From Neisseria sp. (GTDB lineage: Bacteria; Pseudomonadota; Gammaproteobacteria; Burkholderiales; Neisseriaceae), in NCBI GenBank assembly GCA_030538415.1, contig JAUNTY010000023.1, forward strand, positions 1 through 40,839: a stretch of DNA of 40,839 bases, given 5' to 3'. Position numbers and translations under genes: made by a program. The notes under the pieces were generated by a model. It had not been told where the DNA came from. It searched no databases and was given only the letters and a program-made list of their open reading frames with translations. This document shows positions 1 to 40,839 of the stretch, piece after piece. Positions within the stretch are counted from its first letter, which is position 1; every line of letters begins with the position of its first letter.

Positions 1-8
1 ACGACTGG

Positions 9-28
9 ATTCCCGCCTGCGCGGGAAT
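9..28. repeat. dRS3-like 20-bp repeat
   Basis: The sequence ATTCCC, 8 bases, GGGAAT forms a 20-bp inverted repeat with the form of the neisserial dRS3 element. It lies in a gene-free stretch (1-264) that otherwise holds only a second repeat (127-206) and a DUS hairpin (201-238). Confidence 0.75.
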
Positions 29-126
29 GACGAAAATCTGGCGATTTTCTGTCTGCCTCAGGGAGAAATACATTTCTGAAAATCAAAAGATATTTCATTT
101 GCTTATCTCGAACTCACGATTAGACA

Positions 127-206
127 AGATCGAGACCTTTGCACAAAAATAACCGTTGCACCCGCGCAAGCGGGCGCGGCGGGCGGGGAATTTTGCAAAG
201 GCTTGA
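127..206. repeat. Dispersed GC-rich hairpin repeat, copy 1
   Basis: The block is bounded by GACCTTTGCA and its near complement TTTTGCAAAGGC. It contains AAAAATAACCG followed by a GC-rich inverted segment (CACCCGCGCAAGCGGG). A related block lies in opposite orientation at about 30161-30206. Function is unknown. It resembles the intergenic repeats that flank genes in Neisseria. Confidence 0.55.
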
Positions 207-238
207 GGCCGTCTGAAAGGTTTCAGACGGCCTCAAGC
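201..238. terminator. Inverted-DUS hairpin
   Basis: A perfect 18-bp stem (201-218 with 221-238) with a 2-base loop is built from two opposed AGGCCGTCTGAA copies. It lies 27 bases past the stop of the minus-strand gene at 265-714 and probably ends its transcript, although the U-tract after it is weak. Confidence 0.6.
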
Positions 239-264
239 AGCTGTTACATCAACCGGATGGCTTT

Positions 265-714
265 TCAATCTGCCGGTAGGGCAAGTTCGGCGGGAAAATC
301 GGTCAATGCGGTTGTTTTGCACTTCCTGACATCGATATAACGGTGAGTGCCATCGGGTGATGCTGCGGCGTTTTGTATGATTAACCCGGATATGGCGCGC
401 CGCCGGCTCGAGAGTCTGTCGAGGCTGGTGTAGAGGGTATAACGGTAGTTGCCGTTTTCCAAAGCCAAATTAACCCACGCGCTGCGCCCTTTGCCGTCCC
501 AGCGCGGCGAGCGGGCAAGCACTTCTGCGCGGTCGTTTTCAAAGCGCAGTTCGGGTGTGTCTTTTCTGCCGTAACGGTAGCGGAAGCGGTCGTTTTGTTC
601 GGTCACCAAAATTTGTTTGCCGCGTTGGTCGGTGCAGGAAAAAATCACTTTGCCTTGAACGGCGGCGGGAAAAGCCAGGGCGGCAAGAAAAAGGATAAGA
701 GCGGCTTTGTTCAT
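265..714 (-). CDS. Small exported protein of unknown function
   Basis: This 149-residue protein starts with a typical Sec signal peptide: MNK, then a hydrophobic run LILFLAALAFPAAV, then a likely cleavage near VQG-K. The mature part is polar, rich in Arg and Tyr, and has two Cys (in FSCTD and RKCKT) that could form a disulfide in the periplasm. I do not recognise the family. A longer reading frame begins at 765, but the 17 extra codons run through a DUS and into the inverted repeat at 738-847. The ATG at 714, directly before the hydrophobic segment, is therefore the better start. The LOG-family gene lies upstream on the same strand, separated by that inverted repeat, so the two need not share a transcript. 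Confidence 0.7.
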   Translation of the reverse strand: MNKAALILFLAALAFPAAVQGKVIFSCTDQRGKQILVTEQNDRFRYRYGRKDTPELRFENDRAEVLARSPRWDGKGRSAWVNLALENGNYRYTLYTSLDRLSSRRRAISGLIIQNAAASPDGTHRYIDVRKCKTTALTDFPAELALPAD

Positions 715-737
715 GGTTTCAGACGGCCTTTTCATCA

Positions 738-847
738 AATTATGGCCAAATGATATATTTTTCATGCAAGTCTGCCAGCTCCCCTACCGTATGGTCTGCG
801 GCGCGGCTTGCTACCTTGCATGAAAAATATATCATTTGGCCATAATT
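738..847. repeat. 110-bp element with perfect 33-bp inverted repeats
   Basis: Arms 738-770 and 815-847 are perfect reverse complements over 33 bases, with a 44-base centre. Read on the minus strand, the centre contains GTAGCAAGCCGC, GCAGACCATACGG and TAGGGGAG. This order resembles the Correia-element core (AGCCGCAGACAGTAC, AGTACGGCAAGGCGAG). Total length is close to the 104-108 bp of the full CREE copies in this window, but the ends lack TATAGT. It could be a distant miniature element or a large RNA hairpin between two minus-strand genes. Confidence 0.6.
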
Positions 848-887
848 GCAAATTGTTTGGCTATGCCTTTTCAGACGGCCTGAAAGC

Positions 888-1619
888 CTACAAACCCAGC
901 GTCCAGCTGCTGTCGGCGGGCGAACACAATTCTTCGTTGATTCGGTCGTAATGCGAGAAAATGTGTTCCACAATTTCGTCTTCATCATCAATGATGTGGA
1001 ACAAATCCAGGTCGCATGCCGAAATCAGGCCGTTGCCCAAAAGCTGGTCTTTAATCCAGTCGACCATGCCTTGCCAGAAAGCGCGCCCCACCAGAATAAT
1101 CGGCCGCGGCGGGGTTTTGCCGGTTTGCACGAGGGTGAGGCTTTCAAACAATTCGTCCATGGTGCCGAAGCCGCCCGGCATCACCACATAGGCGATGGCG
1201 TGTTTCACAAACATCACCTTGCGCGGAAAAAAATGCTGGAATTTGATGGATAAATCCTGATAAGGATTGCCGTGCTGCTCGTGCGGCAACACGATATTCA
1301 GCCCCACCGCCGGGCTTTTGCCCGCAAACGCGCCCTTGTTGGCCGCCTCCATGATGCCGGGGCCGCCGCCGGAAATCACCGAAAAGCCCGCATCGGAAAG
1401 CTTGCGCGACAACCTTTCGGTAAAAAGATAATCGGGGTGGTCGGGCTTGGTACGCGCGCTGCCGTAAATGCTCACGGCAGGCTGGATGGCGTGCAGCTCT
1501 TCGCCCGCCTCCACAAATTCGGAAATGATTTTCAACACATGGTAAGACTCGCGCGCCTTGATTTCGCGGCGGGCTTCTTCGTTCAGAATCGGGTTGGGCA
1601 GTTTTTGATACAGGCTCAT
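888..1619 (-). CDS. LOG-family (TIGR00730-like) nucleotide 5'-monophosphate phosphoribohydrolase
   Basis: This 243-residue cytosolic protein has the Rossmann-like fold signature of the LOG / so-called lysine decarboxylase family. GSAR lies at 53-56, the glycine-rich GGGPGIMEA at 84-92, and the diagnostic PGGFGTMDE at 148-156. In characterised members this last motif and the Arg/Lys before it (FPRK) bind the nucleotide phosphate and hydrolyse the N-glycosidic bond of nucleoside 5'-monophosphates, releasing the base. The old lysine decarboxylase name is misleading. Bacterial roles include nucleotide salvage, and cytokinin-type products are possible. The start at 1619 is the only good ATG, and a DUS lies directly upstream. 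It appears to be monocistronic. The exact substrate cannot be read from the sequence. Confidence 0.88.
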   Translation of the reverse strand: MSLYQKLPNPILNEEARREIKARESYHVLKIISEFVEAGEELHAIQPAVSIYGSARTKPDHPDYLFTERLSRKLSDAGFSVISGGGPGIMEAANKGAFAGKSPAVGLNIVLPHEQHGNPYQDLSIKFQHFFPRKVMFVKHAIAYVVMPGGFGTMDELFESLTLVQTGKTPPRPIILVGRAFWQGMVDWIKDQLLGNGLISACDLDLFHIIDDEDEIVEHIFSHYDRINEELCSPADSSWTLGL

Positions 1620-1821
1620 TCAGACGGCCTCCGGGTGGGTGGATGGGTTTATTCTACCTAAATCCGCCCAATCGGCAAATGGCCGTCTGAAAAGAAATGC
1701 CCCGCTGCCGCGCCATTGATATAGCCAAAAATTATTTAGATAGCTTGGAATATTCTTTCTCTTTTCAGACGGCCTTGTTTATAGTTGCACACTCGCCCAA
1801 CTACCCCCTGAGGATACCCGC

Positions 1822-2619
1822 ATGAGCCTGCTTTCCGCCCGCAACATCACCTTGGGCTACCCGCAAAACGGCGGCATCAATACCGTGTTGCGCGATTTTT
1901 CTTTGGAGGTGCAAGAGGGCGAGCTTGTCGGCCTGATGGGCCCCAGCGGCGTCGGCAAATCTTCGCTGTTGCGCGTGTTGGCGGGCTTGGCCAAGCCGCT
2001 GGCGGGCGAAGTCGAGCTGTTCGGCAAACCGCTGACCAAGCCGCATCCGCGTTTGGGTTTCGTGTTCCAACAAGCGACGCTGCTGCCGTGGCTGAACGTG
2101 CGCGACAACGTCGCTTTCGGCCTCGATTTCCAGAGCCAGCCCGATTTGAGCCGCAGCGAGCGCAAACAGCGGGTGGATGAAGCCATCGAAGAAGTCGGCC
2201 TGGCGCACGCGGCGGAGCTGTTTCCCAGCGAGCTTTCCGGCGGCATGGCGCAACGCGTTTCCCTTGCCCGCACGTTGGCGCGCAATCCGGAAGTGTGGCT
2301 GCTCGACGAGCCGTTTTCCGCCCTCGATGCCGTTACCCGCACCGAAATGCAGGATTTGCTGCGCACGCTGATTAGCCGCCACCAAGCCAGCGCGGTGATG
2401 GTGACGCACGACATCGACGAAGCGCTGATTCTGGCCGACCGCGCCATCCTCATCGGCAACAAACCCGGCCGCCAAATCGGCGAATGGCGCTTGAGCCAAC
2501 CCTATCCGCGCCACGATGCGCTCTTGGAAATGAACAACGAGCGGGTGGAAATTTTGCAGGCGCTGCGCGATGCCCACGGCCACAAACGGCAGGTGGAAAC
2601 GGTGGAATTTGTGATTTAG
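1822..2619 (+). CDS. ABC transporter ATP-binding protein, NitT/TauT (SsuB/TauB-like) type
   Basis: This 265-residue ATPase subunit sits on the cytoplasmic face of an importer. Walker A is GPSGVGKSS (40-48), the Q-loop lies in GFVFQQATLLPW, the ABC signature is LSGGMAQRVSLAR (near 138) and Walker B is WLLDEPF (near 157-163), followed by the D-loop SALD and the switch His in MVTHD. The length and the phrase LLPWLNVRDNVAFGL are typical of the nitrate/sulfonate/taurine family. TGAGGA lies 5' of the ATG and supports this start. It is the first gene of a three-gene operon with the binding protein (2831) and permease (4123). Each gap of roughly 130-210 bp contains DUS sequences. The substrate is unknown. 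Confidence 0.9.
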   Translation: MSLLSARNITLGYPQNGGINTVLRDFSLEVQEGELVGLMGPSGVGKSSLLRVLAGLAKPLAGEVELFGKPLTKPHPRLGFVFQQATLLPWLNVRDNVAFGLDFQSQPDLSRSERKQRVDEAIEEVGLAHAAELFPSELSGGMAQRVSLARTLARNPEVWLLDEPFSALDAVTRTEMQDLLRTLISRHQASAVMVTHDIDEALILADRAILIGNKPGRQIGEWRLSQPYPRHDALLEMNNERVEILQALRDAHGHKRQVETVEFVI

Positions 2620-2662
2620 GCCGTCTGAAAGGATAACCTTCCTAACCCCGTTTCAGACGGCT
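2617..2662 (+). terminator. Inverted-DUS pair after ABC ATPase gene
   Basis: Two opposed GCCGTCTGAA copies follow the stop codon, separated by about 20 bases. They can form a hairpin and may attenuate transcription between the ATPase and binding-protein genes rather than stop it. Confidence 0.4.
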
Positions 2663-2675
2663 TTGAAGCAGATTC

Positions 2676-2742
2676 GTAGCGTGGGCTCTGCCCACGAACA
2701 AGCGGCCAATGTTTAGGGTTTCGCGGGCAAAACCCACGCTAC
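2676..2742. repeat. GTAGCGTGGGCTCTGCCCACG repeat, inverted pair
   Basis: The unit at 2676-2698 is followed by an inverted, diverged copy ending ACCCACGCTAC at 2742. A third copy with one mismatch over 23 bases lies at 12684-12706. This is a small dispersed intergenic repeat family with its own internal palindrome (CGTGGGC/GCCCACG). Confidence 0.6.
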
Positions 2743-2830
2743 ACGATGGCTATCCGCCGAAAAGGGGCAACCTCCTTAACCCCGTTTCAGACGGCCTCAA
2801 CATAAAAACACATACACAAGGAACCCCGAC

Positions 2831-3997
2831 ATGACCAGCCGCCGCGATTTTCTCAAGCTCGCCGCCCTTTTCAGCGCTGCAGGCAGCCTGCCGCTGTTGC
2901 AGGCTTGCGGCCAACGCGCCGCGCAAAATCCCGATGCGCCGCTGAAAATCGGCTACCTGCCGATTACCGATGCCACGCCCCTGCTGGTGGCGCACGCCGA
3001 GGGTTTGTTTGAAAAACACGGCATCAATGTCGAAAAACCGGTGTTGTTCCGCAGCTGGGCATCGCTGGTGGAAGCCTTTCTCAGCGGCCAGGTCAACCTG
3101 ATTCACCTGCTCTCGCCGATGAGCATTTGGGCGCGTTACGGCAGCGCCTCGCCGATTAAAGTGGTGATGTGGAACCATATGGCAGGCTCGGCGCTCACCG
3201 TCGCGCCCGATATCGCCACCGTTGCCGACTTGGGCGGCCAAACCGTGGCGATTCCGTTTTGGTATTCGATTCACAATGTGGTGTTGCAGAAAATCCTGCG
3301 CGAACACGGCCTCAAAGTGGTGGAGAAAAACCCGCAGGCAGGCGAAGTGAAGCTCAGCGTGATGGCGCCTTCCGACATGGTGGCCGCGCTCGCCAACCGC
3401 GCCATTGCCGGCTTTATCGTGGCCGAGCCGTTCAACGCCGTCGCCGAAGCCAAAGGCGTGGGCAAGGTATTGCGCTTTTCCGGCGATGTGTGGCGCGACC
3501 ATGCCTGCTGCGTGACCCTGATGCAGGAACACGACATCCAGCGCCGCCCCGAATGGGTGCAAAGCGTGGTCAACGCGCTGGTGGAAGGCCAGGCCTTTGC
3601 CGCCAAACACCGTGCCGACACCGCCGTGATGCTCTCCAAACAAGGCAAAAACCAATACACGCCGCACGAAGAAAAAGTGCTGCAAAACGTGCTCGCCCCC
3701 ACGCCCGATGCCTGGGCGCGCTACACCGAGCTCGGCATCATCCGCCACCCCGAATGGCGGCAAAACCGCATCGACTTCCAGCCCTACCCCTATCCTTCCT
3801 ACACCGAAAAACTGGTGGAAATGCTGAAAGAAACCCACATTGCGGGGGTGAACCGTTTTCTCGACGATTTAAGCCCCGCTCATGTGGCGCAGGATTTGGT
3901 GGACGACCGCTTTGTCAAACAAGCGGTGGAACGCGGCGGCTTCCAGCAACTTTTCGGCCTGAACGGCTGGACGCGCGAAGAAACGATTGTGGTGTGA
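2831..3997 (+). CDS. ABC transporter substrate-binding lipoprotein (NMT1/SsuA/NrtA-like) with Tat-type signal
   Basis: This 388-residue protein captures substrate in the periplasm and hands it to the permease. The N-terminus MTSRRDFLKLAALF carries a twin-arginine motif followed by a hydrophobic segment and a lipobox LLQAC (Cys26). It is therefore probably exported folded and lipid-anchored. The mature protein begins with IGYLPITDATPLLVAHAEGLFEKHGI, the usual first lobe of the NMT1/NrtA/SsuA fold. The later phrases HLLSPMSIWARYG and FIVAEPFNAVAEA are also typical of it. AAGGA lies ahead of the ATG. It is flanked by the ATPase and permease genes of the same operon. Nitrate, sulfonate, taurine, cyanate or a pyrimidine precursor are all possible ligands, and nothing in the neighbourhood decides between them. 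Confidence 0.88.
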   Translation: MTSRRDFLKLAALFSAAGSLPLLQACGQRAAQNPDAPLKIGYLPITDATPLLVAHAEGLFEKHGINVEKPVLFRSWASLVEAFLSGQVNLIHLLSPMSIWARYGSASPIKVVMWNHMAGSALTVAPDIATVADLGGQTVAIPFWYSIHNVVLQKILREHGLKVVEKNPQAGEVKLSVMAPSDMVAALANRAIAGFIVAEPFNAVAEAKGVGKVLRFSGDVWRDHACCVTLMQEHDIQRRPEWVQSVVNALVEGQAFAAKHRADTAVMLSKQGKNQYTPHEEKVLQNVLAPTPDAWARYTELGIIRHPEWRQNRIDFQPYPYPSYTEKLVEMLKETHIAGVNRFLDDLSPAHVAQDLVDDRFVKQAVERGGFQQLFGLNGWTREETIVV

Positions 3998-4122
3998 GGT
4001 GATGACAGGCCGTCTGAAAACAAGCCTGACAAACAACATCAACTACAAACAATATATGCCGTCTGAATTAAAAAGCCGCCATACCCCTTTCAGACGACCC
4101 CAATAAAAACCAAGGAAACCCC

Positions 4123-4875
4123 ATGCACACCGCCCTCAAAACCCCGCTCCTGAGCGCCACCGGCCTGCTGATTCTGCTGATAGTGTGGCAAATCGGTGCA
4201 AGCCTGTTGGCACAAACCATGCCCTTGGCCAATATGCTCGCCCCCTTGCCGACCTTCCAAAGCCTGTGGGAATTGCTTATCCACAACCAGCTTACCGGCC
4301 ACATCATCGCCAGCCTCAAGCGCGTGGCGGTGGGTTTGCTGTGGGCGCTGGCGTTCGGCGTGCCCGTCGGTTTGCTGGTCGGCCAATCGGCGCTGGCGGA
4401 AAAGCTCACCGGCACGTCTTTTCAATTTCTGCGCATGATTTCACCTCTGTCGTGGATGCCGGTGGTGGTGATGCTGCTCGGCATCGGCGACGCACCGATT
4501 TACTTCCTGCTCGCCTTTGCCGCCGTGTGGCCGATTCTGCTCAACACCGCCACCGGCGTGAAATCCATCGATAAGCAATGGCTGCAACTCGGCCACTCGC
4601 TCGCTGCCACCCGCCGCGAAATGCTATTTAAAATCATGCTGCCCGCCGTGTTCGGCCACATCCTCACCGGTCTGCGCCTCGCCGTCGGCGTGGTGTGGAT
4701 TGTGCTGGTGCCCTGCGAAATGCTGGGCGTTAATGAAGGCTTGGGCTATTTCATCCTCGACACCCGCGACCGCCTCGCCTATTCGGAGCTGATGGCCGCC
4801 ATCGTATTGATCGGCGCGCTCGGCTGGCTGCTCGATGCCGGCATCCGCAAGCTGCACTCACGTTGGGTGCATTGA
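4123..4875 (+). CDS. ABC transporter permease, NitT/TauT (SsuC/TauC-like) type
   Basis: This 250-residue inner-membrane subunit forms the translocation path. About six hydrophobic helices are visible, starting with LLSATGLLILLIVWQIGASLL. The EAA-type cytoplasmic loop that contacts the ATPase is seen around WLQLGHSLAATRREMLFKIMLPAVFGHILTGLRLAVG. Length and layout match single-domain BPD_transp_1 permeases of the nitrate/sulfonate/taurine family. AAGGA lies 9 bases before the ATG. It is the last gene of the operon and converges on moaA, with a CREE composite and a bidirectional DUS hairpin between them. No accessory enzyme such as a sulfonatase or nitrate reductase is linked to it in this window. 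Confidence 0.9.
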   Translation: MHTALKTPLLSATGLLILLIVWQIGASLLAQTMPLANMLAPLPTFQSLWELLIHNQLTGHIIASLKRVAVGLLWALAFGVPVGLLVGQSALAEKLTGTSFQFLRMISPLSWMPVVVMLLGIGDAPIYFLLAFAAVWPILLNTATGVKSIDKQWLQLGHSLAATRREMLFKIMLPAVFGHILTGLRLAVGVVWIVLVPCEMLGVNEGLGYFILDTRDRLAYSELMAAIVLIGALGWLLDAGIRKLHSRWVH

Positions 4876-4932
4876 GTTTGATGGATGCCCATCATAGGTG
4901 GCAAATACTGCGCGTTTTATCAGATTATTTTT

Positions 4933-5115
4933 TATAGTCGTTCCGTTAGTTTGATACAGCGTTGCTGTGCCTTGCCGTACTATAGTCGGAGAAATTAGAT
5001 TCTGATACAAGGCGGCGAACCGCAGACAGTACAGATAGTACGGCAAGGAGAGCCAACGCCGTAGCAGAAACTCATTTCTTCGACTATATAGCCGTCAATT
5101 TAGATTGAGACAAGG
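4933..5115. mobile_element. Composite of Correia-type elements (nested, rearranged)
   Basis: The left half of a type-B CREE (TATAGTCGTTCCG, ending CCGTAC at 4980) is followed directly by a complete 108-bp type-A CREE (4981-5088; ends TATAGTCGGAG and TTCGACTATA). After that comes an inverted end fragment of type B (TATAGCCGTCAATTTAG to about 5115). The left junction is the same TA in the core that is used at three other loci. The right arm does not continue the type-B core, so this copy was rearranged after insertion. Confidence 0.8.
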
Positions 5116-5147
5116 CCGTCTGAAAGATTGCTTTCAGACGGCCTTGT
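5110..5147. terminator. Bidirectional inverted-DUS terminator
   Basis: A perfect 17-bp stem (5110-5126 with 5131-5147) with a 4-base loop is formed from two opposed DUS. It lies between the convergent permease and moaA genes and can serve both strands. Confidence 0.75.
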
Positions 5148-5163
5148 CGTTTCCGGCTCCGCT

Positions 5164-6138
5164 TCAACCGCCGGTCAGCGCCATCACGCGGATGATTTTG
5201 TGCGGGTTTTCGACGAACTCGTGTTTTTCCGGCTTCATCATCATGGCGTTGCGGATGGCCTGCTCCAGCTCGGCATTGCTGCAACCGTCGCGCAGCAAAT
5301 CGCGCAGCGGCACTTTGTCTTCCTGCCCCAAACACAAATGGATATTGCCGGTGGCCGACAGGCGCACGCGGTTGCAGGTGGCGCAGAAATGCTGGCTCAT
5401 CGGCGTAATCAGGCCGAGGGTGAAGTCGCCGTTGCCGCTCTGCCAGTAGCGGGCGGGGCCGCCGCCGATTTTTCCCGCATACGGCGTAAGGCCGAATTTC
5501 TGCTGCAAATCGGCCAACACGGGCTGCAGGCTCACTTTGGCGTGCGCCTGGCCGGTGGCACCCATCGGCATCGCTTCAATCAGGTTGAGGATAAAACCGT
5601 TTTCGATGCAGAAAGCGACCATATCGTCCAAATCGGCGTCGTTGATACCTTTGAGCGGCACCATATTGATTTTGATGCGCTCGAAGCCCGCTTCTTTGGC
5701 GGTTTTGATGCCGTCGAGCACTTGCGGCAGGCAGTCGGTGCCGGTAATGTCTTTCACGCAGTCGCCGCGCAGCGAATCAAGGCTGATGTTGAGGCGGCGC
5801 ACGCCGGCGGCGCGCAAATCATGCGCCTGCTTGCCCAATTGGGTGCCGTTGGTGGTGAGGGAGATGTCTTCGACGCCGGGCTGGCGGTTGATTTCGGCGG
5901 CCAAGTCGGTCAGCCCCTTGCGCAGCAACGGCTCGCCGCCGGTGAGGCGGAAGCGCTTGGTGCCGAGACGGGCAAAAGCGGCGGCCACGCGGCCGAGCTC
6001 TTCAATGGTGAGCCATTCTTTGGGAACGGAAAAACCTTTGAAGCCTTTGGGCAGGCAGTAGGTGCAGCGCAAATCGCAGCGGTCGGTTACGGAAATGCGC
6101 AGATAGTCTACGGTGCGGCCGAATGCGTCGGTCAACAT
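5164..6138 (-). CDS. moaA: GTP 3',8-cyclase, molybdenum cofactor biosynthesis
   Basis: This 324-residue radical-SAM enzyme carries out the first step of molybdopterin synthesis, turning GTP into 3',8-cyclo-7,8-dihydroguanosine triphosphate in the cytoplasm. The N-terminal cluster motif is CDLRCTYC (CxxxCxxC), followed by the SAM-binding segment LTGGEPLLR. The C-terminal [4Fe-4S] site is visible as CATCNRVRLSATGNIHLC. The chain ends in the conserved Gly-Gly that activates MoaA. The open frame extends upstream to 6489, but that extension runs through a mini-CREE and lacks family sequence. The ATG at 6138, giving MLTDAFGRTVDYLRISVTDRC, matches the family. No other Moco genes are adjacent. It is followed by a DUS terminator and faces the ABC operon. 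Confidence 0.95.
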   Translation of the reverse strand: MLTDAFGRTVDYLRISVTDRCDLRCTYCLPKGFKGFSVPKEWLTIEELGRVAAAFARLGTKRFRLTGGEPLLRKGLTDLAAEINRQPGVEDISLTTNGTQLGKQAHDLRAAGVRRLNISLDSLRGDCVKDITGTDCLPQVLDGIKTAKEAGFERIKINMVPLKGINDADLDDMVAFCIENGFILNLIEAMPMGATGQAHAKVSLQPVLADLQQKFGLTPYAGKIGGGPARYWQSGNGDFTLGLITPMSQHFCATCNRVRLSATGNIHLCLGQEDKVPLRDLLRDGCSNAELEQAIRNAMMMKPEKHEFVENPHKIIRVMALTGG

Positions 6139-6201
6139 GATGGTGCTCGCTTTGGTGTGGTGTGCTGATGTCGGTTCGGGCAACGCGGCAGAACCGGTAT
6201 T

Positions 6202-6271
6202 TATAGTCGGAGATGTAGCTTCTGCTACAGCGTTGGCTTGCCTTGTACCGGCATCCACATCTTCGACTATA
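6202..6271. mobile_element. Mini Correia-type element (type A, core deleted)
   Basis: This is a 70-bp copy with ends TATAGTCGGAGATG and CATCTTCGACTATA. It lacks most of the central CREE core. It lies 64 bp upstream of the moaA start and so within the likely leader or promoter region of moaA. The rest of the 6139-6492 gap holds only DUS sequences. Confidence 0.8.
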
Positions 6272-6444
6272 TATCGCAGCACCTTGTTTTTCAATTGCTT
6301 CCATGCGTTTATTGTATGTCGGCGCGGCGCTTTTGTTGATGCTGCATTGTGGTTAGCGGCTAGTTCTTTTGGCGGATAGCCAAGCCGTCTGAAGTTATTA
6401 TAGCGGAAGCTTGAGCCGCTATCGTCATCATGTGCCCAAAAAAA

Positions 6445-6480
6445 GCAGGCCGTCTGAAAACCCGCTTTCAGACGGCCTGC
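6445..6480 (-). terminator. Inverted-DUS terminator after metG
   Basis: GCAGGCCGTCTGAAA and its complement form a hairpin with a loop of about 5 bases just past the metG stop on the minus strand. Confidence 0.75.
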
Positions 6481-6492
6481 CTGTCGCAAGGC

Positions 6493-8571
6493 TCAGCCCA
6501 CTTTGTCGCCCGGCTGTGCGCCTGCGTCCACGTCCAGCAATTTCAGTTTGCCCTCGGCGGTGGCGGCGGAGAGAATCATGCCTTCGCTGATGCCGAATTT
6601 GGCCATTTTGCGCGGGGCGAAGTTGGCAACGGCGATGACCATGCGGCCGTTGAGTTCGGCGGGATTGGGGTAGGAAGCGGCGATGCCGGAGAAAATCACC
6701 CGTTGTTCGAAGCCGAAATCAAGGTCGAATTTCAAGAGCTTGCTGCTGCCTTCCACCGCTTCGCAGTTCAATACTTTGGCCACGCGCATATCGATTTTCA
6801 TAAAGTCGTCGAACGAGGCTTGTTCGACCACAGGGGCGTATTTGCTTTCTTCGGCGGGCGCGGCTTCGGCGGCGGCGATGCTTTGTTTGTTGGCTTCGAT
6901 TAAATCGTCCACTTGTTGTTGCTCCACACGTTGCATTAAATGTTGGTATTTGTTGATGGCATGGCCGTCTGAAAGCGTGGCGGCGGCATCGGCCCAGGTG
7001 AGCGCGGGCAGGTTGAGAAACGCTGCCACGCCCGCGGCCACTTGCGGCAACACGGGGGCGAGGTACACGCTGAGGGTTTTGAAGGCGTTGATCAATTCGC
7101 TGCACACTTCGTGCAGGCGCGCGTCTTGGCCTTCTTGTTTGGCGAGCTCCCACGGTTTGTTGGCATCGACGTATTCGTTGACCGCGTCGGCCAGCGCCAT
7201 GATGTCGCGCAGGGCTTTGGCGTATTCGCGGTTTTCGTAATCGGCGGCGATGCTGTCGCTGTGGGCGGCCAGTTGCGCCAGCAGGGGGCTGTTTGACACG
7301 TCTTTCAGACGGCCTTCAAAGCGTTTGGCGATGAATCCGGCGGCGCGGCTGGCGATGTTGATGTATTTGCCGACCAAATCGCTGTTCACGCGGGCAATAA
7401 AATCGGCGAGGTTCAAGTCGATGTCTTCGATGCGGCTGTTGAGCTTGGCGGCAATGTAGTAGCGCATCCACTCGGGGTTGAGCTTTTGGTCGAGGTAGGA
7501 TTTGGCGGTGATAAACGTGCCGCGCGATTTCGACATTTTTTGGCCGTCGACGGTGAGGAAACCGTGGGCGAATACGCCGGTGGGCACGCGGTGGCCGCTG
7601 TATTGCAGCATGGCCGGCCAAAAAAGGGCGTGGAAATAGAGAATATCCTTGCCGATAAAGTGATACATCTCGGCGTCGCTGCCCGCTTTGAAAAAGTCGT
7701 CAAAATCCACGCCGATGCGGTCGCACAGGTTTTTGAACGAGGCCATATAGCCCACCGGCGCATCCAGCCATACATAGAAATATTTGCCCGGCGCATCGGG
7801 AATTTCAAAGCCGAAATAGGGCGCATCGCGGGAAATGTCCCAATCGCTGAGGCCGCCTTCGCCGTTTTCGTCGGGGCTCAACCATTCTTTCATTTTGTTC
7901 AAGGCTTCGGGCTGCAAATGCGGCTGCACGCGGCCGTCGGCCAGGGTGGTGCTGCCCGAAGTCCAGCTTTGCAGGAAATCCACGCAGTCGCCGAGCTTGA
8001 AGAAGAAATGTTCGCTTTCTTTCAATACGGGCGTGGCGCCGGAAATGGCGGAATAAGGGTTAATCAGCTCGGTGGGCGAATAGGTGGTGCCGCAGACTTC
8101 GCAGTTGTCGCCGTATTGGTCTTTGGCGTGGCATTTCGGGCATTCGCCTTTGACGAAGCGGTCGGGCAGGAACATGTTTTTTTCGGGGTCGAAAAGCTGC
8201 TCGATGGTGCGGCTTTCGATTTTGCCGTTGGCTTTGAGGGCGCGGTAAATCTGCTCGGAATAGGCTTTGTTTTCGGGCGAATGGGTGCTGTAATAATTGT
8301 CGTAGCCGATGCCGAAGCCGGTAAAGTCGGCCAGATGCTCTTCGCGCACGCGGGCAATCATGTCTTCCGGCGACACGCCTTGTTTTTGCGCCGCCAGCAT
8401 CACCGGCGTGCCGTGGGTATCGTCGGCGCAGCAGTAATAGCATTCGTGGCCGCGCAGCTTTTGAAAGCGCACCCAGATGTCGGTTTGGATGTGTTCGACC
8501 ATGTGGCCTAAGTGGATGCTGCCGTTGGCATAGGGCAGCGCGGAGGTAACGAGGATTTTGCGTGGGGTCAT
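6493..8571 (-). CDS. metG: Methionyl-tRNA synthetase
   Basis: This 692-residue class I aminoacyl-tRNA synthetase charges tRNA-Met in the cytoplasm. The HIGH-type motif is HLGHM (20-24). The zinc-knuckle pairs CPKC and CEVC lie in the connective peptide, and the catalytic KMSKSRG loop follows [11 protein letters not shown]. An OB-fold tRNA-binding domain ([32 protein letters not shown]) forms the last 110 residues, as in dimeric long MetRS such as that of E. coli. The start at 8571 ([17 protein letters not shown]) fits the family; an in-frame ATG seven codons earlier is less likely. A DUS lies inside the gene near 7310 and encodes GRLK. Confidence 0.97.
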
Positions 8572-8651
8572 GTTTGGCGTGTTCCGAAACAATAATTCTG
8601 ATGGCGTGGATTATAGCGTTTTTCAGACGGCCTTGGGGTTTGTCGGCATGA

Positions 8652-8725
8652 TATAGTCGTTTCGTCAGATTGAGACAAGGCAGCAAGGCGCAGCAACGCT
8701 GTACCAAACTAACGGAACGACTATA
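8652..8725. mobile_element. Mini Correia-type element (type B, core deleted)
   Basis: This 74-bp copy has ends TATAGTCGTTTCG and CGGAACGACTATA. The central AGACAGTACAGATAGTACGG part of the core is missing. It lies between the divergent metG and MFS genes. The remaining gap (8572-8896) has DUS copies and AT-rich sequence, but I saw no convincing promoter. Confidence 0.8.
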
Positions 8726-8896
8726 AAAGGCCGTCTGAAAGCTGGCAGCCGGTTTGATGCAGGTAAATTTTTATGCGGATAAATATTTTTATCGGTTGCT
8801 TTTTGTTACACTGCCGAATCGGCTGCGTTTATGACAGCCGCCACAACAATAAGCAAAACGTCTCGCTCCCGATTATTGTCAACCGAGAGTGCTATC

Positions 8897-10135
8897 ATGA
8901 ACAAAAATACCGGCATCAAGGCCGCGCTGTTTATCAATTATTTTGTGTTTGCCATCTTGCTCAACAGCGTGGGCATCGTTATCAAGCAATCGCTGGCCAA
9001 CTACGGCGTCACCGAAACCGAGGCCAGCATTCTGGAAGCGTTTAAAGATTTGCCCATCGCTTTCGTTTCTTTTTTCGTGGCTTCTTTTTTGCCCAAATTC
9101 GGCTATAAAAACAGCATGCTGCTGGGCTTGGCGCTGGTATTCGGCGCCTGCCTGTATATGTATTTCGGCAACAGCTTCGGCAGCGCCAAGGTATTGTTTG
9201 CCACCATCGGCGTATCGTTTGCACTGATTAAAGTATCGGTGTATTCGATGATCGGCCTCTTTACCCGCAGCAAGGAAGAGCACAACACCATGATGAGCTC
9301 GGTGGAAGGCTTTTTCATGGTAGGCATCGCTTCGGCCTATTTTATTTTCCCGGCTTTTTTCGATGCGGCCAATCCTGATGCCTGGCTGCGCGTTTATCTC
9401 TTGCTGGCGGGCTTGGTGGCGCTGGCGTTTTTGCTGCTGCTGTTTTCCAGAATGGATGTGGCGATTCCGAAAAGCGAAGGCAGCGCCGCCGAAGATTTTA
9501 TGGGCATGATCAAGCTGATTGCGCTGCCTTTGGTGATGTTTTTCGTGTTGAGCGCATTTTTGTTTGTGATGGTCGAGCAAGGCATCATGACCTGGCTGCC
9601 CACGTTTAACGAGCGCGTGTTATCACTCTCCGACACCCTCAGCGTGCAGATGGCCAGCATTCTGGCGCTTTCGCTGGCCGCCGGCCGCTTTCTGGCCGGG
9701 CAGCTGGTGAAAAAAATCCACTGGACGCATTTGCTGACCGTGTGTCTATTGGTGGCGATGGGCATCGTGGCTTTCGTATTGCCGCGCGCGCTGGGCTACG
9801 AAGCCTCGCCCGTGCACCGTTTCAGCGATATTCCGCTGATTGGTTTCGTGTTTCCGCTCATCGGCCTCTTTATCGCGCCGGTGTATCCGCTGATTGCCTC
9901 AGCCACGCTCTCGGCGCTGCCGCAGAAAATGCACAGCGCCATGACCGGCCTGATTGTGATTTTCTCGGCGCTGGGCGGCACGCTCGGCTCGCGCATCATC
10001 GGCATGCTGTTTGAGCATGTGGGCGGCGCCAAAGCCTTTTATTTCATGATTATTCCGATGACCCTGCTGATTATCGCCCTGTGGTTGCTGAATAAATTTA
10101 TCAAGGATTACGAACATGCGCATCAACAAAACTGA
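8897..10135 (+). CDS. MFS permease, likely sugar (trehalose) transporter
   Basis: This is a 412-residue inner-membrane protein with about 12 hydrophobic helices in two halves around a polar loop (FSRMDVAIPKSEGSAAEDFMG), the major facilitator layout. Its 3' end overlaps the trehalase start by 20 bases in another frame, and the trehalase ribosome binding site lies inside this gene. The two are thus one translationally coupled unit, which suggests that this permease brings in trehalose or another trehalase substrate. That role is inference from context, since MFS sequence alone does not fix the substrate. The ATG at 8897 (MNKNTGIKAALFINYFVF, with GAGAG upstream) is preferred over an in-frame ATG at 8831 that adds a polar extension. 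Confidence 0.85.
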   Translation: MNKNTGIKAALFINYFVFAILLNSVGIVIKQSLANYGVTETEASILEAFKDLPIAFVSFFVASFLPKFGYKNSMLLGLALVFGACLYMYFGNSFGSAKVLFATIGVSFALIKVSVYSMIGLFTRSKEEHNTMMSSVEGFFMVGIASAYFIFPAFFDAANPDAWLRVYLLLAGLVALAFLLLLFSRMDVAIPKSEGSAAEDFMGMIKLIALPLVMFFVLSAFLFVMVEQGIMTWLPTFNERVLSLSDTLSVQMASILALSLAAGRFLAGQLVKKIHWTHLLTVCLLVAMGIVAFVLPRALGYEASPVHRFSDIPLIGFVFPLIGLFIAPVYPLIASATLSALPQKMHSAMTGLIVIFSALGGTLGSRIIGMLFEHVGGAKAFYFMIIPMTLLIIALWLLNKFIKDYEHAHQQN

Positions 10136-11936
10136 CACCCTCAAAGCCCTGCTGGCGCAGGAAGACACCGACGGCAGCCGCACCATCACCGTGGAAGACC
10201 AAGGCCCGAAAAGCTTTACCGTCATCGGTGACAACGGCGACACCCTCGCAGTAAACGGCACTTACCATCTGGCCAACTTGTTGCAGGAAATCTGGCTCGG
10301 GCAAGGTGAAATCAATCCCGCCAACATTACCCAGCCGCCGCTAGAGCGCATCGATTACCTGATGCGCACGCATTATTGGCGCACGCTCACCCGCCGCATG
10401 GATGCGGATAACGTATTGGCGGTGTTGTTCGACGAAAAGCGCAGCAGCGACAAAGGCTATTTATATGTGCCCGCAGCCGATTCAGACGGCCTCGAATACT
10501 ACCGCCGCATCACCGCCACGCATGCCAATATCGAAGTGGTGCCGCTGCCCGCGCCGCCTTTGTCGGCCGAATATCTGCAAAGCATCGAGCATAAGCCCGG
10601 CCTTCTCGCGTTGAAATACGATGCCGAAAGCGGCCAGCCGCTGCCTTATGTGGTGCCGGGCGGGCGTTTCAACGAAATGTATGGCTGGGACAGCTATTTC
10701 ATCGCGCTGGGCCTTTTGCAGCACGGCGAATACGAGCTGGCGCAAGGCATGCTGGAAAACATGGCCTACCAAATCAAATACTACGGCAAAATGCTCAACG
10801 CCAACCGCAGCTATTACCTCACCCGCTCGCAGCCGCCTTTCTACACCCCGTATCTGGCCGCCTTTATGGCCGCCTGCGGCGGGCGCGTATCGCGCGAATG
10901 GCTGGCCGAGCATTTGGCCATCGCCATTGCCGAATACGAAACCGTGTGGATGAATCCGGCCACCCGCCTCACCCCCATCGGCCTCAACCGCTATTTCGGC
11001 GAGGGCAAAGGCCGCCCGAAAGAAACCGAGCCCGGCCATTTCGATTTCGAATTGCAAAAATATGCCGACAAACACGGCATTGATGTGCGCGAATTTGAAA
11101 AACAGTATGACGAAGGCCGCATCATCGAGCCCGAGCTTGACCGCTATTTCGTGCACGACCGCAGCATGCGCGAAAGCGGCCACGACACCACCACCCGTTT
11201 CGACAACGTATGCGCCGATTTGGCCTGCGTGGATGTAAACAGCATTCTTTACCGCGTGGAAACCGATATCGCCACGCTGATTGAGCAATATTTCGACGGC
11301 AGCTTCGATTGTCAGGGCAAAAGCCACGGCAGCGCTGATTGGCGCGAACAAGCGGCCAAACGCCGGGCGCTGATGCAGCAATACCTCTGGAACGAAGCCG
11401 ACGGCAGCTTTTACGACTACAACGTCGCCACAAGCGCACAACAGCCGTTTTTATCCGCCACCAATCTGCTGCCCCTGTGGGCGGGCTGCTGCACGCAGGC
11501 GCAAGCTGAAAAATTGGTGCAAACCCAATTGCCCAAGCTGCTGCAAACCGGCGGCATCATGTCGGCGCAAGTGTGCAGCGATGCGCCCGGCCCCGAGCGC
11601 CAATGGGACGGCCCCTACGGCTGGGCGCCGCATCAGATTCTGATTTGGGAAGGCTTGCAACGCTACGGCTTTGAAGCCGAGGCGCAACAGGCCGCTTTCG
11701 CCTGGTTGCAGATGATTGTGCGCGCGGCGGTGGAATACAACGGCCTGATTACCGAAAAATTCAACGTGCAAAAAGCCTCGCACAAAGTGGATGCCGAATA
11801 CGGCAATGTCGGCGCTGCGTTTGAATACGTGCCCGCCGGCGGCTTCGGCTGGACCAACGCCTCCTTCCTGCTCGGCCTGCATTATCTGGACGAAGCGCAA
11901 AAAGCGGCGCTCAACCGCTTGGGCGAGGCCGATTGA
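10116..11936 (+). CDS. GH37 alpha,alpha-trehalase resembling the fungal neutral type
   Basis: This 606-residue protein has no signal peptide and is therefore probably a cytoplasmic trehalase that hydrolyses trehalose to two glucose. The first family signature is PGGRFNEMYGWDSYF (near residue 180) and the second is QWDGPYGWAP (near residue 495). Between them lie NANRSYYLTRSQPPF and HDRSMRESGHDTTTRF (near 345-360). The Asp in SGHD is the expected general acid. The SGHDTT wording recalls cytosolic fungal neutral trehalases rather than the SGWDFSSRW wording of E. coli TreA/TreF. The N-terminal calcium-binding and regulatory part of the fungal enzymes is absent. AAGGA lies 8 bases before the ATG at 10116, which overlaps the end of the upstream MFS gene. 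A DUS hairpin follows after a mini-CREE. Confidence 0.93.
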   Translation: MRINKTDTLKALLAQEDTDGSRTITVEDQGPKSFTVIGDNGDTLAVNGTYHLANLLQEIWLGQGEINPANITQPPLERIDYLMRTHYWRTLTRRMDADNVLAVLFDEKRSSDKGYLYVPAADSDGLEYYRRITATHANIEVVPLPAPPLSAEYLQSIEHKPGLLALKYDAESGQPLPYVVPGGRFNEMYGWDSYFIALGLLQHGEYELAQGMLENMAYQIKYYGKMLNANRSYYLTRSQPPFYTPYLAAFMAACGGRVSREWLAEHLAIAIAEYETVWMNPATRLTPIGLNRYFGEGKGRPKETEPGHFDFELQKYADKHGIDVREFEKQYDEGRIIEPELDRYFVHDRSMRESGHDTTTRFDNVCADLACVDVNSILYRVETDIATLIEQYFDGSFDCQGKSHGSADWREQAAKRRALMQQYLWNEADGSFYDYNVATSAQQPFLSATNLLPLWAGCCTQAQAEKLVQTQLPKLLQTGGIMSAQVCSDAPGPERQWDGPYGWAPHQILIWEGLQRYGFEAEAQQAAFAWLQMIVRAAVEYNGLITEKFNVQKASHKVDAEYGNVGAAFEYVPAGGFGWTNASFLLGLHYLDEAQKAALNRLGEAD

Positions 11937-11954
11937 TGCCACTTTTACCGATGG

Positions 11955-12029
11955 TATAGTCGAAGAAATGAGATTCTGATACAAGGCGGCGAACCAACGC
12001 CGTAGCAGAAACTGATTTCTCCGACTATA
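11955..12029. mobile_element. Mini Correia-type element (type A, core deleted)
   Basis: A 75-bp copy with ends TATAGTCGAAGAAATGAG and ATTTCTCCGACTATA. The core is shortened so that GGCGGCGA runs directly into ACCAACGCCG. It lies just downstream of the trehalase stop. Confidence 0.82.
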
Positions 12030-12030
12030 A

Positions 12031-12084
12031 AAAGAGGCCGTCTGAATGGTTAGGCAAGCTTGCCAACCATTCAGACGGCCTCTT
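12031..12084. terminator. Long bidirectional inverted-DUS terminator
   Basis: AAAGAGGCCGTCTGAATGGT and its complement, extended by GGCAAGCTTGCC in the centre, form a long hairpin with one bulged A. It sits between the convergent trehalase and pncC genes, with A- and T-runs on both sides. Confidence 0.8.
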
Positions 12085-12096
12085 TATGCTTGCGGC

Positions 12097-12588
12097 TTAT
12101 ACGGCAGGCAAACCTTCTTCCGCCGCCATTTTTTCAGACAGAAAAACCAACGCGTATTCCACCGCCTGCGCACGAACCGCATCGCGACTGCCTTCAAACA
12201 GCGCGGCTTTCGCCCAGATGTGTTGCTTGTCGGCAAGGCCGAACCACACGGTGCCCACCGGTTTTTCGTCGCTGCCGCCGGTCGGCCCGGCGATGCCGGA
12301 GATGCTCAGCGCGAAATCGGCCTTGGCGGCCAGCAGCGCGCCCAAAGCCATTTCGCGCACGGTTTCTTCGCTGACCGCGCCGTAATAATCCAGCGTGGCC
12401 GGATTCACGCCCAACAGCTGCTGCTTGGCTTCGTTGCTGTAGGTGACGAAGCCCATGTCAAACCAGGCCGAGCTGCCGGAGATGCGGGTCAGCTCGGCGG
12501 CGAGCAGACCGCCGGTGCAGGATTCGGCGCAGGTGACGGTGTGGTTGTGTGCGAGCAGGCGGGCGGTAACGGCTTCGAGGGTGTTCAT
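12097..12588 (-). CDS. pncC: CinA-family nicotinamide-nucleotide amidohydrolase
   Basis: This 163-residue stand-alone CinA C-terminal domain has the length of E. coli PncC. Enzymes of this family deamidate nicotinamide mononucleotide to nicotinate mononucleotide in the cytoplasm, recycling NAD breakdown products. The family pattern is clear: CAESCTGGLLAAELT near residues 19-33, then VSEETVREMALGA and the glycine-rich GIAGPTGGSDEKPVGTV loop. The N-terminal MoCF-like domain of full CinA is absent, as in other PncC proteins. It lies downstream of ftsX on the same strand, with a 338-bp gap and probably its own promoter (TATAAT on the minus strand at 12867-12862). Confidence 0.88.
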   Translation of the reverse strand: MNTLEAVTARLLAHNHTVTCAESCTGGLLAAELTRISGSSAWFDMGFVTYSNEAKQQLLGVNPATLDYYGAVSEETVREMALGALLAAKADFALSISGIAGPTGGSDEKPVGTVWFGLADKQHIWAKAALFEGSRDAVRAQAVEYALVFLSEKMAAEEGLPAV

Positions 12589-12683
12589 GTGTGTGCTTTC
12601 GTGGAAAGTGGAGCGGATTGGTTTTGGGGCGGAAGGGAAGCAGGTTGCCGAAGTTTAAAATGTTGCCGATATTCGGCGGTTTT

Positions 12684-12706
12684 GTAGCGTGGGCTCTGTC
12701 CACGAA
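12684..12706. repeat. GTAGCGTGGGCTCTGTCCACG repeat copy
   Basis: This copy matches the unit at 2676-2698 at 22 of 23 bases. It lies in the 12589-12926 gap, which also holds DUS sequences, a minus-strand TATAAT (12867-12862) and a 23-codon minus-strand open frame that I could not support as a gene. Confidence 0.55.
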
Positions 12707-12926
12707 ATCCGGCTTTGATGAGCGGGAAACCATGCTCGAACCATAAAAATCTTTTCAGACGGCCTGAAATTCGGCTCTCGCTAAGGAGGTGGCAAACGGC
12801 ACGTTGCATCAGGCGGTTCATCCGGAAGAGCCGTTGTCGTCACGGGCGTCATCCCATCCCGATTATAGCAAAAGCCGTCTGCAACGGAATCGTTCAGACG
12901 GCCTCTCGTTTGCCAATACAAACCGC

Positions 12927-13841
12927 CTAGCGTTTCGCCTTGAAGCTCAACAAATGCTGCTGCGTCGCCAGCCAGGCGCCGCCGATGCCCAGCGCGGTGA
13001 CGATGGCGAGCACCAGCAGGATTTCCCACCAGTGGAAAAAGCGCCAGGCCAGATTGATGCCGTAGGGTTGGAAAATCTGGTTCACCAAGGGTTGGCTGGC
13101 GTTCATCAGCCAGGCGCAGAGAGCGAGGGAAACGGCGGTGGACAACACGCTCTGCCAGGCCGCTTGGTATAAAAACGGGCGGCGGATAAACGAAGCGGGC
13201 GCGCCCAAGAGCTTGGTGATTTCGATTTCTTCCTTGCGGCTCAAGATTTGCAGGCGGATGGTGTTGTGCGCCACCAACACAAAGGCCACACTGAGGGTAA
13301 TGGCGAGAAACCAGAAAATCTTGTGCACGAAATCGTTGATCTGATACAGCGTCTGCATCCATTCGGTGTCGAGCTTGGCCGATTCCACCATCGGCAGTTT
13401 GGCCAAATCGTCTTGCAATGCGTTCATTTCGTCGGGCGTCGCGCCACGGTCGGGGCTGACGATAAATACGTCGGGCAGCGGGTTTTCATCCAGCATCGAC
13501 ACCAAATCCTGGCCACCCATACTTTGCTGCAATTCCTCCAGCCCTTTATGCTTGCCGACAAATTCGCTTTTTTCGATGCGGGTGTCTTCGGCGAGCAGGG
13601 TTTTCACCGCTTCACTGTCCACCTCATCGGCGCCGAGTTCCATATAGAGGGTAATCTGCGGCGCTTCGTTGAGCTTGCCGAGCACGGCCTGACCGCTCTG
13701 CACGCCGAGGTAGAGCGCCAGGGGCAGCGTCATCGCAATCGCCAGCATCAACAGAATCAGCAGCGTGGCAAACGGCTGGCGGATAAAGTGGCGGGCGGCA
13801 TGGCGGGCGGATTCGAGGTGGAGCGAGAGATAATGCTTCAT
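12927..13841 (-). CDS. ftsX: Cell division protein FtsX
   Basis: This 304-residue inner-membrane partner of FtsE links the divisome to control of peptidoglycan hydrolases. The layout is characteristic: a short cytoplasmic N-terminus, TM1 (FATLLILLMLAIAMTLPLALYLG, about 24-46), a periplasmic domain of about 110 residues, then three C-terminal helices (KIFWFLAITLSVAFVLVAHNTI; SVLSTAVSLALCAWLM; EILLVLAIVTALGIGGAWL). The segment LSRKEEIEITKLLGAPASFIRRPFL is the usual FtsX/MacB coupling loop. The ATG at 13841 overlaps the ftsE stop in an ATGA arrangement, so the pair is translationally coupled. The longer frame up to 14054 is out-of-frame ftsE sequence and is not used. Confidence 0.95.
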   Translation of the reverse strand: MKHYLSLHLESARHAARHFIRQPFATLLILLMLAIAMTLPLALYLGVQSGQAVLGKLNEAPQITLYMELGADEVDSEAVKTLLAEDTRIEKSEFVGKHKGLEELQQSMGGQDLVSMLDENPLPDVFIVSPDRGATPDEMNALQDDLAKLPMVESAKLDTEWMQTLYQINDFVHKIFWFLAITLSVAFVLVAHNTIRLQILSRKEEIEITKLLGAPASFIRRPFLYQAAWQSVLSTAVSLALCAWLMNASQPLVNQIFQPYGINLAWRFFHWWEILLVLAIVTALGIGGAWLATQQHLLSFKAKR

Positions 13842-14491
13842 GCGGCGAACCTGCCTTCCTGCAAACGCAAAATGCGGTGGCCGTAGTCGGCCATCAGCGT
13901 TTCGTCGTGGGCGGCGACGATGACGGTGGTGCCCGCTTCGTGAAAGGTTTTGAACAATTCCATGATGTCGAGGGCGTAGGCGCGGTCGAGGTTGGCGGAA
14001 GGTTCGTCGGCAATCAGCAAGCTCGGCTGGTGCACCACCGCGCGGGCGATGCACAAACGCTGCTGTTCGCCGCCCGAAAGCGTAATCGGATCGGCCAGCT
14101 CGCGCCCGCCCAAGCCGACTTTTTCAATCGCCACCCGCGCGCGCTTTTCGGCTTGCGCACGGTCGTAGCCGATGATGCGCAAGGGCAGCAACACGTTTTG
14201 CAACACATTGCGGTCAAACAGGATTTTGTGGTCTTGGAAAACAATGCCGATGTGTTGGCGCAGAAAGCCGATTTGGTTGTCGTTGAGATTGCCGATGTCT
14301 TGTTTGTTCATCCACACCTTGCCGGTGGTGGGCTTGGTGATGCCGGCAATCAGTTTGAGAATGGTCGATTTGCCCGCGCCGGAATGGCCGGCCACGAAAA
14401 TCATCTCGCCCTTGCCGATGTTGAAGCTGACGTTTTTCAGCGCGTGAAAACCGCCGGGGTAGGTTTTGGAAACTTGCTCGAAACGGATCAT
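13838..14491 (-). CDS. ftsE: Cell division ATP-binding protein FtsE
   Basis: This 217-residue ABC ATPase pairs with FtsX at the septum. Walker A is GHSGAGKST, the signature is LSGGEQQRLCIARA, Walker B is LLIADEP with SANLD after it, and the switch His is in VAAHDE. The opening MIRFEQVSKTYPGG is typical of FtsE and fixes the start at 14491. The frame continues upstream through a DUS, but that extension is not family sequence. It is the first gene of the ftsE-ftsX unit. An inverted-DUS pair lies just upstream. Confidence 0.95.
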   Translation of the reverse strand: MIRFEQVSKTYPGGFHALKNVSFNIGKGEMIFVAGHSGAGKSTILKLIAGITKPTTGKVWMNKQDIGNLNDNQIGFLRQHIGIVFQDHKILFDRNVLQNVLLPLRIIGYDRAQAEKRARVAIEKVGLGGRELADPITLSGGEQQRLCIARAVVHQPSLLIADEPSANLDRAYALDIMELFKTFHEAGTTVIVAAHDETLMADYGHRILRLQEGRFAA

Positions 14492-14516
14492 GGTTTTGCC
14501 CGGAAATAAAAACAGG

Positions 14517-14557
14517 GTTTCAGACGGCCTCAGGCAATTCATGAGGCCGTCTGAAAA
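14517..14557. repeat. Inverted DUS pair upstream of ftsE
   Basis: TTTCAGACGGCCTC and GAGGCCGTCTGAAA face each other about 13 bases apart, 25 bases upstream of the ftsE ATG. It may form a hairpin in the ftsE leader. No upstream minus-strand gene is near enough to need a terminator here. Confidence 0.5.
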
Positions 14558-14647
14558 GAATGGTGTGGCAGGCTGATGTCTGCGTGGTGCCGCGCATCAG
14601 CAAAGCCGCTCACAGTATGACCGATTATACAGAATATCGTTGCAATA

Positions 14648-14676
14648 TTCAGTTGGCCGTCTGAATCCTTTATAAT
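14648..14676 (+). promoter_or_regulatory. Possible promoter of the ibaG-murA region
   Basis: A perfect TATAAT (14671-14676) lies 17 bases downstream of a weak -35 (TTCAGT, 14648-14653) and 35 bases upstream of the small-gene ATG. The spacer and the region just after the -10 both contain GCCGTCTGAA, so the promoter is embedded in DUS copies. Confidence 0.45.
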
Positions 14677-14711
14677 GGCCGTCTGAAAAACCAACGCCAA
14701 AAGGAAGCCCC

Positions 14712-14960
14712 ATGCTCTCGCCCGAACAAGTCAAGGAAATGATTGCCGCCGTCGCCCCCTGCGAACACATCGAAGTGGAAGGCGACGGCCACCACTTTTT
14801 CGCCCACATCGTTTCATCGGCCTTTGAAGGCAAAGCCCGCCTCGCCCGCCACCGCCTGATTAAAGACGGCCTGAAAGAGAAACTCGCCAGCAACGAATTG
14901 CACGCGCTTTCCATCACCACCGCCGCCACCCCTGCGGAATGGGCGGCCAAGCAGCAATAA
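14712..14960 (+). CDS. ibaG: BolA/IbaG-family protein
   Basis: This 82-residue cytosolic protein shows the BolA fold pattern: helix, VEGDGHHFFAHIVSSAFEGKARLARHRLIKDGL, helix. The conserved HR pair and the His in GDGHHF are potential [2Fe-2S] ligands shared with monothiol glutaredoxins. Its place immediately upstream of murA is the same as that of ibaG (yrbA) in E. coli, so IbaG is a better name than BolA. Gene context rather than sequence decides between the two. AAGGA lies before the ATG. The gap to murA is 177 bases and includes a second TATAAT. Confidence 0.85.
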   Translation: MLSPEQVKEMIAAVAPCEHIEVEGDGHHFFAHIVSSAFEGKARLARHRLIKDGLKEKLASNELHALSITTAATPAEWAAKQQ

Positions 14961-16388
<1,428 letters not shown>

Positions 16389-16407
16389 TACGCCCTGTCA
16401 TCAGCAA

Positions 16408-16444
16408 GAGGCCGTCTGAACATGTTTTTCAGACGGCCTCTTTT
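16408..16444 (+). terminator. Inverted-DUS terminator after murA
   Basis: AGAGGCCGTCTGAA and TTCAGACGGCCTCT form a 14-bp stem with a short loop, followed by TTTT. Confidence 0.8.
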
Positions 16445-16491
16445 GTTTGGCTTGCACCTGTGTGTGCGGGTGAAGGGATAATGTTGTCAAA

Positions 16492-16563
16492 TATAGTCGG
16501 AGAAATCAGTTGCTGATACAAGGCGAGCCAACGCCGTATCAAAAACTGATTTCTCCGACTATA
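16492..16563. mobile_element. Mini Correia-type element (type A, core deleted)
   Basis: A 72-bp copy with ends TATAGTCGGAGAAATCAG and GATTTCTCCGACTATA. The core has lost the segment between its two CAAGGCG direct repeats. It lies 104 bases downstream of murA. Confidence 0.82.
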
Positions 16564-16618
16564 TTGTCCGCAACGCTCCCGCTTTCAGACGGCCTTGGCA
16601 TGTCAGCGGCCGCCCAGA

Positions 16619-16725
16619 TATAGCGAAATAAAATAAGAAAGATACAAGGCGGCAAGCCGAAGACAGTACAAACAGTACGGCAAGGCGCAGCTAACGCAGT
16701 AGATTTCTTATTTTATTTCGCTATA
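16619..16725. mobile_element. Full Correia-type element (type D ends) overlapping a gene 3' end
   Basis: A 107-bp copy with ends TATAGCGAAATAAAATAAG and their complement. The core (ACAAGGCGGCAAGCCGAAGA, then ACAGTACGGCAAGGCG) is the standard one. The right end overlaps the last codons of the minus-strand gene at 16708-17490. Confidence 0.85.
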
Positions 16726-17490
16726 ATCCCGCACCGCCCGCAACATCTCGCCTTGTTCGTCAAGATGGCCGTATTGCGCTTCCACGTTGATATAAGCGAT
16801 GCCGTGGCGGGCGGCGTATACCGACAGCGAGCCGTCGTCTTTTACGGCTTGGTTGTCCTGCAGCACCACATTAAACCCGCGCCCGCTGAAATAGCGGAAC
16901 GCGGCGGCATCAATGACAAACAGGTAATCATCGGGATCGCGCGCGGGATTGACAAACACATCGGCGCTGCCGTAGCCGCCGTCAAGATAACTGCGGATGT
17001 CGGTGGCACCGTCGGTGTTGTTGTGCACGGCAATGATGAAACGGGCGCGGCCGAGGTATTGCGCGAGCAGGTAATCGGCAAATTCGGCGGTTATCTGCTC
17101 TGCCGCCGCGCTGCGGTTGCCGCTGCGCGCCAGCGTGGCCGCGCGCCCCGCTGCGGTGTAGATGCGGTTGGGGTCGAAATCGGCCGGGCGGCCGTCGGCC
17201 TCGAAGCTGATGCGCCGCCGCCCGTGCTGTTCCAGCGCCAGCAGGCAGCCCCTGCCCTGCGCCGAAATGTCGGCCAGCGCCGCGCGGGCGGCGGTGGTTT
17301 CGTTTTCGTGCGGCAGATAGAGCAACACAGCCTCGTCGGGCGCGGCGCAATAGCGGGCAATACCCGCAGACGCGTTTTCGCCCAAAGGGTAATGCTCGCG
17401 CACCAGCGACAAACCGGCGGGAACGGCGCTGCAGGCGGGCAATGCCGTCAGCAGCGCCAACAGGGAAAAGAAACGGAAACGGTTCGGCAT
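16708..17490 (-). CDS. Predicted lipoprotein, possible M14-like zinc hydrolase
   Basis: This 260-residue protein has a lipoprotein signal (hydrophobic FFSLLALLTALPAC, lipid Cys20), so it is probably membrane-anchored and faces the periplasm. I do not recognise a named gene. Three features suggest a carboxypeptidase or succinylglutamate-desuccinylase type metal site: HENE at 61-64 (an HxxE pair), DPNRIYT at 106-112 and AVHNN with His156. The assignment is tentative. The last residues, YSEIK and the stop, are encoded by the terminal inverted repeat of a CREE (16619-16725). The native C-terminus was therefore probably replaced when that element inserted. The start at 17490 begins the signal peptide; the longer frame to 17550 runs through the ftsY-side DUS hairpin. 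Confidence 0.65.
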   Translation of the reverse strand: MPNRFRFFSLLALLTALPACSAVPAGLSLVREHYPLGENASAGIARYCAAPDEAVLLYLPHENETTAARAALADISAQGRGCLLALEQHGRRRISFEADGRPADFDPNRIYTAAGRAATLARSGNRSAAAEQITAEFADYLLAQYLGRARFIIAVHNNTDGATDIRSYLDGGYGSADVFVNPARDPDDYLFVIDAAAFRYFSGRGFNVVLQDNQAVKDDGSLSVYAARHGIAYINVEAQYGHLDEQGEMLRAVRDYSEIK

Positions 17491-17505
17491 TGCGCCATCA
17501 TAACA

Positions 17506-17539
17506 CAGAGGCCGTCTGAAACCTTTCAGACGGCCTCTG
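17506..17539 (-). terminator. Inverted-DUS terminator after ftsY
   Basis: CAGAGGCCGTCTGAAA and its perfect complement (16-bp stem, 2-base loop) lie 27 bases past the ftsY stop. Confidence 0.78.
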
Positions 17540-17565
17540 CATACAGCCAATCAACAGAACTATAC

Positions 17566-19185
17566 TCAGTCAAACAAGGCATCGACAAACGCGCGCGCGT
17601 CAAACGGGCGCAAATCGTCGATGCTTTCGCCCACGCCGATGTAGCGCACGGGAATCGGGCGGCTGCTGGCGAGGGCGGCGAGTACGCCGCCTTTGGCGGT
17701 GCCGTCGAGCTTGGTGACAATCAGGCCGGTCAAGCCTAAGGCATCGTCGAAGGCGACCACTTGGTTGACGGCGTTTTGGCCGATGTTGGCATCGAGCACG
17801 ACGATGATTTCATGCGGCGCGGCAGGCATGGATTTTTGCAATACGCGCTTCACTTTTTTGATTTCTTCCATCAAATGAAGCTGGGTGGGCAGGCGGCCGG
17901 CGGTGTCGGCGAGCACGATGTCGATGCCGCGGGCTTTGGCGGCTTCGACGGCATCGAAGCAGACGGCGGCGGAATCGCCCGAGGCTTGCGAAATCACGGT
18001 CACGCCGTTGCGCGCGCCCCATTCCTGCAATTGTTCGCGGGCGGCGGCGCGGAAGGTGTCGCCTGCGGCCAGCAATACCGATTTGCCTTGCGATTGGAAA
18101 TATTTGGCGAGCTTGCCGATGGAGGTGGTTTTGCCCGCGCCGTTGATACCGGCCAGCATAATCACAAACGGCTCGCTGCGCTCGGGAACCACCAAGGGCT
18201 GCTCCAGCGGTTTGATGAGGTCGTAAATCGCTTCTTTGAGGGTTTCGCGCAACTCGTGGCCGTCTGAAAGGCCTTTGAGCGACACGCGTTTGCGCACGTC
18301 TTTCATCAGGTAGTCGGTGGCTTCGATGCCCATGTCGCTGGTAATCAATACGGTTTCGAGCTCTTCGTATAAATCTTCGTCGATTTTGCCGCCGCCGAAC
18401 ACGCCCGCCAGCGATTTGGCCATTTGGTCGCGCGATTTGGTGAGGCCTTTTTTCAGGCGTGCCGCCCAGCCGAGTTTGGCCGGTTCTTCAGGAATCACGG
18501 CGGCGGTGGGCACGGCGGCGGCAATGGTGGCGATGCTGTCGGCTTGTTTGAGGCTGTCGGCGGCGGCGGTGGCATGGAAACCTTCGGCGGCTTCTGCAAC
18601 AGCATCGGTTTCAGACGGCCGCACATGGATTTCGGCCACCGGTGCTTCGGGGTTGTATTGCTCGGGCAGGCCGTGTTGCGGCTGAACAAGGTCAGTGACG
18701 AGCTCGGTAACCGGATTGGTGGCGGCATCAAAATGCAGGGCTTCGCGGGCGTGGTCGTCCAGCGGCTGGTTGCTTTCATAAGCATCAATGCCGATGGGAA
18801 TATGGCCTGCCTCATGGTGGATTTCAGAATACGCGACGGGAGGCTCTGCCGTGGCAGAAGCCTGCTGCGTGCGGGTTTCGTTTTCAGACGGCGTATCGGC
18901 CTCGGCTTGCGGCTGATATTGCTCGGGCAGTTTGTCTTGATTACCGACCACATCGGCCACGGTGTTGCTCACCGGATGGATGGCGGCATCGGCTGCCACG
19001 GTTTCGCGGGTGTGCTCGCCCAGCGGCTGGTTGTGTTCGTAAGGTTCTATGCCGACGGGAATATGGCCTGCTTCGTGGTGTGTTTCGGCATGAGGCGCGG
19101 GGGTTTCCGTGGCGGTGGCAGGCTGTTGCGCGCTTTCAGTTGCAGGGGTATCCGGTTTTTTCTTGCGTTTGAAAAAGCTGAACAT
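17566..19185 (-). CDS. ftsY: Signal recognition particle receptor FtsY
   Basis: This 539-residue SRP-receptor GTPase delivers ribosome-nascent chains to the membrane translocon. The N-terminus MFSFFKRKKKP is a basic membrane-targeting tip. Residues 11-260 form a long acidic, low-complexity A domain that holds two similar units of about 59 residues (34-92 and 121-179; both contain HHEAGHIP and LPEQY). The NG domain follows. G1 is GINGAGKTT, then DTFRAAAREQL, G3 is DTAGRLPTQ, G4 is TKLDGTAKGG, and the end VRYIGVGESIDDLRPFDARAFVDALFD is typical. The gonococcal homologue is known as PilA. The start at 19185 is fixed by MFSFFKRKKK. The gene is divergent from the M16 peptidase genes. Confidence 0.95.
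   Translation of the reverse strand: MFSFFKRKKKPDTPATESAQQPATATETPAPHAETHHEAGHIPVGIEPYEHNQPLGEHTRETVAADAAIHPVSNTVADVVGNQDKLPEQYQPQAEADTPSENETRTQQASATAEPPVAYSEIHHEAGHIPIGIDAYESNQPLDDHAREALHFDAATNPVTELVTDLVQPQHGLPEQYNPEAPVAEIHVRPSETDAVAEAAEGFHATAAADSLKQADSIATIAAAVPTAAVIPEEPAKLGWAARLKKGLTKSRDQMAKSLAGVFGGGKIDEDLYEELETVLITSDMGIEATDYLMKDVRKRVSLKGLSDGHELRETLKEAIYDLIKPLEQPLVVPERSEPFVIMLAGINGAGKTTSIGKLAKYFQSQGKSVLLAAGDTFRAAAREQLQEWGARNGVTVISQASGDSAAVCFDAVEAAKARGIDIVLADTAGRLPTQLHLMEEIKKVKRVLQKSMPAAPHEIIVVLDANIGQNAVNQVVAFDDALGLTGLIVTKLDGTAKGGVLAALASSRPIPVRYIGVGESIDDLRPFDARAFVDALFD
18649..19086 (-). repeat. Tandem duplication within the FtsY A domain
   Basis: Two units of about 59 codons (19086-18910 and 18825-18649 on the minus strand) encode E-[TI]-HHEAGHIP, GI-[ED]-x-YE-x-NQPL and LPEQY. 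They are separated by 28 unrelated codons. The copies have diverged in many positions, so the duplication is not recent. Confidence 0.75.
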
Positions 19186-19324
19186 GGTATTCCTTTTGAA
19201 TGGTGCGGTGAATTTGCCGTATTGTAGCGTATTTTGAAAGGCTTGAGGCCGTCTGAAAGCGGCGGCTTGTTTGCCGCGGCAATAGCGTCTATCATTTGCC
19301 ATCCGTTTATTTTGAGGACGCATT

Positions 19325-20692
19325 ATGTGGCGTTATGCAGTTTTGTTTGCGCTGGCGGCGGCGCCGTCGGCATGGGCGCAAACCTTGTCGCAAACCCTGC
19401 CCAACGGCATGAAAGTGATTGTGCAGGAAGACCGGCGCGCTCCGGTGGCGGTGTCGCAGCTGTGGTACCGCGTGGGCAGCGTGGACGAGCAGGAAGGCAA
19501 AACGGGCTTGAGCCACGCACTTGAGCACATGATGTTCAAAGGTACGCGCGCTGTGCCTTCGGGCGAGTTTTCGCGGCGGGTGGCAGCGCTGGGCGGGCAG
19601 CTCAATGCCTACACCAACCGCAACGAAACCGTGTATTACGAAACCGTGGCCGCCGCCAATCTGCCCGAGGTGCTGAAAATGGAGGCCGACCGCATGACCA
19701 ACCTCAATTTCAGCGACCGTGATTTCAACAACGAAATGAGCGTGATTCGCGAAGAGCGCCGCCAGCGTACCGAAGACAATGCTTCGGGCAAACTGTGGGA
19801 GCATGTTTATTTATACAGCTACCAAACGCCGTCGCTGCGCGCGCCGGTGATTGGCTATATGAAGGATTTGCAGACGCTCGAGGGCAATGACTTGCGCCAA
19901 TGGTACCGCCAATGGTACGCACCCAACAACGCCGTGCTGGTGATTGTGGGCGATGTCGATGCCGCGGCCACGCTGCAAACGGTGGAAAACCTGTTTGGCG
20001 GCATTCCCGAAAAACCGCTGCTGCCCGAGCGCAACAGCCTGAATGAAACCGCCGTACGCGAGCCGGTGAGCGCACGCACCACTTCCGCCGTAACCCGCCA
20101 GCCGCTGCTTTCCGTCAGCTACCGTGTGCCCGGGCTGGAAAAACTGGACGAGCGTATGCCGTATGCGCTGGATATTTTGTCGGACGTGTTGAGCGGCAAT
20201 ACCTCCAGCCGCCTCGATGCACGGCTGGTGCGCGGCAAGCAGCTGGCGCTGGATATCGGCGTGAGCTACGATATGTTCAGCCGCGAAATGCCGCTGTTCA
20301 ACATCATCGCCATGCCGTCTGAAGGCGTGGATACGGCGGATTTGCAGGCCGCTATTCAGGCCGAAATCGCCGACATCGCCCGCAACGGCATCAGCCGCCA
20401 AGAGCTTGTGCGCGTGCGCAACCGCGCCGCCGCTGCCGAAATTTACGCCCGCGATTCGATGACTTCGCGCGCCTCGTTAATGGGCCGTCTGGAAACGCGC
20501 GGATTCAAATATACCGATGAGGCCGAGCTGCGCCGCCGCTTGCTGCAGGTGAGCGCCGCCGATGTGAAAGCCGCCGCGCGCCTGCTTGTGCCCGCGCGCG
20601 AAACCGTGGTGGTGGTGTATCCCGAAAGCAGCCAAACCGCAGCGGCTGCCCCGCCTGCCGCGCCGGAAACAACTGCCGCCCCTTCACACTGA
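19325..20692 (+). CDS. M16 family zinc metallopeptidase (catalytic subunit)
   Basis: This 455-residue periplasmic peptidase of the pitrilysin/insulinase type has a signal peptide (YAVLFALAAAPSAWAQ). The inverted zinc motif HxxEH is present as HALEH at 64-68, in the normal context GLSHALEHMMFKGT. The third ligand region is NNEMSVIREERRQR. The second half-domain (from about 230) keeps the usual fold phrases PLLSVSYRVPGLEKLDERMPYALDILSDVLSG. GAGGA precedes the ATG. It pairs with the following M16 gene, which lacks the zinc motif, as in the known two-subunit bacterial M16B enzymes. The last 20 residues are low-complexity Ala/Pro. The physiological substrate is unknown. Confidence 0.92.
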   Translation: MWRYAVLFALAAAPSAWAQTLSQTLPNGMKVIVQEDRRAPVAVSQLWYRVGSVDEQEGKTGLSHALEHMMFKGTRAVPSGEFSRRVAALGGQLNAYTNRNETVYYETVAAANLPEVLKMEADRMTNLNFSDRDFNNEMSVIREERRQRTEDNASGKLWEHVYLYSYQTPSLRAPVIGYMKDLQTLEGNDLRQWYRQWYAPNNAVLVIVGDVDAAATLQTVENLFGGIPEKPLLPERNSLNETAVREPVSARTTSAVTRQPLLSVSYRVPGLEKLDERMPYALDILSDVLSGNTSSRLDARLVRGKQLALDIGVSYDMFSREMPLFNIIAMPSEGVDTADLQAAIQAEIADIARNGISRQELVRVRNRAAAAEIYARDSMTSRASLMGRLETRGFKYTDEAELRRRLLQVSAADVKAAARLLVPARETVVVVYPESSQTAAAAPPAAPETTAAPSH

Positions 20693-20734
20693 TTGTTTCA
20701 GGCCGTCTGAACGCGTTGCTCCTTTCAGACGGCC

Positions 20735-20945
20735 TATAGTCGGAGATGTAGCTTCTGATACAAGGCGGCGAGCCGCAGACAGTACAGATATAGTGGGAAA
20801 ACTTAATTCCTACTACGGCGTTGCTTCGCCTAGCCGTACTATCTGTACTGTCTGCGGCTTGCTGCCTTGTATTAGAGTAAGTTTTCCCACTATAGTACGG
20901 CAAGGCGAGCCAACGCCGTAGCAGAAACTCATTTCTTCGACTATA
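20735..20945. mobile_element. Type-A Correia element carrying a nested element
   Basis: The outer copy begins TATAGTCGGAGATG (20735) and ends TTCTTCGACTATA (20945). Its core is interrupted exactly at the TA of CAGA-TA-GTACGG by a second element at 20789-20894, with TA on both sides of the insert. It fills nearly all of the gap between the two M16 genes. Confidence 0.88.
20789..20894. mobile_element. Nested Correia-type element (type C ends)
   Basis: A 106-bp copy with ends TATAGTGGGAAAACTTA and AAGTTTTCCCACTATA inserted in the core of the outer type-A element. These ends are the closest in the window to the classic meningococcal CREE end TATAGTGG. Its core reads in opposite orientation to that of the host copy. 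Confidence 0.88.
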
Positions 20946-20963
20946 TTATGATGAAAGCCAACT

Positions 20964-22283
20964 ATGCATCCCTTTTTCCGCATCCTGCCCGTATTGGCCG
21001 CATTCTGCCTTGCCCCGCTTGTCCAGGCCGTCGACATCCAACGCTGGACCACGCCCGAAGGCACCAAAATCCTGCTGGTGGAGCGGCATGAAAATCCGAT
21101 TGTCGATATGCGCATCAGTTTCAAAGGCGCAGGCAGCGCGTTTAACCCGCCCGGCAAAGGCGAGGTATCCGAATTCACCGCCGCCTTGCTGACCGACGGC
21201 ACAGCAAAGCTCGACGAAGAAGCCTTCAACGCCCGTGCCAATGACATCGCCGCCAATATCGGCAGCAGCAGCGGTGACGAGAGCGCTTCCATCGGCCTGC
21301 GCAGCCTCAGTAAACCGGCCAACCTCAATGCAGCGGTGGATTTGGTCAACCAGTCGCTCACCCGCCCGCGCTTCGACGCCGCCGTGTTTGCCCGCCGCCA
21401 AAAGCAGAGCATTACCGCCTTGCAGCAAAGCGAAACCGACCCCGGCTTTATCGCCGAACGCGCACTCACGCGCCTGAATTATCCCGACCATCCTTACGGC
21501 AGCGAAGCGAAGACCAGCGCCGCCAGCATCGGCGCCGTCACGCTTGACGACATCCGCGCCTTCCACCGCAACCATTATGCGAAAAACAACGCCGTGGTAT
21601 CCGTGGTGGGCGATCTCACCCGCCGCCAAACCGAAGCACTGGTGCAAAAAGCGCTGGCCGGGCTGCCCGCAACAAGCGGCGAAAGCGGTAATATCCCCGC
21701 CGTGCCCGCCCATCCGGGGCAGCGGCAGAATATCCCTTTTGCGGGCGAGCAGGCGCAGGTAGTGCTCGGCATGCCGCTCATCAGCCGCAACGACCCTGAT
21801 TGCTACGCGCTGGTGGCGGGCAACTATATTCTCGGCGGCGGCGGTTTCGACAGCCGCCTGATGAAAACCCTGCGTGATGAGCACGGCTATACCTACGGCG
21901 CTTCCAGCAGCCTCGCGCCGCTGACCGAAGCAGGCCCGTTCACCCTCGGATTTTCCACCAAAAAAGCCAGCGCCGCCGAAGCATTGGCCGCCGCGCAAAA
22001 CGTGTTGGCAGGCTTTATCGCCGAAGGCCCCACCGAAGCCGAGCTGCAACAGGCGAAAGACAACATCATCGGCGCATTTCCGCTGCGGTTTGACAGCAAC
22101 GCCAAATTATTGCCCTATCTCAATCTGATTGGCGTTTACAGCCTGCCCGACGATTATCTCGAAGCCTATCCGAAAGCCATTGCCGGGCTGACCACCGAAC
22201 AGGTGAAATCCGCCTGGCAGCGCCGCGTAAAGCCGCAGGACATGAATATCGTGGTGGTGGGAGCCGAATCCGGCCACCAATAA
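20964..22283 (+). CDS. M16 family protein, non-catalytic partner
   Basis: This 439-residue secreted protein (signal peptide FFRILPVLAAFCLAPLVQA) has the M16 fold but no HxxEH. The matching region reads GKGEVSEFTAALLTDGT. It keeps LMKTLRDEHGYTYGASSSL, the Arg/Tyr segment that non-catalytic M16B partners contribute to substrate binding in the heterodimer. It should therefore act with the preceding peptidase in the periplasm. Its ATG lies only 19 bases beyond the end of the nested CREE pair. The element pair now supplies the leader, and possibly a promoter, for this gene, and may uncouple the two genes. Alternative ATGs at 20948 and 20951 are out of frame. Confidence 0.9.
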   Translation: MHPFFRILPVLAAFCLAPLVQAVDIQRWTTPEGTKILLVERHENPIVDMRISFKGAGSAFNPPGKGEVSEFTAALLTDGTAKLDEEAFNARANDIAANIGSSSGDESASIGLRSLSKPANLNAAVDLVNQSLTRPRFDAAVFARRQKQSITALQQSETDPGFIAERALTRLNYPDHPYGSEAKTSAASIGAVTLDDIRAFHRNHYAKNNAVVSVVGDLTRRQTEALVQKALAGLPATSGESGNIPAVPAHPGQRQNIPFAGEQAQVVLGMPLISRNDPDCYALVAGNYILGGGGFDSRLMKTLRDEHGYTYGASSSLAPLTEAGPFTLGFSTKKASAAEALAAAQNVLAGFIAEGPTEAELQQAKDNIIGAFPLRFDSNAKLLPYLNLIGVYSLPDDYLEAYPKAIAGLTTEQVKSAWQRRVKPQDMNIVVVGAESGHQ

Positions 22284-22301
22284 GGCCTAGTCGTTTCAAT
22301 T

Positions 22302-22406
22302 TATAGTCAGTTAAAATAAGAAGAAGACAAGGCGGCGAGTCGCGGACAGTACAAATAGTACGGCAAGGCGTAGCAGCTGTAGCAGATATTAAGTTTAACC
22401 ACTATA
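22302..22406. mobile_element. Full Correia-type element, variant ends
   Basis: A 105-bp copy with ends TATAGTCAGTTAAAATAAG and TTAAGTTTAACCACTATA. The core has AAGGCGGCGAGTCGCGGACA and AGTACGGCAAGGCG. Directly before it, 22288-22301 matches an end fragment of a type-B element (TAGTCGTTTCAATT), so an earlier element may have been truncated here. Confidence 0.8.
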
Positions 22407-22440
22407 TATATCAGCAATCGGCTTATCCCGAATAATGAAA

Positions 22441-22489
22441 CACAGAAAAGGCCGTCTGAAACCCAAGGTTTCAGACGGCCTTTTCTGTG
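22441..22489 (-). terminator. Inverted-DUS terminator after lysS
   Basis: A perfect 23-bp stem (22441-22463 with 22467-22489) is built on opposed DUS copies, 8 bases past the lysS stop. Confidence 0.85.
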
Positions 22490-22496
22490 TTGGCAC

Positions 22497-24005
22497 TTAC
22501 TCCGGACGCATCTGCGGAAACAAAATCACGTCGCGGATGCTCGATGCGTCGGTGAGCAGCATCACCAGGCGGTCGAGGCCGATGCCGCTGCCGCCGGTGG
22601 GGGCGAGGCCGTATTCCATGGCGCGGATGTAGTCGGCGTCGTAGTGCATGGCTTCGTCGTCGCCGGCGTCTTTTTGTGCCACTTGCGCTTTGAAGCGGGC
22701 GGCCTGGTCTTCGGGGTCGTTCAACTCGGAATAGCCGTTGGCCAGCTCGCGGCCGACGACGAACAATTCGAAGCGGTCGGTGAGGCCGGGCTTGCTGTCG
22801 GAGGCGCGGGCGAGCGGGGAGACTTCGATCGGGTAATCAATGATGAAGGTCGGGTTCCACAGTTTGCCCTCGGCACAGCCTTCAAACAAGGCCAGTTGCA
22901 GGCTGCCGATGCCGGGCGCGGGCGGGATTTTTTCGCCGTGTTTGACGATTTCCTGTTTCAGCCATGCTTCGTCGTGCAGTTGCTCATCGGTGTAGTGCGG
23001 GTTGTATTTTTTAATCGCATCCAAGATGGTGAGGCGCTCGAACGGGCTTTCCAAATCGACTTCTTGGCCGTTGTAGCTGATTTTGGCCGTGCCGCAGGCG
23101 GTGATGGCGGCGGCGCGGATGACGCCTTCAGTCATTTCCATCATGCGTTCGTAGTTGCAGAAGGCTTCGTAGAATTCCATCATGGTGAATTCGGGGTTGT
23201 GGCGGGTGCTCATGCCTTCATTGCGGAAGCTGCGGTTGATTTCAAACACGCGCTCGAGGCCGCCGACCACCAGGCGTTTGAGGTAAAGCTCGGGGGCGAT
23301 GCGCAGATAAAGCGGCATATCCAGCGCGTTGTGGTGGGTAACGAAAGGTTTGGCCGTCGCGCCGCCGGGAATCGGGTGCATCATCGGCGTTTCAACTTCG
23401 AGGTAACGCTCGTTCACCATATAGTTGCGCACGGCCTGGATAATCTGGCTGCGCTTGATGAAGGTGTCGCGCGATTCCTGATTGGTAATCAAATCGACGT
23501 AGCGTTGGCGGTATTTCTGCTCTTGGTCGGCAAGGCCGTGGAATTTGTCGGGCAGCGGGCGCAATGATTTGGAGAGCAGATGCAGCTTGCTCACGCGCAC
23601 GGTCAGCTCGCCGTGGTTGGTTTTGAACAGCGTGCCTTCCGCGCCGAGGATGTCGCCCATGTCCCAATGTTTGAAGGCTTCGTGCGCTTCTTCTCCCACG
23701 CCCTGATTGTTGATGTAGAGCTGGATTTGGCCGCTCATGTCTTGCAGGGTGGCGAAGCTGGCTTTGCCCATGGCGCGTTTGAGCATCATGCGGCCGGCCA
23801 CTTTCACCGGGATTTCCTGCGGGTCGAGTTCGGCTTTTTCGAGCGCATCGTAGGCGCTGTGCAAGTCGCCGGCAAAGGCATCGCGTTGGTATTGGTTGGG
23901 GAAGGCGATGCCTTTGCTGCGGATTTCGTTCAGTTTTTCGCGGCGCAGGGCGATGATTTGGTTTTCGTCGAGTTGCGGCTCGGTTTGGGGATGTTGTTCG
24001 CTCAT
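22497..24005 (-). CDS. lysS: Lysyl-tRNA synthetase, class II
   Basis: This 502-residue dimeric enzyme charges tRNA-Lys. The N-terminal OB-fold anticodon-binding domain includes [31 protein letters not shown]. Class II motif 1 lies around [23 protein letters not shown], motif 2 is [29 protein letters not shown], and motif 3 is [15 protein letters not shown] near the C-terminus. Length is the same as in other bacterial LysS. The ATG at 24005 begins [25 protein letters not shown], a normal start. A hairpin lies in the leader. The cognate tRNA-Lys gene is about 160 bases upstream on the same strand but has its own terminator. Confidence 0.97.
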
Positions 24006-24021
24006 GTTTTTTCCAAAAGTT

Positions 24022-24045
24022 CAGGCTGCAGAGGGTTGCAGCCTG
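24022..24045 (-). promoter_or_regulatory. Hairpin in the lysS leader
   Basis: CAGGCTGCA (24022-24030) pairs with TGCAGCCTG (24037-24045) across a 6-base loop, 17-40 bases upstream of the lysS ATG. There is no U-tract after it. A translational or mRNA-stability role is possible but not shown. Confidence 0.35.
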
Positions 24046-24131
24046 ATGTGCTTGATATTTTGCCGCTATTTTACGCGCTTTCCGCAGTTTGCGCCATGTG
24101 TCAGGCCGTCTGAACGCGGCGGGCGGATATG

Positions 24132-24160
24132 AAAAAACCTGCTTTTGCAAGCAGGTTTTT
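24132..24160 (-). terminator. Intrinsic terminator of tRNA-Lys
   Basis: ACCTGCTT and AAGCAGGT form a stem followed on the minus strand by a run of T (plus-strand AAAAAA at 24132-24137), directly downstream of the tRNA. It is one of the few terminators here without a DUS. Confidence 0.8.
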
Positions 24161-24166
24161 CGGATT

Positions 24167-24242
24167 TGGTGGGTCGTGAAGGATTCGAACCTTCGACCAA
24201 CGGATTAAAAGTCCGCTGCTCTACCAGCTGAGCTAACGACCC
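24167..24242 (-). tRNA. tRNA-Lys (anticodon UUU)
   Basis: On the minus strand the 76-base gene reads GGGTCGTTAGCTCAGCTGGT and onward. The anticodon loop is CTTTTAA between CGGA and TCCG, followed by GGTTCGAATCC in the T-arm and an encoded CCA. The acceptor stem GGGTCGT/ACGACCC is perfect. The anticodon TTT decodes AAA and AAG lysine codons. A strong promoter lies upstream and a terminator directly downstream. Confidence 0.98.
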
Positions 24243-24254
24243 GATAAGCTTTGT

Positions 24255-24284
24255 ATTATAAATTTTTCTTCAAATGAAAGTCAA
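24255..24284 (-). promoter_or_regulatory. Sigma-70 promoter of tRNA-Lys
   Basis: On the minus strand TTGACT (24284-24279), an 18-base spacer and TATAAT (24260-24255) lie 13 bases upstream of the tRNA 5' end. Confidence 0.75.
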
Positions 24285-24361
24285 GCATTTTTTCCGACTT
24301 GGGGCTGTTGTGGGTAAAATCGCACGCACGCCCACAAAAATCTGCCGCAAGTGACTGACTG

Positions 24362-24370
24362 TGCTATGAT
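24362..24370 (+). promoter_or_regulatory. Extended -10 promoter of the Ala/Lys-rich lipoprotein gene
   Basis: TGCTATGAT (24362-24370) is an extended -10 (TGnTATGAT) 54 bases upstream of the ATG. No good -35 is seen, which is usual for extended -10 promoters. Confidence 0.5.
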
Positions 24371-24423
24371 TTTACAAGCGGCCAATGACGGTCGCGCCCC
24401 TATTGTTACAAGGACTCCAAACA

Positions 24424-24723
24424 ATGAAAAAATTTCTGATTGCCGCCATGTTGGTTGCATCACTGGCCGCCTGCTCGCAAGAGGCCAAACAAGAATCCAA
24501 AGAAGCCGCCCAAGCCGTGGCTTCTGATGCGAAAGAAGTGAAAGATCAGGCAGCTTCTGCCGTCGGCGCAGCGGCAGCAGCGGCCAAGGAAGCGGGCAGC
24601 GATGCAGCAGCAGTCACCAAAGAAGCGGCCACCAATGCGGCTGACGCCACCAAAGACGCGGCAGCCGATGCCGTGGCTGCGGCCAAGGAAGCTGCCGACA
24701 AGGCCAAAGAAAGCGTGAAATAA
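24424..24723 (+). CDS. Small Ala/Lys/Glu-rich lipoprotein
   Basis: This 99-residue protein has a lipoprotein signal MKKFLIAAMLVASLAAC (lipid Cys17). The rest is almost entirely Ala, Lys, Glu, Asp and Val in recurring blocks such as KEAADKAKE, KEAGSDAAAVTKEA and KDAAADAVAAAKEA. This pattern predicts one long amphipathic helix or coiled coil standing off the membrane, similar in style to LEA-like or small structural lipoproteins. No enzymatic motif is present. The start at 24424 puts the basic MKK directly before the hydrophobic run. It is monocistronic, with its own extended -10 promoter and a DUS terminator. Function is not known to me. Confidence 0.8.
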   Translation: MKKFLIAAMLVASLAACSQEAKQESKEAAQAVASDAKEVKDQAASAVGAAAAAAKEAGSDAAAVTKEAATNAADATKDAAADAVAAAKEAADKAKESVK

Positions 24724-24741
24724 ACCGCCTGAGCGCCGATT

Positions 24742-24781
24742 AAAGGCCGTCTGAAAGCTTTGCTGCTTTCAGACGGCCTTT
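24742..24781 (+). terminator. Inverted-DUS terminator
   Basis: AAAGGCCGTCTGAAAGC pairs perfectly with GCTTTCAGACGGCCTTT across a 6-base loop, 18 bases past the lipoprotein stop. The following 222 bases (24782-25003) show nothing recognisable. Confidence 0.8.
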
Positions 24782-25003
24782 GCGTTTATAACCGTAAAGC
24801 TTGCCCCAAGCAAAAAGTATTGCCGCAGGCTTTGGCAGGAATCAGGCTGCCGTGTCCGTGTCCGCAAACCAACGCCGTCAGGTTGTTTTTAAATACATAT
24901 TAATCGGCACCCGCTGCCATTTGGACTGCAGTTCAGGCAGTTGCATGCACTCACACAACAAGCCTGCAAGCGAACGGATTCACGTTGTCCGGCTGTAATA
25001 CTC

Positions 25004-25636
25004 TCAGCGCCCCATTTCGCTCTGAATGGCGCGAATATTGGCTTCCCGGTCGCGCACGGTTTGCTCGAGGCGGGTGACTTTGCTCTTGTCGCCTTTTTTG
25101 CGCGCCACGTTCAGCTGCGCCTTGGCACGCACCAGCGCGGTTTGCTCGTTGCGCACTTCGTTTTGCAGAATCTGTTTGCGCGTGAGCTGCGGCTTGGCGG
25201 CAGGCGGCGCGATGATTGGCGCGGGCGCGCGGGCGGCGCTGCCTTTGCTGCGTGTGGCCGCCTTGCCGGTATTTTTGGTCTGGTTGCGCAGCTTCACATT
25301 CAAGGCGGGCGCGGCGGCTTCTGCCGTGTTGGTCACGCCGCTGGGGCGGGTGGCGGGCAGGATTTTGATGTCGTCATAGCTGCCGAACTGCTGTTTTTCC
25401 CAGATTTTGGCGATGTTGTCGCTGCCGGTGGCGCCAGAAGCGCTTTGTTCGTGCGCATCGGCAGGGGCGTCGTCGCTGATGCCGTTCATGGAGGAAAGCT
25501 GGCAGTTTTTACCGCTTTTTTCGGTGGTAAACACGGCTTTACCGTCTATCTGGCAGATATAGGTGGCAGCCTCGGCGGGCAGCGCGGCGGCCGCCAGCAA
25601 AACGGCGAGGCCGAAGCCCTGGTAGATGCTGTTCAT
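25004..25636 (-). CDS. Exported DUF4124-like protein with C-terminal coiled coil
   Basis: This 210-residue protein has a signal peptide (SIYQGFGLAVLLAAAALPAEAA). The start of the mature chain, TYICQIDGKAVFTTEKSGKNCQ, has the Cys-containing strand pattern of DUF4124 periplasmic domains. The middle is a disordered Ala/Pro/Thr/Lys linker. The last 65 residues (LTRKQILQNEVRNEQTALVRAKAQLN to the end) are a charged helix that probably forms a coiled coil. Function is unknown. The ATG at 25636 begins the signal peptide; 15 upstream in-frame codons to 25681 add only polar sequence. It lies downstream of the pseudouridine synthase gene on the same strand. Confidence 0.75.
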   Translation of the reverse strand: MNSIYQGFGLAVLLAAAALPAEAATYICQIDGKAVFTTEKSGKNCQLSSMNGISDDAPADAHEQSASGATGSDNIAKIWEKQQFGSYDDIKILPATRPSGVTNTAEAAAPALNVKLRNQTKNTGKAATRSKGSAARAPAPIIAPPAAKPQLTRKQILQNEVRNEQTALVRAKAQLNVARKKGDKSKVTRLEQTVRDREANIRAIQSEMGR

Positions 25637-25708
25637 GCGTTTGTGTTTCGCGGATGGAATACAGGCCATGATTATAGCCATGCCGGATGTAAAGTTGGGT
25701 TTGAAAGT

Positions 25709-26356
25709 TTAAGGAAGCGCCGAACCGTCGCTCAGGCCGTCTGAAACCGTCGGCGGCCAATGTTCGTCCGGCGGCGCGCTGACGTCAAACCTTTCTGCGC
25801 CGTAATCGAATTGCAGACGCCGGGCATGCAGAAACATACGCGCGGCCGAGCGGCCGCCGTAGAGCGTGTCGCCCAGAATCGGGCTGCCGAGGCTTTTCAT
25901 GGCCACGCGCAATTGGTGGGTTTTGCCGGTATGCGGCTCGAGCGCAAACAGGCGCAGGCCGGGCGCGATGCTGTGGCTGTGAAAACGGGTGACGGCGGGG
26001 TTTTCCATGCTGCGAGCCAGCTTCCAAGCGCCGCGACGGGCTTTTTGCATGTCGCCTTTCACCCAGCCTTGTTTTTTGACCGGCTTGGCATCGCTCAGCG
26101 CCCAATAGGTTTTGTGCATGGTTTTGGCGGCAAACTGCTGCGCCAATGTCGAGGCAGCCTGCTCGTTCAAGGCCAGCAGCAACACGCCGCTGGTGGGCTT
26201 GTCGAGCCTGTGCACCAGCCACACGCGCGCCACGCCGAGCACAGCGGCAAGCTGGGTGACGAGGCCGTCTGAAGCATCGTTTTCACGGTGCACCGATAAT
26301 CCGGCGGGTTTGTTGATAACCACGAAATCAGTGTGGCGCAGCAAAATATCAAACAT
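25709..26356 (-). CDS. RluA-family RNA pseudouridine synthase
   Basis: This 215-residue enzyme isomerises uridine to pseudouridine in rRNA or tRNA. The catalytic motif is HRLDKPTSG with the active Asp, preceded by VINKPAGLSVH and followed by KTYWAL and LFALEPHTGKTHQLRVAMKSLGSPILGDTLYGG, all standard for RluA/RluC/TruC relatives. There is no N-terminal S4 domain, which points to an RluA- or TruC-like single-domain member. The target base cannot be inferred. The last residues run through a DUS (SDGLSDGSALP), so the C-terminal tail may be neisserial padding. The GDT1-type gene lies 13 bases upstream, close enough to share its transcript and manganese riboswitch. Confidence 0.88.
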   Translation of the reverse strand: MFDILLRHTDFVVINKPAGLSVHRENDASDGLVTQLAAVLGVARVWLVHRLDKPTSGVLLLALNEQAASTLAQQFAAKTMHKTYWALSDAKPVKKQGWVKGDMQKARRGAWKLARSMENPAVTRFHSHSIAPGLRLFALEPHTGKTHQLRVAMKSLGSPILGDTLYGGRSAARMFLHARRLQFDYGAERFDVSAPPDEHWPPTVSDGLSDGSALP

Positions 26357-26369
26357 GGTTCAGACGGCC

Positions 26370-26942
26370 TTATTTCAATGCGATGCCCTGCCCCGCCAAT
26401 GTCACCGCGCCCAGCACCACAAACAATACGCATGCCGCGATGCGCACGGCTTTGGCGGGAATTTTTTTCATCAGCATCTCACCCAGATACACCACCGGCA
26501 CGTTGGCCAGCATCAGGCCGAGCACGCTGCCCGCCACCACTGCAAACATCGCCTGGTATTTGGCCGCCAGCAACACGGTGGCGATTTGGGTTTTGTCGCC
26601 GATTTCGGCCAGAAAAAACAACACCACGGTGGCGCCGAACGCGCCATATTTGAGCCAGCGACTGTCGGCTTCTTCGTCTTTGTCGGGCAGCAGCAGCCAC
26701 AGGCCGACGGCGATAAAGCTGAGACCGACGATCCACTTCATCATCTCGGGCGACACAAACTGCGCCAGCCACACGCCGAGCCAGGCGGAAACCATGTGGT
26801 TCAACAGGGTAGATACGAAAATACCGGCGATAATGGCGTTTTTCTGGGCGAAACGGGCGGCCAGAAACAGCGCCAGCAATTGGGTTTTGTCGCCGATTTC
26901 GGCAATGGCCACGGCCAGGGTAGAAGAAAGAAAGGCTTCCAT
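26370..26942 (-). CDS. GDT1/TMEM165 (UPF0016) family transporter, probable Mn2+ exporter
   Basis: This 190-residue inner-membrane protein has six predicted helices in two repeats. Each repeat carries the defining acidic motif EIGDKT: AEIGDKTQLLALFLAARF at about 14-31 and AEIGDKTQIATVLLAAKY in the second half. The family exchanges Mn2+ or Ca2+ against protons, and bacterial members (MneA type) export manganese. The upstream leader has the conserved features of a yybP-ykoY manganese riboswitch, which strongly supports Mn2+ as the substrate. The ATG at 26942 (MEAFLSSTLAVAIAEIGDKT) is the family start. The frame to 26999 lies inside the riboswitch leader. The pseudouridine synthase gene follows after 13 bases. 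Confidence 0.92.
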   Translation of the reverse strand: MEAFLSSTLAVAIAEIGDKTQLLALFLAARFAQKNAIIAGIFVSTLLNHMVSAWLGVWLAQFVSPEMMKWIVGLSFIAVGLWLLLPDKDEEADSRWLKYGAFGATVVLFFLAEIGDKTQIATVLLAAKYQAMFAVVAGSVLGLMLANVPVVYLGEMLMKKIPAKAVRIAACVLFVVLGAVTLAGQGIALK

Positions 26943-27002
26943 CAAGATACTCAATACACAATGCGGGCAAACGTAAAGCACACCGAACGCTGCCCACATG
27001 GC

Positions 27003-27136
27003 GCTTCGGCATGCCTTAAGTCTTGCCTGTCTTCCGTTTGAGCGAAGATACCGCAGCCATGCCCGATTGCAGGCAATTATGTTGACGGCGGTTTCGGGCG
27101 CCTGAAACGCCCGAATGGCTACTCCCTTAAGAGCGA
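27003..27136 (-). ncRNA. yybP-ykoY manganese riboswitch
   Basis: The minus-strand leader of the GDT1-type gene contains, in order, CTTAAGGGAGTAGCC (about 27130-27115), a GC hairpin (CGGGCG/CGCCCG), CCGTCAACATAAT, a second helical region, and GGCAAGACTTAAG (27028-27016). GGGAGTAGC, CGTCAACAT and GCAAGAC are the conserved single-stranded parts of the yybP-ykoY aptamer. CTTAAG at both ends closes helix P1. In this family Mn2+ binding turns on expression of Mn exporters. About 60 bases remain between the aptamer and the ATG for an expression platform; I saw no clear terminator there, so translational control seems likelier. Exact ends are approximate. Confidence 0.85.
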
Positions 27137-27142
27137 ATCGGG

Positions 27143-27171
27143 ATTATAGATTTATTTTATCACCAAGGCAA
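27143..27171 (-). promoter_or_regulatory. Sigma-70 promoter of the manganese riboswitch transcript
   Basis: On the minus strand TTGCCT (27171-27166), a 17-base spacer and a perfect TATAAT (27148-27143) predict a start near 27136, just before the aptamer. This gives a leader of about 195 bases. Confidence 0.8.
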
Positions 27172-27184
27172 TGTAAAACTTTAT

Positions 27185-27224
27185 CAAGGCCGTCTGAAAC
27201 GGAATCATGTTTCAGGCGGCCTTG
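27185..27224 (-). terminator. Inverted-DUS terminator after the thiQ-like gene
   Basis: CAAGGCCGTCTGAAAC pairs with GTTTCAGGCGGCCTTG. One arm carries a C-for-T variant DUS (GCCGCCTGAA), compatible through a G-U pair in RNA. It lies about 20 bases past the ABC ATPase stop and upstream of the riboswitch promoter. Confidence 0.7.
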
Positions 27225-27244
27225 AAGCATTTTTTACCTTGGTT

Positions 27245-28189
27245 TCAAAAACGCACCACCTGCGCTTCATCCACCTTGAGCGGCCATGCGCCGTCCGGTT
27301 GCAAATCCAGCCCCGCCGCCGCGCTCCAGCCCAGGTTCAGCACCAGTTCGCCATGTTGCGGATGCGCCAATATCAGGCGGCAGTATTCGGGTTGGCGCAG
27401 GATGGCGGTGATGCGGCAGGGTGTGCCGGCGGGGTGGTTAAACTGCAATGCTTGTTGTGGGATATAGCGGCTGTCGTTGGCATTCTCGGCACCAAGCAGC
27501 CGCGCCGCCCAAGCGTTGGCGGGGCGTTGTAACACTTCGTCGGGCGTGCCGTATTGCACAATCCGCCCGCCCTGCATCAGCGCCAGATGGTCGGCCATGG
27601 CAAAAGCTTCTTCCGGATCGTGGGTGACCAACACGGCGGGAATCCGCTCTGCCCGCACCTGCGCCAGCGTTTGCTGCCGCAATTGGCGGCGCAGGCCGGT
27701 ATCGAGGCTGGAAAAAGGCTCGTCGAGCAACAGCAGCTGCGGTTTCACCACCAACGCGCGCGCCAAAGCCACGCGCTGCTGCTCGCCGCCCGACAATGCG
27801 CCGACTTTGCGCTGCGTTTCCGCCGCCAGCCCCATTTTTTCCAATTCGGCTTCGGCGCGGCTTTTGGCTTCGCCCTTGCCCACGCCCTGCATCCTGAGGC
27901 CGAAGGCAACGTTTTGCCAGGCATTCAGATGCGGCAGGAGCGCGTAATCCTGAAACATCAGCGCCACCCGCCGCCGCTCGGGCGGTGTATCGGTGCGGTT
28001 GTCGCCGCCTATCCACACTTCGCCCTCATCCGCCCGCACCAGCCCGGCGGCGATGTTCAGCAGCGTGGATTTGCCGCAGCCGGAAGGGCCGAGAATGGCC
28101 AGCAGCGCGCCGTCGGCCACGGTGAGGCTGATGTCGTCTGCCACGGTTTTGCTGTCGAAGCGTTTGCGGATGTATTTGAGCGTTAGCAT
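27245..28189 (-). CDS. ABC transporter ATP-binding protein, thiamine/iron(III) type (ThiQ-like)
   Basis: This 314-residue ATPase of a binding-protein-dependent importer has Walker A GPSGCGKST, Q-loop MFQDYALLPHLN, signature LSGGEQQRVALARAL, Walker B LLLLDEPFSSLD and switch LVTHDPEEA. The last 80 residues are an accessory domain, longer than in E. coli ThiQ and more like FbpC-type ATPases. The partner permease upstream looks ThiP-like, so thiamine is the preferred guess and iron the alternative. The ATG at 28189 (MLTLKYIRKRFDSKTVADDISL) is the natural start. A full CREE and DUS copies separate it from the permease gene, an insertion into what was probably a tight operon. No thiamine pyrophosphate riboswitch was seen. 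Confidence 0.82.
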   Translation of the reverse strand: MLTLKYIRKRFDSKTVADDISLTVADGALLAILGPSGCGKSTLLNIAAGLVRADEGEVWIGGDNRTDTPPERRRVALMFQDYALLPHLNAWQNVAFGLRMQGVGKGEAKSRAEAELEKMGLAAETQRKVGALSGGEQQRVALARALVVKPQLLLLDEPFSSLDTGLRRQLRQQTLAQVRAERIPAVLVTHDPEEAFAMADHLALMQGGRIVQYGTPDEVLQRPANAWAARLLGAENANDSRYIPQQALQFNHPAGTPCRITAILRQPEYCRLILAHPQHGELVLNLGWSAAAGLDLQPDGAWPLKVDEAQVVRF

Positions 28190-28251
28190 GGTTTTTCCTG
28201 TTTCAGACGGCCTGAAAGGTTGGCAGGCCGTCTGAAACGACAATGTTTAAA

Positions 28252-28358
28252 TATAGTCGGAGATGTAGATTCTGATACAAGGCGGCGAGCCGCAGACAGT
28301 ACAGATAGTACGACAAGGCGAGCCAACGCCGTAGCAGAAACTCAGTTCTCCGGCTATA
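28252..28358. mobile_element. Full Correia-type element (type A)
   Basis: A 107-bp copy with ends TATAGTCGGAGATGTAG and CAGTTCTCCGGCTATA. The core is complete (ACAAGGCGGCGAGCCGCAGA, AGTACGACAAGGCGAGCC). It is uninterrupted and lies between the ABC permease and ATPase genes. Confidence 0.88.
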
Positions 28359-28387
28359 ACAATGAAACAATTGCGGCTGCCCCGCTT

Positions 28388-29926
28388 TCAGACGGCCTCT
28401 TCCTTTTTCTCCCCCGCATCCAGCAGCAAAAACACCAGCAAAGCCAGAGCCGTCAGCAGCAGCGTAATCACCATGGCGCGGTCGTGATTGTCGGCTCCGG
28501 CGGTGCCGAGATAGCGGTATACCAGCGTGGTGAGGGTTTGCCATTCGGGGCGGGAAAGAAACAGCGTGGCGGCAAATTCGCCGATGCAGGTGGCCGCCGC
28601 CAGCGTCAGACCGCGCCGCAACGAGGGCAGCAGCAGCGGCGCGGTAACGTATACGGCGGCTTGCCACGGCGCAGCGCCCATGCTGCGGGCTGCGGCGGTG
28701 TAGTGCGGCGGCAGGCCGTCCCACGCGGCGAGCAGGTCTTTGGTGATAAAGGGATAGGCCAACAGCGCATAGGTGGCAATCAGCAGCGGCAGCGAAGCCG
28801 TCCATTGCGGATACAGCAACAACACGCCGAAAGCCACACACACGGGCGACACCATAAACGGCAAAAAAGTGATGCCGCGTATCCACGCCAGCCGCCGCGC
28901 CAGCGCCGCATGCAGAATGCCGAGCAAGATGGCCAGCAGCATGGCGAAAAAGGTGAAGCGCAAGGTATTCCACGCAGCTTTCAGGGTATCGGCTTCCAGC
29001 AATACCCGCCACGAAGCGCCCGCATGCGCCGCCTGTATCGCAATCGCCGTCAGCGGCAGCAGGCAGCAAAACGCCAGCAACACCAGCACAGCGGCGAGAA
29101 AAGCCTGCTGGGCTGCGCCTTGCGGCGGCACGGGCTGCAAAGGGCGGCGCTGTTTGCCGCTGTCCGTGCGGCGGCTGATGAATGCATACAACCCGCCTGC
29201 CAGCGCGGTAATGCCGAGTGAGAGCCACACCAATACCGAGGCCTGCGCCATATCCAATTCATAGGCAATCAGCTGGTAGATTTCCACTTCTATGGTGGCA
29301 AAGCGGCTGCCGCCCAACAGCAGCGCCAGCCCGAAGCCCGAAAAGCAGTAAAGAAACACCAGGCACACCCCGCCAGCCAGCCAAGGCCGCAACACCGGCC
29401 ATTCCACCTGCCAAAAGCGCTGCCACACACCCGCGCCGAGGGTTTGCGCCGCCTGCAAGCGCCGCGCGGGCACCTGCAAAAAGCCCTGGTAAGCTGCCCG
29501 CACCAACACCGGCAGATTAAAAAACACATTGCCGTAAAGCAACAGCCAGGGCGTATCCTGCCAGCCCGGCCACAACAGGCCGCGCGCGCCAAACAAGGCC
29601 AATACGCCCATGCCCGCCACCAGCGTGGGCATCACAAACGGCAGCATCAACAAGCGCAACACCAGCCGCCTGCCGCGAAATTCAAAACGCGCCAGCGCCC
29701 AGGCCACGGGCACGCCCAAAAGCAGGGTGAGCGCGCCGGTAATCGCCGCCTGCAACACCGTCCACACGATACGCCGGCGGAAATAATCGTCGCCCAGAAT
29801 CTGCCACATCAACCCGCCCTGGTCGTAGGCCGCCAGCGCCAGCAAAGGCGCCGCCACCATCGCGGCAAGAAAGCCGACGGGCACAAGGGCTATCAGTAAA
29901 GTGGCACACGCTTCGGGCAGCTTCAT
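28388..29926 (-). CDS. ABC transporter permease, two-domain thiamine/iron type (ThiP-like)
   Basis: This 512-residue inner-membrane protein has about 12 hydrophobic helices in two BPD_transp_1 halves, the fused layout of ThiP and FbpB/SfuB permeases. Two coupling loops are visible: RLQAAQTLGAGVWQRFWQVEWPVLRPWLAGG in the first half and AAARSMGAAPWQAAVYVTAPLLLPSLRRG in the second. The segment FFNLPVLVRAA together with TIEVEIYQLIAYELDMAQAS resembles E. coli ThiP. The final codons GAG GCC GTC TGA come from a DUS, so the protein ends EAV. I took the ATG at 29926; a GTG directly before it is equally in frame. No substrate-binding protein gene is adjacent. Confidence 0.82.
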   Translation of the reverse strand: MKLPEACATLLIALVPVGFLAAMVAAPLLALAAYDQGGLMWQILGDDYFRRRIVWTVLQAAITGALTLLLGVPVAWALARFEFRGRRLVLRLLMLPFVMPTLVAGMGVLALFGARGLLWPGWQDTPWLLLYGNVFFNLPVLVRAAYQGFLQVPARRLQAAQTLGAGVWQRFWQVEWPVLRPWLAGGVCLVFLYCFSGFGLALLLGGSRFATIEVEIYQLIAYELDMAQASVLVWLSLGITALAGGLYAFISRRTDSGKQRRPLQPVPPQGAAQQAFLAAVLVLLAFCCLLPLTAIAIQAAHAGASWRVLLEADTLKAAWNTLRFTFFAMLLAILLGILHAALARRLAWIRGITFLPFMVSPVCVAFGVLLLYPQWTASLPLLIATYALLAYPFITKDLLAAWDGLPPHYTAAARSMGAAPWQAAVYVTAPLLLPSLRRGLTLAAATCIGEFAATLFLSRPEWQTLTTLVYRYLGTAGADNHDRAMVITLLLTALALLVFLLLDAGEKKEEAV

Positions 29927-30160
29927 CACGCAGGTTCAGATTAAAGAAAACGCTTTATTGTAAAGGAAAAACAGACTTTCAGACGGCCTGATATCTGTGC
30001 AAAATCTCCCACTCGTCGCACCCGCGCAGACAGGTGCACGGTGTAAAGCACGGCTTTGCTTGCCCGCCCATCTTTCCGACTCCAAAAACCCAATTTTAAT
30101 CATTGAGTTATGCATCACCAAGGCTGACAAGTTTCAGCTGAAGCTACGCTTCAGACCGGG

Positions 30161-30206
30161 CACCCGCCTGCGCGGGTGCGGCGGTTATTTTTTTGCAAAG
30201 GCCTCG
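30161..30206. repeat. Dispersed GC-rich hairpin repeat, copy 2
   Basis: GCACCCGC CTGC GCGGGTGC (about 30160-30179) followed by GGCGGTTATTTTTTTGCAAA is the reverse-complement counterpart of the block at 127-206. It lies in the 29930-30413 gap, which has no gene. That gap also holds a mini-CREE (30237-30311) and DUS copies. Confidence 0.55.
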
Positions 30207-30236
30207 GCCTGGTGTGAATTGTGTTTCCCAACCAGA

Positions 30237-30311
30237 TATAGCCGAAGAAATGAGATTCTGCTACGGCGTTGGCTTGCCGCCTTGTATCAGAATCTCATTT
30301 CTCCGACTATA
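30237..30311. mobile_element. Mini Correia-type element (type A, core deleted)
   Basis: A 75-bp copy with ends TATAGCCGAAGAAATGAG and CATTTCTCCGACTATA. It reads in opposite orientation to the copy at 11955-12029 and lacks the same core segment. Confidence 0.82.
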
Positions 30312-30362
30312 AAACTGATGCAAAACCGCCCGCCAAGCCCCCGCCACATTAAGCAAACAAGA

Positions 30363-30398
30363 CAAGGCCATCTGAACGATTTGCGTTCAGACGGCCTG
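30363..30398 (-). terminator. Imperfect inverted-DUS terminator
   Basis: AAGGCCATCTGAACG (a DUS with one mismatch) faces CGTTCAGACGGCCT just past the small lipoprotein stop on the minus strand. Confidence 0.6.
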
Positions 30399-30413
30399 AT
30401 ATTTACGGCGTGT

Positions 30414-30608
30414 TTATTGCGCTGCTTCTGATGCGGTGCCGGAAGCGGTATCCTGCAACATCGGTTCCTGTGCCGCCGGTTCGGAAGCGGAAACCACGCC
30501 TGCTGCGGGGGTGGTGTTGGTTTCTGCTGCCTGTTTTTCACCACTGCAGGCGCTTAAACCCAATGCGGCGGCCACTACGGCAAATGAAAGTGTTGTTGAG
30601 AATCGCAT
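30414..30608 (-). CDS. Very small lipoprotein
   Basis: This 64-residue protein has a clear lipoprotein signal (hydrophobic TTLSFAVVAAALGLSAC, lipid Cys21). The mature part has only about 44 residues and is rich in Ala, Glu, Thr and Ser with no recognisable motif. AAGGAG sits 6 bases before the ATG, which supports real translation. It lies 173 bases downstream of the TerC-CBS gene on the same strand and is followed by a DUS hairpin. Function is unknown. Short acidic lipoproteins of this sort are common in Neisseria and are often missed in annotation. Confidence 0.7.
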   Translation of the reverse strand: MRFSTTLSFAVVAAALGLSACSGEKQAAETNTTPAAGVVSASEPAAQEPMLQDTASGTASEAAQ

Positions 30609-30780
30609 GTTTGCTCCTTTTCAGGCTGGTTGACGGGTTGCAGGAAAATCCTGACGCCGTATGGCGTGAAACAACCGAACCAACAGCCGCTGCCGTCCAT
30701 GCGGGCGGCTTCGGGAAATCGGGGCTGCCGGTCCGTGTTTGTTTTTCGAACCTTGCAGTCGGCATTTAGTTCCATCAGAT

Positions 30781-32355
30781 TTATGCGCCGTCTTCTGCTT
30801 CGTCGACCGGCGACACGCGCACGCGCTCGATGCGCTGCCCTTCTTTCTCCAGCACTTCAAAACGCCAGCCGTGGAAATCCACCTTGTCGCCCACATCGGG
30901 AATGGTCTGCAGCTCTTCCATAATCAGCCCGGCCACGGTATGGTATTCGGCTTCGTCATCGTGCGGCGGCAGGCTGATTTGACGCGCCAACTCCATGTAT
31001 TCGAGGCTGCCGTCCACAATCAGGCTTTGGTCGCCACCGCCGCTCTCAATCAGCGGCGCATCTTCACGCTCGAATTCCTCGGGGAATTCGCCGGCAATGG
31101 TTTCCAGCAGATCTTTCATGGTCACCATGCCCAAAATCGCGCCGAATTCGTCCACCACCAGCGCATAATCGGCGCTGTTTTTGCGGAACAGCTCAATCGC
31201 GCTCAGGGCGGTGGTGCTGTCGGGCAGCACCAGCGGCTGGCGCAAGGCCGTCTGAATGTTCATTTCGCCGCCGTCGAGCAGCTGGCCGAGCAGGTCTTTT
31301 TTGTTGATGTAGCCTAAAGGCTCGTCGACACCGGCTTTGCCGACCACCAAGAGGCGGCTGTAGGGGGTGTTTTGCAGTTGCGCTTTCTGCTCGTCGCGGC
31401 TTTGCGAAATGTCCAGCCGTTCGATGTCGCGGCGCGGAATCATCACGCCGAGAATCGGCCGTTCGGCCAGCGTGAGCACGCTGCGTATCATGGATTTTTC
31501 GTTTTCTTCAAAATGGCTGCTGTCGCCCAGCCCGCCGTCGCCTGCCTTGGCGATGACCGCTTCGCGGATGCCCATCATCCCGAGCACGTTGTCGGCAGTG
31601 CGCTGGCGCCAGGTGCTGCTGATGTAGTCGTTGCGCTTGCTGTTTTTCATCGACACCTGATTGAACACTTCAATCAGAATCGAGAAACCGATGGCGGCAT
31701 ACAGATAACCTTTGGGAATATGGAAATGGAAGGCTTCGGCAATCAGGCTGAAACCGATCATCAGCAAAAAGCCCAAACACAGCATCACCACGGTCGGGTG
31801 GTTATTGACGAATTCGGTCAAGGGTTTGCTCGCCCAAATCATCACGCTCATGGCCACCACCACGGCGGCCATCGCCACCACGATGTGGTCGACCATCGCC
31901 ACGGCGGTAATCACCGAATCAATGGAAAACACCGCATCCAGAATCAGGATTTGCACCACCACACCCCAAAAAGGCGAATGCTTTTTGCTGCTTTCGGCGA
32001 CATGAAACTGGTTGTGCCCCTCCAGCCGCTCGTGCAGCTCGGTGGTGGCCTTGTAGAGCAGGAACAGGCCGCCTAACAACATAATCAGGTCTTTGCCCGC
32101 CACGGCAAAATCGCCGACATGAAACCACGGATGAGTGAGCGTCATGATTTTGGCCATGAAGCCCAGCATGATGACGCGCATCAGCACCGCCAGCCCCAGG
32201 CCGGTAATGCGGGCGCGGTCACGGTAGGCGGGTTTGACCTTGTTGGCGAGAATCGCCACAAAAACCAGATTGTCGATGCCCAGCACCACTTCGAGCACCA
32301 GCAAGGTAGCAAAGCCTATCCAGGTTGTAGGCTCGGCAAGCCAACTGAAATCCAT
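30781..32355 (-). CDS. TerC-family membrane protein with CBS and CorC/HlyC domains
   Basis: This 524-residue protein combines a TerC-type membrane domain (about 1-240, seven helices) with a cytoplasmic CBS pair (about 300-430) and a C-terminal CorC/HlyC transporter-associated domain (about 440-515). TerC motifs are LGIDNLVFVAIL near the start and DAVFSIDSVITAVAMVDH in the middle; their acidic residues are the likely metal site. CBS-domain text includes GVMIPRRDIERLDIS and DEFGAILGMVTMKDLLETI. E. coli YoaE and YegH have the same architecture. TerC proteins are linked to metal homeostasis, including manganese loading of secreted proteins, but the role of this CBS-fused group is unsettled. AAGGACATC lies upstream of the ATG. 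Confidence 0.9.
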   Translation of the reverse strand: MDFSWLAEPTTWIGFATLLVLEVVLGIDNLVFVAILANKVKPAYRDRARITGLGLAVLMRVIMLGFMAKIMTLTHPWFHVGDFAVAGKDLIMLLGGLFLLYKATTELHERLEGHNQFHVAESSKKHSPFWGVVVQILILDAVFSIDSVITAVAMVDHIVVAMAAVVVAMSVMIWASKPLTEFVNNHPTVVMLCLGFLLMIGFSLIAEAFHFHIPKGYLYAAIGFSILIEVFNQVSMKNSKRNDYISSTWRQRTADNVLGMMGIREAVIAKAGDGGLGDSSHFEENEKSMIRSVLTLAERPILGVMIPRRDIERLDISQSRDEQKAQLQNTPYSRLLVVGKAGVDEPLGYINKKDLLGQLLDGGEMNIQTALRQPLVLPDSTTALSAIELFRKNSADYALVVDEFGAILGMVTMKDLLETIAGEFPEEFEREDAPLIESGGGDQSLIVDGSLEYMELARQISLPPHDDEAEYHTVAGLIMEELQTIPDVGDKVDFHGWRFEVLEKEGQRIERVRVSPVDEAEDGA

Positions 32356-32397
32356 AATGTTTGATGTCCTTGAATAACCTTTTCAGACGGCCTGATA

Positions 32398-32607
32398 TAT
32401 AGTCGGAGAAATTAGATTCTGATACAAGGCGGCGAGCCGCAGACAATACAGATATAGTCGTTTCGTTAGTTTGATACAGCGTTGCTGCACCTTGCCGTAC
32501 TATCTGTACTGTCTGCGGCTTGCTGCTTTGTCTCAATCTAAATTGAAATGACTATAGTACGGCAAGGCGAGCCAACGCCGTAGCAGAAACTCATTTCTTC
32601 GGCTATA
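32398..32607. mobile_element. Type-A Correia element carrying a nested type-B element
   Basis: The outer copy runs from TATAGTCGGAGAAATTAG (32398) to CATTTCTTCGGCTATA (32607). It is split at the TA of CAGA-TA-GTACGG by a complete type-B element (32453-32556), with TA at both junctions. The gap it occupies (32356-32794) has no gene. Confidence 0.88.
32453..32556. mobile_element. Nested Correia-type element (type B ends)
   Basis: A 104-bp copy with ends TATAGTCGTTTCGTTAG and CTAAATTGAAATGACTATA. Its core lies in opposite orientation to the host element (CCGTACTATCTGTACTGTCT). Confidence 0.88.
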
Positions 32608-32629
32608 GAAGGCCGTCTGAAAACAACAA

Positions 32630-32658
32630 CAGGCAGCCCGATAACCTCAGGCTGCCTG
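32630..32658. repeat. Inverted repeat resembling Kingella/Simonsiella-type DUS
   Basis: CAGGCAGCC (32630-32638) and GGCTGCCTG (32650-32658) form a 9-bp stem past the end of ccsA. Read on the minus strand the right arm is AGGCAGCCTGAG, one base from the Kingella-dialect DUS AGGCAGCCTGAA. It may act as the ccsA terminator. Confidence 0.5.
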
Positions 32659-32794
32659 ATTCTTGTGCATACACTACGCCGTACGAATGAGCTTCTTCAG
32701 ATAAGCTGCTCTGCTCTGCGTCTTTCATAATGATGTGTGCATGCCTCAGATAAGTAATGGAGAAAGTGTAACAGCTTGGATGAAAAATGCAAGT

Positions 32795-33988
32795 TCAGAG
32801 CGTGCCGTAGGAATGCAGGCCGCTCAAAAACATGTTCACGCCGATAAAGGCAAAAGCGGTGATAAAGAGGCCGATAATCGCCCACCAGGCCAACACCTTG
32901 CCGCGCCAGCCCGCCACCAGGCGCAAATGCAGCCACACCGCGTAATTCAGCCACACGATAAACGCCCAGGTCTCTTTCGGATCCCAGCTCCAGTAGCGCC
33001 CCCAGGCATCGGCCGCCCACAAGGCACCCAAAATAGTGGCAATGGTGAAAAACAGAAAACCGACCGCGATGGCTTTATACATCACCTCTTCAATCACCTG
33101 CGACTCGGGCAGCCATGTTTTGCGACCGCGCGCTTCGGCGCGCAATGCGCCCAGCTCGGCCACGCCCAGCATGGCGGCGATGCAGAACGCGCCGTAGCCG
33201 ATAAAGTTGGCGGGCACATGGATTTTCATCCACCACGACTGCAACGCCGGAATCAGCGGCTGGATGGTGTGCGCCTCGCGCGATACGCTGTACCACAGCA
33301 CAAACACCACCAACACCGCCATAAAGGCAAACACAAAACCACCCAATTTCTGAATGGCGAATTTTTTCTCATAATAGAGATACATCAGCGCAGTCACCAC
33401 CATAAACAGGATAAACACTTCATACAGCGTGGAAACCGGCATATGCCCCGCATCGGGGCGCAGCAGATAACTTTCATGCCAGCGCACCAACAGGCCGGTG
33501 AAGCCCGCCAGCGCCGACACCCAGGCAAACGACGTCGCCATGCCGAGCAGGGTATTGGTTTCGGCATGGCTGCGTCTGGCGGCAAGGGCACCGACGATGT
33601 AGCAAAACCAGGCGAAAAACACAAACGCACACTGCCACATAATCGCCGACTGGCTGCTGAGGAAATACTTCAGCAAAAAGCCTTCGCCGTTGTCGATATG
33701 GCCGCCGTAAAGCTGCACCGCCGAATAGGCCAATGCCAGGCTCAGCGGCACAAACCAGCGCAGCGGCTTGAAAAACCAGCCGAGCAGGATGGTGGCAGCC
33801 GCGCTGCCCCACAGAATCACCGTTTCGTAGCCGTCCATATGGTGGCTGATGCGGTTTTGCGCAAACACGGCAATCAGCACCATCAATACGGCAAACAGCC
33901 AGTCTGCGCCATTGAGTCGGCGCAGAAACGATTTGTGCGTCAGCAGGGCGTGTTCGGGCAGCTTGCCGGTATTGGTCAGGTTAGTCAT
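32795..33988 (-). CDS. ccsA: Cytochrome c biogenesis protein CcsA (system II; also called ResC or CcsB)
   Basis: This 397-residue polytopic inner-membrane protein is half of the system II haem-delivery complex that attaches haem to apocytochromes c on the periplasmic side. The WWD-type haem-handling loop is plain: WAADAWGRYWSWDPKETWAFIVWLNYAVWLHLR in the C-terminal third. His residues in the flanking helices and loops (WHESYLLRPDAGHMP and WLHLRL) are likely haem ligands. About eight or more hydrophobic segments are visible. The ATG at 33988 overlaps the resB stop by 8 bases, so the two are translationally coupled. Naming differs between databases: TIGR03144 calls this protein CcsB. Confidence 0.93.
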   Translation of the reverse strand: MTNLTNTGKLPEHALLTHKSFLRRLNGADWLFAVLMVLIAVFAQNRISHHMDGYETVILWGSAAATILLGWFFKPLRWFVPLSLALAYSAVQLYGGHIDNGEGFLLKYFLSSQSAIMWQCAFVFFAWFCYIVGALAARRSHAETNTLLGMATSFAWVSALAGFTGLLVRWHESYLLRPDAGHMPVSTLYEVFILFMVVTALMYLYYEKKFAIQKLGGFVFAFMAVLVVFVLWYSVSREAHTIQPLIPALQSWWMKIHVPANFIGYGAFCIAAMLGVAELGALRAEARGRKTWLPESQVIEEVMYKAIAVGFLFFTIATILGALWAADAWGRYWSWDPKETWAFIVWLNYAVWLHLRLVAGWRGKVLAWWAIIGLFITAFAFIGVNMFLSGLHSYGTL

Positions 33989-35993
33989 GGTTCAGGTCCT
34001 TCGCCAATTGTTCCAAGCGTTGCAGATGCTCGGGATATTCTTTTTGCAAATCGCGCTCGTCGCGGCTGGACGACATGGCAAAGCGGATTTTGCCGCCGTC
34101 AAACAACAGCCAGGCGCGTTTTTCGCGGATATAAAACATGAAAATCGTGCCCAACACCAGCAAAACCGAGCCCAGATACACCAGCGAGGCGCCGGGCGAG
34201 CGGTTCATCTGCAGGCCGGAGGAGCGCACTTCCTTGTAACCGGCAAGCTGCAGCAGCATCGGTGCCGGATAAACCGTCAACCCGGTATAGGCATCCATGC
34301 TGTTGAGCAAAAAACGGTTGCGCGCATCGCTCTGCGGCCACTCAGGCAGCTTGTAATGGCGCAGCGTGTCTTCCAGCGCCGCATTCATGGCACCATACAG
34401 AATCTGGTAAAAATATTCCTGCATTTTTTCCTGTTCGGCCGGCGGAATGTTTTGAGCGATAAAATCATTCAGCGCCAGATAGCCGCCGTCGGCGAAAATG
34501 CGCAGGGTGTTTTCGGCGGCCTGGGCGAACTGGCTGCGGATGTTGTCGGGCGTGCCGCGTGTGGCGGCTTCTACAATCGCCTTGCGGGCATCGGCATCGC
34601 TGATGCGCTCACGCAACGCCATAAAGGTGTCTATCCTGCCTTCGCCGTCAGCCGGCAGGCGCAGCCAGCGGTATTGCTGCTCCAGCCCTTCGCGGGTGCC
34701 GGTGATGAAAAAATAATCGTTTTCCTGCAAAATCGGCAGCATGTAGTTTTTGTATTCCACCGCCTGACCGGCCGCATCACGCAGGCGGTAAATCACCGAA
34801 GGGCCGATGTTGGTGAATTTTTTGTCCTGGCGCACGGCACGCACATCGTTGACTGTGTTTTGCAGGCTTTGCGCTTTCTTTTCGGGCGTTTCCATGTCCT
34901 CTACGTTCATAGAGGTAAACTGATCGAATTCGAGCTGGTAGGTCTGCTGGCCCAGATTCATGGGAAACTGGCGCATCGACACCGCATCCATCTCATTGGG
35001 GGTGCGGCTCTTGCCGGCCAGATTCCAGGCTTTGAATTTCAAATCGGAGCCGCCGTCGGCAAAGCTGGCCTGGTAAATAGTGATGCCGTGTACCGTCAGC
35101 GGATGGTTGACGCGGATGGTTTGCTCGATCTTCTCGCCGGTCGCCTTGTCGGTCACCACCAGGTCGCTGGCAAAGTCTTTAGGCATGCCGGTGTTGTAAA
35201 AATCAATGTGGAATTTTTTCAAATCCACTGTAAACGGCAAATCCTGCACCAGCATGCCTTTGTCGGCATTCAGGAATATCACGTCGGCACCCTGCCCTTC
35301 GGTGATGTTGACATTGCCGCGAAAGGAAATATTGCCGCTGCCCAACGTGCTTTCAGGCTTGAAATCCCTGGCATACATCGATTCGTTGTCGGGCACGATT
35401 TTACCGGTCAGCATGCCGATTTTCAGCAGCAGATTGCTGTCGATCAGGCCGCCCAGGCAAATCATGATAATCGCGGCGTGGGCGCTGATATAGCCCCACT
35501 TGTTCATCGCGCCTTTTTTCGCCGCCACCAGCACCGAGCCGTCTTCCCGCGCAACGGTTTTGCTGCTGAAGCCCTGCACCTCGAGATAGCGCGCCGCCAC
35601 TTCGGGCGACAGGCTGCCTTCCAGCACCGCGGTGTGTTTCATCGAGGCGAGCGACTGACGGGTAGCTTTTACGCGGTATGATTTCATTTCGCGCATAAAC
35701 GGCGGAATGTTGCGCCACAAACACAAACCGGTGGAGAGCACCAGAAACAGCATGATGACCACAAACCAGCCGGAAGCGTAAACGTCAAACAGGCCGAGGA
35801 AGCCGAAAATCTGCGTCCAAAACGGGCCGAACTTCACCAGATAACTGGCCTGCGGCTGGCTTTGCTGCAACACCGTGCCGATAATCGAGGCAATGCCGAG
35901 CAGGCACAACAGCGCCACGGCAAAGCGCATGGAACTCAAAAAAGCAAACCACGGGCGGCGGATTAAGGGAACGGGGGGTTTGGAATCGGTCAT
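33981..35993 (-). CDS. resB: Cytochrome c biogenesis protein ResB (CcsB)
   Basis: This 670-residue inner-membrane protein is the second half of the system II cytochrome c maturation complex. It starts with a cytoplasmic tip and a ResB first helix (FAFLSSMRFAVALLCLLGIASIIGTVLQQ). Further helices (VVIMLFLVLSTGLCLW; ISAHAAIIMICLGGLIDS) are followed by a periplasmic domain of about 400 residues and a last helix near the C-terminus (LVYLGSVLLVLGTIFMFYI). The His in ISAHAAIIM is a conserved haem ligand position in this family. The ATG at 35993 (MTDSKPPVPLIRRPWFAF) is preferred over one eight codons upstream. It precedes and overlaps ccsA. Cytochrome c4, a likely client, is encoded just upstream on the same strand. 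Confidence 0.94.
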   Translation of the reverse strand: MTDSKPPVPLIRRPWFAFLSSMRFAVALLCLLGIASIIGTVLQQSQPQASYLVKFGPFWTQIFGFLGLFDVYASGWFVVIMLFLVLSTGLCLWRNIPPFMREMKSYRVKATRQSLASMKHTAVLEGSLSPEVAARYLEVQGFSSKTVAREDGSVLVAAKKGAMNKWGYISAHAAIIMICLGGLIDSNLLLKIGMLTGKIVPDNESMYARDFKPESTLGSGNISFRGNVNITEGQGADVIFLNADKGMLVQDLPFTVDLKKFHIDFYNTGMPKDFASDLVVTDKATGEKIEQTIRVNHPLTVHGITIYQASFADGGSDLKFKAWNLAGKSRTPNEMDAVSMRQFPMNLGQQTYQLEFDQFTSMNVEDMETPEKKAQSLQNTVNDVRAVRQDKKFTNIGPSVIYRLRDAAGQAVEYKNYMLPILQENDYFFITGTREGLEQQYRWLRLPADGEGRIDTFMALRERISDADARKAIVEAATRGTPDNIRSQFAQAAENTLRIFADGGYLALNDFIAQNIPPAEQEKMQEYFYQILYGAMNAALEDTLRHYKLPEWPQSDARNRFLLNSMDAYTGLTVYPAPMLLQLAGYKEVRSSGLQMNRSPGASLVYLGSVLLVLGTIFMFYIREKRAWLLFDGGKIRFAMSSSRDERDLQKEYPEHLQRLEQLAKDLNHD

Positions 35994-36125
35994 AAAACTA
36001 TAAAATCTATACAACAAAACAATCGGCGGCCAGCCGTATCATAGCAGAACAGCCGCCCGGATATCGGTGTGGATACGTAAAACCTGCCTGTATCGGCGGG
36101 CAGTCAAGGCGGCTGATATCCGATA

Positions 36126-36329
36126 TATAGTCGTTTCGTTAGTTTGATACAGCGTTGCTGCGCCTTGCCGTACTATAGTCGGAGAGTAAGTTTTAATACA
36201 AGGCGGCGAGCCGCAGACAGTACAGGTAGTACGGCAAGGCGAGCCAACGCCGTAGTAAAACTTACTCTCTGACTATATCTGTACTGTCTGCAGCTTGCTG
36301 CCTTGTCTCAATCTAACGAAACGACTATA
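36126..36329. mobile_element. Type-B Correia element carrying a nested element
   Basis: The outer copy runs from TATAGTCGTTTCGTTAG (36126) to CTAACGAAACGACTATA (36329). It is split at CCGTAC-TA-TCTGTACTG, the complement of the same TA used at 20789 and 32453, by an element at 36174-36277. The rest of the 35994-36489 gap holds AT-rich sequence and DUS copies. Confidence 0.88.
36174..36277. mobile_element. Nested Correia-type element (A-like ends)
   Basis: A 104-bp copy with ends TATAGTCGGAGAGTAAGTTT and AAACTTACTCTCTGACTATA. The start TATAGTCGGAGA is type A, and the following GTAAGTTTT matches the inner part of the type-C ends, so its termini look like a hybrid. Confidence 0.85.
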
Positions 36330-36414
36330 AAGATACAAGTGGTTTGACTTGATATCTGCGGCAGGGCTTCCTGACAGTTCAGATAAGTTGGTTCGCCACC
36401 TGCCACTTGTAGGC

Positions 36415-36452
36415 AAGGCCGTCTGAAAGAATATCTGCTTTCAGACGGCCTT
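36415..36452 (-). terminator. Inverted-DUS terminator after cytochrome c4 gene
   Basis: AAGGCCGTCTGAAAG and CTTTCAGACGGCCTT form a 15-bp stem with an 8-base loop about 40 bases past the stop on the minus strand. Confidence 0.75.
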
Positions 36453-36489
36453 TGTATTCACCATGCTTCAACATCGGGCAGCTTGGGAA

Positions 36490-37119
36490 TTAATGCAGCC
36501 CCTGGACAAAGTTGGCCACCGCCTTCACTTCGTCATCCGACATGCGCTGGGCGATGTCGTTCATGATGGCGTTGGTGCGCTGGCCGGATTTGTAGGCGTT
36601 CATCTGCTCGGTCACATAAGCCGCATGCTGGCCGCCCAGGCGCGGATAGGCCACGATGTCGGTGCCGCCGCCGGGAATGCCCGCGCCGTTGGGACCGTGG
36701 CACGACATGCAGGCCGGCACTTTCTTGTCAGCCAGGCCGCCGCGGAAGATTTTCGCGCCAAGCTCGGGGTTTTCTTTCGGATTGGTTTCGCCCGCTTTTG
36801 GAAACTGTTTGGCGTAATAGGCTGATACGTCGGCGATGTCCTGATCCGACAAGCCCATCACCATCGGCGTCATGCTGGCAGACGCGCCGGTGGTGCGCTT
36901 GCCTTCCTTGATGTCTTTGGTCTGGTGGAAAATATAGTTCGGAAATTGCGCCGACAGCTTAGGATACATGGCGATGCCGCTGTTGCCGTCAACCGCATGG
37001 CAGGCTGCGCAGACATTGGTGGCGATTTCCTTGCCTCTGGCAACATCACCTTTGGGCTCGGCAGCAACTGCCGTTGCCGCCGCAGCGGCGGCCAGGGCCA
37101 ACAAAGTAAAACGTTTCAT
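36490..37119 (-). CDS. Dihaem cytochrome c4
   Basis: This 209-residue periplasmic electron carrier has a signal peptide (KRFTLLALAAAAAATAVAA) and two cytochrome c domains with CAACH at 37-41 and CMSCH at 137-141. Each half has a likely axial Met downstream (MTPMVMGLS in the first; NAIMNDIAQRM in the second). The GGTDIVAYPRLGGQHAAYV segment is typical of c4. In Neisseria such c4 proteins pass electrons from the bc1 complex towards the cbb3 oxidase. Its haem is probably attached by the ResB/CcsA pair encoded next to it. The gene is divergent from engB; a 15-bp palindrome (37234-37248) lies in the shared upstream region. Confidence 0.95.
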   Translation of the reverse strand: MKRFTLLALAAAAAATAVAAEPKGDVARGKEIATNVCAACHAVDGNSGIAMYPKLSAQFPNYIFHQTKDIKEGKRTTGASASMTPMVMGLSDQDIADVSAYYAKQFPKAGETNPKENPELGAKIFRGGLADKKVPACMSCHGPNGAGIPGGGTDIVAYPRLGGQHAAYVTEQMNAYKSGQRTNAIMNDIAQRMSDDEVKAVANFVQGLH

Positions 37120-37233
37120 GGAAGTGCTCCTGATTACAGCATCGGCAGGCCCGCAGCCCGCACAATACCCTTTTCCTCATACTCAACGCCGGACCCGAAT
37201 TTGCAGCCGGCCAAACCGATAACGCTATAAACA

Positions 37234-37248
37234 TGGTATTCTATACCA
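37234..37248. promoter_or_regulatory. Palindrome between cytochrome c4 and engB genes
   Basis: TGGTAT TCT ATACCA is a perfect 6+6 inverted repeat 23 bases upstream of the engB ATG and 115 bases upstream of the cytochrome c4 ATG. It could be an operator or simply part of an AT-rich promoter. No FNR-type box was recognised. Confidence 0.3.
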
Positions 37249-37270
37249 AATTCACACAATTTTACTACAT

Positions 37271-37921
37271 ATGAACCTTTTTCAAAACGCAAAATTCTTT
37301 ACCACGGTCAATCATTTGAAAGACTTGCCCGACACAAGTGCCGAAATCGCCTTTGTCGGGCGCAGCAATGCGGGCAAATCGAGCGCCATCAACACGCTCA
37401 CCAACCATGTGCGTTTGGCCTACGTATCGAAAACCCCCGGCCGCACCCAACACATCAATTTCTTCGAGTTGGCAAACGGCGGCTTTATGGTCGACCTGCC
37501 CGGCTACGGCTATGCGCAGGTGCCCGAAGCCATCCGCGCCCACTGGGTGAAACTGCTGGGCGACTACCTGCAGCAACGCGCGCAGCTTATCGGCCTGGTG
37601 CTGATTATGGACGCCCGCCACCCGCTCAAGGAATTGGATGTGCAGATGCTGGATTTTTTCCACATCACCGGCCGGCCGGTGCACATTTTGTTGTCGAAAG
37701 CCGACAAACTTTCCAAAAACGAGCAAATCAAAACGCTGGCCGCCGTCGAAAAAGCCCTCAAGCCCTATGCCGAACGACAGCAAGTCAGCGTGCAGCTTTT
37801 CTCCAGCCTGAAAAAGCAGGGCAAGGAAGAGGTGAACAAAGTGGTGGGCGGATGGTTTGCGGCAGCGATACCAAGTGCCGCCGAAGCCGAAGCCAGAAAT
37901 CCGGACAACGAAGCCGTCTGA
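37271..37921 (+). CDS. engB: Ribosome biogenesis GTP-binding protein EngB/YsxC
   Basis: This 216-residue essential-type GTPase is needed for assembly of the large ribosomal subunit. G1 is GRSNAGKSS (30-38), the G2 region is [13 protein letters not shown]3 is DLPGYGYA, G4 is SKADKL and a G5-like SS lies near [11 protein letters not shown]. Length is normal for the family. The stop codon lies inside a DUS (GAA GCC GTC TGA), so the chain ends NEAV. The last 20 residues, rich in Ala and Glu, are not conserved family sequence. It is convergent with the AEC gene across a DUS hairpin. Confidence 0.95.
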
Positions 37922-37952
37922 AATGCGCCAAAAGCCTTTGTCTGAAAACACA

Positions 37953-37986
37953 ATCAGGCCGTCTGAAACCTTTCAGACGGCCTGAT
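37953..37986. terminator. Bidirectional inverted-DUS terminator
   Basis: ATCAGGCCGTCTGAAA and its perfect complement (16-bp stem, 2-base loop) lie between the convergent engB and AEC genes. Confidence 0.8.
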
Positions 37987-37992
37987 TTTCTG

Positions 37993-38949
37993 CTACATCA
38001 AACCCATGCTGCGCAACACCACAATCCCGACGGCTGCCGAAAACATCGCACCAAACGTGGTGATGCCGGTGATATTGGCCGCCGCCACATCATTGCCGCC
38101 CATCACCTTGGCCATCACATAACTGGTGGCTGCCACCGGCGTGGCCGTCATCAGATACAGCACACCCATCGCCACTCCGCTCAAACCGAAAACCAAACCC
38201 ACGCCCACAGCCACCAACGGCGCCACCACCAAGCGCCCGATGCTGGCCTGCAACGAAATATCCGACATTTTAAACATCGACTTCATATCAAATATCGCCC
38301 CTGCGCAAATCAGCGCCAGTGGCAGCGAAATATTGCCCACATATTGCGCCGTCTGCAAAATCGGCTGCGGCACTTTCACATGCAGCGCCTGCAATACCAG
38401 CGCCGCCACAATCGCCACAATCAGCGGATTGGTGATGATTTTAAACGATATCAGCCGCAGTTTCCCCCCCCACGAGCCCTCATCGGAGCGGCTCAGCGTA
38501 ATCACCGCCAGAATATTGAACAATATCGTTACCACGCCGGTATATACCGCGCCTGCCGCCAGACCGCTGCCGCCATAGGCATTCTGCACAAACGCCAATC
38601 CCATCACCCCCAGATTGCTGCGGAATACCCCCTGCACAAACACGCCCTTGTCGCGCTTTTGCGGCACGAATTTCCAGGCATACAGCTCCGCCCCGACATA
38701 AAGCAGCAGCGTGGAGACAATGCCAGCCAGCAACAGCAGCGCCTGCTCGCCGTAATGGATTTCGCCTTTCAACAAGTTCACAAACAGCAGCGTCGGCAGG
38801 CCGTAATTAAACACCAGCTTCGACGCCTGCGCGCAAAAATCATTGTTAATCTGGCCGCTGCGGCGCAACACCACACCGAAAAACAGCAGTAAAATGCTCG
38901 GCACCGTCACACCGACGGCAAACAGCACCGCATCCCAAAATCCGCCCAC
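37993..38949 (-). CDS. AEC-family (auxin efflux carrier type) transporter with a G8 tract
   Basis: This 318-residue inner-membrane protein has about ten hydrophobic helices in two five-helix repeats, as in the AEC / bile-acid-sodium-symporter-like fold (malonate or malate permease relatives, YfdV). Family text includes FNYGLPTLLFVNLL, FRSNLGVMGLAFVQNAYGG and ITNPLIVAIVAALVLQ. The substrate is not predictable. The start appears to be a GTG at 38949 with AGGAT upstream. Between the two halves, codons TGG GGG GGG form a run of eight G (plus strand C8, 38464-38471), in frame here. Slippage there would truncate the protein after the first repeat, so phase variation is possible. Confidence 0.87.
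   Translation of the reverse strand: MGGFWDAVLFAVGVTVPSILLLFFGVVLRRSGQINNDFCAQASKLVFNYGLPTLLFVNLLKGEIHYGEQALLLLAGIVSTLLLYVGAELYAWKFVPQKRDKGVFVQGVFRSNLGVMGLAFVQNAYGGSGLAAGAVYTGVVTILFNILAVITLSRSDEGSWGGKLRLISFKIITNPLIVAIVAALVLQALHVKVPQPILQTAQYVGNISLPLALICAGAIFDMKSMFKMSDISLQASIGRLVVAPLVAVGVGLVFGLSGVAMGVLYLMTATPVAATSYVMAKVMGGNDVAAANITGITTFGAMFSAAVGIVVLRSMGLM
38464..38471 (-). repeat. Homopolymeric G8 tract inside the AEC gene
   Basis: Eight consecutive C on the plus strand (G on the coding strand) encode part of Ser-Trp-Gly-Gly-Lys. It is the longest G/C homopolymer I noticed in the window. Confidence 0.85.
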
Positions 38950-39073
38950 CCGCTTTATCCTGTTTACGTATTATCGACCTGCATCATACCGCAAACAGGC
39001 CGTCTGAAACATGATATAGTGCACCTTTGTTGCATTTTCCCACGCCGTTCCAGACGGCCCGATCCGCCACACC

Positions 39074-40738
39074 ATGACCGAAACCCAACTCTACCTGCTG
39101 CTGGCCGCCGTCATCGCAGCACTCGCCGCCGCCGTCCTCACCTGGCTCCTGCTCCGCAGCAGGCATCAGGCCGCGCTGCAAAACCTGCGCGCCGACCACC
39201 GCGAAGAAACCGCCGCGCTGCAAAACAGCCTCACCGAAATCAGCCAACAACACCAGTTTGCCGCGCAGGAGCAGGCCGAAGCTGAAAGCGCGCTGGCATC
39301 GCTGCAACAGCAATACCAACACACCCAACACGCGCTGGCCACCGCCGAAGCCGTCAACCGCCAACTGCCGCCGCTGCAACACGAATTGCAGCAAAGCCGC
39401 GCGCAGGCGCAAGATTTGCAGAGCCAGGTGCAGGAGCTGCACAGCCGCTTCGCCGCCGCCCGCCAGCACATCGACAGCCTGCAACACAACCATCAGGCGC
39501 AGGAGCAGGAATCAGGCCGTCTGAAAGCCGATTATGCGCAATTGCAGCAAAATCTTGCCGACACCCAAATCCGCAATGAGCGCCTCGCCACCCAGATCGA
39601 ACAGGAGCGCCTCGCCCACGAAGAAAAACTCGCCCTGCTCACCGAAGCGCGCCAAAGCCTGACCGACCAATTCCAAAACCTCGCCAACAACATCCTCGAA
39701 GAAAAAAGCAAAAAATTCAGCGAGCACAACCACGAAAGCATCAACCGCCTGCTCACCCCGCTCAACGAACGCATGGGCAAATTCAGCGAACTGGTGCAAA
39801 ACACCTACGAAAAAGAAGCCAAAGAGCGCAACACCCTCGAAAACGAGCTCAAGCGCCTGCAAACGCTCAACAGCCAGCTCCACACCGACGCCCAAGCCCT
39901 CACCCAGGCGCTCACCGGCAGTCAAAACAAAACCCAGGGCAATTGGGGCGAGATGATTCTCGAAACCGTGCTCGAAAATTCCGGCCTGCAAAAAGGGCGC
40001 GAATACATCGTGCAGGCCGGTGGCACCCGCACCGAAGAAGACGGCAGCATCCGCCGCCTGCAGCCCGACGTATTGGTGAACCTGCCCGACCACAAACAAA
40101 TCATCATCGACAGCAAAGTCTCGCTCACCGCCTACGTGCGCTACACCCAAGCGCAAAACAGCGATGATGCCGCGCAGGCGCTCACCGCCCACGTCGCCAG
40201 CATCCGCGCCCACATCAAAAGCCTCTCGCTCAAGCAATACAGCGACATCGAAGGCGTCAACACCCTCGATTTCGTGTTTATGTTCATCCCCGTCGAGCCC
40301 GCCTATTTATTGGCGCTGCAACACGACCACAGCCTGTTTCAAGAGTGCTTCGACAAACGCATCATGCTCGTCGGCCCCAGCACCCTGCTCGCCACCCTGC
40401 GCACCGTCGCCAACATCTGGCGCAACGAGCAGCAAAACCAAAACGCGCTGGCGATTGCCGAAGAAGGCGGCAGGCTATACGACAAATTCGTCGGCTTTAT
40501 CACCACGCTGGAAGGCGTCGGCAAGAATATCGACCAAGCGCAAAGCCAATATCAGGCCGCCTACAAACAGCTTTCCGAAGGCCGCGGCAACCTCGTCAAC
40601 CGCGCCGAAAAACTGCGCAAACTCGGCATCAAAGCCAGCAAACAAATCGACAAAGCCCTGGCCGAACAAGCGCAGGAAAGCCTCACCGCCCTGCCCGACG
40701 GCGCCGATGAAAAAGATGATGACTCAGAAGCCGTCTGA
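39074..40738 (+). CDS. rmuC: DNA recombination protein RmuC
   Basis: This 554-residue protein starts with a membrane anchor (LYLLLAAVIAALAAAVLTWLLL, about 5-26). A long Gln/Glu/Ala-rich coiled coil follows (about 35-290). The RmuC domain lies at about 290-490: GNWGEMILETVLENSGLQKGREYIVQ, QPDVLVNLPDHKQIIIDSKVSLTAYVRY and FVFMFIPVEPAYLLAL, which resembles a restriction-endonuclease-like (PD-(D/E)xK) fold with the DSK as the likely core. RmuC limits inversions at short inverted repeats in E. coli, which is relevant in a genome so rich in them. A DUS inside the coiled coil encodes GRLK (about 39516). The stop codon is inside another DUS, ending SEAV. Confidence 0.94.
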   Translation: MTETQLYLLLAAVIAALAAAVLTWLLLRSRHQAALQNLRADHREETAALQNSLTEISQQHQFAAQEQAEAESALASLQQQYQHTQHALATAEAVNRQLPPLQHELQQSRAQAQDLQSQVQELHSRFAAARQHIDSLQHNHQAQEQESGRLKADYAQLQQNLADTQIRNERLATQIEQERLAHEEKLALLTEARQSLTDQFQNLANNILEEKSKKFSEHNHESINRLLTPLNERMGKFSELVQNTYEKEAKERNTLENELKRLQTLNSQLHTDAQALTQALTGSQNKTQGNWGEMILETVLENSGLQKGREYIVQAGGTRTEEDGSIRRLQPDVLVNLPDHKQIIIDSKVSLTAYVRYTQAQNSDDAAQALTAHVASIRAHIKSLSLKQYSDIEGVNTLDFVFMFIPVEPAYLLALQHDHSLFQECFDKRIMLVGPSTLLATLRTVANIWRNEQQNQNALAIAEEGGRLYDKFVGFITTLEGVGKNIDQAQSQYQAAYKQLSEGRGNLVNRAEKLRKLGIKASKQIDKALAEQAQESLTALPDGADEKDDDSEAV

Positions 40739-40776
40739 AAACGCCTCAGCCACCCGCATGCCCCTTTCAGACGGCT
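40731..40776 (+). terminator. Inverted-DUS pair after rmuC
   Basis: AGCCGTCTGAAAA, which includes the rmuC stop, faces TTTCAGACGGCT about 20 bases later. The loop is large, so termination may be weak. Confidence 0.5.
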
Positions 40777-40785
40777 GCTTGCTTT

Positions 40786-40839
40786 TATAGTCGTTTCAAT
40801 TTAGTTTGATACAGCGTTGCTGCGCCTAGCCGTACTATC
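40786..40839. mobile_element. Correia-type element (type B), cut by window end
   Basis: It starts TATAGTCGTTTCAATTTAG and continues through GCGCCTAGCCGTACTATC, the first half of a type-B core. The remainder lies beyond the window. Confidence 0.85.

Follow-up and report, generated by a model that had tools for sequence, protein, structure and literature searches.

At positions 20735 to 20945 of the DNA analysed here, one short repeat lies inside another, and the same arrangement recurs elsewhere in the stretch at the same TA dinucleotide of the host repeat. The locus raises the question of whether copies of the repeat serve as landing sites for later copies and, if so, what distinguishes this TA from the others. 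The window (the whole stretch analysed, 40,839 nucleotides) is contig C59 of a Neisseria genome of 2.84 Mb in 106 contigs, which is included as G000 in a comparison set of 46 genus genomes. The window has a GC content of 57% and contains 72 copies of the uptake sequence GCCGTCTGAA.

Nested elements in the window

The elements of the window, with hosts split by guests, are as follows.

20735..20945, plus strand: host Correia element of end type A, interrupted at the core TA (direct reading; the rejoined halves match another element at 95%, item 114)
20789..20894, minus strand: guest Correia element of end type B, with TA at each junction and in inverse orientation to the host core (direct reading and flank comparison)
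32398..32607, plus strand: host Correia element of type A, split at its core TA (direct reading and flank comparison, item 117)
32453..32556, minus strand: guest Correia element of type C, in inverse orientation to the host core (direct reading and flank comparison)
36126..36329, minus strand: host Correia element of type C, split at its core TA (direct reading and flank comparison, item 118)
36174..36277, plus strand: guest Correia element, A-like, in inverse orientation to the host core (direct reading and flank comparison)
4933..4980, minus strand: right half of a host of type C, running up to the core TA, its other half not adjoining the guest (half composite)
4981..5088, plus strand: complete guest, type A, of this half composite (direct reading)
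22302..22406, plus strand: complete element whose left flank resembles a type C end cut at an end-proximal TA (CAATT-TA); possible half composite of a second site class (item 115)
28252..28358, plus strand: type A element with intact core CAGATAGTAC, its flanks without recognised host sequence (direct reading)
16619..16725, plus strand: element with TATAGC ends and core GTACAAACAGTAC, without the core TA (direct reading)

Direct reading places each guest of the 20735, 32398 and 36126 loci at CAGA-TA-GTACGG, or its complement, with TA at either junction. The guest at 4981-5088 has the host core at its left only, and at its right a type C end fragment in the orientation opposite to that expected. 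The coordinates, complete guests and junctions of all four loci (4933-5115 with the host core on the left side only) were as the preliminary description had given them. Two inverted uptake sequences, TTTTCAGACGGCCT and AGGCCGTCTGAAAA, bracket the composite at 32398-32607 (window:32375-32625). Genome G038 is without elements at the 32398 and 36126 loci, and its intergenic DNA is too diverged for the pre-insertion TA to be read.

Identity of the elements

The 119 complete elements of the sample described below comprise 109 of 102-112 bp and 10 of 152-156 bp, in agreement with the Correia size classes of about 104-108 and 153-157 bp. Nested guests carry the TA target duplication, with TA on both junctions. 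The core of Correia elements, GACAGTACARATAGTACGG, is present, and the long form carries an additional internal stretch of about 50 bp. By size, TATAGT inverted ends, TA duplication and core, the repeats are, as judged from sequence, Correia elements. The consulted portions of two accounts of Correia elements (CREE, NEMIS) describe properties that include the ends, the TA duplication and the core (PMC2649163, PMC3898611).

Nested insertions across the genome

An exact pattern for full composites at the core TA, GTACNNNTATAGT-N(80,105)-ACTATAGTAC, has 28 matches (13 + 15) in the whole genome and none in a reversed control. This pattern misses the window locus at 32398, where the host reads AATAC, so the true total is at least 29. 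Genome-wide there are also 59 matches to the right junction ACTATAGTACG (control, 0), 318 intact cores GTACRNNTAGTACG and 276 elements whose ends match exactly (control, 4). The recurrent use of one core TA, first described from three full composites and one half composite in the window, thus extends to the genome at large.

The position of nested insertions within the host was recorded in a sample of 60 stretches plus the window (963,761 bases, 34% of the genome), all chosen without regard to nesting except the window, which contributes 3 of the 18 core cases. Some of the sampled contigs were among those with elements in the matches listed and others were taken by contig number (C28-C38 minus C30; C39-C58); the composite matches were already known when the sample was drawn but were not used for choosing. 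Elements were required to have TATAGT-type ends and a length of 98-113 or 148-161 bp, and the flanks of each were joined with one TA and then compared with elements. Twenty-five of the 119 complete elements are nested: 18 at the core TA, six at a TA located 15-19 bases from an end (for example, GGAGAAAT-TA-GATTC), and one with a match too weak to place. Among the core cases, the host of item 37 is just 73% alike, and item 36 carries two extra bases. Eight further elements are half composites, with a host core on one side only (items 36, 37 and 117 being placed as full), and some others, without an exact count, adjoin a host end at just one flank.

The core TA accounts for 18 of the 24 placed nested insertions, compared with 10.6% expected from equal use of every TA in an element (p 2e-13). 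The excess persists without the window (15/21, p 7e-11) and without the window and item 37 (14/20, p 5e-10). The argument that this bias is hard to explain by chance among the available TAs is therefore borne out, and insertions are not spread over many TA sites. The claim of one fixed TA stands as a preference but not as an exclusive rule, because a second class of sites near element ends received 6 of the 24. The core TA is the preferred, not the exclusive, landing site within older Correia copies. The 155-bp form is also entered at the core TA, which lies off its centre (item 22 of the census), so that the geometric centre of the host is disfavoured as the target.

Target preference at the core TA

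A preference matrix was derived from 86 non-nested targets, or from 60 after removal of 26 with element-like flanks, the intergenic TAs used for comparison being defined by a crude reading-frame mask rather than a gene finder. Non-nested targets avoid C at -2 and G at +2 and favour A/T three bases out. By the 60-target matrix, the occupied core TAs are at percentiles 94-96 of intergenic TAs in 17 of 18 cases (77 in the other), and the six occupied end TAs at percentiles 83-99; 11 other TA contexts of typical hosts are at percentiles 5-84, eight of them at 53 or below. Occupied cores also lean toward the better-scoring variants, with AGA in 24/28 occupied cores (whole genome) versus 71/114 intact cores (sample; p 0.024) and AGG in 0/28 versus 19/114 (p 0.025), two tests that are uncorrected and not independent. 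In G001, the cores mostly have the disfavoured C at -2, and there are no exact core composites among its 290 elements. These observations favour ordinary TA targeting, in which the core TA would simply be the best local sequence in the element. They show in part that the local taste of the inserting enzyme suits core and end TAs and disfavours most other inner TAs, a real effect but not the full explanation.

However, a model of local preference predicts fewer insertions at the core than were found (p 2e-6 with three bases a side and 2e-7 with four; 4e-5 and 5e-6, respectively, without the window). It also predicts 6.5-6.8 of 24 insertions at inner TAs, where none was observed; the model counted the TAs of complete elements only, with those of occupied hosts left out. 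Core TAs are more often filled (18/112) than high-scoring end TAs (6/113, p 0.01) or score-matched intergenic TAs (21/647, p 1e-6). This comparison took every core site in the complete elements and, in elements of up to 113 bases, the end sites with a score of at least 1.2, a value that one of the six occupied end sites does not reach. Because the local model predicts 24-28% at the core and 75% is observed, the core appears to have an extra pull beyond local taste. Ordinary targeting alone is a real possibility, but an unlikely one.

The preliminary description proposed a palindrome-guided target, in which GTAC-AGATA-GTAC would extrude and present its loop to the inserting enzyme. The core is indeed an inverted repeat, AGATA occupies the apical loop when the fold of a type A element is predicted with RNA parameters, and the host at 32398 is the one located between inverted uptake sequences. 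As a general rule, however, hairpin or palindrome targeting is unsupported: stems around the TA average 2.81 at the 86 non-nested targets versus 3.07 at 3,987 other intergenic TAs, stems of 6 or more occur at 2/86 versus 174/3,987, and the inserted TA sits at the edge of AGATA, off the centre of the repeat. The stem comparison covers targets outside cores, and the GTAC arms within the core itself may have a role, but guidance by a hairpin is improbable. Uptake sequences near targets are mildly enriched (21/86 versus 973/6,604; p 0.02, uncorrected).

Selection alone could also concentrate insertions in old elements, if insertions there were harmless and hence kept. End TAs in elements are slightly fuller than matched intergenic TAs (6/113 versus 21/647), a difference that is not significant (p 0.27), but selection cannot choose among the TAs of one element, where the core bias shows. 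We consider this reading quite improbable.

Independence of the insertions

The composites bear 20 labels of host, guest and orientation as assigned by script, or 18-19 once look-alike labels are merged by hand, so that the variety of host and guest end types remarked in the window holds genome-wide. Guest and host divergence are uncorrelated (Mantel r -0.08, p 0.82, with the left host half of L001 unparsed and entered incomplete), and the DNA flanking the composites differs from locus to locus. Because of these 18-19 combinations and differing flanks, the data show repeated insertion, not duplication of one composite, and descent of all nested copies from a single ancestor, an outcome that the preliminary description had named as fatal to its proposal, is unsupported. 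That one composite spread as a 205-bp mobile unit, or was copied into further hosts through gene conversion, is very unlikely: guests mostly share the inverted orientation (24/28) and those of L005 and L012 are identical, but the many combinations, the lack of guest-host correlation, the differing flanks and the use of the same TA by other element families in records from elsewhere all stand against it.

Guest orientation and half composites

The excess of inverted guests in full composites genome-wide is significant (p 0.0002). In the sample, full composites have 16 inverted and two direct guests, and half composites two inverted and six direct (full versus half, p 0.003); pooled over both, 18 inverted versus 8 direct guests is not a significant excess (p 0.08). 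If direct guests collapse by recombination of like halves, the end type of the survivor must equal that of the residual half. Judged by eye, four of the six direct half composites are informative, and all four match this prediction (L078, L055, L029 and, more loosely, L041), while L060 is uninformative. The excess of inverted guests fits a collapse of direct guests into half composites. Elements with unlike or unclassified ends make up 19/119 of the sample by a crude typing. At L084:6775-6876, an apparent host end, cut at its end site, stands on the left and half of a host core on the right, an arrangement that recombination between two guests of a single host would give; by eye, this half composite resembles a loss of host DNA between end site and core.

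Relatives and other records

The core search in relatives found the same TA in use, with six exact core-TA composites in 4 of the 45 other genus genomes, but nesting is far rarer there despite as many elements. Core-TA composites, several with another guest family, are also present in records of N. elongata, Neisseria sp. HMSC077D05 and Pasteurella testudinis, the first two of which may overlap with the 45 genomes. The ratio of composites to intact cores is 28/318 in the source genome, 3/257 in G019, 1/249 in G020, 1/178 in G027, 0/293 in G001, 0/253 in G024, 0/108 in G007, 0/28 in G011 and 0/9 in G043, the core pattern for the source genome differing slightly from that for relatives; the difference from the source genome has p 0.0008 or less for six relatives (G011 and G043 being outside the test).

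Because G007, with AGA in 40 of the 50 cores among the matches listed, has no exact composite and G020 has only one, core sequence alone does not explain nesting frequency. Among the matches listed for G001, 12 cores have AGA, one has AAA and the rest have ACA or GCA. The lineage difference may reflect waves of element types, a different transposase, or a scarcity of good TAs in a GC-rich genome.

Several other arrangements were seen in these records. In G001, which has many near-identical elements, a truncated element end stopping at CATT-TA or CTTT-TA stands before one IS630 copy and before each of two complete elements; the truncated ends that precede complete elements at L123:5062 and L124:1194 are cut at these end-proximal sites and not at the core. 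A second short family, with core GTACTACCCGTAC, GTACTAACCGTAC or GTACGGATAGTAC and TATAGTGGATTAAAA ends, is a guest in Correia cores of other Neisseria (L129, L130, L049, L051). In the Pasteurella testudinis record, a Correia-like element is nested at the core TA of another (L050:5199-5317), and the 8-kb stretch around it contains uptake sequences of two kinds, six of the Neisseria type and three of the Pasteurellaceae type.

A candidate transposase

The mechanism that mobilises Correia elements was called undetermined in 2009 in the part of one account available to us (PMC2649163), and an IS1106 (IS5-family) transposase was suggested in the same year in the consulted part of another (PMC3898611). 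The proposed search for a transposase with TATAGT-like ends succeeded in relatives, which contain IS630-family insertion sequences with similar ends, but not in the source genome, where none was found. Matches to the DDE_3 profile (PF13358) occur in 21 of the 46 genus genomes; a profile search gave none in the source genome, whose assembly is 96% complete, and none in G024, though 131 elements are present there. In the sample of the source genome, a search for autonomous copies yielded eight pairs of Correia-type ends 500-2,500 bases apart, which are read as probable ends of separate or broken elements.

At IS630-family loci of four relatives, TATAGT repeats are present on both sides in 17 of 20 cases. 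Twenty further IS630 stretches have TATAG at both ends (13), TATAGT and TATAAT (2, in G038) or TATAGATTC (2), and three were not placed. The sequence TATAGTCGAAGAAATTA is common to two IS630 copies of G038 and to type A ends of the source genome. In hand-picked pairs of IS630 and Correia ends, six of seven match at 20-24 of 26-27 bases, where the best pair (G011) uses as partner a TATAGT-ended element that is only possibly Correia, the Correia right end in the G019 row is a left-type end by its inner motif, and the G005-type row pairs the G005 end with an insertion sequence end of another genome. The seventh pair (G020, one base shorter, ungapped) matches at 15/27 (p 0.30), no better than chance. 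Across the 46 genomes, counts of TATAGT-ended elements correlate with DDE_3 counts (Spearman 0.49, p 0.0005, with kinship and chance pattern matches ignored). With their Correia-like ends, the IS630-family insertion sequences of relatives are the likely source of the transposase for Correia elements. In the three uninterrupted IS630 copies of relatives that were translated (L092, L094, L095), the transposase gene is split over two overlapping frames, presumably as in programmed frameshifting.

Proposed mechanism

Correia elements are probably TA-inserting miniature transposons with a preferred core TA, moved by an IS630-type transposase, whose direct guests collapse. On this reading, they would insert at TA and duplicate it; as the sequence shows, the TA of CAGA-TA-GTACGG in an older copy is the preferred site for varied guest types in varied hosts, with a lesser class of sites 15-19 bases from element ends. 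The local taste of the inserting enzyme (against C at -2 and G at +2, for A/T three bases out), which the matrix partly shows, would favour core and end TAs, and the wider core may add attraction, for example through the AGTAC motifs on both sides of AGATA. Similar motifs (AGTAC/AGGAC) occur in the inner part of IS630 ends, and those of the core might serve as transposase binding sites. The enzyme itself would belong to the IS630 (Tc1/mariner-like) family, as its similar ends and TA targets suggest, and be encoded in relatives, the source genome having yielded none. Direct guests would later collapse by recombination between repeated halves into half composites and hybrid-ended elements, leaving inverted guests predominant, a step that the half composites support.

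The preliminary view of copies as landing pads holds for this genome insofar as the element itself furnishes a preferred TA, which guests have entered repeatedly and in many combinations of host and guest. A bolder version is that the core is a self-made landing pad, in which the two AGTAC motifs, kin to the inner portion of the terminal repeats, act as internal binding sites for an IS630-type transposase and place the complex on the TA between them, while nesting and direct-repeat collapse mint hybrid end types; we offer it tentatively and regard it as rather doubtful. If true, it would explain the many end types of the source genome. Nested cores constitute a natural insertion assay in which the other TAs of the same host are a built-in control, and the question of how Correia elements move becomes directly testable with the similarly ended IS630 insertion sequences of relatives. 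Nesting may also be a route to hybrid elements among repeats to which the consulted parts of the literature ascribe promoters and sites for IHF and RNase III.

Comparison with known systems

The elements resemble Correia elements (CREE, NEMIS) in their forms of about 105 and 155 bp, TATAGT inverted ends, TA duplication and conserved core. They differ in that the source genome has many end types and frequent nesting at the core TA, nested copies being absent from the consulted portions of two accounts (PMC2649163, PMC3898611). In the literature searched, portions of which were available, no account was found of Correia nesting at a fixed TA or of an IS630 partner; the founding surveys lay outside this search, and an earlier mention is possible. 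RUP of Streptococcus pneumoniae is likewise a miniature element, of 107 bp, with a TA target and ends common to IS630 (IS630-Spn1), but the consulted part of its description reports that it targets insertion sequences and not its own core (PMC2229807). The pneumococcal repeats BOX, RUP and SPRITE are also small repeats inserted in one another in a naturally competent bacterium, although the part of the report consulted does not give a fixed insertion point within the host repeat (PMC3049150). Plant LTR retrotransposons, in the consulted portion of one account, are similarly nested, with older elements targeted in particular regions (PMC6911290), but these are eukaryotic retrotransposons.
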